The position numbers were made by a program, and so were the translations under genes. A stretch of DNA of 64,000 nt from Thiotrichaceae bacterium (GTDB taxonomy: Bacteria; Pseudomonadota; Gammaproteobacteria; Thiotrichales; Thiotrichaceae). The stretch lies in the NCBI GenBank assembly GCA_026989335.1, contig JALSJN010000018.1:23197-87196 (forward strand), in the 5' to 3' direction. Positions 1-64,000 of the stretch are shown in pieces. How positions within the stretch are numbered: the first letter of the stretch is position 1; each line of letters begins with the position of its first letter. The notes beneath the pieces are model-generated. The model searched no databases. It saw only the letters and a list, made by a program, of their open reading frames with translations, and was not told the origin of the DNA.

Positions 1-1
1 A

Positions 2-442
2 CTCCCTAAAATTCTCGTAACCGTTTGTTTATCCATTCCCTTCATGGCTTCTGCGGGTGAAATTGTAAAAAAAGCCAGTGCTCATAGCGTGAAAGAAACG
101 ATGGATAAGTTTGAAGCATTAGTTAAATCAAAAGGCATGGATGTATTTGCACGCGTTAATCATCAAAAAAATGCACAGGGTGCTGACTTAAAAATGAATG
201 AATCCGAAGTCCTTATTTTTGGAAACCCTAAAGGTGGAACGGTACTCATGAATCAAGATATTGCTGTTTCGCTTGATTTACCATTACGCGTTGCTGTTTA
301 TAAAGATAAAGAGGGTAAAGTTTGGCTAAGTTACCATAGCCCTCAATCATTAAAAGAAAGCTACAACGTTAAAGGTGCAGCTAAAGTTATGGATAAAGTT
401 GAAGGTGCTTTGGATAAGTTAAGTAATATTGTTATAAAATAA
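2..442 (+). CDS. DUF302 domain protein, 5'-truncated by window edge (signal peptide readable upstream of the listed ORF start)
   Basis: Frame is open to the window start (LPKILVTVCLSIPFMASAGEIVKK...), a signal-peptide-like N-terminus followed by a DUF302-like sequence (FGNPKGGTVLMNQDIAVSLDLPLRVAVYKD...VWLSYHSP). Confidence 0.75.
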   Translation, partial: LPKILVTVCLSIPFMASAGEIVKKASAHSVKETMDKFEALVKSKGMDVFARVNHQKNAQGADLKMNESEVLIFGNPKGGTVLMNQDIAVSLDLPLRVAVYKDKEGKVWLSYHSPQSLKESYNVKGAAKVMDKVEGALDKLSNIVIK

Positions 443-655
443 ATGACCATTATTGAGATTACACAAGAGCCTGTTGAGCTTTTTAAGTTACTGAAATTTG
501 AAAGTATTTTATCCAGTGGTGGTGAAGCAAAGCATGTAATTTCAGAAGGCTACGTGTTGGTGAATGATCAGGTTGAAACACGTAAGCGTAAAAAAATAAG
601 TTCAGGGGATACTATTGAGTTTAATGGTGAAAAGTATACGGTTCGTTTAGTTTAG
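443..655 (+). CDS. RNA-binding S4 domain protein (YbcJ-like)
   Basis: 70 aa; LSSGGEAKHVISEGYVLVNDQVETRKRKKISSGDTIEF is a typical S4/YbcJ motif. Confidence 0.85.
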   Translation: MTIIEITQEPVELFKLLKFESILSSGGEAKHVISEGYVLVNDQVETRKRKKISSGDTIEFNGEKYTVRLV

Positions 656-667
656 CCTTGTTGAAGG

Positions 668-1519
668 CTAAGCCTCGCTCTCCTTTAAGCGCTCCAGTCG
701 TGCTTGTTCCTCATCATAGGCGGCTTTAATCTGCACCATAATATCATCAACATCGGCAGCTTCAGTGTCTTCTTCAAATTCACCTGTTAAAATCGTATCG
801 GGTTTTAACTCACCATCTTCGTACAACTTCCAAATTTCTTTGCCGAATTTGCTATCTTTTAAGTAAGGGTCAAATTGTGAAAAATAATTCACCATATTTT
901 GTACATCACGCTCTAACATGGCTTGGGCATTATTGTTGGCTGATGCATTTACAGCCTGCGGTAGATCAATAATGACGGGGCCGTATTCGTCGAGTAGCAC
1001 ATTAAATTCAGATAAATCACCGTGTATCATGCCGGTGCACAGCATTCTTACGACATCTTGCATAATAATGGCAAAGTTACGAATGGCCTCTTCCTCTGTC
1101 ATGGTGACATCACCCAAACGCGGTGCAACATCGCCATTTTCATCAGTAATGAGCTCCATCAGCAATACGCCATCAAAGCAGCCGTAGGGTTCAGGGACAC
1201 GCACATCAGCTTCCGCTAGTTGATAAAGCGCATCAACTTCGGCATTTTGCCAAATTTTCTCTTGTTCTTTCTTGCCAAATTTAGAGCCTTTCTCCATGGC
1301 ACGAGCACGCCGTGAGTTGCGCACTTTTCGTCCTTCGGTATATTGTGCCGCCTTTTTAAAACTGCGTTGTGCAGCTTCTTTATAAACCTTGGCACAACGA
1401 ATTTCATGGCCACAACGTACCACGAAAATATCAGCTTCTTTGCCGCTCATGAGCCGACTGAGTACCTCATTAACTAAGCCGTCTTCGACCAGCGGAAGTA
1501 TCCGTTTTGGGATTTTCAA
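668..1519 (-). CDS. RIO-type serine protein kinase
   Basis: SGKEADIFVVRC...RVPEPYGCFDGVLLMELI...MIHGDLSEFNVLLDEYGPVIIDLPQAV matches RIO1-like kinase motifs. Confidence 0.85.
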   Translation of the reverse strand: MKIPKRILPLVEDGLVNEVLSRLMSGKEADIFVVRCGHEIRCAKVYKEAAQRSFKKAAQYTEGRKVRNSRRARAMEKGSKFGKKEQEKIWQNAEVDALYQLAEADVRVPEPYGCFDGVLLMELITDENGDVAPRLGDVTMTEEEAIRNFAIIMQDVVRMLCTGMIHGDLSEFNVLLDEYGPVIIDLPQAVNASANNNAQAMLERDVQNMVNYFSQFDPYLKDSKFGKEIWKLYEDGELKPDTILTGEFEEDTEAADVDDIMVQIKAAYDEEQARLERLKESEA

Positions 1520-1624
1520 TGGGACCCCTTAAAATTATTGAATAACAACTTGAAGATAAAGGATTCGTGCAAAAAAAACAATTAAACGCTAAAATATCTT
1601 TTTTCTATTCCATGGTAGCGGTGT

Positions 1625-1957
1625 ATGTCACAAGATCAAAGAAATCTAGAGTTCCGTCAAATTGCCGATAAATTTATCGACCTCGCGAATAACGAAAGTG
1701 AAGGGCAAGACAGTGCACGAATTGGTTCATCAATGATTTATGCTTGCGCGCGTTTCTCATCCTTTGTTGTGGCATCACACTCAAAAGATCGTGCACAGTT
1801 TGAAACTGAAATTGATGGAGCGGTCGAGTTTTTTAGCAATGAATTTAAGCGTATGTTAATTGATAATATGAATGAATATAAAGCGGTCTTTACAGAAGAA
1901 GCGCCGCGCTATGATCACTTAGTTAAAAAAGATGGGACAATTCCCAAAAAGTCCTAA
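1625..1957 (+). CDS. DUF3144 domain protein
   Basis: 110 aa; FIDLANNESEGQDSARIGSSMIYACARFSSFVVA pattern of the DUF3144 family. Confidence 0.65.
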   Translation: MSQDQRNLEFRQIADKFIDLANNESEGQDSARIGSSMIYACARFSSFVVASHSKDRAQFETEIDGAVEFFSNEFKRMLIDNMNEYKAVFTEEAPRYDHLVKKDGTIPKKS

Positions 1958-3171
1958 GCAACTTGCCCAGCACACCAGCCAGATGCCCATGCCCATTGGA
2001 AGTTAAACCCACCTAGGTGACCAGTGACATCAACGCCTTCGCCAATAAAGTAGAGTCCTTTAGCTTTTTTGGTTTCAAAGGTTTTTGATGATAATTCATC
2101 CGTATTAACGCCACCGAGGCAAACTTCAGCCGTACGCAGTCCTTCGGTATTATCAGGGGTGATTTCCCATGCTTTTAATTGCTGTGAAATCGTTTCTAGC
2201 TCTTGATCGTTATAGCTTTTCATGGGCTTGCTGTGCCCTGTATTTTGAAGCGGACTTTGCGGGTTAGTACCTTCTTGATTGCATAATTTATGCGCCAAAC
2301 GTTTTGCTAATTTATACGCAAGTACTGTTTTTAATTCTGCATTGGGGTGTTGTTGCTGTTGCGTGATCAACCATGCGTAAATATTTTCATCGGGAAATAA
2401 GTTAAAGGTTATAGCCTCGCCTTGTTGCCAGTAGGAGGAGGCCTGCAAAACGGCCGGGCCACTAATGCCACGATGGGTGAATAAGATATTTTCTTTAAAA
2501 CAATCACCGCTTTGGGTGCAAACCTCGACGAAAACAGAGATACCGGATAAGTCTTTATAAAATGAATCAAGTGCTTGTTGCGTAAACGTAAATGGAACTA
2601 AGCCTGCTTTAAAAGGGATTGTGTTGAGTGAAAACTGTTGTGCAATAGCCATCACAAAATCAGTAGCTCCCATAGCGGGGATTGATGGGCCACCAGTGGC
2701 GATAACAAGGCTGGTAGATTGGTAGCTATGTTGTTGCGTTGTAACGGTAAAGTGGTCGCCTTCTTTTGCAATTGATTCTATGGATTGTGTTAGTGCTATT
2801 TCAACACCGGCTGATTGGCACTCATTTAATAAAATATTGACAATCGCGCCTGCTTTTTGATCACAAAATAACTGCCCTAACGTCTTTTCTGTCCAACTCA
2901 GCCCATGTTTTTCAACTAAAGCAATAAAATCCCATGGTGTATAGCGCGATAAAGCAGATTTACAAAAATGTGGATTCTCTGAAAGATAATCAACAGGGCT
3001 GGTGTACATGTTTGTAAAATTACAGCGACCCCCTCCTGAGATAAGAATTTTCTTACCAACCTTATCGGCCTTATCTAAAAGTAGGGTTTTTCTGCCGCGT
3101 TTACCTGCTTCGATGGCGCACATAAGGCCTGCAGCACCAGCACCGATAATAATCACATCAAGATTTTTCAT
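1954..3171 (-). CDS. NAD(P)/FAD-dependent oxidoreductase, HI0933/YhiN family
   Basis: MKNLDVIIIGAGAAGLMCAIEAGKRGRKTLLLDKADKVGKKILISGGGRCNFTN; the internal ATG at 3171 is the better start than the ORF start at 3279. Confidence 0.85.
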   Translation of the reverse strand: MKNLDVIIIGAGAAGLMCAIEAGKRGRKTLLLDKADKVGKKILISGGGRCNFTNMYTSPVDYLSENPHFCKSALSRYTPWDFIALVEKHGLSWTEKTLGQLFCDQKAGAIVNILLNECQSAGVEIALTQSIESIAKEGDHFTVTTQQHSYQSTSLVIATGGPSIPAMGATDFVMAIAQQFSLNTIPFKAGLVPFTFTQQALDSFYKDLSGISVFVEVCTQSGDCFKENILFTHRGISGPAVLQASSYWQQGEAITFNLFPDENIYAWLITQQQQHPNAELKTVLAYKLAKRLAHKLCNQEGTNPQSPLQNTGHSKPMKSYNDQELETISQQLKAWEITPDNTEGLRTAEVCLGGVNTDELSSKTFETKKAKGLYFIGEGVDVTGHLGGFNFQWAWASGWCAGQVA

Positions 3172-3217
3172 TTTGCTATTATAAAGGCATTGTAAAATAT
3201 TAAGTGACCGTTTTTGT

Positions 3218-3988
3218 ATGTTAAACCGAATTAAAGAAGACATTTCCTGCGTATTTGATCGTGACCCTGCAGCGCGCAATACCTTTGAGGTGATTACGAC
3301 TTACCCTGGGGTCCATGCCATCATTATGCATCGCTTTAGTCATGCTTTATCAAAAAAGGGCTTTAAGTGGTTGGCGCGGGTTTTGTCCAATGTGGCACGT
3401 TTATTTACGGGGATAGAAATTCATCCCGGCGCTGTAATCGGGCGGCGCTTTTTTATTGATCACGGCATGGGTATTGTGATTGGTGAAACTGCTGAAATTG
3501 GTGATGATTGTTCTTTGTATCATGGTGTGACGTTAGGTGGAACGAGTTGGAATCCGGGCAAACGTCACCCGACCTTAGGGAATAACGTGGTGGTTGGGGC
3601 AGGGGCTAAAATACTTGGCCCAATTATGATTAATGATGGTGCGCGTGTTGGCTCGAATGCGGTGGTGGTAAAAGAAGTGCCAAAAAATACCACGGTGGTC
3701 GGTGTACCAGCTAGAGAAGTTGTGCTTTCTGATGTCACTCAGAAAAACCGCGAAGAGATCGCTCATAAAATGGGTTTTGATGCTTATGGTGCGACCCAGG
3801 ATATGACAGACCCTGTAGCGAAAACGGTTAATAGAATGTTAGATCATATCCATAAAATGGATGAGCGTATGGATAAAATGTGTCTGCAGATGCGGCACTT
3901 AGGTGGTGAGTTTGATTTTGAGCCACTTCCTGGGCTTAAGGATGCTGAGTTGTCTGAATGTAACCCGGAGAGTGATAAGAAAAGCTAG
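3218..3988 (+). CDS. cysE: serine O-acetyltransferase
   Basis: Left-handed hexapeptide repeats: [70 protein letters not shown]. Confidence 0.93.
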
Positions 3989-4007
3989 CTATGCAAGTGA
4001 AATAATT

Positions 4008-4550
4008 CTATGAAAGATTTTTTAGTAACTTTTCAAGTGATTCTGCCTCCATTCTTTGTAAATATCCAATATTTCTTTGAGGAATTAACTCGGGGTTAGG
4101 GTAACTCGCAAGTGCTTTTTCTAGGCTTGATTCTCGTAATAAATGTAACATAGGGTAGGGTGAGCGATTGCTGTAATTACTGGCATCATCTTTATCGACA
4201 CCCTCGAAATAGTAATCAGGGTGAAAGCTGGCAAGTTGATAAAGTCCTTCGTAGCCTTGTTTAGATAAAAGCTGGTTTGCTAATTCTAGAAAATCTAAAT
4301 ACGTCTCAAACTGGCTGAGTCCAACAGGGTAGATGAGTAACGTTGTTTCGATCGAATCATCATTATCCAACTCGCTACAAGCTTGAATAACTGCATAGAG
4401 CTGGCTTTCTATTTTGTTATTGTTGACTACGTCAAAATGGATGCTTTCTTTATCATACTCACGTTTAGCAAAAGGGCAAATATTATGCTTGATAACAAAC
4501 TCTTTTACCCAGAGTTTGCTTTGTTTGATGATATTGTCATTTTTACTCAT
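4008..4550 (-). CDS. DUF1415 family protein
   Basis: 180 aa; WVKEFVIKHNICPFAKRE...LASFHPDYYFEGV...NRSPYPMLHLLRESS typical of DUF1415. Confidence 0.75.
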   Translation of the reverse strand: MSKNDNIIKQSKLWVKEFVIKHNICPFAKREYDKESIHFDVVNNNKIESQLYAVIQACSELDNDDSIETTLLIYPVGLSQFETYLDFLELANQLLSKQGYEGLYQLASFHPDYYFEGVDKDDASNYSNRSPYPMLHLLRESSLEKALASYPNPELIPQRNIGYLQRMEAESLEKLLKNLS

Positions 4551-4599
4551 GCGGCACAGTATACGTCAGCCGCAATTTTATCTAAAATGCTTAAACCAT

Positions 4600-6408
4600 T
4601 TACTTTTTATCGTTAAAAACACGAGCCACAACACTGCCGCGCTTGATAGGTTTACGTGTTGCTGGTTTGATAGAAACAACCTTAGGTATTACTGGTTTAA
4701 AACGGCGTGCCATTTCATGTGAGCCTGGGTTATATGACGGTTTGCTTTTACGTGCGATAGGGCGTGTAGTGGCACAGCCATTCCACCAACAACGGTTCTT
4801 TTTCTGAAAGTACATTAAGCCACGATACTTTGGTGCATCGTTCGGGTGTTGAGCAATATGTTCTTTGATACCCCAACTTCCAATCCAGTTGTATTCACGT
4901 GGTGCTGAAAAGGCTACAAATAACTTGCCGCCGGCATCTTTCCAGCCCTTTAAAAAGTCATAGTACAGTTTTGCCATGCGCTGATCTTTATTTGCCGCAA
5001 TCAAAAATTCATTGCCCGCCTCGGTATTAGTATGCGTTCCGTAGGCAACTAAATGCTGCCCACCTTCATAGGCGACTAGATCCACGCCATACCGCGCCAC
5101 AATTTTGGCTTGGGTACGAACAATATTCATGGTTCTGGGAATAGAGTACTTGTTACGCGGTGAAGTTAAAAGCTTGAAGACTTCATTCACGCTTTTAACA
5201 TTTTTAACAGCTTGTTGCGATGCATGAAAGTAGGGCGCAATGGCTAATGCATCGACATGTCGAAAGGCATCTTGAAAACCTAGTAACATATGTGTCATGG
5301 ATACATTAGTTGTCATGCCGCCCATTACACGAACCAAGCGGCTAGTATTTCCAAAGACTTTTTCCCATATTTTAAATATTTCCACAGAGCGTTTGGAGTA
5401 ATATTTTAAACCCGCGTAGGTGCGGTTAGCGTCTAGCACTAAATATACGCCTCTCTCTTGAATGTAATGGGCTTGTGAGAAAATACCGTTCCATGCTTCA
5501 TTAGTGTATTCGATATAACTTTTAAGGCTGGGTTTTAAATGGCGTTTTACCATGCTGGCAGTTTGTTTTACAAAGTTATCATCAGCGCGATGGGGTAAGT
5601 TAATCCAAGGGTCAGCATCTAATTTGTTTGCCAATGAAATCATAATTTCAAGGGGTATTCCGCGTATTCCTTCTTTTCCTCCCCATGTGGCATCGGCGAG
5701 CTGTGGGCGATCTTCCCACTTTGTAAGGTTATTGCGGGTGATGCCTGACATATTCATAAAACGAATCACTCGAAAAATTTTCATGAATTCTAAATAGTCA
5801 GGATTAAAGACGAGGCGTTGATAATGTCCCACAAAGGATTGAAACGGTTTGCCCGCGCAATCTTTTGCAGCAGCGACACGCTTCATTGGTTTATTTTTAC
5901 AGATGCCGCCAGGCATGATGATGCGAATATCACGGATATAATTATTTTTATTGGTTTCAGTAATCGTTAATGTGCCAGTAATACGGTTCTTAACAGGGCG
6001 AAAACGAATTAAATCACGCCCCGGGTAATGACGAAGCAATTGAATGTTTCCACCATAACGAATACGACCTTGCCCATGATACATCACCGAGTAAACACCC
6101 TTAGGGATGCTCTCAGCTTGGATGTTGTTTAAAAAACGGGTACCCGCTTGTGCATCTTTAATAAGCTCAGAAGGCCAGCCATTTTTATCATAAACCACTT
6201 TACCTTTGGTAAGCCAAGGGCGAGATTCATTAAAAGCAGATGCTAGTCGAAATAAATCAATGAAAGGTACGCTGGCGTTAATATCCATGGCTTCGTTGGT
6301 ATTAATGCCAAGTGGGGATAGGCGATTTTCAATGGCGTGGGTGCTGGTTGTTGTAAGTGTAGCAAAGCTAATTAATAGCAATGCGCACAAGTTAATGAAT
6401 AACTTCAT
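4600..6408 (-). CDS. secreted glycoside-hydrolase-like protein (GH clan A-like fold suspected)
   Basis: Signal peptide; IRDIRIIMPGG...VIRFMNMSGITRNNLTKWEDRP...YIEYTNEAWNG...LVAYEGGQHLV resembles uncharacterised secreted cellulase-like proteins. Confidence 0.5.
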   Translation of the reverse strand: MKLFINLCALLLISFATLTTTSTHAIENRLSPLGINTNEAMDINASVPFIDLFRLASAFNESRPWLTKGKVVYDKNGWPSELIKDAQAGTRFLNNIQAESIPKGVYSVMYHGQGRIRYGGNIQLLRHYPGRDLIRFRPVKNRITGTLTITETNKNNYIRDIRIIMPGGICKNKPMKRVAAAKDCAGKPFQSFVGHYQRLVFNPDYLEFMKIFRVIRFMNMSGITRNNLTKWEDRPQLADATWGGKEGIRGIPLEIMISLANKLDADPWINLPHRADDNFVKQTASMVKRHLKPSLKSYIEYTNEAWNGIFSQAHYIQERGVYLVLDANRTYAGLKYYSKRSVEIFKIWEKVFGNTSRLVRVMGGMTTNVSMTHMLLGFQDAFRHVDALAIAPYFHASQQAVKNVKSVNEVFKLLTSPRNKYSIPRTMNIVRTQAKIVARYGVDLVAYEGGQHLVAYGTHTNTEAGNEFLIAANKDQRMAKLYYDFLKGWKDAGGKLFVAFSAPREYNWIGSWGIKEHIAQHPNDAPKYRGLMYFQKKNRCWWNGCATTRPIARKSKPSYNPGSHEMARRFKPVIPKVVSIKPATRKPIKRGSVVARVFNDKK

Positions 6409-6511
6409 GGTGGGGCTCGTATTATTTTTATTATTGGCTTAATGCTAACGCTTTGAGCCTTAACCCGTGCTGAATTTTAAGGTTTCATTACTTTGAACGA
6501 GCAAATTATGT

Positions 6512-7540
6512 TTACACCAGCCTCCATTCGCAAAATTCATTAGCACGTAGTGGAATAACGGTTTTATCACCCAAAGCTATCGATTCAGGCACTTGCCATT
6601 TTTCTTTCTTCATTGTGATGGTTTTGGTATTTCGCTCTAGTCCGTAAAAATTAGCTCCATAAAAACTGGCAAAGCCTTCTAACTTATCCAATGCGTTGGC
6701 ATTATCAAAAGCCTCTGTATACAGTTCCATTGCGTGCAGGGCTGTATAAATACCCGCGCAACCACAGGCAGATTCTTTAGCATCTTGTGGGTGTGGCGCG
6801 CTGTCAGTACCCAAAAAGAATTTGGCGCTACCACTGGTGGCTGCGGTGACTAAGGCTTGGCGATGTGTTTCGCGCTTTAGTACCGGTAAACAATAGTGAT
6901 GTGGGCGAATTCCTCCAGTAAAAATATCGTTGCGGTTCATCAATAAATGATGCGCAGTAATAGTGGCGACAATATTTTCAGAGGCTTGGCTGACAAAATC
7001 AACTGCCTGTTGAGTAGTGATGTGTTCAAGTACAACTTTTAGGTGGGGGAATTGCTTAATTAACGGGGTTAAAACGCTATCGATAAACACCTGTTCACGG
7101 TCAAAAATATCAATGCTAGGGTCGGTGACCTCGCCATGAACTAGCAAAGGAATGCCAAGACTTTGCATTGCTTCTAAGGCGGGAGTGATATTTTTTAAAT
7201 CAGTTACACCTTTATCTGAGTTTGTGGTTGCACCAGCGGGATAGAGTTTAAGCGCGTGTATAAATTGGCTTTCGCTGACTTCTTTGATGATTGCTGCATC
7301 TGTTTTATCCGTCAGGTACAGCGTCATTAAAGGTGTAAAACCTGTGCCTTGGCTGGCACTGAGGATTTGGTCTCTATAGTTGCTTGCTTGTGCAACGCTG
7401 GTAATAGGTTCTGCCAAGTTCGGCATTATAATCGCCCGCGCAAATTGCTTTGCAGTATCGGGTACGACGCTTTGTAAGGCTTGCCCATCACGTACATGAA
7501 GGTGTAAATCATCCGGTTGAGTTATTGTGATAGTTTGCAT
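6512..7540 (-). CDS. pyrC: dihydroorotase
   Basis: [10 protein letters not shown]...RAIIMPNL...LLVHGEVTD...LEHITT...[18 protein letters not shown]...[10 protein letters not shown]. Confidence 0.95.
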
Positions 7541-7791
7541 GTGTTATATCCTTAACTTTAGTGGTATCTAAAGTTATTTTAACGCGTAGTGAGTCTGTGA
7601 GATATTTATTTTTAATTTGCTAGTTTGTAGGATTGCTGGCAGTAGTAGACAATTACGTGATGCGTTGGCAGGGTCGATGGCCTGAGAAGTACTCGGCTTA
7701 TAAATAAAGCCTACTAATTTTGATAGTTATCTTATCTTGGAAAAACTTATTGCTATACTGCGCCGCATATTAATTACTTTAGAGAAAACCT

Positions 7792-8553
7792 ATGAGCCAG
7801 TTAGAAGCACTTATTTTTGATGTCGATGGTACCTTAGCGGATACGGAGAGAGATGGTCATCGTGTGGCGTTTAATCAAGCGTTTGAAGAAGCAGGACTTG
7901 ACTGGGATTGGACGGTCGAACTCTATGGAGAGTTACTTCAAGTTACGGGTGGTAAAGAGCGGATTCGCCTGTATATTGAAAAGTTTCTTAAAGACTATGA
8001 GCTAGATGAAGATATTACTGACTTTGCAGCGCGTTTACATCAGCGTAAGACTCACTTTTATTTAGAGTTATTACAATCTGGGGCGATTCCATTGCGTTCG
8101 GGGGTTGAGCGTTTAATTAATGAGGCACGTGAGGCGGGTTTGCGGTTAGCGATTTCAACGACGACAACGCCTGCTAATGTTGATTACTTATTAAGTGCGA
8201 CCTTGGGTAAGGAGTCTTTGGATTGGTTTGAAGTGATTGCAGCAGGGGATATCGTTCCTGCTAAAAAACCTGCTCCTGATATTTATATCTGGGCGATGCA
8301 GAAAATGGCTATTAAGCCTGAAAACTGTTTGGCATTTGAAGACTCATTGAATGGAGTTAAATCATCGTTAGCTGCAAATTTAAAAACGATTATTACCATA
8401 AACGGTTATACCAAAGATGACGATTTTAGTGGTGCTGAAATTGTCTTAGATCAATATGGTGAGCCAAATGAGTCATTTAAAGTTATTGAAGGTGATGCGG
8501 TAGGTTTTGGTTATGTGAACCTAGATTTCTTAAAAGAGATTCATGCCCGCTAA
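7792..8553 (+). CDS. HAD-IA hydrolase, CbbY-like
   Basis: LIFDVDGTLADTERDGHRVAFNQAFEEAGLDWDW...PLRSGVERLI...PAPDIYIWAM...CLAFEDSLNG. Confidence 0.85.
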   Translation: MSQLEALIFDVDGTLADTERDGHRVAFNQAFEEAGLDWDWTVELYGELLQVTGGKERIRLYIEKFLKDYELDEDITDFAARLHQRKTHFYLELLQSGAIPLRSGVERLINEAREAGLRLAISTTTTPANVDYLLSATLGKESLDWFEVIAAGDIVPAKKPAPDIYIWAMQKMAIKPENCLAFEDSLNGVKSSLAANLKTIITINGYTKDDDFSGAEIVLDQYGEPNESFKVIEGDAVGFGYVNLDFLKEIHAR

Positions 8554-9265
8554 AAATAACCTGAGTCAGCAACAGCTTGCTCAGTCATCAAGAAGAATAA
8601 TGGATGCTCAAAATAGCATTCATAAGAATCTTGAGCAGCTGGTTACTAAACACTTTTCTACAGATTATCAAAAACCCATTGCTCAGCATACTCAGGATGC
8701 GTTTGATGCTGTAAAACAACAGGTATCTACAAGCCTTGCTGGTGATCATCCGCTAATTTTTGACTCGTGTTGTGGTACTGCGATGAGTACAGGCATTATT
8801 GCACAACAAAACTCACATGCTTTGGTGGTTGGAATTGATCGTTCTGCTGCGCGGCTTAGCAAAGAATATAATAAGTCGATGCCGAAAAATGTCCTACTGG
8901 TGCAAGCTGAATGTTCCGACTTTTGGTCATTAGCAGTGGCAGAAGGTTGGAAACTGGATAAACATTTTATTCTTTACCCAAACCCATATCCAAAATCTAA
9001 ACACTTAAAACGTCGTTGGCACGGTCATCCTGCTTTTCCATTATTGTTTTCATTAGGCGGGAGTCTGATTTTACGCTCAAACTGGTCTGTGTATGTCGAA
9101 GAGTTTTGTATGGCACTGGAATTTGGGTTAAAGAGCCGACCCGTTGAAAAGCTCAATCAAAAACCAATTATGAAAGTGGTAGAGCCTAAAACGCCATTAA
9201 CTTTATTTGAGAAAAAATATCAAGAAAGTGGACAGTCATTATACCAATGTGAATTTAGGCTATAA
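8543..9265 (+). CDS. TrmB-like SAM-dependent methyltransferase
   Basis: IFDSCCGTAMSTG...VVGIDRSAARLSK...LYPNPYPKSKHLKRRWHGHPAFPLL is TrmB-like (PDPWPKKRHHKRR motif region). Confidence 0.75.
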   Translation: MPAKNNLSQQQLAQSSRRIMDAQNSIHKNLEQLVTKHFSTDYQKPIAQHTQDAFDAVKQQVSTSLAGDHPLIFDSCCGTAMSTGIIAQQNSHALVVGIDRSAARLSKEYNKSMPKNVLLVQAECSDFWSLAVAEGWKLDKHFILYPNPYPKSKHLKRRWHGHPAFPLLFSLGGSLILRSNWSVYVEEFCMALEFGLKSRPVEKLNQKPIMKVVEPKTPLTLFEKKYQESGQSLYQCEFRL

Positions 9266-9286
9266 TAAGATGAAATCTTTTAATTA

Positions 9287-9868
9287 TTGGAGTATAAAAT
9301 GACTTTTTTTGCGCGTTTTTTTTCGTTGTTCCTAGTTACTGTTATGTTGTTAGGATCTTTTAGCGCCTATGCTTTGAACACTATTCCTAATACCCTGAAT
9401 GTAGCGGGTAAAAATTTAGTTTTAAATGGTGTCGGTACGCGGACCAAATTTATACTGTCGATTTACCATGCTGGTCTTTATTTACAAAAAAAGAACAAGA
9501 ATGCGCAGCAAATAATGGCAGCAAATGAACCGATGGCAATTCGCATGAATATCGTTTCGGGCTTTGCAAGCGCATCTAAGATGAAACATGCCCTTAATCA
9601 AGGTTTTAAAAATGCAACCGGCGGAAAAACTGCACCAATACAACCTCAAATTGATCAGCTTTTAAAAGCAGCATTTAGTGATAAAGTTAATAAAGGCGAT
9701 ATTATGGATTTAGTCTATAACCCTGCCACGGGTACACAAATTATAAAAAATAAAAAAGTATTAGCGACGATTAAAGGCTTGCCTTTTAAGCGGGCTTTAT
9801 TTGGTATTTGGTTGTCTAATAAGCCTGCGCAGGCGAGTTTAAAAAATCAGCTATTAGGCAAAAACTAA
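9287..9868 (+). CDS. chalcone isomerase-like (CHI-fold) periplasmic protein
   Basis: Signal peptide; LNGVGTRTKFILSIYHAGLYLQKK...MRMNIVSG motif of bacterial CHI-like proteins. The likely start is ATG 9299. Confidence 0.7.
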   Translation: MEYKMTFFARFFSLFLVTVMLLGSFSAYALNTIPNTLNVAGKNLVLNGVGTRTKFILSIYHAGLYLQKKNKNAQQIMAANEPMAIRMNIVSGFASASKMKHALNQGFKNATGGKTAPIQPQIDQLLKAAFSDKVNKGDIMDLVYNPATGTQIIKNKKVLATIKGLPFKRALFGIWLSNKPAQASLKNQLLGKN

Positions 9869-9928
9869 AACCGTGATTTAGTTTGGTCGATACAGTAAAC
9901 TAGGCAAAAATCATCAAGGAAAAGAAAT

Positions 9929-10420
9929 ATGGCAAGCGTGAATAAAGTAATACTAATTGGCAACCTAGGGCAAGATCCTGAAGTAAAGTACATGCCCAGC
10001 GGCGGTGCAGTAACCAATATTAGTATTGCTACAACCGAAAACTGGAAAGATAAAGCAAGCGGTGAGAAAAAAGAGAAAACTGAATGGCACCGTGTGGTGT
10101 TTTTTAATCGCCTTGCTGAAATCGTGGGTGAATACTTGCGTAAAGGCTCACAGGTTTATATTGAAGGTCAGTTAAGAACCAATAAATGGCAAGACCAAAG
10201 CGGTGCAGATCGTTATAGTACAGAAATTGTCGCCAGAGAAATGACCATGTTAGGTGGCAAAGCTGGCGGTAGTAGTGACTTTAGTCCGCCACCTTCTCAA
10301 CAGCAAGGACAACAGCCGCAACAAGGTGGTGGTGCGCCCCAGCAACAACAGGCAGCAGCTCCGGCTCAAAGTGCAGCACCACAGAATTTTGATAATTTTG
10401 ATGATGATATTCCATTCTAA
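9929..10420 (+). CDS. ssb: single-stranded DNA-binding protein
   Basis: [42 protein letters not shown]..., Q-rich linker and acidic C-terminal tip FDDDIPF. Confidence 0.97.
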
Positions 10421-10446
10421 AAGTTACTCTATGTGAAAGCTCTAAT

Positions 10447-10482
10447 AAAAAAGCCCCTAGTATTTAAACTAGGGGCTTTTTT
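10447..10482. terminator. Rho-independent terminator, possibly bidirectional (ssb / DUF302 gene)
   Basis: AAAAAAGCCCCTAGTATTTAAACTAGGGGCTTTTTT: near-perfect stem with A/T tracts on both sides. Confidence 0.9.
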
Positions 10483-10509
10483 ATTGGGGTTAATGGCTGT
10501 TCGAGTGAG

Positions 10510-10902
10510 CTATAACTTATTTAGGTCATCAATAGCCGCGTTAATATGTGTGGTAGCAAGCTTAGCAACTTCTTGTACAACAGCGTTGCTCTCTAGTCCT
10601 AGTACTGGCTCAGGTGCCATAAAGTGGAAGATAGTTTTTCCATCTTCTTCACGCGCTACTATTGTACAAGGTAATAATGCGCCAGCCTCAGGTGCTGCCT
10701 CGATAATCTTTTTTGCCATGCCTGGGTTGCAGGCACCTAAAATTCGGTAGGGTGCAATATCTTCATTGAGCTTGTTTTTGATGGTAGCTTGTACGTTAAC
10801 TTCGCTGACGATGCCGAGTTTATGCGTCATTAAAGTGGCTTTAAGGGTTTCGATTGCTTCATCAATAGGTTGATTTAGATTTGCAGTAAGCGTGTATGAC
10901 AT
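10510..10902 (-). CDS. DUF302 domain protein
   Basis: YRILGACNPGMAKKIIEAAPEAGALLPCTIVAREEDGKTIFHFMAP. Confidence 0.85.
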   Translation of the reverse strand: MSYTLTANLNQPIDEAIETLKATLMTHKLGIVSEVNVQATIKNKLNEDIAPYRILGACNPGMAKKIIEAAPEAGALLPCTIVAREEDGKTIFHFMAPEPVLGLESNAVVQEVAKLATTHINAAIDDLNKL

Positions 10903-11021
10903 GAATGTTTTCCTGAATGTTTTTAAGGTTAGTGTGTGTAATAAGTTATAATGTTTTAGTGGATTTGTCTTTGATAGGTCTCAATTTAATAGTTATTTTG
11001 ATTAAGGTCCCATATCTAATA

Positions 11022-11615
11022 TTATGGAAGGAGAAGTCCCTTTGAGCGAAGCATTTCAGATAGGCGAACTAAGGGTAGACCCACTAACGAGGTTGGGTCA
11101 TTGCCATTCAGTTGTTTAAATAGTGTAATGCCTAGACCTTCAGACTTAAAGCTGCCAGCACAAGCATAAGGCTTTTCTTGCAATAGGTATGACTCGATTT
11201 CTTTGCTGTTTAGTGTTCTAAAATCCACATGAAAGGGAATCATGTCCAATTGATAACTTGCATCATGCGTGTCATAAAGGCAAAGACCTGTTAGAAAGCT
11301 GACCCTTTTTCCGGAGCTTTCGGTTAATTGTTTTACCGCATTTTGATGATTACCTGGTTTGCCTCTAATAGAATTATTAAGAACAGAGCATTGATCTGAG
11401 CCAATAATAAGCGCATTGGGGTGATTTTTTGCAACAGCTTGTGCTTTTTCTAAAGAGAGCCGTTTAACATAGTCCTCAGGTGTCTCGTTTGTTAGCGGGG
11501 TTTCATCAATATTGGGTGAGTCCGTAATAAACGTGAGTTGGAGGCGTTCAAGCAATTCTTTTCTAAAAGGTGAGGTTGAACCAAGTACAATATCTTTATG
11601 GTAGCTTTTAGTCAT
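11022..11615 (-). CDS. Maf-family nucleotide pyrophosphatase
   Basis: DIVLGSTSPFRKELLERLQLTF...IDETPLTNETPEDYVKRLSLEKAQAVA...LIIGSDQCSVL...GKPGNHQNAVKQL. Confidence 0.9.
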   Translation of the reverse strand: MTKSYHKDIVLGSTSPFRKELLERLQLTFITDSPNIDETPLTNETPEDYVKRLSLEKAQAVAKNHPNALIIGSDQCSVLNNSIRGKPGNHQNAVKQLTESSGKRVSFLTGLCLYDTHDASYQLDMIPFHVDFRTLNSKEIESYLLQEKPYACAGSFKSEGLGITLFKQLNGNDPTSLVGLPLVRLSEMLRSKGLLLP

Positions 11616-11969
11616 TAATCGTTAGTTTTGATATTTAAGAAGGAATGCATTGTAAGCTTTCCTGAGTAAATTAAAAAGTGGCTAGTGAGCCCTAACCCTC
11701 AGATAGATAGCACGACGATAGTACAAGCCTTTGGGTCCACAAAACATCCCGAAATTTTCCGATTGCGCTAAAGCATAATTGAGTGTAGCAGCGCTCACTA
11801 AATCTACGGGTAAAACGGCTATTTTTGAAATATCTTGTGAAACCAAAGTCTTGAACTCTCGTTTGCGGTTCTATCTAGGGGGTTAGGGGGAGTGTGTAGG
11901 GAGAACATCGAAAAAACACATGGAAAAAGGCTTTACTCATGCACTCTAGCTACTTATAATCCCGCGCTT

Positions 11970-12533
11970 ATGTCGAATGTTAGTAGTATTCAGCGTTTAC
12001 CTGTCGAAGTTGATCCTTTTCGTCTTGTCGAACAGGGTAGGCTATTTGATGGGCGTATACCCTTAAGTGATTTTAAGCGTGTTAGTGAGTTACTTTTTAA
12101 GCCTTCTAGTGAAGAGGAGAACGCTAAACAACGCTTGGTGAACGTTCATCTTGAATTTACTCGCACGGATACGAAACTTCCTGTTATTAAAGGAAATATC
12201 AGTACTGACTTCGAGATGATTTGCCAGCGTTGTTTAGAGGCAAAGAAAGAGTCACTAACAATCAGTTTTGATGTTGTTTTAGTCAGTAGTGATGAGCAAG
12301 CAGAACGCTTGCAAGAAGGGTACGATACATGGTTGGTTGAAGATCAGTTGTTGTTTGTCAATGACTTTTTGGAAGATGAAATACTGTTAGCGGTGCCTTT
12401 TGTAGTTTCGCATGATGATTGTCAGCCAGTACGTGATTTGATTGAATCACTGCCTGAAGACAGTGAAGAGCAAAAGTCTGAAGGAAAACAAAATCCTTTT
12501 GCGGTATTAAAAGATTTAAAATTGGATAGTTAA
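11970..12533 (+). CDS. yceD: YceD/DUF177 family protein
   Basis: Adjacent to rpmF; FEMICQRCLEAKKESLTISFDVVLV...VNDFLEDEILLAVPFVVSHDDC. Start set at ATG 11970 (MSNVSSIQRLPVEVDPF). Confidence 0.88.
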   Translation: MSNVSSIQRLPVEVDPFRLVEQGRLFDGRIPLSDFKRVSELLFKPSSEEENAKQRLVNVHLEFTRTDTKLPVIKGNISTDFEMICQRCLEAKKESLTISFDVVLVSSDEQAERLQEGYDTWLVEDQLLFVNDFLEDEILLAVPFVVSHDDCQPVRDLIESLPEDSEEQKSEGKQNPFAVLKDLKLDS

Positions 12534-12619
12534 TCATTTAACTATCTCGTAACAATAAAACCTTACATTAAAAATAGTAGGTTCTAGGTTATCTAGTATC
12601 TACAAAACGGAGAAATCCC

Positions 12620-12823
12620 ATGGCAGTACAGAAAAGTAAAGTAACACGTTCGCGTCGCGGTCAACGTCGTTCACATGATTCACTCAGTAACCCAACATTA
12701 TCAACTGATCCAGTATCAGGTGAGACGCATATACGTCATCACATGACGCCTGATGGTTTTTACCGTGGTCGCCAGGTTATCGCATCTCCCGTAGAAATGG
12801 ATGATGAAGATGATGACGAATAG
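12620..12823 (+). CDS. rpmF: 50S ribosomal protein L32
   Basis: [54 protein letters not shown]. Confidence 0.97.
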
Positions 12824-12850
12824 GCTTTATAGCGGTCATTTAAAGTTTTA

Positions 12851-12881
12851 AAAAAATCGCGGGCATGTCCCGCGATTTTTC
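12851..12881 (+). terminator. Rho-independent terminator after rpmF
   Basis: AAAAAATCGCGGGCATGTCCCGCGATTTTT. Confidence 0.9.
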
Positions 12882-13210
12882 ATAGTACTTGTTGTAAAAT
12901 TTCTGGTAGGTTTAGTCTTGTAGTATAATGATGCTTTGTAAGTGTTAGATGATGAGTAAAAAACTTTTCAATAAACTTTTTTTGCTTCATTTTTCGTCTT
13001 AAGCAGTGAAATGGCATCTCGTTTTAGCGAGCTTACCGCTATTTTTAAGTGAATAACTTGATAGCTAGCTTTCGCTTAATAATTGGCTAGTAGTCTATTC
13101 AAAAGAGATTGAATGACTAGCCGATACAATATTGGGCTTGCGCTTTCGCCGCGTGCAAAGATCTTATAATCATAGTTCTTTAAAGAATAATAGGTAGAGT
13201 CAATACTAAA

Positions 13211-14227
13211 ATGGATTCTTTATTTCGTATCGCAATAGATAGCATGAGTGGTGATAATGGCCTTGAAGCCGTTGTGCCGGCCGCATTGATGTTTTTAAAA
13301 GAGCATAATGATTCAATTTTAATTCTTGTGGGCGATGAAACACAGCTAAAAGCTGAGCTTGAAAAGCACAAACAAGTCAATAACGAACGACTCATAGTTA
13401 AGCACGCTACACAAATCGTTACGATGGATGAAGCACCCGCAGCAGCTCTGAGGGGTAAAAAAGATTCTTCGATGCGGGTGGCGATTAATTTGGTTAAGTC
13501 AGGTGATGCTGATGCGGCGGTGAGTGCAGGTAATACTGGGGCCCTGATGGCAACCGGGCGTTTTGTATTACGGATGCTTCCGGGGATAGATCGACCTGCC
13601 ATATGTACCGCTATCCCCGCTGTGGATGGTCATACCTATATGCTAGATTTAGGTGCTAATATTGATTCATCTTCAGAGCATTTGTACCAGTTTGCTGTAA
13701 TGGGCTCAGAGTTAGTAAGTGCAATTGATGGGTTGCCTAAACCTAAGGTAGGCTTACTCAATATTGGCCAAGAGGATATTAAAGGTAATGAGCAAGTTAA
13801 AGCAGCTCATGAGCGCCTCCAAAGTGGTGAGTTTAACTACATCGGATTTGTTGAAGGGGATGATGTTTTTCACGGTGATGTTGATGTAGTTGTTTGTGAT
13901 GGCTTTGTAGGCAATGTGGCGTTAAAGACCACTGAAGGCTTAGCCAAAATGCTGTCACAAGAGCTTAAGCGTGGCTACAAGAAAAATGTTTTTAGCAAAT
14001 TAGCCGCGTTAGTTTCTTACCCTGTGTTAAAAGCATTTAGTCGTCGCTTTGATCATCGCCGGTATAATGGTGCTAGTTTCTTAGGTTTAAAAGGCATTGT
14101 GATTAAAAGCCACGGTGGCGCTGATAGTGTCGCATTTGCTAATGCAATCGGTATTGCGCGCAAAGCAGTGATGGAAAAAGTACCAAGTAGAATCGAAAAG
14201 CATTTACAAAAACATTTGGTTGATTAG
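13211..14227 (+). CDS. plsX: phosphate acyltransferase PlsX
   Basis: [23 protein letters not shown]...[28 protein letters not shown]...[22 protein letters not shown]. Confidence 0.95.
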
Positions 14228-14270
14228 CCATTATCATTATTTTTATGATAAGCCAATAAAGGGAAAAATC

Positions 14271-15239
14271 ATGTATTCACGTATCACAGGCACCGGCAGT
14301 TATTTACCTGAAAAGGTATTAACTAACCATGACCTTGAAAAAATGGTGGATACCTCGCATGAATGGATCGTTGAGCGTACTGGCATTGAAAAGCGGCATA
14401 TTGCAGAAGATGGCCAAACCACTTGTGATCTTGCTGAAGTCGCGGCAAAGCGCGCGATGGAAATGGCAGGAAAAACTGCTGATGATATCGACTTAATTAT
14501 TCTCGCAACCAGTACCCCTGACTTAATTTGGCCAAGCACTGCTTGTTTATTGCAAGGGCGGCTCGGCATTAAATCGGGTTGTGCAGCTTTTGATGTTGCC
14601 GCCGTTTGTACGGGTTTTGTTTATGCTTTGGGCATTGCTGATAAGTTCATCAAAAGCGGCTCGAATCAATGTGTGTTGGTGGTGGGCGCAGAGACCTTAT
14701 CAAACATTGTGGATTGGACGGATCGTGGAACCTGTATTTTATTTGCTGATGGTGCGGGTGCAGTTATTTTAGAAGCCAGCGAAGAAGCCGGTATTTTATC
14801 AACCCACTTGCATGCTGATGGTCAATTTGAAAGCCTGTTGAATAGCAAAGGTGGTTTATCTAAAAATAAAGTTTTGCTAGATTCAGGTGGTGCTTTTGTA
14901 CAAATGAAAGGCAATGAAGTTTTTCGTAAAGCAGTTAATACCTTGGGACGAATTGTTGATGAAACATTGGCGTACAATAATTTAGAAAAATCTGATGTGG
15001 ATTGGTTGGTACCGCATCAAGCTAATATTCGTATTATAAAAGCTACCGCTAAAAAATTAAAAATGTCGATGGATCAAGTCGTGGTAACGGTGGATGAACA
15101 TGGTAATACCTCTGCGGCATCTGTGCCTCTGGCATTGGATGTGGCGGTACGCGATGGGCGAATAAAACGGGGTGATACAATCCTGTTAGAGGCTTTTGGT
15201 GGCGGATTTACATGGGGCTCTGCTTTAATTAAGTTTTAA
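14271..15239 (+). CDS. fabH: beta-ketoacyl-ACP synthase III
   Basis: [19 protein letters not shown]...[14 protein letters not shown]...[11 protein letters not shown]...[12 protein letters not shown]. Start moved to ATG 14271. Confidence 0.96.
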
Positions 15240-15345
15240 ACTGTTTGGTTCGTCACTATTAAAATTACCACGAAGTGAGTGAATCAAAGGTGTTGCTTTA
15301 TCTTTTAACTTCATGGCTTCATGGTAAAAAATCCCCTTAACAAAC

Positions 15346-17172
15346 ATGACCGAAGATTCATTTAACAGCAAAACTTTTCTAAAAACAGTGCCGCATAAGC
15401 CCGGTGTGTATCGCATGTTATCGGTGGATGATAAAATCCTTTATGTGGGCAAAGCTAAAGATTTAAAAAATCGAGTCTCCAGCTACTTTAGGTCAAACTT
15501 AGTAAATTCTCGAATCTACTCAATGGTTAAGCAGATTCGTGATGTTCAAATAACCATCACGGGGACAGAGGCAGAAGCCTTATTGCTTGAAAGCAATTTA
15601 ATCAAAAAGCATCATCCGCGCTACAATATTTTATTGCGTGATGATAAAAGTTATCCTTATATTTATTTATCCAAACACCAATACCCTCGCTTAACCTTTC
15701 ACCGTGGTTCTCGAAAATCCAAAGGGCAATATTTTGGGCCGTACCCCAGTGCAGGGGCAGTTCGAGAAACATTAAATTTACTACAAAAGTTATTTCAAGT
15801 TCGTCAATGTGAGAATAGCTATTTTAGTAATCGTTCTCGCCCTTGTTTACAGTTTCAAATTCAACGCTGTACCGCACCGTGTACGCAGGAAATTAGTGAG
15901 CAAGAGTATCAACAAGGTGTGCGCCATACCGTACAATTTTTAGAAGGTAAGTCGCAACAGGTGATTGATGAACTGGTGCAACAGATGGATGCTGCTTCGT
16001 CGCAGCTAGCGTTTGAAGAGGCGGCACTTTACAGAGATAAAATTGAAAAACTACGTCAAGTATCACAACAACAAAGTATTAGTGGTGGGCAGGGTGATGT
16101 TGATGTTATCGCCTGTCAGTTCGCATCTGAGGTTGCTAGTGTGCAAGTGATTACGATTCGTAACGGTAACAACTTAGGTAATAAAAATTTCTTTCCAAAA
16201 GTACCCACTAACTTTAATGAGAAGCCATTGGATGAATCCCTTTTATTGTCTTCATTTATCGCACAGTATTACTTGCAACGGGAGATGCCAGCGGAGGTTT
16301 TAACCAGTCATGAGCCAGAGGATAAAAAACTCTTGCTAGAAATGTTACGTTTAAAAGCTGAACGTAAAGTATTGCTGTCGTATAAACTTCGAAGTGACCG
16401 TTCGCGTTGGATGTCGATGGCGTTACGTAACGCACAACATGCTTTAAGCACTCACTTAGCCTCAAAAGCAGGGATACAAAAACGCATCATTGCATTGCAA
16501 ACAGAATTAAATTTAGATTATATTCCGGCCCGTATGGAATGTTTTGATATCTCGCACACGATGGGGGAAGCGACCGTGGCATCTTGTGTTGTATTTGGTT
16601 TAGAAGGTGCGATAAAATCAGAGTACCGACGTTACAATATTGAAGGAATTGTTGGCGGCGATGATTATGCAGCGATGAATCAAGTATTAAGGCGGCGCTT
16701 TAAAAGAGTACTCGAAGGCGAAGTAAAATTACCCGATATTTTATTTATAGATGGTGGTAAAGGGCAAGTTACTCAAGCAGTAGACGTTTTACAAGACTTG
16801 CAAATAAGCGGTGTGGATATTATTGGTATCACCAAAGGGGAAGGCCGACGACAAGATAATGATACACTAACAATAGGCAAGCAAAAAATTGAGCTGCCCG
16901 CACACTCTAGCGCTTTGCATTTGATTCAGCAGGTACGCGATGAAGCGCATCGTTTCGCTATTACTGGGCATCGGCAACGTCGACAAAAAGCGCGTAATAC
17001 CTCACCACTAGAAGGTATCGTTGGGCTAGGGTCTAAACGCCGTCAAAATATTTTAAAACAATTTGGCGGCATTCGTGCAGTGACGCGTGCAAGTGTTGAT
17101 GAATTAAGCAAAGTGAAGGGAATTAGTGCGCAATTGGCGGAAAAGATTTATGATAGCCTTCATGCTAATTAA
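15346..17172 (+). CDS. uvrC: excinuclease ABC subunit C
   Basis: KTVPHKPGVYRML...ILYVGKAKDLKNRVSSYF...ARMECFDISHTMGEATVASCVVF...DILFIDGGKGQV...HRFAITGHR. Confidence 0.97.
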   Translation: MTEDSFNSKTFLKTVPHKPGVYRMLSVDDKILYVGKAKDLKNRVSSYFRSNLVNSRIYSMVKQIRDVQITITGTEAEALLLESNLIKKHHPRYNILLRDDKSYPYIYLSKHQYPRLTFHRGSRKSKGQYFGPYPSAGAVRETLNLLQKLFQVRQCENSYFSNRSRPCLQFQIQRCTAPCTQEISEQEYQQGVRHTVQFLEGKSQQVIDELVQQMDAASSQLAFEEAALYRDKIEKLRQVSQQQSISGGQGDVDVIACQFASEVASVQVITIRNGNNLGNKNFFPKVPTNFNEKPLDESLLLSSFIAQYYLQREMPAEVLTSHEPEDKKLLLEMLRLKAERKVLLSYKLRSDRSRWMSMALRNAQHALSTHLASKAGIQKRIIALQTELNLDYIPARMECFDISHTMGEATVASCVVFGLEGAIKSEYRRYNIEGIVGGDDYAAMNQVLRRRFKRVLEGEVKLPDILFIDGGKGQVTQAVDVLQDLQISGVDIIGITKGEGRRQDNDTLTIGKQKIELPAHSSALHLIQQVRDEAHRFAITGHRQRRQKARNTSPLEGIVGLGSKRRQNILKQFGGIRAVTRASVDELSKVKGISAQLAEKIYDSLHAN

Positions 17173-17246
17173 GCTTGTGAGAATACTGTCTTTGAAAGTA
17201 TCACTTCTTAATTAGCTCACTAAACTAACAACCTTGAAGTGATACA

Positions 17247-17795
17247 GTGACTTTAAATATTCCTATTTTTCTAACCATCCTGCGGATAGTAGCGATTCCA
17301 TTAATTGTTTTATTTTTTTACTTAGATATGCCGCTGACAGCATCAACAATTTTCGGCTTAGCGGGTTTAACTGATTTAATTGATGGTTACTTAGCGCGTA
17401 AGTTTAATCAGGAGTCTCGTTTTGGTGCTTTTCTTGACCCTGTTGCGGATAAGTTATTGGTATCTGTAGCGCTTTTGTTAATCGTTGAACGCGAAGGGAT
17501 GATCTGGATTACACTTGCGGCGATTGTTATTATCTCTCGTGAAATTACCATATCCGCATTACGCGAATGGATGGCTGAAATTGGCGAGCGCGGAAAAGTT
17601 GCGGTCGCCTACATCGGCAAAGTTAAAGCGGTACTCCAAATATTAGCGCTAATATTTTTACTTTATAATCAGGATTTGTGGGGTGCGCCGTTACGTGAAG
17701 TTGGTCTGGTGTTTTTGGCGATTGCAACAGTGCTAACGGTGGTTTCAATGGTCCAGTATTTACGTGCGGCTTTTTCTGGTATACGTTTGGATTAG
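17247..17795 (+). CDS. pgsA: CDP-diacylglycerol--glycerol-3-phosphate 3-phosphatidyltransferase
   Basis: NIPIFLTILRIVAIPLIVLFF...GLAGLTDLIDGYLARKFNQESRFGAFLDPVADKL; GTG start; follows uvrC. Confidence 0.95.
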   Translation: MTLNIPIFLTILRIVAIPLIVLFFYLDMPLTASTIFGLAGLTDLIDGYLARKFNQESRFGAFLDPVADKLLVSVALLLIVEREGMIWITLAAIVIISREITISALREWMAEIGERGKVAVAYIGKVKAVLQILALIFLLYNQDLWGAPLREVGLVFLAIATVLTVVSMVQYLRAAFSGIRLD

Positions 17796-18415
17796 CGAAT
17801 TATATTGACTAATGTGCCAACCCCCACTTTGGAGAAAAGTTTGATAATATCGTGGTTTGCCATACGGATACAACCATGAGAGACTGGTTTTCCTAGTTGC
17901 CCTTCTTCGTCAGTCCCGTGAATATAAATAAAACGCTTATGCGTATCAACCTCGCCTCCGAGATTCACACTTTCTTCTAGCCCGCTAAGCCAAAGTATTC
18001 TTGTCGTTATATTATCCTCATTACTGCACTGCTGAGGCTGGGTTAGAATTTTAGCGCATTTGTGGGTGTTGACTCTGCCTTTGAAAATGGTGCCTAGTTC
18101 AACATTATCACCTATACAGTGACTGATTTCATGAACACCTAATGGGGTTTGGTAACTATTTTTGTGGTTACCTAGGCCCGCTTTAGCCGTTGAGATGATG
18201 GAGCGTTGTATTATTTTATTGTTATCAATGAGCAATAGTAATTGCTCATTGGCCACGATTATAATGAAGGGCTGATTAAGCTGCTGTTTAAAATGATCTC
18301 TTAAGTCATTAATAATATTAAGTAATGGGGCAGAGAGAGTTTGATCGCTTGTATCATGAATATTAATATAATGATTAATCACTGTCTGATAAATCAATCG
18401 CAACCATATCTTCAT
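17792..18415 (-). CDS. L,D-transpeptidase (YkuD) family protein
   Basis: [35 protein letters not shown] is the YkuD HGT...SHGCIRM catalytic motif; start uncertain (the listed start overlaps purF). Confidence 0.85.
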
Positions 18416-19880
18416 GCTGCTCTTCTTTACTTTGGTCGGCCCTTTTTTCTTCTAAGTCAGTGAAATATCCATCTGACTCACCAGTAACATATTTGCCTGT
18501 AAAAACAGAGCAGTCAAAGGTTTTTAATGTTGTATTGCCGGCAGTAATTGCTGCGATTAAATCATCAAGTTCTTGATAGACAAGACGGTCAGCTCCGATA
18601 GCTGTAGCGACTTCAGCTTCTGTTTTTCCATGTGCAATAAGTTCGTTCGCTGCTGGCATGTCGATACCATAGATATTGGGGTAACGTACCGCAGGTGAAG
18701 CTGAGGCAAAATAAACTTTTTTAGCACCAGAGTCCCGAGCCATTTGGACAATTTCTTGCGAGGTTGTGCCGCGAACAATGGAGTCATCAACTAACATAAC
18801 ATTTTTACCTTTGAACTCAATATCAAGTGGGTTAAGTTTTCGGCGTACTGATTTTTTGCGTAGTGTTTGCCCTGGCATGATAAAAGTGCGACCGATGTAA
18901 CGGTTTTTGATAAAGCCTTCACGATAAGGCACACCTAAAGTAAGTGCCATTTCATGTGCGGAGGTACGGCTGGTATCAGGTATTGGAATCACAACATCAA
19001 TATCATGATTTTCCCATTCGCGTATGACTTTTTCAGCAAGGTTGTGACCCATACGCATACGAGCCTTATGGACAAATACATTATCAATCACGGAGTCTGG
19101 ACGTGCAAAGTAGACATATTCAAAAATACAGGTGTTATAGACAGGGTTGTCTGCACATTGTTGGGTATGCACTTTACCTTCATGGCTAATAAATATGGCT
19201 TCACCTGGCTCAATATCACGCACGATTTCATAGCCTTGGGTGACGAGTGCTACGCTTTCTGAGGCGAGCATATAGTCAGTACCCTTTTTTGTTTCACGTT
19301 TGCCATATACTAAAGGTCGGATACCGTAAGGGTCTCGAAAACCTACCACGCCATCACGTGTGATCATAGCGATTACAGCGTAAGCACCTTTACAGCGTTT
19401 ATGCACACCACTAACGGCGGAAAAAATCTCACTGGGTGTTACGCGGTATTCTTTATAGTGCTGTAGCTCTTGGGCAAAAATATTAAGTAATACTTCAGAG
19501 TCAGAGTTAGTATTGATATGTCGTCTATCCGTTTTGTAGAGTTCTTTTTTTAAATCATGTGCGTTAGTTAAATTACCATTATGCGCTAATGAAATACCGT
19601 AGGGTGAATTCACATAAAAAGGCTGAGCTTCTGAGTTAGATGAGGAGCCTGCAGTCGGGTAGCGTAGATGACCAATGCCCATATTGCCAACAAGTCGGCG
19701 CATGCTGTTTTCGTGAAACACATCAGTTACAAGGCCATTTTTGCGGCGAATATAAAGCCGCTTTCCATCACTGGTAACTATTCCAGCGGCATCTTGTCCG
19801 CGGTGCTGAAGGACTAAGAGTCCATCGTATAATTCTTGGTTAACTGCTTCGTTACTAACGATGCCGATTATTCCACACAT
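18375..19880 (-). CDS. purF: amidophosphoribosyltransferase
   Basis: [34 protein letters not shown]...[35 protein letters not shown]. Confidence 0.97.
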
Positions 19881-19912
19881 GCTTGGGATCCGTGTTTAGA
19901 AAGGGTGTTTAT

Positions 19913-20533
19913 TTATTGGGCGGGGAGCGTTTGGAGGTCTGTTGGTTTATTATTCACTGGTGTTTCTGAACTAGGTTTAAGGATAGCTGTTCCAGCGGTA
20001 TCATCCATTAACTTACTGTCAGTCGAGCTAGTAGGAATATTCTTATCAATATATTCATTCATACTCTCAGGAACTAGGGTTTTAATCCATTCAGCCGCTT
20101 CTTTGAATTGTGGAATTAACTTCGACTTTGTCCACATATCCTGACGGGGTAATTCAGTAAAACTTAATAACATCGTAATTAAGGTAACACCAAGAGCCCC
20201 TAAAACAACCCCGAGACCCATACCTAAAATACGGTCAAAAGTACCTAGCCCAATTGCGGAAACAGCTTTACTAAATAAATAATTAATAATGGCGCCAGTA
20301 ATCAGTGTGCCAATAAAAATAATCAAAAAGGATAACCCAAGTTGTAAGGTTTCATTATCCAGTTTGAAAGGCAGCAAAGGAGCAAGTTGCTCTTTATAGC
20401 TGTAAGCTAAGAGAATAGCCGCCGCCCAAGTGGCAAGAAAAATTGCCATCCAAACAAAGCCTCTCATAAAACCAATCAAAGCAGTAATTAGAACAATGAC
20501 AACAATTGCCACATCGATATAATTAATATCCAT
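19913..20533 (-). CDS. cvpA: CvpA family membrane protein
   Basis: MDINYIDVAIVVIVLITALIGFMRGFVWMAIFLATW...; upstream of purF. Confidence 0.92.
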   Translation of the reverse strand: MDINYIDVAIVVIVLITALIGFMRGFVWMAIFLATWAAAILLAYSYKEQLAPLLPFKLDNETLQLGLSFLIIFIGTLITGAIINYLFSKAVSAIGLGTFDRILGMGLGVVLGALGVTLITMLLSFTELPRQDMWTKSKLIPQFKEAAEWIKTLVPESMNEYIDKNIPTSSTDSKLMDDTAGTAILKPSSETPVNNKPTDLQTLPAQ

Positions 20534-20567
20534 AAGAATAGTCTCTGGCCGGTCTTAAAGTGTTAAA

Positions 20568-21449
20568 TTATTTACTAACAACAAGGCTGTTTTGAACAAA
20601 GAAGTTTTTTGCATAACGGCGTTTCATCGATGCTTGCGCTTGAATAGCTTTGTTTCTATTGCCGTAACCACCTACGCGAACGCGGTACAAAACTTTATTG
20701 TTGTTGCTGGTTTCAGTGATAAAGGTTGTATAACCCTCAGACTTCATCGTCTTTGAAAGCTTGCTGGCGCGTGAGCTACTTGAGGTTGCTAAGAGCTGAA
20801 TTGAGTATTTTCCAGCAGGCGCAGCTGTTGCAATAGATGCAGCTTTGGGTGCAACGGACTTAGGTGCTGCTTTTTTTGCAACTTTTGTGGTTTTTTTGGT
20901 TTCTGCTTTAGCTACTTTTTTAGGCTTTGAAGGTGCTTTTTTTACTTTTTTAACGACTTTCTTTTTCTTTTCTTCGATGAGGCGAGGTTTGTATTTTTCT
21001 TTCTTAGCGACAACTTGCTTTTTAGCGGTGGTGTTATCTACAACTTTACGTTGTTCATTGCTTTGTGAAGGTCGAATCGAAAATCCAGGGTTTTGTGTGT
21101 TTCCTCCTGCCGCATCGCCTATGCCGTCAGAACTTACAATAATTGCAGCGGCCTTGTTGTTGGTAGAGTTTACCGACCCAGCAACAGCCGCACCTGCGCC
21201 AACGGCAGATGCTACAATAGCTGTGCTAGCGTTACTCAAAGAGCTTCCAGCATCTGCGGTAGCTGATGCAACTGTATCGCCAGCTTCGGATAAGCTCGGA
21301 ATATTCATTTCAGGAGTGCCGGGCAGTTGCATGTCAACAACTTCTTGTCGCTCCGTGCTTTTCCCTTTCAATAAATAGGCTAATAGTAATGCGGCAATTA
21401 CGGCCAATACCACAGCACCAATTCCACGTTTCATCATTGAACTTTCCAT
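20568..21449 (-). CDS. SPOR-domain protein (DedD-like)
   Basis: N-terminal TM, Lys/Ala-rich linker, C-terminal SPOR domain (GKYSIQLLATSSSSRASKLSKTMKSEGYTTFI...VLYRVRVGGYGNRNKA). Confidence 0.88.
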   Translation of the reverse strand: MESSMMKRGIGAVVLAVIAALLLAYLLKGKSTERQEVVDMQLPGTPEMNIPSLSEAGDTVASATADAGSSLSNASTAIVASAVGAGAAVAGSVNSTNNKAAAIIVSSDGIGDAAGGNTQNPGFSIRPSQSNEQRKVVDNTTAKKQVVAKKEKYKPRLIEEKKKKVVKKVKKAPSKPKKVAKAETKKTTKVAKKAAPKSVAPKAASIATAAPAGKYSIQLLATSSSSRASKLSKTMKSEGYTTFITETSNNNKVLYRVRVGGYGNRNKAIQAQASMKRRYAKNFFVQNSLVVSK

Positions 21450-21515
21450 TTTATTAACTACTCCCTTAAGTTTTCGTTTGTATTTGGGGGGGGGGCAAAG
21501 CAGTAATAACTGACT

Positions 21516-22778
21516 TTATGAACCCCATATTTCTATAACATTGGATACTACCAGAAAAGAGCCAAAAACAACTACTTTATCTTTGTTTTTACAGTCTTTT
21601 TTTAGGCTTTGGACAGCTTCAGAAAAACACTCATGTGGAATTACTTTTGATTTAATATTGGCGCTCTTCATTATTTGGGTTAACGCTTTTGTTGTTATTC
21701 CGCGTGAGCCTTCAAGACTTACAATATGCCACTCGTCTATCTGTTTATTCATTATTGATAAAACTTGCTTGATGTCTTTATCTTTTAACATAGAAAAGAG
21801 CGCGAAGGTTTTTCCCTTGGTTGGCTTTTCATCAAGATACATTGATAGTGCTAATGCAGAATGCGGGTTATGTGCTACATCAACGAGCCAGTCGGGGGAT
21901 GAATGAATAAGCTGCAGACGACCCATGATAGTAGCCTTTTTAAGTCCTGCTTTAATCGACTCGATTGATACGGGAAGATGTTTAGATAGTGACTGTAACC
22001 CTGCAATGACTGTGGCTGCGTTATTCAATTGAAACTCACCCTTTAAAGTGGGTAGAGGTAACTGATAGTGTCTTTTATTGCTTTTCCATGTCCATGTAGT
22101 ATTTGCATGGTTTTGAAAAGAAAAATCCCTATTTATTTGATGTAAGGTGGCTTTAACCTTTAGCGCTATGGACTTAATTGAATCGGGTGGGTCAGGGTCG
22201 CCACAAATCACGGGTGTATCTGCCCGCATAATACCTGCTTTTTCTTTGCCGATAGCCTCGCGTTCATTTCCGAGCCAGCTCTCATGATCTATGGCTATAC
22301 TGGTGATGATTGCTAGCGAGGTGTCCCATAAATTGGCGGCATCTAGTCTGCCGCCTAAGCCTACTTCAAGAATCACCACGTCGACTTTTTGTTGATTAAA
22401 AATAAGCATGGCTGCGAGCGTGCCAAATTCAAAATAACTTAAACTAATGTCTTTGCGGGCATTATCAATTTCTTTAAATGCCGTGATGATTTGTGCATCG
22501 CTAGCTCTGATGCCTGATAGCTTTATTCGTTCGTTATAGTGGATGAGATGAGGGGAGGTGTAACTGCCAGTGGTGTAACCCTCTGCGATTAAAATCGCCT
22601 CTAAAAAAGCTACGCTTGAACCTTTACCATTGGTGCCAGCAACGGTAATGATTGGAAAGCTAGGGCTTAACACGTCAAGTCTTTCAGCAACTTGATGAAT
22701 TCGAGCTAAGCCAAGGTCGATCTCGGTGGGGTGTAAATTTTCTTGCCAATTAAGCCAATCATCTAAGGTTTTTTTCAT
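21516..22778 (-). CDS. folC: bifunctional folylpolyglutamate synthase/dihydrofolate synthase
   Basis: VAGTNGKGSSVAFLEAIL...GSYTSPHLIHYNERI...LEVGLGGRLDAANLWD...VDVAHNPHSA. Confidence 0.95.
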   Translation of the reverse strand: MKKTLDDWLNWQENLHPTEIDLGLARIHQVAERLDVLSPSFPIITVAGTNGKGSSVAFLEAILIAEGYTTGSYTSPHLIHYNERIKLSGIRASDAQIITAFKEIDNARKDISLSYFEFGTLAAMLIFNQQKVDVVILEVGLGGRLDAANLWDTSLAIITSIAIDHESWLGNEREAIGKEKAGIMRADTPVICGDPDPPDSIKSIALKVKATLHQINRDFSFQNHANTTWTWKSNKRHYQLPLPTLKGEFQLNNAATVIAGLQSLSKHLPVSIESIKAGLKKATIMGRLQLIHSSPDWLVDVAHNPHSALALSMYLDEKPTKGKTFALFSMLKDKDIKQVLSIMNKQIDEWHIVSLEGSRGITTKALTQIMKSANIKSKVIPHECFSEAVQSLKKDCKNKDKVVVFGSFLVVSNVIEIWGS

Positions 22779-22824
22779 AGTTGAGTGTTTTTTATATGGG
22801 GCTTGTCGCTAACTGAATATGGCG

Positions 22825-23790
22825 TTATTTCTTTTCAGCGTCTTTGTCAGCACCAGCCACTTCTATCTTTGCCTCTTTAGGAACGGGCTTTGGGCTAGGA
22901 ATAGCGTCAACTTCTTGCATATTTGCGGGGCGTGGTTTGTGGGTGAGCATGCAGAGAAGGTCAACAATTTCTTGACGTAATTCTTGGCGTGGGATAATAC
23001 GGTCTACCGCACCTTTTTCTATTAAAAATTCACTTCGTTGAAAACCTTCGGGGAGTGTCTCGCCAACTGTTTGCTCTATAACACGGGGCCCTGCAAAGCC
23101 GATTAGTGCCTTAGGTTCGGCAATAATAACATCACCTAACATGGCAAAGCTGGCTGAAACACCACCCATAGTGGGGTCGGTTAAGACTGATATAAAGGGT
23201 AAACCAGCGTCAGAAAGTTTCGTCAGTGAAGCACTGGTTTTAGCCATTTGCATGAGTGAGAAAAGGGCTTCTTGCATGCGTGCTCCACCACTGGCGGAAA
23301 ACACAATATAAGGTATTTTAGCTTGAATCGCTGCATTCACACCTTGCACGAATCGCTCGCCCACCACAGAACCCATCGAACCACCCATAAAGCGAAAATC
23401 AAAAGCTGCTGAGATTAATGGTACGCCATGTACTTGGCCTTTGATGACGATCAACGCATCTTTTTCGCCGGTTGATTTTTGGGCAGCGCTTAGGCGGTCT
23501 TTATATTTTTTGCTGTCTTTAAACTTTAAAATGTCAATGGGTGTTACATTGGCAGCGATTTCTTCACGGTTTTCTTTATCTAGAAAATAGTCGAGACGCT
23601 TGCGTCCACTAATGCGTTCATGGTGATAACACTTTGGGCAGACTTCTAAATTTATTTCTAAATCAGCTTTGTAGAGAACTGTTTTACAAGCAGGGCACTT
23701 ATGCCATAAGCCCTCTGGGATTGATTTCTTTTTTGCCGTTGTGACATCGGTACGAATACGTAACGGAATTAAATTTTCAAACCAACTCAT
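22825..23790 (-). CDS. accD: acetyl-CoA carboxylase carboxyltransferase subunit beta
   Basis: [33 protein letters not shown] zinc finger; [23 protein letters not shown]. Confidence 0.97.
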
Positions 23791-23838
23791 AATAAAATCC
23801 TACTATTTTTGGTGCAACATAGCTCAAATGTATGTCAA

Positions 23839-24642
23839 TTATGCATCCATTGCTTGGCGCATTGAAGTTAAAAGCGCAGTTATTTCATGGGTGATTGTAT
23901 CAGCATCATCAATATTGTTTTCAATAATTTTTACAATGGCACTACCGACGATAACGCCGTCCGAAACTGCAGACACGGCTCTGGCACTTGCTGCATCTTT
24001 TATGCCGAAACCAACAGCTACTGGCATGGATGCGATAGATCTAATACGCTCAACGCGTTCAGCAACCTCGCTAACATTTAATGTACTGGAACCTGTTACA
24101 CCTTTCAATGAAACATAATAGAGAAAGCCACTGCCTGAATCTGATATTTTTTTGATGCGTGCATCGGTAGTGGTAGGTGAAAGTAAATAGATAGGATCTA
24201 TTCCAGCTTCATTTAGTATTGGTACAAGTTCGCTACTTTCTTCAGGTGGGAGGTCTACGGTGAGTAGTGCGTCAATGCCTGCTGCTTTTGCTTTATCGGC
24301 AAATGTTTGGTAGCCCATCGCTTCGACAGGGTTTAAGTAACCCATAAAAATTATTGGCGTTTCATTATCTTTTTGGCGGAATTCTGTAGTCATTGCGATT
24401 ACATTATTAAGGCTGGTGTGATGGATAAGAGCGCGCTCACAAGCCAGCTGAATGGTTGGGCCATCCGCCATAGGGTCTGAAAAAGGTATCCCTAACTCGA
24501 TCATATCAGCGCCTGCTTTAACCATTGCGTGCATCAGCGGTACAGTAATAGAGGGATTCGAATCGCCCGCAGTAATATAGGGGATGAGCGCTTTTTTGCC
24601 TTTATTGTTTAAGTCTGCAAAGCATTGTGTTATTCGACTCAT
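23839..24642 (-). CDS. trpA: tryptophan synthase alpha chain
   Basis: [14 protein letters not shown]...[26 protein letters not shown]...[12 protein letters not shown]. Confidence 0.97.
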
Positions 24643-25901
24643 AATTTGATTCCTTCGCGTGCCGCAATGGTGTTGATGTCTTTGTCGCCACGTCCAGATA
24701 GATTAACAATGATTTGTTGGTCACTCGTCATAGTCGGTGCGAGTTTCATGGCATAAGCAAGTGCATGGCTGCTTTCTAAAGCTGGGATAATTCCTTCGAT
24801 ACGCGTGAGTGAGTGAAATGCTTGCATCGCTTCATCATCAGTAACCGCCACATAGTTAGCACGTCCGATGTCTTTTAGAAAACAATGTTCAGGGCCCACG
24901 CCAGGGTAATCTAAACCTGCTGAAATAGAATGTGGTTCAATTACTTGGCCATCATCATCCGCCATTAGATACATGCGGTTGCCGTGTAAAACCCCTGGTT
25001 TTGCCGTGCATAAGGGGGCAGCATGTTCGCCTGTTTCTAGGCCATGGCCAGCAGCTTCTACACCATAAATATCCACGTCTAAATCAGCTAAAAACTCATG
25101 AAATAGGCCGATAGCGTTTGAACCTCCACCAATACAGGCGACTAGTGCATCAGGCAGGCGACCTGTTTGTTTGAGTGATTGTTGTTTGGCTTCGCGGCCA
25201 ATTATAGTTTGAAAATCACGTACCATTTCAGGGTAAGGGTGCGGGCCTGCGACGGTGCCGATGCAATAAAAAGTATCATCGACGTTGGTTACCCAGTCAC
25301 GCATGGCTTCGTTTAAAGCATCCTTAAGCGTTTTTGAGCCCGACGTGACGGGGCGAACTTCTGCACCTAAAAGCTTCATACGGTAAACATTGGGTGCTTG
25401 GCGCGCGACATCGACCTCGCCCATATAAACCACACACTCTAAGCCTAGGCGTGCGGCAATAGTTGCTGTTGCTACACCATGTTGACCTGCACCGGTTTCT
25501 GCAATGATACGGGGTTTCCCCATGTGTTTGGCTAACAATGCTTGTCCAATGGTATTGTTGATTTTATGCGCACCGGTGTGGTTTAAATCTTCACGTTTTA
25601 AGTAAATTTGTGCGCCACCGAGTTCGTTTGACCAACGTTGAGCATGATAAAGTGGGCTAGGGCGACCGACGTAATGTCGTAGATCATTATCAAAATCAGC
25701 TTGAAATTGTTGATCATTTTTCAAATGATTGTAAGCAATTTCTAATTCTTCAATAGCATCCATTAGGGTTTCGGGCGCAAAGCGACCCCCATAAATACCG
25801 AAGTGCCCCTGTTTGTCGGGAAATGCGCTCCAATCGACGCTGGTCAAATCTACATTACTAAGATCTAGCCTATTTAAATCATTGTTTATCGTACTCGGCA
25901 C
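24639..25901 (-). CDS. trpB: tryptophan synthase beta chain
   Basis: [51 protein letters not shown]...[14 protein letters not shown]. Confidence 0.98.
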
Positions 25902-26529
25902 GTCTTACCTCATCCATTAATTGGTTAATCATTTGTTGGTCTTTTATTCCGGGTGCGCTTTCAACACCGCTGCTTAAGTCCATGCCATAAACATCGGTTT
26001 GTTGAATGGCTTGCGCAATATTTGTAGGGTTTAATCCGCCTGCCAAAATGATGGGTTTTGGGTAGTCTTTTGGTACATCATTCCAATCAAATGTTTCCCC
26101 TGTGCCACCTGCTTTTCCCATGTCGTGGCTATCGACTAAAAAGCCTTTTGCATCGTGATACTGATTAGCGTACTCAGTAAAGCTGGTTGAGTTACGGTTT
26201 TTCATTGCTACTGCTTTAATATAAGGTCGGTTAAATGATGCGCAATACTCAGGCGTTTCTGAACCATGAAATTGTAACAAATCAAGTGGTACAGCATCCA
26301 GTACTGAGTGCACAAAACCTTCGCTGGTATCCATAAATAACCCAACGGAAGCAATGAAGGGCGGAAGCGCAGCACAAATCTGGCTAGCTTGATGAATGCT
26401 TACGTTACGTGGGCTTTTAGCATAAAAAACCAGCCCAATAGCATCACCACCTGCTTGGCTTACATGCAGCGCATCTTCAATGCAAGTGATGCCGCAGATT
26501 TTGACACGCATTTTGACAGGAGTTTTCAT
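25879..26529 (-). CDS. trpF: phosphoribosylanthranilate isomerase
   Basis: [37 protein letters not shown]...[15 protein letters not shown]...[16 protein letters not shown]. Confidence 0.95.
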
Positions 26530-26665
26530 GAGGGGAAAGGTAGCACAGGAAGAACAAACTATGAAGCGACAGAGTGCCTGAATATTTAAAAGTACAGTTG
26601 CAATGATTAGTTTGTCGCGTATATTGGGTGCTTTATTGACTTTTTAAGACCGAAGGAGAGAGATT

Positions 26666-26926
26666 ATGGCGTTATGGGTACTATTGGTTTGGCTGGTTGT
26701 TGGTTTAATAATAGGCTTTGTAACACGCCAAATATTTAAACGTAAGTCAGGCTTCGGTATGGTCGGTGACGGTATTTTAGGTGCTGCAGGAGGGGTTATT
26801 GGAGGCTACTTAGTGGCTTTAACCGCGATTGGAAGTACTTTGGGTGGGTTGATTCTAACCATTGCCTCAGCAATAGCGTGTGCGATGCTAGTGACTTGGA
26901 GCACCAAGTTTATTACTCAAGCTTAA
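26666..26926 (+). CDS. GlsB/YeaQ/YmgE-like membrane protein
   Basis: Small Gly-rich membrane protein GMVGDGILGAAGGVIGGYL. Confidence 0.75.
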   Translation: MALWVLLVWLVVGLIIGFVTRQIFKRKSGFGMVGDGILGAAGGVIGGYLVALTAIGSTLGGLILTIASAIACAMLVTWSTKFITQA

Positions 26927-26936
26927 GTTAGTTAGA

Positions 26937-27526
26937 GTGTTAAAAAAGATGAAAGAGCAGCAGAAAAGTTTTTTTGAAAAAATGGGTGAAATACTAAACT
27001 CTCCTTTGCCTGGAACTATGCATAGCCCCGCTGAACCTTCAGAGGCATCTGCTACTAACAATACAGATCAAATTAATGAAAATGATGGCTCTTTGTTGGC
27101 TCGTATTAAAGATATTCTTAATACGCCCTTACCTGGTAGCAAGAAATCTGGTAGCGATAATTTAACGGATCAGATAGTAGACTTAGAGAAAAAGCCGATT
27201 GAAATAACCGATGCAGATTACCCGAAAACTGGTGGGAAACAGACTGGGCTACGTTCAAAGCACATCAAGATCAAGACCGTAAGGGTTTGACGATGAAGCA
27301 ACAAATGGATCAATCAAACTTTGCTCAATATCAAACACAAGAGCGTGAGCAGTTTGAGGCATACCAAACAAGTGAATTCGAGTTATTTCAAGCTCAACAG
27401 CAAGCCAAGTTAGTTTGGATTCAGGAGCAACAATTAAAACAAACTATCGGTGGTGAAGTGGTAGGTATGCTTCCTCCTGCGCCTCCGGTAGCGCCATTAG
27501 CGCCTAAGGCGCCAACCCCACCTTAG
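26937..27526 (+). pseudogene. hypothetical repeat-containing protein split by an apparent frameshift (ORFs 26937-27290 and 27287-27526)
   Basis: The second ORF's frame continues upstream of its start as ...PENWWETDWATFKAHQDQDRKGLTMKQQMDQSNFAQYQTQEREQFEAYQTSEFELF, extending its F-x-x-(Y/H)-Q repeat into the region the first ORF reads in another frame. Confidence 0.55.
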
Positions 27527-27547
27527 CCTTGACTAGCATACTAAAAA

Positions 27548-28339
27548 GTGAACTTATATACTGCTGCATATCAATGTTTAATGATAAAAGATGTTACAAA
27601 AAAACGTCTTTGTGTCGATGCGTTACTATCTGATTGGGATAATAATTTGCTCAATCGAGAGCAAGCTGAGCTTGTACAAATTGAGGTGCCAGGCCGCCCA
27701 GAAAAACCAGAATTACTGCCACACGCTCAATTAAAACAACGTAAATTAGGATCCGAACTTGGGCGTGCTATGCTGATTCATGCTATTGCTCATATTGAGT
27801 TTAATGCCATTAACTTAGCCTTGGATGCAGTCTACCGTTTTCGCGAACTACCTGATCAATATTGTGCCGATTGGCTAAAGGTTGCCTCCGAAGAGTCGTA
27901 TCATTTTTCATTATTAGAGCAACGGCTTCATGATTTAGGTTATCAATATGGGGATTTTCCCGCACATAATGGTTTGTGGGAAATGGTTTTAAAAACTGAT
28001 CACGATGTGATGATACGTATGGCTTTAGTACCTAGAGTACTAGAAGCGCGGGGCTTGGATGTGACACCTGCGATGATGAAGCGCCTCGAAAAAGTGGGTG
28101 ACTCCAAAACCGTTAAAGCCTTAGAAATAATCTTACGCGATGAAATAGGACATGTAGCCATTGGTTCTTATTGGTTTAAGCAATCTTGTGAGCAACGTGG
28201 TTTAAACTCAGAAAAGACATTTCGTGATTTATTAAACACTTATATGGGTGGCATGCTACGCGGTCCTTTTCATACCGAAGCTCGACTCAAAGCAGGCTTT
28301 AGTCAGAAAGAAATCGATGAACTGGTTAAATTGACTTAA
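27548..28339 (+). CDS. DUF455 family ferritin-like protein
   Basis: LIHAIAHIEFNAINLALDAVYRFRELP...EESYHFSLLEQRLHDLGY...RDEIGHVAIGSYWF; carboxylate/His motifs of a ferritin-like fold; GTG start. Confidence 0.85.
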   Translation: MNLYTAAYQCLMIKDVTKKRLCVDALLSDWDNNLLNREQAELVQIEVPGRPEKPELLPHAQLKQRKLGSELGRAMLIHAIAHIEFNAINLALDAVYRFRELPDQYCADWLKVASEESYHFSLLEQRLHDLGYQYGDFPAHNGLWEMVLKTDHDVMIRMALVPRVLEARGLDVTPAMMKRLEKVGDSKTVKALEIILRDEIGHVAIGSYWFKQSCEQRGLNSEKTFRDLLNTYMGGMLRGPFHTEARLKAGFSQKEIDELVKLT

Positions 28340-28399
28340 AAATAGAATCTCATGGTATACTTTTTAACCATTTATTCCTTCATTAAAATAACTGACTTC

Positions 28400-29737
28400 A
28401 TGAAAATAGCACTTTATAAACAATCAATTCTTTTGCTTTTAACAGTGTTTTCGAGTGTTTTTTCAACTCATGCTTACGCTGAGGTCGACAATTCATTTTT
28501 AATGAATGAAATCGCGTTAAGGTCAGCAAAATCAGGGCTCTCTGTTTCAGAGGGTGGGGGCTCACTGGGTTCAAAGCCGAGTAAGTCTTCTATCGTGGAT
28601 TTTTTAAAAAGTTCTAATGATGATTTTGAAAAAGCGACTAGCTTAAAAGCTAAAACGGATGAAGGTTTTACGCAGCGTTCTGCAACGCGGGATTTATCAG
28701 GGAGTAATAATAAACCCTCAAGAATAGATCAAATTTCAGCTACAGGGAAGTACCGTAAAAAAAGTGATGAAAAAAGGGGTAGTAATGAAATTAAAAAAAC
28801 TGAAACCATTAAAACTAGTTCTATAAGTTCTCCTGAGAGCGACCTAGCAGCTGAGAAACCTAAAACTAAACTATTGGATAAAAAAACCTCTAGAAAGTCA
28901 TCTAAAAAGAAAGGTAAAAGGGTGCGCTATTGTTTAGGCGGTAGTTTTAAGGCATTAGAAAAAAAGATGAAGCAGTATGATGCACCCATTACAAAATACA
29001 GTAAAAAATATGGTGTTTCAAAAGCTTTAATCCAAGCTGTGATAACGGCAGAGAGTTGTTGGAATCCCAAAGCACTTTCTCCTGTAGGTGCGCAAGGCCT
29101 TATGCAGTTAATGCCGGCTACGGCCAAACGTTTCGGTGTTACACAGCGCTATAACCCTGATTTAAACATAAAAGCAGGTACTAACTATTTGAAATTCTTA
29201 ACAAAATATTTCAAAAAAGATATGGTTAAAGTCATTGCAGCCTACAATGCAGGTGAAGGTGCGGTTAATAAATACAAAGGGGTTCCGCCCTATAAAGAAA
29301 CGAAACACTATGTGAAAAAAGTAGCAACGCTTTATAAGCTTTATAATAATAATGGTAGTGTGTTAACCGCTGAGGCATTTAAAGCATCATTATTAAGAAT
29401 GCATTTGCCAACAACACCTGAAGAGATACGTAGAATAATATTTGTGCCGCAGGTCATGCCGTCATCACGCTTTAGTCCTTATAAAAACCGTTTAAGAAAT
29501 ATAGCACGAGGAAACTGCGCCAATAGAACTAGCACACGTCTCAAGCAATCTACCGAAGTAGAAGGCGGGGACGGTATTTGGCAAAGAATATACAATGCTA
29601 GTGCAGGTGAAACACTAACGCACGTTATGTATAAAACGGGTGTTCATAAATTAAAAATCGCTCAAATGAATGGTATTCGACCAAGAACAAAATTAAAAAT
29701 GGGGCAACGCTTATTAGTTTGGGAGTGTCGAAAATAG
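28400..29737 (+). CDS. lytic murein transglycosylase with C-terminal LysM-like region
   Basis: Signal peptide; SLT motif ITAESCWNPKALSPVGAQGLMQLMPATAKRFGV...IAAYNAGEGAV; C-terminal LysM-like GETLTHVMYKTGVHKLKIAQMNGIRPRTKLKMGQRLLV. Start set at ATG 28400. Confidence 0.9.
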   Translation: MKIALYKQSILLLLTVFSSVFSTHAYAEVDNSFLMNEIALRSAKSGLSVSEGGGSLGSKPSKSSIVDFLKSSNDDFEKATSLKAKTDEGFTQRSATRDLSGSNNKPSRIDQISATGKYRKKSDEKRGSNEIKKTETIKTSSISSPESDLAAEKPKTKLLDKKTSRKSSKKKGKRVRYCLGGSFKALEKKMKQYDAPITKYSKKYGVSKALIQAVITAESCWNPKALSPVGAQGLMQLMPATAKRFGVTQRYNPDLNIKAGTNYLKFLTKYFKKDMVKVIAAYNAGEGAVNKYKGVPPYKETKHYVKKVATLYKLYNNNGSVLTAEAFKASLLRMHLPTTPEEIRRIIFVPQVMPSSRFSPYKNRLRNIARGNCANRTSTRLKQSTEVEGGDGIWQRIYNASAGETLTHVMYKTGVHKLKIAQMNGIRPRTKLKMGQRLLVWECRK

Positions 29738-29900
29738 GTTGGTTGCCTATAAATTGACCACTCGTAAGAATTACAGCTTATTTTGTAAATGTTTATTAGA
29801 AAATAAAGTTTTTTTATTCTAATATAGGGTGTTACTAAAAAAACTTTAGTATGATTAATATGAAAAGTATTTATCAACCTTGTTATCAGAGAAAAATAAA

Positions 29901-31586
29901 ATGAGACCAGCAAGAGTCATTCTGAATGCAAAATCACCGCTAATCAACACACCTGCATGGTTAGCGTTACAAGAGCATTATAATAAAACTAAAAAAGATC
30001 ACATGCTTGACCTGTTTGAGGAAGACCCTAAACGTTTCGAAAACTTCTCAATTGAATTTAAAGACATGCTTTTGGATTACTCCAAAAACCGTGTAACAAA
30101 AAAAACCATGACGTTGCTTTTCGACTTGGCTAAACAAGCTAAAGTTGAAGAATGGCGCGACCGTATGTTTGCGGGTGAAAAAATAAATACGACGGAAGGG
30201 CGCGCTGTTTTGCATACTGCGTTACGCAATCGTTCTGATAAACCCATTTTTGTCGATGATGAAAATGTCATGCCTAAGGTTAATGCTGAGTTAGAAAAGG
30301 CACGTATATTTTCGGAAAAAGTGCGTAGTGGTCAATGGATTGGCTATGCCGGTTTACCTATCACCGATGTGGTGAATATTGGTATCGGTGGTTCGGATCT
30401 TGGGCCGAATATGGTTTGCCGTGCGCTATCCCCCTATAAACATAATAATATTCGAGTGCATTTTGTATCAAATGTCGATGGCTCACACATTGAGCAAATG
30501 TTAGGGAAACTTCGCCCTGAGACAACCTTATTTATTATCGCATCAAAAACTTTCACGACACAAGAAACGATCACCAATGCAAATACCGCAAAAAAATGGT
30601 TTATGAGTGGTACTGGTCGTGTAACCGAAGACGACATATCAAAACACTTTGTGGCGGTATCTACCAATGCGAAAAAAGTCACTGAGTTTGGTATTGATAC
30701 TGCCAATATGTTTGAATTTTGGGACTGGGTTGGGGGGCGTTACTCATTGTGGTCCACGGTTGGGCTTGCGAGCATAATCTACGTTGGCATGGCTAACTTT
30801 AAGAAAATGCTTGAAGGTGCGCATGAAATGGATACTCACTTTAAGGAAGCGCCTTTAGATGAAAATATCCCCGTAATACTGGCCATGTTGGGTGTTTGGT
30901 ATGGTAACTTTTACGGTGCTGAGTCGAGTGCTGTATTGCCTTACGATCATTATTTACGTTTGTTGCCCGCCTATCTTGAGCAAGCGGATATGGAAAGTAA
31001 CGGTAAATCAGTTGATAGAGAAGGGCTGCAAACAACCTATTCGACCGGTAAAGTTATTTGGGGTGCAGAAGGCATAAATGGCCAACACGCTTTTTATCAA
31101 TTACTTCATCAAGGGACGCGTTTAATTCCGACTGATTTTATTGCTTCGGTTCAATCACACAATGATCATGAGCATCACAGTGATATTTTGGCATCAAATT
31201 TTCTAGCCCAAACAGAGGCTTTGATGCGCGGTCGTAATATTGAAGAAACCCGCGAACAACTTAAAAAGTCTGGTGTTGAGCTGCATAAAGCTGAAAATCG
31301 TTTGCCTCATATGATTTTTGAAGGTAACCAACCCAGTAACTCGATAGTAATTAAGAAGCTTACACCGCGTGCCTTAGGTCGGCTAATAGCGATGTACGAG
31401 CATAAAATATTCGTACAAGGGATAGTTTGGAACTTAAACTCTTATGATCAATGGGGTGTGGAGCTGGGTAAAAACCTTGCAAAAAACATATTAGAAGAAT
31501 TAGACTCGGGTAAAAACATTCACTCCCATGATAGTTCTACAAAAGGTTTATTAGACTGGTATCGCGCTAATAAAAAAACTCTTTGA
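29901..31586 (+). CDS. pgi: glucose-6-phosphate isomerase
   Basis: [22 protein letters not shown]...[19 protein letters not shown]...[17 protein letters not shown]...[13 protein letters not shown]. Start set at ATG 29901. Confidence 0.97.
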
Positions 31587-31819
31587 GTACACTTAACTCA
31601 TAACAACCGGCTGATTTATGGTTTTCTTGACCACTAATAATATAAATAATACCTGTCACCCTCACTTATCTGTAAGACCTTAGCAAAACTGTATACTTTC
31701 TATACAAACTACACGTTGAAAAAAAGACTGTACACGAGTTAAAAATAAGTACGATGTTGTTAATTATGTGTGTGTACTGCTTTCTAAAAACATTAAAGAG
31801 TCAGAGCTTTATATAGATT

Positions 31820-34554
31820 ATGTCTTCCCCAAAAAAACGATTTAAAATAGCCCCCATTGTTCTATTAAGTACCTTTTTTGCAGGAATATCTTATGCGGAT
31901 GTCATTCCTGAGGTTACATTAGCGGATGCAATTAAGGTACCATCAAACTTCTATAGTCAATCAGCACCATCTTTATTAAAAATGTCTGTAGAAACACTTA
32001 TTGATGCGGGTAGTAATTGTATTGTAGGGGACTACAAAGCTTGCACATTTCAAGATGTTTTAAATGATATTAATTCAGATGATGATTTTAAGCCTGAAGT
32101 AAACGTTATTTTCAGTGCAGATGACTTTACATCTGCCGGTAGTTCAGCCAATGCGAAGATACGTCAACGCGGTGGGCATACACGATTCTTGCCTCTTAAA
32201 TCATTTCGCATTAAATTAGATAGTAAGAAAGAGCTTTGGCGTAATCAACGTCGTATCCAGTTGGTTAAAAGCTTTGATGATTCGACCAGAATTCGTAACA
32301 AATTGAGTTATGACTTGTTCTCTGAAATCCCTCATTTGCCTAGTATGCGAACACAGTTTGTACAGTTAAATCTTAATAATGCTACAAGTCCTGCACCCAA
32401 TACGGGGCCAAATGCAGGCCCTAATCTAGGTCTCTTCACGCATATTGAACACGCTGGTAAAGAATATATTAAAAGTCGTGGTTGGCAAAAAGACTCTCGG
32501 CTCTATAAGGCAGAACATTTTACCTTTAGTCAAGAAAACGACCTTGCTTTAGATGAGAATGGAAAACCTCTTGATAAGAAGAAATTTGAAGTTATTTTTG
32601 AAATAAAAAGTGGTAAAAATCATCAAAAATTAAATGAAATGTTGGCGGCTGTAAATGATCCGTCATTAGATTTCAACAAGGATATTTTTAATAAGTATTT
32701 TGATCAAAATAATTACCTGACTTGGTTGGCGATTAATATATTGGTCAATAATGACGATACAAGTAATCATAATTTTTATCTTTATAACCCCAAAGGTGCT
32801 GATAAATTTTACTTTATACCTTGGGATTATGATTATGCATGGGGAGCACATCTCGATGGTACGGATGGCTTAACACCTAATGATATGCCACCTTGGTGGT
32901 ATTCTTATTCGTATCGTTGGGATGATACTTGCATAAGCAGTTTTTAAAGCAGGATGGGAGTCGTGCACTGCTTAAGCAGGCCGTTACTGAAATTAAAAAT
33001 AAATATTTAACGCGTAACAAAATTAAAGCTAAGATCGATTTATCACAGAACCCTTAATTGCTACTAAGCCTGATGATCATTGGGGGATTTATGAAAACGA
33101 CGTACAAAAAACTGAACATTATGATGCTGTGTTAAATAAGCTGGTGGATAATGTAGAGGTTAATTACAGCCGTTTTGTAACCAGCTTTGACAACCCAATG
33201 CCATTTTATGCCTATGAGTCAGAAATTACAGCTAATGCTAACCAGACACAGACAGTCCGGTTTGATTGGGATGATACGGTCAGCTTACAAGGTAATACGA
33301 TAAATTATGAATTAGTTGTATTTAAAGCTAAATCTGAGAATATTGTTGATCCTGTTCCAGGAGCACCTACACAAGCCATTGTTCCAGGTAATGTCGTTGA
33401 AGTTAAAACAGGCATACAAAATTCGGATGTTACTTTAAATTGGGCGCATCCTGTAGGGACATACTTCTATAAAGTAATAGCAAGAGATGCCACAAACCCT
33501 AAAGCACTGTGGCAAGTCTCTTATGACGAAGCTGTTAAAGATGTTAACGGCTTCCCCATTCATGGGGTTATAAAATTTAAAGTGGCTAAGGCTGGTACCG
33601 GCTCATTAACCGCTGTAAATAACGTCGCACCGTTTGCTTATGATCAATCTGTGTCTGCACTACCAAAAAAAACATCAACAGAGATTAGCCTAATCGCCAG
33701 TGATGCTGGAGCGTAGCAAAATGACCGCGATAATAATCACTCAACCAAGTAAAGGGACATTGACGCTCAACGTATCTGCAATGACGGTAACTTATAAACC
33801 GAACTTAGATGCTACAGGCGCAGACTCTTTTAAATTTAAGGTAAATGATGGATTGGTAGATAGCAATCAAGCAACAGTGAGTTTATTGATTAATGAAGCA
33901 CCTATGGCACAGAATAAAGTAAGGGCTGCTGTTAAAAAGAATACAAGAATAGACATTAATCTAGGCAGTAAAGTTAGTGATGCAGACGGCGACACCTTAA
34001 GCTTGTTAATTAGTAAAGGCCCTGAGCATGGTGTTTTATCGGCAGTAACAGGTTTAATGGTTAGCTATACACCTAACAAAGACTATGCGGGGAATGATAC
34101 CTTTGTTTACCGCGTTAAAGATGCTAATGGTCTTTATAGTAATACAGCAAAGGTCACGATGACCATGTTGAATAAAGTACCTAAGGTTATAAATCAAGTA
34201 ATTGAATTAATTCAAGGAACCAAAAAGGCATTTTTACTTGCTGCAAAAGACGAGGATAATAAGTTACTATCAGTGACTATTACGCAAAAACCGGCACACG
34301 GAAGCTTAAAACTGGGTGCTGGTTTATCTGTAACGTATACGCCTACTATAAACTATGTAGGTACTGACTTGTTTAAGTATAAAGTGAATGATGCGACGAT
34401 AGATAGTAAAGAGGCAATGGTAACAATAACGATAGGTAAGAAACCTACGATAGAAAAGTCATCGGGTGGTGGAAGCACATCATGGCTCTTATTATTGCTT
34501 GTAGCTTACGGGTTACGTTATAAAAAACGAGTAGGGTACAAGGTTCTTCCATAG
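31820..34554 (+). pseudogene. CotH kinase-family / cadherin-like tandem-domain surface protein with GlyGly-CTERM tail, interrupted by three frameshifts
   Basis: ORFs 31820-32947, ~33040-33716 and 33700-34554 plus a bridging segment (FLKQDGSRALLKQAVTEIKNKYLTRNKIKAKIDLSQNP) in successive frames read as one protein: CotH-like (IRQRGGHTRFLPLKSFRIKL...FYFIPWDYDYAWGAH), then Ig/cadherin-like repeats (ITQPSKGTLTL...VTYKPN), then SSGGGSTSWLLLLLVAYGLRYKKR. Confidence 0.8.
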
Positions 34555-34582
34555 TTGATAGTTGTGTCTGAAGAAATAAAAA

Positions 34583-35791
34583 TCACAGCGAAAACTTAGT
34601 TAATAAACCACGTTTCCCAATAAAGAAAATTTCATTGTTATTTATAATTGGAGGTACAGAGTAGCCTGATTTGTCCCCAGTTTTTCGCGCAACAATTTTT
34701 CCTACCTTCGTGTTAATCCAATGTATTCCCCCCTGTTTGTCAGCCACTATCGCAAGTTCAGCATTAATTATTATGGGTAAAGTTGGCTGACGCTGTTTAA
34801 GATCATCCATCTTCCAGACAGGGCTACCTGTTTGTGGGTCGAGCTTCCAGATATTACCTTGGTTATCTCGTGTTAAAATAGTTTTTGTACTGGCGCTTAA
34901 ACCGCTTGGTGTTGAAAATGCTCTAAGCCATACAGGATTACCTGTCTTACCTTGAACACCCGTAGCGTTACCATTGAGTGATGAGGCAAACACCGCATTA
35001 TCAAGCACCGTGATTTTACCATCAATATCAATGATTTTATCAAGTTCAGTTAAGCCTTTGGGTACGGCAAGGGTGACCTCCCATTGTGGTTTTCCAGTAC
35101 TTAGCTCATAAGCAACTAATTTTCCATTGTCAAAACCGCTAATAACATTATCAGCAAGTATGACAGGAATGCTGGCTCCAAAATGACTTAGCGCAGGTGT
35201 TTTTTGTGAGCGTTGCCAAATAATTTCACCGCTTTGGCTTGAGAGCCCATGAATTTTTCCATCGACAGTACGTAAAGCTATAAACCCTTTTTTACTCGGT
35301 GATACAGAGAGGACTTCACTGCTGAGACGTTCAACCCAGAGAATCTTTCCCGTTTTTGCATCGAGTGCAATCGCATTGCCTTTGTTAGAACCAATAACGA
35401 TTTGGTCGCTATTCTTATCAAGATCACCATTAATGCCAGCAGTAATGGTTTCCCTAAAGGTTCTCTTCCAAATTAATTGCCCTTTATTCTTATTCCAGGC
35501 ACTCACAGACCGAGCACCTGCAATAAATAGAGTCTGATCATTGATGAAAGGGTGAATCTTACTCTCACCCATTGCACTGCCCGTATTAACCTGCCAGTTT
35601 TTTTGGGTTGGAATAGGGTTTTTAATTTTTTTAAGAGGCTCAAGCGCAATGGCTCGTGAGGTTTTATTCCCTAACAGTTGTGAGCCAAGCGATGTCTGCT
35701 GGCTACATGCGCTCAGTAACAAGGTAAGGCTTGCAAAAACGGTGATTAAAGCTGTTCGTGAGAGCATCATTGTTGTCATTTTATTATCCAC
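34583..35791 (-). CDS. bamB: outer membrane assembly lipoprotein BamB
   Basis: Lipobox LLLSACSQQ; PQQ-like beta-propeller repeats (GKILWVERLSSEVLSVS, GEIIWQRSQKTPALSHFGAS). Confidence 0.93.
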   Translation of the reverse strand: MDNKMTTMMLSRTALITVFASLTLLLSACSQQTSLGSQLLGNKTSRAIALEPLKKIKNPIPTQKNWQVNTGSAMGESKIHPFINDQTLFIAGARSVSAWNKNKGQLIWKRTFRETITAGINGDLDKNSDQIVIGSNKGNAIALDAKTGKILWVERLSSEVLSVSPSKKGFIALRTVDGKIHGLSSQSGEIIWQRSQKTPALSHFGASIPVILADNVISGFDNGKLVAYELSTGKPQWEVTLAVPKGLTELDKIIDIDGKITVLDNAVFASSLNGNATGVQGKTGNPVWLRAFSTPSGLSASTKTILTRDNQGNIWKLDPQTGSPVWKMDDLKQRQPTLPIIINAELAIVADKQGGIHWINTKVGKIVARKTGDKSGYSVPPIINNNEIFFIGKRGLLTKFSL

Positions 35792-35803
35792 ATTGGGTTG
35801 TAA

Positions 35804-36418
35804 CTAAGACCCGTCACCCAGATCATCACGCTTCATTTTTAATAATTGGCTATTTTGACCGCCAGAACTTAGTAGGGCTTTATCATACGCCTCACGTGCT
35901 TTTTTAATGTCTTTTTTGGCTAAAAATAAATCACCATTAAGCTCAGCAACTAACGAGCTATAAGCGGATGATTTGATGCCTGAAATAATCGTATTGGCTT
36001 CATCGAGTTTATTGGTACTAATTAAGGTGCGAGCAAGGCGTACCTTAGCAATTATCGCAATGTCAGTTTGAGAACTGTTGCTGGCGACTTTTAGTTGGTT
36101 AATACAATCATCCGTTTTGCTTGCGTTACACGCAGCTTTTGCGGCATTGAGTGCAGCCAGTGCAGCGTAGGGCGTATTACCGTATTCTGTATTGATCTTT
36201 TTGAGTAGCTCTGTATCACTGGGGTTTTTATTGAGCTGCGAGAGTATTTTAGAAGCTCCTTCCGACTGATCCAATTTGTGTTGTTGCCACTGTTGCCAGC
36301 CGAACATCCCAGCTATGGCTAAACCTACCCCTGCAACGACTGAAAGTCCATTGGATTTCCACCAAGCTTTGAGTTCTTCTGCTTTTTCTTCATCGGATTT
36401 TAATACATTATCTGCCAT
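35804..36418 (-). CDS. YfgM-like tetratricopeptide membrane protein
   Basis: KAEELKAWWKSNGLSVVAGVGLAIAGMFGWQQWQQHK; between bamB and hisS. Confidence 0.88.
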   Translation of the reverse strand: MADNVLKSDEEKAEELKAWWKSNGLSVVAGVGLAIAGMFGWQQWQQHKLDQSEGASKILSQLNKNPSDTELLKKINTEYGNTPYAALAALNAAKAACNASKTDDCINQLKVASNSSQTDIAIIAKVRLARTLISTNKLDEANTIISGIKSSAYSSLVAELNGDLFLAKKDIKKAREAYDKALLSSGGQNSQLLKMKRDDLGDGS

Positions 36419-36458
36419 GTTCTAACTCTTTAATATTTAGGTTAATTGTTACGCTGGA

Positions 36459-37745
36459 CTATACCAGAATGGTATTTGCCACGTAATCATTTAGTTTATC
36501 AAGCGCAATGCTGATTTGTTGTGTGATTTCTTGCGTATCTTGGCGTAACGGTTTAATAATAACGTGTTGATTTTCAAGTTCGTTTTCACCCAGTATTAGA
36601 GCATAGCCTGCGGTAGATTTATCGGCTCGTTTAAGCTGGGCTTTAAAACTGCCTGAACCCTGATTAGCCATCAAGCGTAGTTGTGGAAAACGCTCTCTTA
36701 ATTTCTCAGCCATATTTAAACCAGCGACTTCTGCTTTCTCTCCTAACATTACAAAATAGAGATGCGGAGAATGGTCAGGGATCGCTAAGTTTTGCTCTTC
36801 TAATAATAGTTGTAAACGATCAATACCGATACCAAAACCACAGGCGGGTGTTTCTTTTCCCCCCAGTTTTGTGACTAAATTATCATATCGGCCGCCGGCA
36901 CAGATTGTTCCTTGTGAGCCTAACTCGCTCGTTATCCATTCAAATACGGTACGGTTATAATAATCTAAACCACGAACTAATCGAGAATTTACGGTATAAG
37001 CAATGCCTATTGCATCTAGTCGCTGCTTTAAGCCGGCGAAATGTTCTTTTGATTCATCATCTAAATAATCGAGAAGGTCGGGTGCATTTTCGACTAAGTC
37101 TTGCATTTTTGGGTTTTTAGTGTCAAGAATACGAAGCGGGTTTTGATGTAGTCGGCGACTTGAGTCATCATCTAACTGATCTTGATGCTGACTAAAGTAC
37201 TCAATTAAAACTTCTCGGTAAGCTTCACGTGCTTGGTTGCTACCGAGTGAGTTAATTTCTAAATGTACGTTTTTAAGGCCTAGTTTCTTCCACAGCCTTG
37301 CGCCGATTGCAATCACCTCGGCATCAATATCTGGCGTGGCAATGCCGTAGGTCTCAATGCCTGCTTGATAGAACCCGCGATAACGACCTTTTTGTGGTCG
37401 TTCATGGCGAAACATGGGCGCAATATACCAAATCCGTTGTTGTTGATTATGTAATAATCCGTGTTGCATGGCGGCACGTACACAGCCAGCTGTTCCTTCT
37501 GGACGTAATGTCAAGCTATCACCATTGCGATCTTCAAAGGTATACATTTCTTTTTCGACAATATCGGTAGCATCCCCAATGCCGCGTTTAAAAAGCTCGG
37601 TTGACTCGATAATAGGGGTGCGCAGTTCATTGTAGCCGTAGCTATTAAAGAGCTCGCGTGCGCAAGACTCAATATATTGCCAAGAAGGTGATTGCTCAGG
37701 GAGTATGTCACGCATGCCTCTTACGGCTTGAAGGTTTTTTGCCAT
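36459..37745 (-). CDS. hisS: histidyl-tRNA synthetase
   Basis: AVRGMRDILPEQSPSWQYIE...LTLRPEGTAGCVRAAMQHG...PMFRHERPQKGRYRGFYQAGIE...LVRGLDYYNRTVFEWI. Confidence 0.97.
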   Translation of the reverse strand: MAKNLQAVRGMRDILPEQSPSWQYIESCARELFNSYGYNELRTPIIESTELFKRGIGDATDIVEKEMYTFEDRNGDSLTLRPEGTAGCVRAAMQHGLLHNQQQRIWYIAPMFRHERPQKGRYRGFYQAGIETYGIATPDIDAEVIAIGARLWKKLGLKNVHLEINSLGSNQAREAYREVLIEYFSQHQDQLDDDSSRRLHQNPLRILDTKNPKMQDLVENAPDLLDYLDDESKEHFAGLKQRLDAIGIAYTVNSRLVRGLDYYNRTVFEWITSELGSQGTICAGGRYDNLVTKLGGKETPACGFGIGIDRLQLLLEEQNLAIPDHSPHLYFVMLGEKAEVAGLNMAEKLRERFPQLRLMANQGSGSFKAQLKRADKSTAGYALILGENELENQHVIIKPLRQDTQEITQQISIALDKLNDYVANTILV

Positions 37746-37770
37746 GATTATTTGAGTGTGTTTAAAGGTT

Positions 37771-38748
37771 TTATTTTAACGTAAAGTTTGCAATGCTGCC
37801 TTTGATATATTGGCTAATATCAACAGGCTTGCCATTGACGAATAGTGATAGGCCTTGTGCGTTGCCGACTCTAAAGGTGAGAGGCTTTTCTAAGCTCAAA
37901 CTTCTTTCTTGCCCTGATTTTGTTTGGCCTTCATAGACTGTTTTATTGCTTTTATTTTTAATGCGCATCCAGACTTCTTTAGTAAAAACCATTTTTATGT
38001 TGATGTTTTTCTTATCTATTGTTTCTTCTGTAGGCTTTGCAGCCGTTTTAGGTGTTGGTTTGACGGTCTCTTTTAAAGCTGACTTTTTATCAGCAATCGT
38101 GTCACTCTTAAGAGTTGGAGTGGCAGTTTTATCGTTCGTTTGTACTTTGTTTTCCGCCTGTTTAATATCACACTCAATACGTTTTATATCTTGTGGATTT
38201 GGGGCTGCCTGTTTGTTAAGAGGAATAGGTACGGGCATTGTGCCGATAAGTGAAGGCTTGTCCGTCATATTATTTTGACTTTTTGTGGTTTGCTTCGAAA
38301 AGCCATCGAGTACCGAGGTAATCCATTGATTAACCGCTGGAATCATAAATAACCCAACAAGGCCGGCTAACAATAATGATAATAACGCGAGTTGAGAAAA
38401 GATGGGAGAGATGCCTTTTTTTTCATTGTGCATCGAAGGTGATACTTTAATATGGTAATCTAAAGCATCGGGGTTCGCACCGCGTAATGTTTCATAAACA
38501 CGTACTGCTTCGGTGCTGTCGACATTGGCTTGCTTTGCATAATTTCGGATATACCCTCGGACATAAGGGGGCTCAGCAAGAAGCTGGAATTCTTCATTCT
38601 CTAAGTTTTTAATAACACTATCCGATAAACAAAGCGCAGAAGCCATTTGCTCAGCACTAAAGCCCGCGTTATCTCGGTATTGACGCAGTAAGACGCGTAA
38701 GTCACCTGGTTGTGCCACTATTCGATCTTGGAGTTTATCTTTAGCCAT
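37771..38748 (-). CDS. rodZ: RodZ-like cytoskeletal protein (HTH + C-terminal DUF4115)
   Basis: N-terminal HTH (LRVLLRQYRDNAGFSAEQMASALCLSDSVIKNLE...PYVRGYIRNYAKQ), TM, C-terminal VWMRIKNKSNKTVYEGQTKSGQERSLSLEKPLTFRVGNAQGL. Confidence 0.9.
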   Translation of the reverse strand: MAKDKLQDRIVAQPGDLRVLLRQYRDNAGFSAEQMASALCLSDSVIKNLENEEFQLLAEPPYVRGYIRNYAKQANVDSTEAVRVYETLRGANPDALDYHIKVSPSMHNEKKGISPIFSQLALLSLLLAGLVGLFMIPAVNQWITSVLDGFSKQTTKSQNNMTDKPSLIGTMPVPIPLNKQAAPNPQDIKRIECDIKQAENKVQTNDKTATPTLKSDTIADKKSALKETVKPTPKTAAKPTEETIDKKNINIKMVFTKEVWMRIKNKSNKTVYEGQTKSGQERSLSLEKPLTFRVGNAQGLSLFVNGKPVDISQYIKGSIANFTLK

Positions 38749-38783
38749 TTTTTTCTTTGTCTCTGGTCATTTTATACGTAGTA

Positions 38784-39524
38784 TCATAACGCACTACTAA
38801 TTTGTTCAGCTTGCTTGCTACTCGGGAAGAGTCGTAAAAGTGCTGTTCGGCATGAGCCTGCTTTATCGGCTAAGCCTACCTTACTATTTATATCTATGCA
38901 GGCTTGCAAAGCTTCAGGTGAAGAGCGTCCAACGCCTTCATAACGCATCATAAAAGCTTGTGCTTTGGGGTAGTTACGTTTGTCTTTATAGAGTACTGCC
39001 ATTTGTAATAGAGCGGGTGGGTAAGAAGGTCTTTTCTTGAGTGCCGAGCGGAAATATTCTTCTGCTTTTGCAGTGTTATTAATTTTCCTTAAACATATGC
39101 CTGCATTGGTGTAAGCGTACTCTGGTGTACTATAAAGTGGGTCATTAATGGCAACGGCGAAGTGTTTAAGTCCTTTCTGAGGTTGATTGTTTTCACAAAG
39201 AAACTGGCCGTAGTTATTTTGTATTTCAGGGTCTTTAGGTGCGTATTGGGCGGCTTTTGCAAAGTATAGCCCAGCTTTTTTGTTTTGCTTTAGTCGTTGT
39301 TGTAACAAAGCGAAGTAATGGTTAGATTTTGCAGAGCGAGGGTCTTGCTCTAAGGATTTTAGTAGTTTCTCATTGGCAAGCTTTAAACGACCTTTCTGTA
39401 AATAACGAACGCCTAAGTCAGCATTGTAGTTAGCGGCTTTTTTATCGCCTTCATTGAGTGAGCAACCCGTTGTACCGAGTGCTACACTAAGCGTTAAAAG
39501 TCCTGTTAGTGTTTTGTTTTTCAT
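38784..39524 (-). CDS. pilF: type IV pilus biogenesis lipoprotein PilF/PilW (TPR)
   Basis: MKNKTLTGLLTLSVALGTTGCSLNE lipobox; TPR repeats (NADLGVRYLQKGRLKLANEKLLKSLEQDP). Start set at ATG 39524. Confidence 0.9.
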   Translation of the reverse strand: MKNKTLTGLLTLSVALGTTGCSLNEGDKKAANYNADLGVRYLQKGRLKLANEKLLKSLEQDPRSAKSNHYFALLQQRLKQNKKAGLYFAKAAQYAPKDPEIQNNYGQFLCENNQPQKGLKHFAVAINDPLYSTPEYAYTNAGICLRKINNTAKAEEYFRSALKKRPSYPPALLQMAVLYKDKRNYPKAQAFMMRYEGVGRSSPEALQACIDINSKVGLADKAGSCRTALLRLFPSSKQAEQISSAL

Positions 39525-39564
39525 TGAATGTCCCCTTTTCAATGGTTTATTATAGGTGTCGCAA

Positions 39565-40674
39565 TTACGTTCGTACGATATCTTTTTCAATTCGCGCAAA
39601 GTGTATATCTCTTCGGCTACGGTCGCTAATTTTTCCTGCGAGTTGCCCGCATGCCGCATCAATGTCTTCACCACGTGTTTTTCTAGTAATGACAGTTAGC
39701 CCTGCCTCTGTCAAAATATCCCTAAACCGATGTATTCTATTATTTGATGAACGTTTATAACGCGTTTCAGGGAATGGGTTGAATGGTATCAAATTAACCT
39801 TGGCAGGTACATCCTTTAATACTGCTGCAAGTTCATGTGCAATCTCATCTGAGTCATTAATATCGTGTAACATGACATATTCAATGGTCAGTCGCTCGCG
39901 TGCGGCTTTGCCGTGCATGAATCTTTTACATGACTCAAGTAACTGTTCTATTGGATATTTACGGTTGATCGGTACAAGCTGGTCTCTTAAAGCGTTATTA
40001 GGCGCATGTAATGAGATGGCTAAACTCACTTCTACTTGATCACCTAAGCGATCAAGGGCAGGTACAACACCTGATGTGCTTAAAGTGACACGTCGTTTAC
40101 TCAATCCATAAGCATTATCATCAAGCATAATCTTCATGGCATCAATGACATTGTCAAAATTCAGTAACGGCTCACCCATGCCCATCATAACAACATTAGA
40201 AATGACTCTTTCTGATTCAGGGTTGGGTTGTAAAAGACGTTTAGCTAGCCACAGTTGACCAATGATTTCAGCAACGGTTAGGTTGCGATTAAACCCTTGC
40301 CTTGCTGTCGAACAGAAGGTGCAATCTAAAGCACAGCCTACTTGAGATGAAATACACAAGGTGCCACGACCATCTTCAGGGATAAAGACGGTCTCAATGC
40401 AGTTACCATCATCAAGACGTAATAGCCACTTGCGGGTGCCATCATCTGAGATGTTATCGATGGCAACTTCAGGGCCGCGAATTTCGCTAGTTTCACTTAA
40501 CTGATGGCGCAAGGCTTTGCTAACATTGAGCATGTCATCAAAGTTATCGACGTTTTGTTGGTGAACCCACTTTATTATTTGTGTGGCACGAAAAGGTTTT
40601 TCTCCTTTTTCAAGGAAAAAAGCCTTTAGCTTATCGGGTGTGAAATCCAGAAGATTTATTTTTGTTTGTGCCAT
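39565..40674 (-). CDS. rlmN: dual-specificity RNA methyltransferase RlmN
   Basis: [34 protein letters not shown] radical-SAM CxxxCxx[17 protein letters not shown]. Confidence 0.97.
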
Positions 40675-40710
40675 TGTTACTGTGAGAAGCTACTCTAAAA
40701 GAAATTAAGT

Positions 40711-41142
40711 TTAACGAGTCCTAGGGCAGATCTCATCTGCACTAAAAAAGTAATCCATCTCTATCTTAGCATTTTCTTCGCTGTCTGACCCGTGAACCGC
40801 GTTTTCATCAATGCTTTGTGCAAAATCAGCACGAATAGTGCCAGCATCTGCTTCAGCTGGGTTGGTTGCGCCCATTAAGTCGCGGTGTTTAGCAACAGCA
40901 TTCTCACCTTCTAATAATTGAATCATTACAGGGCCAGACGTCATAAACGCAACGAGGTCAGCAAAGAAAGGGCGGTCTTTGTGAATCGCGTAAAAACCTT
41001 CAGCATCGGCTTTAGATAGATGCTTCATTTTAGCCGCTATGATATTTAATCCACCTTTTTCAAAACGAGAATAGATTTCGCCAATCACGCTTTTGCCAAT
41101 AGCGTCTGGTTTGATGATAGAAATAGTGCGTTCGATAGCCAC
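40711..41142 (-). CDS. ndk: nucleoside diphosphate kinase
   Basis: [35 protein letters not shown]...[40 protein letters not shown]. Confidence 0.97.
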
Positions 41143-41404
41143 GATAGTGATACTCCAAATTGTAAGGTAAGTCCCTTCGCTATGTATGAAGTGTTACTTC
41201 AATAGGTCAGGGGTAAAAGCGCGCATTGTACGTGTGAATACAAGGTTCGTAAATTATTTAATGGAATAAATTTGAATTAAAAAGAGAGTCAGAAAAAAAG
41301 AGTTCCTAGGGAGAACCTGATGCAAGTCAAATTATTTTTAGCTTGCTAAAACTGCCGATATATTCAACGAAGATCGGTTCAAGGAGTGACCATTGCATAC
41401 GATG

Positions 41405-42826
41405 CTAACGATGAGAAAAGTATTTTTTAATCTGACCCTGAATATCAAGTAAGTTGAATGCAACGATCATCGTAAAGTAGCTTAATGCTCCAACTGTCAG
41501 TTGTAATATTAACCAACCCCACCCTCGAAAATCTTTTAACCACCATAAGCAAAATGCCATGACGAGTGTGGCTGCAATAATTTTGACAAAAGGTTTAAAT
41601 GGCATAGGTACGGCGTAATATTTTCTACCAAAAGTAGCGCTTAAAAAGCTACCTACCATGAATGAGCTAAGTGTTGCTATGGCAGCACCTTGGATACCCA
41701 TGATTGGAATTAGCCAATAGTTAAGCCCAATATTAACGATGGCGATTACCACGCCAATTTTAGCGATGCCCATGGTGTGGTCACCCAGCTGGAAGGCGAG
41801 ATCAAAGTAAAAAGCTTGCAAGCCCATTAAAAATATTGCGCTGGTGATCCAGGGCAATAAGAAAATGACAGACTCTTGGAATCGTTCGTCTATTAGTAAA
41901 TAGACCAAGTCTGGCCCTACCAAATTTAGACCCACTACAGCAGGGATTGAAATAGCGAGTAAGGCAATAGTGTATTGCCTAAAGTAGTCATTGGATTCCT
42001 GGGTCTTACCATCTTCTAGTAGCTTGATAATGACCGGGTAGGCGGCTAAGTTTATCACCCCCATTATCATCAAAATAGAATTTCCTGATAAATCGTAACC
42101 TACCGCATATAAGCCTGCTTGAGCTTTGTCTTGCAGTCCTGCGAGCATGAAACGATCTGATACTTTGGTTAGTTCTTCGAGTAAGTTTGCACTTGCAATG
42201 GGCAGACCATAAAGGAGTAACTTTTTTAACAGCCCCTTACTGTAAGTGGGTTTTCTATAAGATGACCAGGTTTGCTTAAACATAAATAGAGCGGGTAATA
42301 AGGTACCTAGCGCCACACCGGTAATCACGCCAGAGGGTCCGTAACCTAAGTAGGCGAGTAAGCCAGCAATAGATATGGATAAAATCGAGTAGCTAATGGT
42401 TAAGTAGGCGTACTTTAAAGGTAATATTTTAGCTGAAAATAGATTTTGAGTAATGGTGAATAATGCAAGTGCGAGTAACAGTAAAAAAGCATTCATAATC
42501 CATGTAGCTTCTTCCTCACCCCTGTAATAAATCACACCAAGTATACTTAATACCAGCAGCAGAGCTAAGATGCGAAAATAGGAGATAGCGATTGTAGTTA
42601 GAAAGGTTGTCTCATCATGCTCTTTACTGGTCCAAAAACGCAGCGTGCCCGCAGGGAGCCAAGCAAAAATAACATTATGGATAAAGACTGTGCCGGTTAG
42701 CAGCAGGGTATAAAGGCCATACTCTTCAGGGCTTAATAAATGTGTATAAAGCGATAAAGCTGCAAAAGCCATCACAGCAGGGATGGCTTTTGCTAAACCG
42801 TAAATGAGACTGTTTTTTAATAACAT
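41405..42826 (-). CDS. oligosaccharide flippase family (Wzx/MATE-like) membrane protein
   Basis: Polytopic; LYTHLLSPEEYGLYTLLLTGTVFIHNVIF...VSDRFMLAGLQDKAQAGLYAVGYDLS. Confidence 0.88.
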   Translation of the reverse strand: MLLKNSLIYGLAKAIPAVMAFAALSLYTHLLSPEEYGLYTLLLTGTVFIHNVIFAWLPAGTLRFWTSKEHDETTFLTTIAISYFRILALLLVLSILGVIYYRGEEEATWIMNAFLLLLALALFTITQNLFSAKILPLKYAYLTISYSILSISIAGLLAYLGYGPSGVITGVALGTLLPALFMFKQTWSSYRKPTYSKGLLKKLLLYGLPIASANLLEELTKVSDRFMLAGLQDKAQAGLYAVGYDLSGNSILMIMGVINLAAYPVIIKLLEDGKTQESNDYFRQYTIALLAISIPAVVGLNLVGPDLVYLLIDERFQESVIFLLPWITSAIFLMGLQAFYFDLAFQLGDHTMGIAKIGVVIAIVNIGLNYWLIPIMGIQGAAIATLSSFMVGSFLSATFGRKYYAVPMPFKPFVKIIAATLVMAFCLWWLKDFRGWGWLILQLTVGALSYFTMIVAFNLLDIQGQIKKYFSHR

Positions 42827-42831
42827 AAGAA

Positions 42832-44082
42832 TTAAAATCGTCGTTTGGAGGCTGAAAAAGCATGAATAAATAGCATTGAATAACTAAACCAAGTGGCTTT
42901 TTGGAGATGGGTGTGTAAGGCAATCTGACTGACTAACATGACCAGCAGCAGCGATAATAGAAAAACCTTTTCATCAAAAGGCGCGCGCAGAATAAAATAA
43001 AGGATGCTAATAATCATCATGACATAAAGCGTCAAACCAATAATACCATTTTCAGTTAATAAATGGATGAAGGTATTATGTGCCCAGCCATAGTTGACAT
43101 GTCGCTTACTGAGTAGGGAATATAGGCCACCTACACCTGTGCCAATAATAGGTGAGCTTTTCCATTCTTCAATTGAAGTTTTCCAGATCACGGTTCGATA
43201 ATTCAAGTCACCAGATTTAATTGATGAACCTGCACTTAAAACACGATCTACCGATGCTTTAGGTGCAAAGGTTAAGACAACACCAATAGATACAAAAAAG
43301 AGTATGAACATAGCAAGTTTGACTTTTAATGCGGCTTTTCGTTGGGTGAATAACCAATAAAAGATACCCAGCAGTCCGATTATAAACCCTGTTCGTGTCC
43401 CAGTTAAGAAAATGGCGTACATAATAGCTGGGATAGCAACAATATTAAAAACCACCATAAATTTATGGTGGAAAGCTTTTGCAAGGTATGCAGCCATCGG
43501 AATCGCTAAAGCAAGAATATAGGACATCAAGTCGGTGTCGATATTAGCGATTGTATAACGACCGTAAAATTCGGTGATGTTATGAATGTAGTTATTAAAA
43601 ATAAACCCGAAAGCAACAATAGCGCCAACGACATAACTTTGATAAGCAAGCAGCAAATTTTTTCTATTGTCGATAACAAAGGTAAATACAAAGGGGAGTA
43701 GCATGAGCTGGAAGACCGTTTTGGCGAGTTCGTTACCTAAAACATCATCAGGTGTCCATGCCAGAGAAACAATCACCCACGTCCATAATAAGACGACAAA
43801 TAAATGATAGTAAGAATAGTTGGTATGAGTACCCCGAGTAACAAGCAATAAGGCGCTTAAGCCAAAGGAAAGAATACCCATAATTCGTGGTAAACCATCA
43901 TGGATACCGTCAGCCCATGGGATTAAGAAGATAAAGCCGAGCAGGGAAAATAACGCGAGTTTATGCGTTACTCCTTGGTTTTCAGTGGCGGTACCTTGAT
44001 CATCATTTTGATGATTAAGCATGTAATTATTATTGTTCATTAATGCGTTGGTCTGTCCAAAGAAAATAGGTATTGGTCTCAA
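42832..44082 (-). CDS. O-antigen ligase / Wzy-like family membrane protein
   Basis: Polytopic; FLTGTRTGFIIGLLGIF...SSPIIGTGVGGLYSLLSKRHVNYGWAHNTFIHLLTENGIIGLTLYVMM. Confidence 0.87.
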   Translation of the reverse strand: MRPIPIFFGQTNALMNNNNYMLNHQNDDQGTATENQGVTHKLALFSLLGFIFLIPWADGIHDGLPRIMGILSFGLSALLLVTRGTHTNYSYYHLFVVLLWTWVIVSLAWTPDDVLGNELAKTVFQLMLLPFVFTFVIDNRKNLLLAYQSYVVGAIVAFGFIFNNYIHNITEFYGRYTIANIDTDLMSYILALAIPMAAYLAKAFHHKFMVVFNIVAIPAIMYAIFLTGTRTGFIIGLLGIFYWLFTQRKAALKVKLAMFILFFVSIGVVLTFAPKASVDRVLSAGSSIKSGDLNYRTVIWKTSIEEWKSSPIIGTGVGGLYSLLSKRHVNYGWAHNTFIHLLTENGIIGLTLYVMMIISILYFILRAPFDEKVFLLSLLLVMLVSQIALHTHLQKATWFSYSMLFIHAFSASKRRF

Positions 44083-44151
44083 CCATTAAGGATAAAGGAA
44101 TAATTGAACCGAGTAAATTTTAGTCGGATAAAGAGTGATACTTGTCGGATA

Positions 44152-44412
44152 TTAATCGAGAATAAAGTCATCATCAAACACTTCTTTTAAGCTACGTTCT
44201 AATGCTTTGCGTTCTAGATAGTCTTCAACGTTTCTACGCACAACGTGAGCTTTTATTTTTTTCTGAGCTTTGTTGTCCGCTTGATTGCCGTCCTCGTTAA
44301 GTTCCTCCGCAGAAGAAATGGCAGAGTCTAATGCTAAATCTAGGTCAGTTGCGTGAGGTATGATGTCATCATCAAGAATTTCTGTGTTTAAAGCGTGGTC
44401 GCTATAATTCAT
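44152..44412 (-). CDS. small hypothetical protein, PA3496-like family
   Basis: 86 aa acidic protein ending HVVRRNVEDYLERKALERSLKEVFDDDF. Confidence 0.5.
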   Translation of the reverse strand: MNYSDHALNTEILDDDIIPHATDLDLALDSAISSAEELNEDGNQADNKAQKKIKAHVVRRNVEDYLERKALERSLKEVFDDDFILD

Positions 44413-44557
44413 TGTTGTGCCTTTATTGTTATTATTATAGTATTATTAATTGCCAAGCCTTAGCCTAATAGTGACTAATTAATGGCGCTACTGTTATTTG
44501 GTATGAGTGGTATTATAAGAACGAAAGCTGAATGCCCGATGAGTAAGTAGATTTTAT

Positions 44558-45268
44558 TTATAAAGTTTTTAAAATTTCTTCATCGGACTGCGTAAGTGGC
44601 TGTTGTTTATCATTTTTTAATGTGCCATTAATTTCTTTGGCGATATTTTTTGATACTTGAAGTAGTGTTTCAATCGCTTCTTTTCTCTCTATTCTCTTTG
44701 GTAGCGACATAAAGAGGGATAAGCCAGCGAGCTTTTTGTTGATTAAGTCAGTTTTGTTTAATGTCCAAGGCGCTGTTCCATTAGCAACACGGAATAAGCT
44801 GGTTTTTGATGCGTTTTTGTCGATAAAATAATGATAAATATCTTTATCACCTAGAGTTAGATTGTTTTCTTGTAAGGTTTTAGCGATAAGGTTTCCATCC
44901 AGGCCATTTTGATTGTTTGACGAAATAAATAAAATGATTTGCTGTGGCTCTTTCTCTTTTTCTTTATGCTTTGGAGTGGTTGATTGATTTTCTACCTTGT
45001 TACTCATACTAATTTTATTTAAAGGCTCAGGCTCAGGCTTAGGTGTGGAGCCATCTTGTGCCGCTATATCTTCAACGACTGAGCTCAACTTACTGCCGTC
45101 ACTATTTTTTAAGTTAGGAATATTAATTTTTTGGATTTTTGGCTGCTTACTTAGAGCAAGGCGGCTCATGAGGTAGAGACCAACAATAATGATGATTCCT
45201 ACGAGTGTGATGAGTAGGCTGGTAGTATTCATTTTTCTTCCCTTTTCTTTTTGTAACGAATCATCCAT
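44558..45268 (-). CDS. zipA: cell division protein ZipA
   Basis: N-terminal TM (SLLITLVGIIIIVGLYLMSR), variable linker, ZipA-like C-terminal domain; directly downstream of smc as in Pseudomonas-type loci. Confidence 0.78.
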   Translation of the reverse strand: MDDSLQKEKGRKMNTTSLLITLVGIIIIVGLYLMSRLALSKQPKIQKINIPNLKNSDGSKLSSVVEDIAAQDGSTPKPEPEPLNKISMSNKVENQSTTPKHKEKEKEPQQIILFISSNNQNGLDGNLIAKTLQENNLTLGDKDIYHYFIDKNASKTSLFRVANGTAPWTLNKTDLINKKLAGLSLFMSLPKRIERKEAIETLLQVSKNIAKEINGTLKNDKQQPLTQSDEEILKTL

Positions 45269-45291
45269 GACAATTTCAGGTATGAATAGAT

Positions 45292-48200
45292 TTAATCGTG
45301 CACCATTTGCGCTGCTTGGTTGATATCAACACTGACTAAACGAGATACCCCGGGTTCACGCATGGTAACACCCACTAAATTATCTGCCAATTCCATCGTG
45401 GTTTTACTGTGTGTGATAAAGATAAATTGTACACGATCTGACATTTTTCGTACTAATTCGCAAAAGCGCCCAACATTAGCTTCATCCAGTGGCGCATCAA
45501 CTTCATCAAGCATGCAAAATGGGGCGGGGTTAAGTTCAAAGATAGCAAACACCAAGGCAACAGCTGTCAATGCTTTCTCACCGCCAGACATAAGGTGAAT
45601 ACTGGATAAACGTTTGCCGGGTGGTTGCGCCATTATTGATATGCCTGTGGTGAGCAGGTCATCACCTGTTAGTTCAAGGTGGGCTTTACCGCCACCAAAT
45701 AATTGGGGAAACATTTCTTGGATGCGTGTGTTCACTTTTTCAAAGGTGTTTTTAAAGCGACTCCGTGAATCCCGATCAATTTTCGCGATGGCAGACTCTA
45801 AGGTTTCTAACGCCTCCATTAGATCAGCATCTTGCTGGTCTAAGTAAGTTTTACGCTCACTTTGTGTTTTAAACTCATCAATCGCAGCAAGGTTAATTGC
45901 GCAAAGTCGTGCAAGCTGTGCTTGAATATCATCTAAGGCAGTTTGCTGAGTTTTCAAGCTGATACCTGCCTGGATTTCTTGCTGTAAACTTTTTTTATCA
46001 AAATCTGTTTCTGCAAACTGCTCACGTAAGGTTTCTTCTCTTACACTGACTTCTTGCCATTCTAATTTTAGCGTTTCTAATAAGTTACGGTATTTTTCAA
46101 CCTCGGTTTCAGCTTGGTGTTTTTTTTGTTCTAGCTGACGAAGATGGTTATCAATGGATGCTAAGTTTTCACTAGCTTGCTTCAGTTCTTCTTCAAATCC
46201 CTTTCTTTTTTCTAAGCATTCTTTAAGCTGCTTGCCTAAATTTTGTTGGTTATTTCCTGATTGGGGTGGCTGGTTATTGTCGAGGAGTGCCTGTTTTCGC
46301 TCTTCAAGTCTAGCAAGGCGTTTTTCAAAGCGCTTAAGTTGTTGTTGAGCACTTTGTTGTGTGTTTTTTAATGTTTGTATTTTTATTTGTAGGTCTTGCA
46401 CTTTCACTTGTTGTAACTGTATTGTTTGACGGCTTTTTGCTACACACTCCAATAAGGGACTATCTTTTCCTTCAAGTGAACTTTTTTCATCTTCTAAGGA
46501 TTCGAGTAATTTTAATGCTGAATTACGTTGGTGTGTGGCTAACTGATGAGCCTCTTGTTCAGTGGTGTGACGACTTTTTAAATCAGAGATCTCAAGTAGG
46601 GTACGTTGCTGATTGCTTTCGGCTTGTTTAATAGTATTTTCTGTTGCATGTATAACCGCTTCTGCTTTTGATTCTTCGCGGTGTAAACTATTCAACGCTG
46701 ACTGGAGTTGGCTTTGTGACTCTTCCCGTCTTTTTTGTTCGTCACGTGTAAAATCAATCGTCTTTTCAAGCTCTGAGAGTTCGGTTTTTAGTCTTTCTAT
46801 TTCGGTCTGGGTGGTATCGATTTGTTTTTGTCGAGCGAGTACCCCGTTGCTTGATTCATTATTTGAAGCTGCAGGTGATTTTAACCAGTTTTTACTCAAA
46901 ACCACTCCGTCTTGAGTGACGATGAGTTCACCTTTCTTAAGTGATGTTTGTTTATTAAGTGCATCCTTGAGTGATTCAGCATAATAAATATGAGCTACCA
47001 GCGCTTGTAAGGCTTTCGGAGCAATAATTTTAGATGCTAATGAGCTTCTTTCAGGGCGAGAGTTACCTGCTGAACTGATGAAAAAGGCACTCGAAAAGGG
47101 TCTGCTTTCGCCAGATAAATCATCCATCAATGTTTCTAACTGTTGATAGGAATCTAGCGGTAATGATTCGAGTAAGTCGCCTAAAACAGTTTCTAAAGCA
47201 GTCTCCCAACCAGGCTCAACTTGAATAAATTCAGCAAGGTGGGGTGAATCACTAAGGCTGTTTCTTTGTCTCCAGTGTTGATAAGCTTTAGCTGGTTTTC
47301 CGGTTTGGTGTTGTCGTTCCGCTTTTTGTAAAACATCCAGAGAAGCTAGTTTTCCTGTCAGTGCTTGAAGTTGAGAGCGATGCGCTTGCACTTTTTGATG
47401 CAGCTCTTTTAGATTGCTCTGCTGTTTTTCTAGTGCTGACTTTCCTTGCTCAGCGTCTTGTTTAGCTTGTTGATGCTTTTGTTGTGTGGTTTTTAAAAGA
47501 TTACGTTGTTGTTTGAGTTGTTCTTTATGTGCATCATGGCTAAAAAAACCTTGCTCACGTTGTAATGTGCTTAAACGACTAATAATATGTGAAATTTGAC
47601 CTTCAATTTGCTCCATGCGAGCACGTTCAACCTGTGCTTGTTGAGCAGGCTCAGCTAAGCGTTGTTGAAAGCCGCTCCATTCTTTCTGCCAGAGATTCAA
47701 TACTTGCTCATTTTTGGCAAACAATGATTTCTCTTGTTCTAAGGACTTAAGCTCTATTGTTAAAGTAGGCTCAATATCAAAGAGGGTTTGTGTCGCAGCT
47801 TTAAGTTGTTGTTGATCTTCAAGGGCATCTGCTTGATTGGCTTTAATCTCAGTGTCAACTTGCTCTAGATCCGTTCGCAGGCGTTTTTCTAACTCTTTTT
47901 GATGCTGAATGGTTTGTTCTAAACGCGATATTTCTGAGCCAACCTGATAAAAGCTAGCTTGTGCTTTATTAAAGGTATTATTAGCCTCAGCATGTGCTTC
48001 GCGTTGTGATTCGATTTTATTTTCTAAAGAGCGTTGTTCTGATAGTTGTGCTTGGTGGATTGTTGCATTGTTATTAATAACGGCTTGGCGAGCAGTAATA
48101 TCTTGCTGTACTTGATTAAGCCGTAAAAGAATTAATTCAGCACGAAGTCGTCGCTCAGTTTTTTTGAACGTTTTATATTTTTCCGCCGCTTTTGATTGTC

Positions 48201-48828
48201 GTTTTAAGTGCGCGAGCTGCTTTTCCATTTCCTCTCGTAAATCACTGAGGCGTTCCAAGTTTTCTCGTGTGTGCCGTATGCGTGTTTCGGTTTCACGTCG
48301 GCGCTCTTTGTATTTTGAAATGCCAGCCGCTTCTTCAATGGTATTACGCAACTCTTCAGGCTTGGCCTCAATTAAGCGCGAAATCATGCCCTGTTCAATA
48401 ATCGCGTAACTGCGGGGGCCTAACCCCGTCCCTAGAAAAATATCGGTAATATCACGACGACGACAACGTGAACCATTTAAAAAATATTTGGATTGTCCAT
48501 CACGTGAAATTAAACGTTTAATCGCTATTTCAGAAAAACTAGCGTATTCACCACCTAAACCTCCATCGCTATTATCAAATAAAAGCTCAACCGAAGCCTG
48601 ACCAATGGGTTTGCGTGATGAAGAGCCATTAAAGATGACATCATCCATAGAGGCACCACGCAAGTGCTTAGCAGAGCTTTCGCCCATTACCCAGCGAACC
48701 GCATCAATCGTGTTTGATTTGCCACAACCGTTTGGCCCGACTATACCCGTTAAATTACTTCGTAAGTCAATGGTAGTTGGGTCTACAAAGGATTTAAAAC
48801 CGGCCGCTTTTATTTTACTTAATCGCAT
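45292..48828 (-). CDS. smc: chromosome segregation protein SMC
   Basis: IKAAGFKSFVDPTTIDLRSNLTGIVGPNGCGKSNTIDAVRWVMGE...HLMSGGEKALTAVALVFAIFELNPAPFCMLDEVDAPLDEANV; long coiled coils. Confidence 0.98.
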   Translation of the reverse strand: MRLSKIKAAGFKSFVDPTTIDLRSNLTGIVGPNGCGKSNTIDAVRWVMGESSAKHLRGASMDDVIFNGSSSRKPIGQASVELLFDNSDGGLGGEYASFSEIAIKRLISRDGQSKYFLNGSRCRRRDITDIFLGTGLGPRSYAIIEQGMISRLIEAKPEELRNTIEEAAGISKYKERRRETETRIRHTRENLERLSDLREEMEKQLAHLKRQSKAAEKYKTFKKTERRLRAELILLRLNQVQQDITARQAVINNNATIHQAQLSEQRSLENKIESQREAHAEANNTFNKAQASFYQVGSEISRLEQTIQHQKELEKRLRTDLEQVDTEIKANQADALEDQQQLKAATQTLFDIEPTLTIELKSLEQEKSLFAKNEQVLNLWQKEWSGFQQRLAEPAQQAQVERARMEQIEGQISHIISRLSTLQREQGFFSHDAHKEQLKQQRNLLKTTQQKHQQAKQDAEQGKSALEKQQSNLKELHQKVQAHRSQLQALTGKLASLDVLQKAERQHQTGKPAKAYQHWRQRNSLSDSPHLAEFIQVEPGWETALETVLGDLLESLPLDSYQQLETLMDDLSGESRPFSSAFFISSAGNSRPERSSLASKIIAPKALQALVAHIYYAESLKDALNKQTSLKKGELIVTQDGVVLSKNWLKSPAASNNESSNGVLARQKQIDTTQTEIERLKTELSELEKTIDFTRDEQKRREESQSQLQSALNSLHREESKAEAVIHATENTIKQAESNQQRTLLEISDLKSRHTTEQEAHQLATHQRNSALKLLESLEDEKSSLEGKDSPLLECVAKSRQTIQLQQVKVQDLQIKIQTLKNTQQSAQQQLKRFEKRLARLEERKQALLDNNQPPQSGNNQQNLGKQLKECLEKRKGFEEELKQASENLASIDNHLRQLEQKKHQAETEVEKYRNLLETLKLEWQEVSVREETLREQFAETDFDKKSLQQEIQAGISLKTQQTALDDIQAQLARLCAINLAAIDEFKTQSERKTYLDQQDADLMEALETLESAIAKIDRDSRSRFKNTFEKVNTRIQEMFPQLFGGGKAHLELTGDDLLTTGISIMAQPPGKRLSSIHLMSGGEKALTAVALVFAIFELNPAPFCMLDEVDAPLDEANVGRFCELVRKMSDRVQFIFITHSKTTMELADNLVGVTMREPGVSRLVSVDINQAAQMVHD

Positions 48829-49051
48829 TTAAGGGTATCAGCTTTAATCAATCTTCTCGTGGGTAGGGTTTGACATAGGCGCATAATGATAGGTAAACTG
48901 GTAACTTGTTTCAACTGGAATTCCAACAGAAATAGAAATAAAGCCATTCGTCTGATTGTATTAAGTATTGTAAAAGGATTTACATACACTTTCAGAGAGT
49001 TAGGGGATATTTTTAAGCGATATAATAATTAACTATTTTATTAAGGTATTA

Positions 49052-49594
49052 ATGATGAAAAAAACACTATCAGTGGTGATATTAGCAGCAGGGGTTGGCT
49101 TTGCTTTATCTGCAAGCGCGTCTCAATTTAGCTATGACTATGCAGAAGTAGCTTATGGTGTAAGAGGAGGGGGTACTAATGTTGGCGGTGATGGTAATAT
49201 GACGTTGAATGGCTCTTATGCCTTAAAGAACCCTAAATTAAATGCTGTTGCTTCTTTTACTGCAAACCGCGTTGCAAGAGAGTTGCAAGCTGGTATTGGC
49301 TACCATAAAAAAATCATGCCAGGAACAGACGGCTTGGCTTCTGCAAGACTCATAAAAAATAATGGCTATGATATTGGTTATGCACTAACAGCAGGCCTTA
49401 GGCATGATTTTTCAAATGACTTTGAAGGTGAAGTCTCTGTCATGTTTAAAGATTCTTTAAAAGCTAATGAAGCTGGCGTGTCAGAAACTAGCATCACAGC
49501 TGGTAGTCGTTATCACTTTAATAGAGAAATGTCTGCAGGACTCGGTGTTGATGATGAAGGTCGTTTTATTTTTAATATAAGAATGAATTATTAG
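49052..49594 (+). CDS. secreted outer-membrane-beta-barrel-like protein (Ax21/YfaZ-like)
   Basis: Signal peptide; alternating beta-strand pattern with terminal aromatic (FIFNIRMNY). Confidence 0.5.
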   Translation: MMKKTLSVVILAAGVGFALSASASQFSYDYAEVAYGVRGGGTNVGGDGNMTLNGSYALKNPKLNAVASFTANRVARELQAGIGYHKKIMPGTDGLASARLIKNNGYDIGYALTAGLRHDFSNDFEGEVSVMFKDSLKANEAGVSETSITAGSRYHFNREMSAGLGVDDEGRFIFNIRMNY

Positions 49595-49614
49595 ATCCAA
49601 CTTAGTCTTGCTCA

Positions 49615-49641
49615 AAGCCTCGCTATTGACGAGGCTTTTTT
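49615..49641 (+). terminator. Rho-independent terminator
   Basis: AAGCCTCGCTATTGACGAGGCTTTTTT. Confidence 0.88.
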
Positions 49642-49721
49642 GTACCTAAAATTTGTATTTAGCTAAAGAAATACAAGGAAGTCTGTGTTAAGTTTCCTTT
49701 TTTATTTTAGATATTACACTC

Positions 49722-51140
49722 ATGACCGTTAAAACACGTTTTGCCCCAAGCCCCACAGGTTATCTTCACATCGGTGGCGTTCGCACCGCTCTTTATTCTT
49801 GGCTACATGCTCGTCAATATAATGGCAAGTTTATTCTACGCATTGAAGATACTGACCGAGAGCGCTCAACTCAGGAGTCTGTCGAGGCAATCATTGAGGG
49901 AATGAACTGGATCGGCCTAGGCTATGATGAAGGCCCCATTTTTCAAACTGATCGTTTTGATCGGTATGCCGAAGTCATTAGCCAATTAATAGAGCAGGGC
50001 GATGCTTATCATTGCGTCTGTAGCCGTGAAGAATTGGATGCGATGCGTGAAGCACAACGAGCGAATAAAGAAAAACCTCGTTATAACGGTAAATGCCGAG
50101 ATGCGAAGCACAATGGGGCAGATGTTGAGTCAGTTATTCGTTTTCGTAATCCAGTTGAGGGCGACGTCGTTATTGATGATTTAATCAAAGGTCAAATCAT
50201 TATTAATAACCGTGAGTTAGATGATTTAATTATTGCTCGCTCAGATGGTACGCCAACCTATAATCTAACCGTGGTGGTTGATGATTTAGACATGGGTGTC
50301 ACACATGTGATTCGTGGTGATGATCATATTAATAATACACCGCGTCAGATTAATATGATGAAAGCCTTGGGTACCATAATGCGTGCTGACTTACCTAAAT
50401 TCGCACATGCACCGATGATATTAGGTGATGATGGTAAGCGTTTATCAAAGCGTCACGGTGCGGTCAGTGTTATGCAGTATCGTGATGAAGGTTTTTTCCC
50501 GCAAGCGCTGTTAAATTATTTATTACGTTTAGGTTGGTCACATGAAGACCAAGAGATTTTTAGCCGTGAAGAAATGATTGAATTATTTAAGCTTGAAAAC
50601 GTTAATGGTGCACCGTCAACCTTTAATACTAAAAAACTATTGTGGGTCAATGAGCAATATATTAAAACCTTGCCAGCAGCAGAGATTGCTGAACATTTAC
50701 AATGGCATTTAGATGATCAGCGTCTTGATGTGAGTAACGGCCCTGCGCTGAATGATGTGATCGAAGCCCACCGCGACCGCGCAAAAACATTAAGAGAGCT
50801 TGCGGCATCCATTCGATACTATTATGAAGATTTTTCTGAGTATGATGAGAAAGCGACTAAAAAGCATTTTAAAACAGCGACGCCTAATATTTTGCAAAAC
50901 TTAAGCGACAAATTTTCTAAGCTAAGCGACTGGAATGCGGAAAATATTCAAGCGGAAATATACGCAAGTTGCGATGAGCTAGAGTTAGGTATGGGGAAAG
51001 TCGGCCCTGCACTTCGGGTAGCTGTTACTGGTAGCGGTACGTCACCTTCATTAGACATTACATTGGCATTAGTGGGACAACAGCGGAGTTTGCAACGCTT
51101 AGAAAAATCCGTGGCGTTTGCGAAACAAAAATATGCTTAG
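49722..51140 (+). CDS. gltX: glutamyl-tRNA synthetase
   Basis: [23 protein letters not shown]...[19 protein letters not shown]. Confidence 0.97.
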
Positions 51141-51165
51141 TGGGGTAGAGGGTTAAATACTTGTA

Positions 51166-51354
51166 TTAGCTTTCTCGCTCTACCAGAACGTCAGGTAGAC
51201 CTGATGCTAATATTTCAACTTTCATCACAATAGGGCGACAACAAACCTCGCAGTCCTCAACATATTCTTGTGATGTTACAGAACAATCTACGGTAATTTC
51301 AATCATCTCCCAGCAGTTGGGGCATTGGATTTTTTTTGCTTCTAGTCCATTCAT
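51166..51354 (-). CDS. CPXCG motif-containing cysteine-rich protein
   Basis: IQCPNCWEMIEITVDCSVTSQEYVEDCEVCCRPIVMKV. Confidence 0.85.
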   Translation of the reverse strand: MNGLEAKKIQCPNCWEMIEITVDCSVTSQEYVEDCEVCCRPIVMKVEILASGLPDVLVERES

Positions 51355-51406
51355 ATTATTCGATTGGTTACTCTGTTATTTATTGGATTTCATACTAGTA
51401 TAGTAT

Positions 51407-51565
51407 GAGACCTTTGCACGAGTCGGTGGCGAAAGAAAAACCGGATGAAATTTCACTGATTGAGGCGGAAAATGAAGCTAATAACGCGTTATTAGTAAGT
51501 TTTTCAACGAAAAGCGGTGGAATTTCAGTCATTTTTACTCGTCATCCGATTCGTGCAAAGGTCTC
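51407..51565. mobile_element. 159-bp MITE-like near-palindromic element
   Basis: Left end GAGACCTTTGCACGAGTCGG and right end (reverse complement) GAGACCTTTGCACGAATCGG: 19/20 terminal inverted repeat; flanked by AGTAT direct repeats at 51402-51406 and 51566-51570; 18-bp perfect palindrome CTAATAACGCGTTATTAG at its centre. Confidence 0.85.
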
Positions 51566-51602
51566 AGTATGTATGAGGTAATTATTTTAAGGGAGAGTAT
51601 TC

Positions 51603-52067
51603 ATGCAAGAAGATTTAAAAGCCATAGAAGCGTATATCAACAAAGACAAGGTAACTGAATTTTATCAAAAAGGCTTTGCCAAGTATTCTGCGGCAGGGGT
51701 CGATCAATTTGCATGGCACTGGTCGTGGTGGGCAATGTTTGGGGGTATGTTTTATTTACTCTATCGCAAACTCTATATGGAGGCATTGATATTTTTTGTG
51801 TTATTTGCGGTTATTGGGATGATTCCCTTTGCTGGCTTAGTGGCTTGGATAGCATCGGGTGGGGTGTTACCGTATTTGGTTTATAAACGGTATAAAAAAG
51901 TCAAAGCGCAAGTTGAGATGAATTTTGCAGAAGAGGATGAACAGTTCAATGCCTTGCGTGAGGTTGGTGGTTTTAACCAGTGGGCAATATGGCTGGGGGT
52001 CGCTTTACATGTAATGATGTGGGCAGGTATGTTTTATATGCTAACGGTTGTGGGTATGCAAATTTAA
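51603..52067 (+). CDS. DUF2628 domain membrane protein
   Basis: FAWHWSWWAMFGGMFYLLYRKLYMEALIFFVLFAVIG. Confidence 0.7.
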   Translation: MQEDLKAIEAYINKDKVTEFYQKGFAKYSAAGVDQFAWHWSWWAMFGGMFYLLYRKLYMEALIFFVLFAVIGMIPFAGLVAWIASGGVLPYLVYKRYKKVKAQVEMNFAEEDEQFNALREVGGFNQWAIWLGVALHVMMWAGMFYMLTVVGMQI

Positions 52068-53548
52068 GCAGGCCATAGGGCTAATAGCGCTAACGTTGCT
52101 TTTTTATAATTAGGTGCTTCGGTTATTGCTGAAATCATTGCTACAGAGCCAACACCTGTTTTCTTTAACGCCTTAGCTCGATCAAAACTAATCCCGCCAA
52201 TGGCGACTAATGGGTAATTTTCACCAAGTAGTTTAACCCATTGAGCTACCGCATCAACACCTTGAGGTATCCATGGCATAACTTTACTGGTGGTTGCAAA
52301 AATTGGCCCGAGTGCAATGTAACTGGGTTTTATAGTTATCGTCCTAGCGACCTCGGCATAGCTATGGGTCGATAGGCCTAAACGGCAGCCTGCATTTGCT
52401 ATAGCGGTAAGATCAGCTGTGGCAATATCCTCTTGACCTAGATGGATGCCATAAGCACGGTGCTTTATGGCGAGCTGCCAGTAGTCATTAATGAACAAAC
52501 GAACATCATGTTCCCGACAATAACTAATGGCTTCTATAATGTCTGCTTCAACCTCCTGATCGTCTTTGTCTTTGATCCGTAATTGAATGGTTTTGATGCC
52601 AAGTGGAACTAATTTTTTCAACCACTCGATAGAGTCGATAACGGGGTAGATACCTAATGTTTGTGTATCGCAGGGCGTAAAATTTGGATAATTTTCTTGT
52701 GGGTTTAATCGTAGTTGGGGCAGGTGGGTTAAGCTGAAGTTGCTACCTGAACTGTTCTTAGTAAAGCGGAAATGATGACTTTTCTCATCAATATCACAAA
52801 CAACCGCATGTTTTATCCCTTGGCTGGCTAGTGCTTTAGCAAGCACGATAGCATCAATTAAGCTGTGACCTAAAGCTAAATAAGATGCAATCGCAGTGGC
52901 TAGTACACAGCCTGTACCACGCACATTGGTTTTATCAGGCCAGCGGTTGCCGACTAAATAAAAGGTGCTTGATGGGCTAATAAAGGTATCTATACAGGTT
53001 TCTTGTTGATCTGTGTTGTTGGTATGACCGCCTTTGATTAATACAGATTTTATTCCCAGCTCAAAAAGTGTATGAGTGACATCTTGAATCTCTTCAGGGC
53101 TTTGGCAGGGTAGATTACTCAAGCTGGCGATTTCATCTAAGTTCGGTGTTAGTAGCGTCACATAAGGCATTAAGGTAGAAAGCATTAAGCGTTGCCCTGC
53201 ATAGTTTAACAGCTTTCCCCCTGAACTTGCGGCGAGAACTGGGTCGAGGATGACAGGGGTTTTTTCTGCATGCTTTTTAAGGTAATTAGCCACTGCTTTT
53301 ACGACCTGTTCATTGCCTAGCATGCCAATCTTTATAGCAGAAAACGTGCGACCTTTTAGTGCGTCAAATTGTGCTTGTACTTGTGCGTAAGGGAGCACAC
53401 CATCACTTTGTACGCCTGCGTTATTTTGTGCGGTAACCGCTGTAACCACACTGTGCGCAGTGACTTCTAGGGTGTTAGTAACTTTCCAGTCTGTTTGTAG
53501 CCCTGCACCAGATGGGTCGGTACCACCGATTAATAATACTTTACTCAT
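52064..53548 (-). CDS. thiDE: bifunctional hydroxymethylpyrimidine (phospho)kinase / thiamine-phosphate synthase fusion (ThiD-ThiE)
   Basis: N-terminal ThiD (LIGGTDPSGAGLQTDWKV...VILDPVLAASSGGKLL...RGTGCVLATAIASYL); C-terminal ThiE (IKTIQLRIKDKDDQE...LFINDYWQLAIKHRAYGIHLGQEDIA...YIALGPIFATTSK). Confidence 0.92.
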   Translation of the reverse strand: MSKVLLIGGTDPSGAGLQTDWKVTNTLEVTAHSVVTAVTAQNNAGVQSDGVLPYAQVQAQFDALKGRTFSAIKIGMLGNEQVVKAVANYLKKHAEKTPVILDPVLAASSGGKLLNYAGQRLMLSTLMPYVTLLTPNLDEIASLSNLPCQSPEEIQDVTHTLFELGIKSVLIKGGHTNNTDQQETCIDTFISPSSTFYLVGNRWPDKTNVRGTGCVLATAIASYLALGHSLIDAIVLAKALASQGIKHAVVCDIDEKSHHFRFTKNSSGSNFSLTHLPQLRLNPQENYPNFTPCDTQTLGIYPVIDSIEWLKKLVPLGIKTIQLRIKDKDDQEVEADIIEAISYCREHDVRLFINDYWQLAIKHRAYGIHLGQEDIATADLTAIANAGCRLGLSTHSYAEVARTITIKPSYIALGPIFATTSKVMPWIPQGVDAVAQWVKLLGENYPLVAIGGISFDRAKALKKTGVGSVAMISAITEAPNYKKATLALLALWPA

Positions 53549-53566
53549 AATTAGTCTTGAGGTTTG

Positions 53567-54355
53567 TTAGTTTTGATGCCAGAAAGGCGTTCCGATCGTG
53601 GGGGTGCTGGGGCTGGCAGATTCGCGAGCAGGCATAATGCCACTTTCATAAGCATTACGTCCTGCCTCGATAGATTTTGCAAAGGCAGCCGCCATCACAA
53701 CTGGGTTAATCGCTTCAGCAACCGCGGTATTAAGAAGCACGCCATCATAGCCTAGCTCCATCGCTTGGCAAGCATCCGAAGGTTTGCCAATTCCTGCATC
53801 GACTAGCAAATTCATTTCAGGTAAACGCTGGCGAATGGTTTCTAGCGCATAGGGGTTCATTAAGCCTTTGCCCGTACCAATGGGTGAACCCCATGGCATA
53901 ATGACTTCACAACCTAAATCTTGCAGGCGCTGGCATAAGACCAAATCATCGGTTGAATAAGGAAAGACTTTAAAGCCACTTTTTATTAGGGCTTCAGCGG
54001 CTTCTAGAAGTCCGAAAGGGTCAGGTTGCAAGTTGTAATCATCGCCAATAACTTCGAGTTTTATCCAGTCTGTTTTAAATATATCACGCGACATTTCGGC
54101 AATAGCGATAGCTTCCTTGGGGCTGTGACAGCCTGCGGTATTGGGAAGTAAATGACAGCCAAGATCTTTAATAAAATCCCAAAACTGATCACCACCTTTA
54201 TTTTCTGGGGATTGGCGACGCAAGGATAAGGTGATGACATCGGCTTTAGATGCAGTAATTGCTTGTTGCATGATGTCAGGCGAGGGATACAGTGCAGAGC
54301 CAATAAAAAACCGGCTTTTTAGCTCAACGCCATAAACCTTCCATGTGCTACTCAT
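53567..54355 (-). CDS. thiG: thiazole synthase
   Basis: [18 protein letters not shown]...[18 protein letters not shown]...[27 protein letters not shown]...[13 protein letters not shown]...[11 protein letters not shown]. Confidence 0.95.
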
Positions 54356-54360
54356 TGTTC

Positions 54361-54567
54361 TTAGCCTCCGCTTACTGGGTTAAGAATATCAACTTTATCT
54401 TGGTCATTTAGTTGTGTTTCTGCCCATTGATCCTTGGGAATAAAGGTTTGATTAATGGCGACGCCTAACATAGCTGTTTTTTTATAACCTAAAACTTCAA
54501 GCGCTTTTAGTACCGTGCTATTTTTATCAAGTGTTTCAAGCGTGTTATTAATACTGACTTGGATCAT
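54361..54567 (-). CDS. thiS: sulfur carrier protein ThiS
   Basis: 68 aa ubiquitin-like protein ending in GG (ILNPVSGG). Confidence 0.93.
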
Positions 54568-55616
54568 GTAAGGTTCTCATTGTTGAATAGCGTATCAATT
54601 AAGTCGTTAATAATAGTCGGCGTAAATAAATAACCATGTCGATATAAACCATTGATACGAATAAGCTTGTTGTCATACTCAATGCGTGGTTGATTATTGC
54701 TAAAAGTAGGACGTAAGCCAACCTGTAACTGTAATATCTGCGCCTCAGAAAAACCTTGGTGCAGACTATAGAGTGCAGATAATAACTCTAAACCAGAGCG
54801 TACCGTTACTGGTTTATCATTATCACTTTCAATCTGAGTAGCGCCGATAATATATTCATGATTTTGACGTGGTGCTATATAGAGTGGGTAGCGCGGGTGA
54901 ATCAAGCGTACTGCCCGGCTAATAGTGACTTCAGGCGCATACACGCGCGCGATTTCGCCACGCACTGATCTAAAGTCTTTTAAATCTGCGCTAGCGCCAT
55001 TGCCTCGACAATCAAAAACCCAGTCAAAGGATTGATCAAAACCTTTTAGCGTTCCATCGTTAGTGAGTTGATCAATTTTGGTGTTTTCAATCAGACTTAT
55101 GTTTTCTTGTTGGTCGAAGTATTGGTTTAAAGCGGTATAGAGTGCTTGGTTATCAATAACGCCTTCGTTACTAAAATATAAAGCGTGGTTAAAGTTTTCA
55201 GTGAGTTGTGGTTCTAAAGCTTCAAGTGTGGCTTGATTGATGCTTCGCATTTTATCTGCTGCAATCATAGCATCAGCCTTGATTTTAAAGCGTTTAAAAT
55301 CGGCTTGATCTTGCGGGTGCGCGACTACAATCGTACCTTTTTGATTAAAGGTAATTGAGCTAGCGGTTTGCGCTGCTAGCTCAGGTAGCCACTTTCTCCA
55401 CAGTAGATAAGATTTCACGCCTAACGCTTGGGTAACCGCCTCTGTACTAATGGCCTCGGTAAAAGGTGAAACCATTGCGGCAGCCACTAAGCCAGTGCCG
55501 ACAAAGTTGCGGTCATGCTGGTCGATTAAGCTAATTTTAAACCCTTGGCGTAATTCATTGAGTCGCCAAGCTAAAATTCTTCCTACTAAACCTGCTCCAA
55601 TTATTGCAACTCGCAT
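54564..55616 (-). CDS. thiO: FAD-dependent glycine oxidase
   Basis: MRVAIIGAGLVGRILAWRLNELRQGFKISLIDQ...RSVRGEIARVYAPEV...GLRPTFSNNQPRIEY; in the thi operon. Confidence 0.9.
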   Translation of the reverse strand: MRVAIIGAGLVGRILAWRLNELRQGFKISLIDQHDRNFVGTGLVAAAMVSPFTEAISTEAVTQALGVKSYLLWRKWLPELAAQTASSITFNQKGTIVVAHPQDQADFKRFKIKADAMIAADKMRSINQATLEALEPQLTENFNHALYFSNEGVIDNQALYTALNQYFDQQENISLIENTKIDQLTNDGTLKGFDQSFDWVFDCRGNGASADLKDFRSVRGEIARVYAPEVTISRAVRLIHPRYPLYIAPRQNHEYIIGATQIESDNDKPVTVRSGLELLSALYSLHQGFSEAQILQLQVGLRPTFSNNQPRIEYDNKLIRINGLYRHGYLFTPTIINDLIDTLFNNENLT

Positions 55617-55621
55617 TTAAC

Positions 55622-57713
<2,092 letters not shown>

Positions 57714-57755
57714 TAGCTAGGTTAGCAGAATATTTATTGCCTGGCTATATTGTTG

Positions 57756-58289
57756 TTATTTTTTAACGGCTTTCGCTGTTGGCTTAGATTGGCTAGTAAT
57801 GATTCTTTCTATTTGGTCAACCCCAACAGGCCCTGCTTGCATGGCGACTAACTTACCTTTGGGAGCAAATATCATAAAGGTTGGTGTGCCAATTAAGCCT
57901 TCAGGCGTATTTTGCTGCATCCAAATATTCATTTCGATAGCATTGGTGACGAGGTTTGGAAACTTCATGGCGTACTCCATAATAAACTCTTCAGCATTGT
58001 CATAACCATCTTCTTCGTCAATACCATCGAGTGTAATTCCCAAAATTTGAGTATTGTTAAGTTTACCGTCAAATTTCACCATACTGGGCATATGCTTTCT
58101 GCAGACAGCGCAATCGCTGGACCAAACTTCTACAACCGTCCACTTACTTTTATTATTGATAAAGGATTCTATCGTGGCAGGCTTACCATCAATATCAGTA
58201 AATGCAATGGCACTTTGGCTTGTAAGTAATATGAAAAACGAAATAATCATTATTATTTTATTTGATAAAAAACGAGCTTTCACGGACAC
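57756..58289 (-). CDS. thioredoxin-fold protein (TlpA/ResA-like), secreted
   Basis: Signal peptide; VVEVWSSDCAVCRKHMPSMVKFDGKL (CxxC motif CAVC). Confidence 0.82.
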   Translation of the reverse strand: MSVKARFLSNKIIMIISFFILLTSQSAIAFTDIDGKPATIESFINNKSKWTVVEVWSSDCAVCRKHMPSMVKFDGKLNNTQILGITLDGIDEEDGYDNAEEFIMEYAMKFPNLVTNAIEMNIWMQQNTPEGLIGTPTFMIFAPKGKLVAMQAGPVGVDQIERIITSQSKPTAKAVKK

Positions 58290-58317
58290 TACCTCAAATT
58301 ATTAATGGTAAAAATGT

Positions 58318-59022
58318 ATGGCTTCTAAAATAGACACTCATAGTAAAAATGGTTCCGCAATCGGCTCAGTACTTTTTGATCTTGATGGTACATTGCTTGA
58401 TACCGCACCTGATATGACAAATGCACTTAATGCATTGTTGAATGAGGAGGGTAAAAAACCACTATCTTATGAAGATTGTAGGGATTATGTCTCACATGGT
58501 TCAATCGCTATGGTAACACTTGGCTTTGGCTCTATGGGGGAAAGCCCACAAGAAAAAGACCAGTTCGAACAACGCCGATTACGCTTCTTGGCTTTATACG
58601 AGAAAAACCTTTGTGTGGATACAAAATTATTTGAGGGCATGGAAGAAACCTTAAGTTTTATTGAGAAACAAGGTATCCCGTGGGGAGTCGTTACGAATAA
58701 GCCAGGCTTTTTGACTGATCCACTGCTGCAACAGCTTGGGCTTGATAAGCGAGCGTGTAGTGTTGTTTCGGGGGATACAATCTCGCAGCGAAAGCCTGAT
58801 CCTGCTCCCTTATATTTAGCCGCTAGCGAGTGTAAAGTTTTGGCCACCGATTGTATTTATGTAGGCGATGCTGAGCGTGATATTGAAGCTGGAAATAGCG
58901 CTAATATGCGAACATTAATTGCCAGCTATGGTTATATTGATGGGGAGCAAAAACCTGCAAAGTGGGGGGCAAACGGTGTGATTGAGCATCCTTCGGATAT
59001 TATTGAGTGGCTCTATTTCTAA
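58318..59022 (+). CDS. gph: phosphoglycolate phosphatase-like HAD-IA hydrolase
   Basis: VLFDLDGTLLDTAPDMTNALNALLNEEGKKPLSYEDCRDYVSHGS...VVTNKPGFLTDPLL...YVGDAERDIEAGNSANMRT. Confidence 0.88.
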   Translation: MASKIDTHSKNGSAIGSVLFDLDGTLLDTAPDMTNALNALLNEEGKKPLSYEDCRDYVSHGSIAMVTLGFGSMGESPQEKDQFEQRRLRFLALYEKNLCVDTKLFEGMEETLSFIEKQGIPWGVVTNKPGFLTDPLLQQLGLDKRACSVVSGDTISQRKPDPAPLYLAASECKVLATDCIYVGDAERDIEAGNSANMRTLIASYGYIDGEQKPAKWGANGVIEHPSDIIEWLYF

Positions 59023-59216
59023 GATTATAGAGAAAACTAAAATTAACTTCTTTACACTGTAAAAAATGGAGTTTCTTTATTCGTTATTTAGGCTTTTGCA
59101 TAAAAATATATGGTTAACAATTGAGCAATTTAGTTGACCATGTCATTATGTATCTAAAGGGGTTTGTTCATAGGTTCCTTTAAGATGGTTTCGGTTCAGT
59201 CGTTTAAGGGGATAAA

Positions 59217-60275
59217 GTGAGTATTAATAAAAGTAGTGCTAATCGTACATTAATACAAATAGTGGTTTTTTTAGTGCTAGCTGCTGGTCTGCTGTTTTAT
59301 AAGAGATCAGCCATCGCAAGTTTGATGACATCAGGTAGTATTAGTAATATCGGGTTGATAATAAACGGTATTATAATTCTATTGTTTCTTGCGGGAATGT
59401 TAAGAATAGTGATGGTTCTTTTTCGCTATATTGATGAGCATCATGCGGTGGTTAAAGCGGTAAAAAGCTTGAAAAAAAACCAGCTTAATCCCTTTGAAAG
59501 TATATCTGCTAACTATCTAATATCACAACGTTATAAAAAAATAGGCTGGATTAGTAAACAAGGCGCGCCTATCAATCAAGCTGCCTTGGCATCGGGGATA
59601 AATGCGGCTGAAAGCACCCGCTTAACCTTTATCCGATTTGTTCATAGTACGCTGATTTTGGCCGGTGTTTTTGGTACGGTGGTCTCTCTTTCTATGGCTT
59701 TAGTTGGGGTCTCTGGTTTACTCAATTCGCCTGAAGGTGTGAAAGAGATGGGCACGATTATAAGCAGTATGTCTTCTGCCTTAAGCTCTACAGTTGCTGC
59801 TATTGTTTGTTTTTTCATATTTGCCTATTTTTATTTGAGACTCAATGATTCCCGTGTACAACTCTTGAATGATATAGAAGAGGTCACCAGTCTTTATATC
59901 TTACCAAAGTTTTCACAAACTGAAGAAGGTTTGGTCTCTCAAGTATCAGAACTCACTGCATCATTAAATCTTGCAACGGAGCGTTTGCTCACCGTGCAAA
60001 ACTCATTTAATCAAGCGGGGCTGTCTTTACAAGCAGCGGTTGATGACTTGCAGTCACAAGTGCAGGGTAGTAGTCTAAATGAAATTAAAAGCCTATTACG
60101 CAAAGGCTTTCATTTATCCGAACCTGTTTATGAGGGTGAAAAAAGTGCGATGGCTAATCAACAACAAGTTGATTCTGTTAATAGTAATGATCAATCCGTA
60201 TCATTAGCTAATCCAGAAAATGACCTAATGACCACCGATAAGAATCTAGCTGATAAGGCGAGTACGCTACGATGA
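59217..60275 (+). CDS. MotA/TolQ/ExbB proton-channel family protein
   Basis: About four hydrophobic segments; FVHSTLILAGVFGTVVSLSMALVGVSGLL...MSSALSSTVAAIVCFFIFAYFYLRL is the MotA/ExbB channel signature; GTG start behind a GGGGATAA Shine-Dalgarno-like sequence. Confidence 0.85.
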   Translation: MSINKSSANRTLIQIVVFLVLAAGLLFYKRSAIASLMTSGSISNIGLIINGIIILLFLAGMLRIVMVLFRYIDEHHAVVKAVKSLKKNQLNPFESISANYLISQRYKKIGWISKQGAPINQAALASGINAAESTRLTFIRFVHSTLILAGVFGTVVSLSMALVGVSGLLNSPEGVKEMGTIISSMSSALSSTVAAIVCFFIFAYFYLRLNDSRVQLLNDIEEVTSLYILPKFSQTEEGLVSQVSELTASLNLATERLLTVQNSFNQAGLSLQAAVDDLQSQVQGSSLNEIKSLLRKGFHLSEPVYEGEKSAMANQQQVDSVNSNDQSVSLANPENDLMTTDKNLADKASTLR

Positions 60276-61864
60276 GGTTTGGTTTTCCAGGGGATAATTT
60301 ACACCTTGAAAATCACGGTGTGAGTGAAGAAAGTTTTTGGCCATCATTTACCGATATTATGATGGTAATTGTGATGGTTTTTTTATTGGTCACTGTCACC
60401 GTTTTACTCAATAACTGGACTTTAATTACAGATTTAAAACAAAGTGTTAAAGAGCAAAAAGAAGCAGCCTCCTTAGCGAAAGCTAAACAACAAGAAAATA
60501 AAAACTTAGCTTCAAACCTTACTCAACTAAAACAGCAGTTTGTATCGGTTAAACAAGATAAGAAAAGTAAAGAACAACAATTATCCCAAACACTAACCAT
60601 GCTAGCTACAACTCAAGCGAATCTTACTGTACTTAATAAAAATTTACAGAAAAGTGAAACAGAAAGAAAACAACAAGTTAAGGCCATTAATTCATTACAA
60701 GCGACAATAAGCGCTCAAGAAAAATCATTAGCGGCAGCCAAAGAATTATCCGATAAGCTAATGTCTAATTTGTCACTTGTAAATGCTAAAAAAGATGAGC
60801 AAGCACTTGATGGAGAACGCTTACGCGGTACTTTAGCTAAGTGGATGGCTGAAGGAAAAGTGTTGGCAGAGGCTTTGGGTGAAAAAGAAACAGAATTAGC
60901 ACAGTCACAAGAAGAACAAGCACAGTTATCAGAAAAGCTTGCTGAGCTCGCTAGTGAGAGTAAGGCGCAGCGATTAAAATTAGCACGCTTAGAAAAATCA
61001 GCCAGCGAATATAAAATAAAATTTAAGAGCTTACAAGATAGTCAAGGAGTAGAGTCAAATGAACTTGTAACATTAAGAAAAGAGCATGAAGAGTTAATGC
61101 TAGATTTGGAGATAACACTGAAAGAAAAAGAAAAACAAAGTGCCTATGTCTCAACCCTTAAAAAGAGTAAGGCGGAGTTAAAGAAAATATTAACCCTATT
61201 ACAAACGGAACGTAGTAGCTTATCTGAGAAAGTCTTACAACTTGAAAACCAGCTTAGTAGCGTTGATGAAAATAATAATGAGGCTAAAAAAGCCAAAAGT
61301 TCTAATGATGAAAAACTAAAGAAATTGCTGGCTACTATAAATACGCAAACAAGCCATATTAAAGCCTTAGAAAAGGAAAACAAAAACTTATCGGGAGATA
61401 TTACAGAGAAACTAACCGCAACAGAACAACAACTTGAGGAAATAAAAATACAGCTTGAGGTGAAGGATGAAGCGATAACGGTATTACAAAAGGACCATGA
61501 AGAGCGAGAAACGCAACTGCTAAGCTTGCAGGGTGAATATGATACGCTTGATACAAAGTATCAAAAATTACTACGCCCAGCGCGTTCATCAAAAGGTAAA
61601 TATGTTGTTTCTGTACTTTACAAAAAGTCGGGTAAAAAACGCATTATACGCCTTAAAACTAATCTCAATGGGCGTTATAAAACGGTTAGTAAGGCAACGC
61701 TACATAAGGAGTTGAAAAAATTAAAAGCTGAGCATAAAAATGACTTATACCTTAAGATTATCATTCCGAGTAATAGTGGTTTATTACATAATGAAGCATG
61801 GAAATTTACCTCTAGTTTGCAAAGGCAGTACGACTATTATTCGCAGTCAGATAACTCTAAATAA
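60272..61864 (+). CDS. MotB/ExbD-like partner with one N-terminal TM, ~370-aa coiled coil and ExbD-like C-terminal domain
   Basis: SFWPSFTDIMMVIVMVFLLVTVTVLL has an Asp at the start of the TM as in MotB/ExbD/ZorB; long heptad-rich K/E/Q/L region; C-terminal KYVVSVLYKKSGKKRIIRLKTNLNGRYKTVSKATLHKELKKLKAEHKNDLYLKIIIPSNSGLLHNEAWKFTSSLQRQY. 4-nt overlap (ATGA) with the preceding gene. Confidence 0.7.
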   Translation: MRFGFPGDNLHLENHGVSEESFWPSFTDIMMVIVMVFLLVTVTVLLNNWTLITDLKQSVKEQKEAASLAKAKQQENKNLASNLTQLKQQFVSVKQDKKSKEQQLSQTLTMLATTQANLTVLNKNLQKSETERKQQVKAINSLQATISAQEKSLAAAKELSDKLMSNLSLVNAKKDEQALDGERLRGTLAKWMAEGKVLAEALGEKETELAQSQEEQAQLSEKLAELASESKAQRLKLARLEKSASEYKIKFKSLQDSQGVESNELVTLRKEHEELMLDLEITLKEKEKQSAYVSTLKKSKAELKKILTLLQTERSSLSEKVLQLENQLSSVDENNNEAKKAKSSNDEKLKKLLATINTQTSHIKALEKENKNLSGDITEKLTATEQQLEEIKIQLEVKDEAITVLQKDHEERETQLLSLQGEYDTLDTKYQKLLRPARSSKGKYVVSVLYKKSGKKRIIRLKTNLNGRYKTVSKATLHKELKKLKAEHKNDLYLKIIIPSNSGLLHNEAWKFTSSLQRQYDYYSQSDNSK

Positions 61865-61915
61865 AACTAAATTAGGTTGTTTGCAGGCTTGGATTAAAAA
61901 TACCATAATGAATTT

Positions 61916-62767
61916 ATGACACAACTCAAACTAGCTGCCTCACCTGAAATTATGGGAATCTTAAATGTTACACCTGATAGTTTCTCTGACGGAGGGAATT
62001 ACTCTAACCCTGAGCGAGCAGTTCAACGTGCGCTTGAAATGGTTGAACAAGGTGCGACCATCATTGATATAGGCGGTGAATCAACGCGACCAGGGGCTGA
62101 GAGCATTTCCGTTAGTGAGCAATTAGAGCGCGTAATTCCCGTGATTGAAGGAATACGACAATCATCAATAAAAGACGTTCTTATCAGTGTTGATACTACG
62201 CGTTCTGAAGTTGCTAAATCTGCGTTAGAGGCAGGTGCGAGTTGGTTGAATGATGTCTCTGCAGGTGATGACTCTAGAATTAAAGGCTCAGAAAAAGAAC
62301 CAATGTTACTTTTGGCAGCAAAACATAGCTGCCCAATCGTTTTAATGCATCGACAAGGTGAATCTGCAGTCATGCAAGATAAGCCACACTATGATGATGT
62401 TTGTGTTGAGGTTAGTGACTACCTAGTGAAAAGAGCGCAAGCTGCGCTAGATGCTGGGGTTCCTAAAGATAATATTATAGTTGACCCCGGTATTGGCTTT
62501 GGTAAATTACTTTCACATAATCTACAGTTATTAGCGGGTTTAGAGTCGCTGGTAAGCCTTGATTATAAGGTCTTGCTGGGAACCAGTCAAAAACGTTTTT
62601 TAGGGGAGATTACGGGCATAGAAAATCCACAGCAAAGGGTGGTAGCAACATGCGCAACTACAGCATTAGGTGTGAAAGCAGGTGTCGCTATTTTTAGAGT
62701 GCACGATGTGCATGAAAATAAGCAGGCTTTGGATGTCGCTTGGCAAATTAAACAGGTTAAAAATTGA
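61916..62767 (+). CDS. folP: dihydropteroate synthase
   Basis: IMGILNVTPDSFSDGGNYSNPERAVQRALEMVEQGATIIDIGGESTRPGAESIS...VDPGIGFGKLLSHNLQLL. Confidence 0.97.
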   Translation: MTQLKLAASPEIMGILNVTPDSFSDGGNYSNPERAVQRALEMVEQGATIIDIGGESTRPGAESISVSEQLERVIPVIEGIRQSSIKDVLISVDTTRSEVAKSALEAGASWLNDVSAGDDSRIKGSEKEPMLLLAAKHSCPIVLMHRQGESAVMQDKPHYDDVCVEVSDYLVKRAQAALDAGVPKDNIIVDPGIGFGKLLSHNLQLLAGLESLVSLDYKVLLGTSQKRFLGEITGIENPQQRVVATCATTALGVKAGVAIFRVHDVHENKQALDVAWQIKQVKN

Positions 62768-62777
62768 AGTTATCTGA

Positions 62778-62830
62778 TTTACCAGCATCAAAAAATCCCG
62801 CATAAAGCGGGCTTTTTTGATGCTGGTAAA
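62778..62830. terminator. Large bidirectional terminator between convergent folP and rplU
   Basis: TTTACCAGCATCAAAAAATCCCGCATAAAGCGGGCTTTTTTGATGCTGGTAAA: inner CCCGC/GCGGG hairpin with A/T tracts nested inside perfect outer arms. Confidence 0.88.
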
Positions 62831-62839
62831 AAGTATTGA

Positions 62840-63670
62840 TTACTTCTCAATACCACCATCCATTTCATCTTGCCATTTTTTAAGCTCGTCCCACTTATCG
62901 GTGGCTGCAAGTTTTGCTTGCTTAGGCCAAGTACCTGGATCCATTGCAGCAAACTTTCCTTCTGACTCATCAAGAATTTTCTTGATTTTGGTTGGTGTTG
63001 ATTTTGATACATCAGCAAACGTGACTAAGCCAGCTGCAGTGAGTGCCTCGGCAGCTTTAGGGCCGACACCTTCGATTTTAGTTAAATCATCGTTAGCACT
63101 CGATTTTTTAGGTACTGCTTTCTTCGCGGCAGGCTTTTTCTCTGTTGCTGACTTAGTAGCCGCTTTTTTTGCAGTTGGCTTAGTCTCTGCTTTTTTCTCT
63201 GTAGCCTTTACTTTGGGTGCTGCTTTCTTCGCAACTGACTTTTTAGCAGCAGGTTTAGCTGATTTTTTAGCGGTAGACTTTGCTGTAGCTTCGCTAGCTG
63301 CTTTAGCTTCGGCGAGTGCTTCTTCAGTCTTAGGTGCCATTACGTTTTCAGGCTTGCCTTTACCATTAATATTTTGGATTTGAACTTGTGTAAAGTTCTG
63401 GCGGTGACCCGTGCGCTTTTGGTGGTGCTTACGACGTTTGAACTTGATGATCTCAACTTTCTTGGCACGACCATGTGCAATAACAGTTGCTGCAACTTTA
63501 GCACTAGCTACAAGCGGTGAACCTGCAGTGATTTTATCGCCATCAGAAACCATCAAGACTTCTTCAAAGTTTACAGATGCGCCAACGTCGGCGTTAAGTG
63601 TTTCTACCTTTAATACATCACCAGGTGAAACACGGTATTGTTTGCCACCTGTTTTAATTACTGCGTACAT
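62840..63670 (-). CDS. rplU: 50S ribosomal protein L21 with C-terminal Lys/Ala-rich linker and helix-hairpin-helix-like domain
   Basis: N-terminus [25 protein letters not shown]...[23 protein letters not shown] is L21; followed by repetitive [20 protein letters not shown] linker and [38 protein letters not shown]. Confidence 0.93.
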
Positions 63671-63968
63671 TTTAATTATTCCTTCTATATACGATTATGG
63701 GGTTGTTGTGTCCAGCCTTAAGTTCCGCTTACAAGCTAGGCGCGCGATTACACGTGAATTGTCTTGTTTTGTCAAGTCCAAAGGGGAAATTTATTAGGCT
63801 TTAGGCTAGCCTCAGATAGAAAATGGTAGATCACAAGTTTTTGGTTTACAGGTCATTCAATAAATGCTCGTTTAAGGAAGCTAGGTTGTTCAGATGTTCC
63901 TTAAGGAATTCCTGATTAAGTCCTAGGATCATGAGAAAATAGCATAATCCAAAGAAAGGGGTTATTCA

Positions 63969-64000
63969 ATGAAACAACAAAGCTTTGCCAGCCTAGCCTA
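63969..64000 (+). mobile_element. possible 5' start of an IS5-family-type transposase ORF, truncated by window edge
   Basis: ATGAAACAACAAAGCTTTGCCAGCCTAGCC = MKQQSFASLA, the kind of N-terminus common in IS5-group transposases; only about 10 codons are visible. Confidence 0.35.

Follow-up and report, generated by a model that had tools for sequence, protein, structure and literature searches.

A two-gene channel and coiled-coil pair from Thiotrichaceae, probably an ion-driven motor, with a shaft that varies in length mostly by whole heptads

The 64,000-nucleotide stretch of DNA analysed here (the window) contains two overlapping genes, referred to as A and B, whose features are collected in Table 1. 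The first-pass annotation had described two translationally coupled open reading frames between gph and folP, and the frames, their ATGA junction and both flanking genes were all confirmed in the window. Elsewhere, the minus strand encodes a 276-aa protein that resembles ribosomal protein L21 and carries a long extension rich in Lys and Ala together with a helix-hairpin-helix-like C-terminal segment (62840-63670), as well as an apparent ThiD-ThiE fusion of 494 aa (52064-53548) within a thiamine gene cluster that also includes thiC (55622-57523).

Table 1. Features of the A/B locus, in window coordinates unless residues are specified.
Feature	Position	Strand	Description
gph	58318-59022		upstream of the A/B pair
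Gene A	59217..60275	+	352 aa, GTG start; MotA/TolQ/ExbB-fold channel subunit
Membrane helices of A	residues ~6-28, 44-70, 140-170, 174-208		four helices, predicted (AlphaFold)
Thr154 of A (GVFGTV, helix 3)	59676..59678	+	invariant in 41 relatives; aligned in TolQ/ExbB with the Thr of GLFGTV
Thr192 of A (ALSST, helix 4)	59790..59792	+	invariant; aligned with the ALIATA Thr of TolQ/ExbB
Gene B	60272..61864	+	530 aa; single-TM partner with long coiled coil; ATGA overlap with A
FWPSFTD motif and transmembrane helix of B	60335..60412	+	by profile alignment to ZorB/ExbD
Asp28 of B	60353-60355	+	counterpart, by alignment, of the ion-site Asp in ZorB and ExbD
Coiled-coil shaft of B	60419..61576	+	residues 50-435 (386 residues); 0 Pro, 7 Gly; ~57 nm if continuous
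C-terminal domain of B, PAR motif to YDYY	61577..61840	+	~88 residues, highly conserved
folP	61916-62767		downstream of the A/B pair

Subunit A is a remote member of the MotA/TolQ/ExbB channel fold that has kept both channel threonines. The Pfam MotA_ExbB model (PF01618) scores 22.5 bits on the window protein, marginally below its cut-off of 22.9, and it matches 39 of 41 family members (E<0.01); together with the Foldseek results, this upholds the channel signature originally read in the first gene. The AlphaFold model of A is all-helical and free of strands (mean pLDDT 82). A cytosolic loop joins helix 2 to helix 3, the C-terminal helix is long and ends in a conserved LRxGF(R/H)L motif, and the protein measures ~305-350 aa across the family. 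The best 50 Foldseek matches of this model are almost exclusively ExbB, TolQ, PomA and ZorA (probability near 1, E 0.009-0.3), and as many as 20 of the 41 A proteins are matched by ZorA models. When 143 genomes were searched for the ZorA family, no match was returned, the controls being unmatched too. Matches of the A profile to the coronavirus spike and other coiled-coil PDB entries fall on the tail helix only and were discarded as coil artefacts. The source genome also has separate ExbD/TolR-type genes, and a different pair, formed by a small MotA-like gene (227 aa) and a 233-aa single-TM partner, adjoins an rsmI-like gene at another locus of the same genome (L028, G000:C22, ~74528-77821).

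The short N-terminus of B precedes a transmembrane helix whose sequence, FWPSFTDIMMVIVMxFL, is near-invariant among B proteins. An hmmsearch with a 44-residue profile of this helix retrieved the solved ZorB chains 8vvi (3.7e-5), 8vvn (2.9e-4) and 8qyd (1.3e-3), with the Asp of B aligned on the Asp of each, and also an ExbD peptide, which was matched weakly. PADLOC ZorB models match all 38 B N-termini searched; the window protein has no credible Pfam domain, and its N-terminus is weakly similar to the ZorB models. The pair had been likened to ExbB and ExbD, and this holds for the channel fold, but among named families ZorA and ZorB are nearest to the membrane part. The membrane Asp is kept in 104 of the 108 B proteins of a first set and in 53/53 of a further set, as expected for the single-TM partner with an Asp at its helix start that had been proposed. 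The other four carry Asn and derive from three Thiothrix genomes, of which one is represented twice (L060/L051, L061, L062), so a carboxylate at the membrane site is not universal. In these B proteins the Met located seven residues further is replaced by Lys, and in the same genomes A gains an Asp before helix 4 (MGTIIGGMS to MWDIIGGMS); with both reading frames intact, the substitutions amount to a natural, coordinated charge exchange.

The charges that flank the helix (mean -2.1 before the Asp, -0.4 after the helix) leave the sidedness of B undecided, and it is homology with ZorB, MotB and ExbD that suggests that the coil points outward. Were B inserted in reverse, its coil and C-terminal domain would be cytoplasmic. 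The acidic segment before the helix and the slightly less acidic one after it fit this arrangement, in that they do not by themselves predict a cytosolic N-terminus, but the N-terminus of ExbD is acidic too. The Asp-bearing helix is directly homologous to those of ZorB and ExbD, whose N-termini are cytosolic, and 146 of 155 B proteins are devoid of cysteine, as is common for periplasmic proteins; we consequently regard reversed insertion as very unlikely.

Among 58 related genomes, 35 encode a relative of A; in its own family the count is 32 of 37. A scan of genome contigs with a B alignment produced 372 relatives, the best 80 of which define 79 loci with titles that name Thiothrix, Leucothrix, Cocleimonas, Thiofilum, Thiolinea, Sedimenticola, Thiodiazotropha and other Gammaproteobacteria, along with some metagenome-assembled genomes titled Zetaproteobacteria, Desulfuromonadales and others; A lies directly before B in every one of these 79 loci. 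In random samples, a profile of the B C-terminal domain matched 45 of the 274 genomes drawn from the Gammaproteobacteria and 30 of the 299 drawn from the phylum, nearly always with a single match per genome and with no intermediate scores, and in one family outside the class its presence is patchy (20/61 genomes). Homologous A/B pairs recur in dozens of families, far above chance, and the two genes adjoin in 140 of 147 loci overall. B stands clearly alone in four genomes of one genus outside the Gammaproteobacteria (L257, L260, L261 and L266, in G340, G500, G346 and G530), all four of which encode A elsewhere. Searches of plasmids with B and of phages with A gave no match, and the family is vertical, single-copy and chromosomal.

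Across the 147 loci no neighbour is generally conserved, the recurring contexts being local ones with rmuC, thiC or gph. In much of the Thiotrichaceae, rmuC, which encodes a membrane-anchored nuclease-like recombination protein of 430-440 aa, directly precedes A (L040-L042, L046, L047, L051-L055, L057 and 15 of the loci L058-L136), and thiC does so in several other loci. RmuC was considered as a conserved third component and set aside, its adjacency being limited to 15 Thiotrichaceae loci of 79 surveyed. The lack of a general neighbour leaves A plus B as the unit, consistent with the stand-alone two-gene unit suggested at the outset.

The C-terminal domain of B carries the signature LYVKIIIPxxSGLSYNEAWxFTxxxLxKYDYY and has the predicted order beta-beta-(beta)-alpha-beta-alpha (pLDDT 77). 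This strand-helix order resembles that of ExbD/TolR, and an ExbD/TolR-like domain had been suspected, but the matches of sequence and fold are not significant: hhalign against ExbD/TolR found no match, the best Foldseek hit has E 0.09 with ExbD/TolR absent among the best 50, and Pfam ExbD touches only 5 of 58 B members (best E 0.003). An OmpA identity was also considered and rejected, as Pfam, hhalign, a PDB profile and Foldseek gave nothing significant; the Pfam result in particular agrees with the earlier statement that B has no OmpA-like peptidoglycan-binding domain. Foldseek matches to ribosomal proteins and RNase-H-like folds (E 0.09 or worse) were attributed to chance, and those to an acyl-CoA thioesterase (E 0.3) and to Pfam SHP, SH2 and Pax2 to composition. 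We therefore treat the segment as a putative new domain.

These properties bear on whether A and B could be a Zorya-type anti-phage system stripped of its other genes. ZorA and ZorB are indeed the nearest named families of the membrane parts, but B has no ZorB-type OmpA-like domain, the model of A has no counterpart of the beta-rich cytosolic domain found in Zorya A proteins (PMC12505986), and effector neighbours are not conserved. A single-copy pair that is nearly fixed in its own family (32/37 genomes) and absent from the searched phages and plasmids also departs from what such a remnant would predict, and we judge this origin highly improbable.

Between the membrane helix and the C-terminal domain, the coil of the window protein displays a sharp 3.5-residue hydrophobic period that was matched by 0 of 1000 shuffles, and not one proline occurs in 155 unique B coils. 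Its length is exceptional in part: a giant coil had been reported, and the description fits the window protein and some lineages, but not the family as a whole, in which most relatives have coils of 144-235 residues. That the long coil resides on the B-type partner rather than on A was borne out. Measured from the membrane Asp to the PAR motif, the spacing ranges from 166 to 488 residues over the 155 B proteins, and its values modulo 7 fall into classes of 119, 27, 5, 1, 1, 1 and 1 members. The classes rank by the number of four-residue stutters that they imply (0, 1, 2 and so on), such that the class of 27 is one stutter off the main class; the window protein, with a spacing of 408, also lies one stutter off. 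The pattern was first met in 96 proteins, after which a prediction was recorded and 68 further loci were fetched. This prospective set comprised 53 anchored proteins that share <90% identity with the first set; the main class took 44 of them and the one-stutter class seven (51/53 in the predicted classes). After re-anchoring, L223, which was one of the two exceptions and had a misplaced anchor, and six of the seven proteins that first had no anchor also fell within the two main classes.

Phylogenetic contrasts were obtained by greedy pairing on a single FastTree tree built from A. Of 49 contrasts with a length difference, 34 are multiples of seven (p 3e-18, a value that is only indicative given the greedy pairing and the single tree) and 12 fall in the stutter class. 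Odd multiples of seven account for 23 of the 34, and seven itself is the commonest single step. As controls, the length of the B N-terminus before the Asp is scattered across all modulo-7 classes, and the C-terminal helix of A is unquantised (5 of 32 non-modal lengths). Self-BLAST detected no internal duplication within the coil. The rod has grown up to threefold, almost only by whole seven-residue turns. Were membrane and tip separated by a freely variable loop or hinge, this would soak up insertions and deletions other than multiples of seven, and a hairpin would need paired heptads, i.e. steps of 14. Single-heptad steps, fixed ends and the absence of proline consequently favour a coil that very probably forms one continuous parallel rod, neither folded back nor jointed, and they contradict two of the options named at the outset for so long a coil, folding back and segmentation.

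Computed at 0.1485 nm per residue, and with the coil taken as continuous, the rod measures ~21-35 nm in most relatives, or about one periplasm depth, and ~57 nm in the window species. Shafts of at least 299 residues arose in several separate families. A 57-nm rod is too long to stand upright in an ordinary periplasm, so the overlong versions would lie obliquely, occupy a wider envelope or pass beyond the outer membrane. As the coil lengthens in whole heptads, it probably acts as a stiff shaft that reaches away from the inner membrane; heptad quantisation alone is evidence of a continuous coil, not of torque passing through it.

Among named systems, ZorAB is closest to the pair in both membrane parts, and it shares with the pair the gene order A before B. 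The Zorya complex has a 5:2 stoichiometry (PMC11890865), but there the long rod is formed by the pentameric tail of ZorA in the cytosol, whereas here the rod is on B. ZorB ends in a presumed peptidoglycan-binding (OmpA-like) domain in place of the apparently new domain of B, ZorA has a long cytosolic tail and beta-strands in its cytosolic domain, whereas A is shorter and its model free of strands, and ZorAB is linked to ZorC/ZorD or ZorE effectors, whereas the A/B loci are free of these and lie outside defence islands. MotAB and PomAB share the channel fold, in which a large cytosolic loop links membrane helix 2 to helix 3, and they also have an Asp at the helix start of the partner subunit; PomA is among the Foldseek matches of A; unlike these stators, B has a long uninterrupted coil and neither an OmpA-like peptidoglycan-binding domain nor a recognisable plug, and flagellar genes do not lie beside A/B. 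ExbBD and TolQR have in common with the pair both channel threonines and the channel fold, in which they provide the best Foldseek matches of A, but ExbD and TolR are proteins of ~140 aa that have no long coil and no significant match to the B C-terminal domain. GldLM is comparable in concept, as its inner subunit bears a dimeric periplasmic shaft that is long and stiff. The ~18 nm GldM shaft (PMC9389320) is however a chain of four beta-rich domains, confined to Bacteroidetes, whereas B has one coil of ~22-70 nm and a small domain, and T9SS genes were not recognised beside A/B. Coil length also evolves by whole heptads in chemoreceptors (PMC6628036); their coils are hairpins in which heptads are paired, whereas single-heptad steps dominate in B, which belongs to an ion-channel protein pair.

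Taken together, the channel fold of A with its two threonines, the Asp-bearing helix of B, the co-occurrence of the genes even where they are unlinked and the proline-free, heptad-phased coil suggest that A and B are probably a 5:2-class motor driven by ions, in which the coil of B would serve as a rigid rod to the C-terminal domain. By analogy with the characterised systems, several copies of A (presumably five) would ring a B dimer within the inner membrane. The dimer would be parallel, its coil forming a single stiff rod that links the membrane helix with the C-terminal domain and spans ~22-28 nm in most species, and ion flow at Asp28 would turn the dimer against the A ring, or turn A around an anchored B. 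Through the rod, torque or force would reach the C-terminal domain, and this domain may hold or move a partner in the peptidoglycan, the outer membrane or the outer envelope. We infer the 5:2 arrangement, the ion-driven relative rotation, the outward orientation and the delivery of force at the C-terminal domain from these relationships. On the best reading, the base of the motor is like that of ZorAB and MotAB and its output end is new.

The same components could work the other way around, with B as a MotAB-like anchor: its C-terminal domain would be held on the cell wall or outer membrane, the coil would be a passive strut, and the A ring would turn a cytosolic load through its LRxGFRL tail. 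The length and conservation of the C-terminal helix and motif of A are in keeping with this arrangement, and Zorya provides a precedent, its A tail being the working part and the C-terminus of its B subunit a presumed peptidoglycan binder (PMC11890865). A strut, however, has no need to stay in heptad phase along its whole length (a continuous coil would keep phase anyway), and a peptidoglycan-binding domain is unrecognisable on B. We consider the anchor arrangement rather unlikely. Alternatively, the pair may be a regulated ion channel or signalling device, in which the coil relays helix phase so as to open or sense the channel in a chemoreceptor-like manner; chemoreceptors are themselves signalling coils with heptad-quantised, albeit paired-heptad, lengths (PMC6628036). 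The rod is intact in the three Thiothrix proteins that lack the Asp, as such a device would allow, but the pair carries no signalling domain such as a kinase or cyclase. To our knowledge, every characterised member of the channel fold that has an Asp-bearing partner energises mechanical work, and a signalling role seems distinctly improbable.

We found no paper that names the A/B pair in the open-licence PMC literature. As far as that literature was searched, the motor base is known (5:2 class, nearest ZorAB), and the architecture and the behaviour of the shaft are new. More tentatively, and with a good measure of doubt, the ion-driven motor could represent an undescribed class: an envelope-spanning rotary machine with one torsionally stiff coiled-coil drive shaft, which would keep heptad phase from the ion-binding helix to the tip, would have been lengthened independently in several lineages to ~70 nm, and would pass rotation across or along the envelope to an outer partner.

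The pair probably adds a family of machines driven by the proton-motive force that is widespread in sulphur-oxidising Gammaproteobacteria and other Pseudomonadota, and that current Pfam, NCBIfam and PADLOC models cover weakly and on the membrane parts only. With its ends fixed and its heptad phase kept, the shaft comes in some 40 lengths, which constitute a natural length-and-phase experiment on a two-gene, single-copy system, and this series bears on possible rotation of the inner subunit in 5:2 motors and on how torque leaves the membrane.
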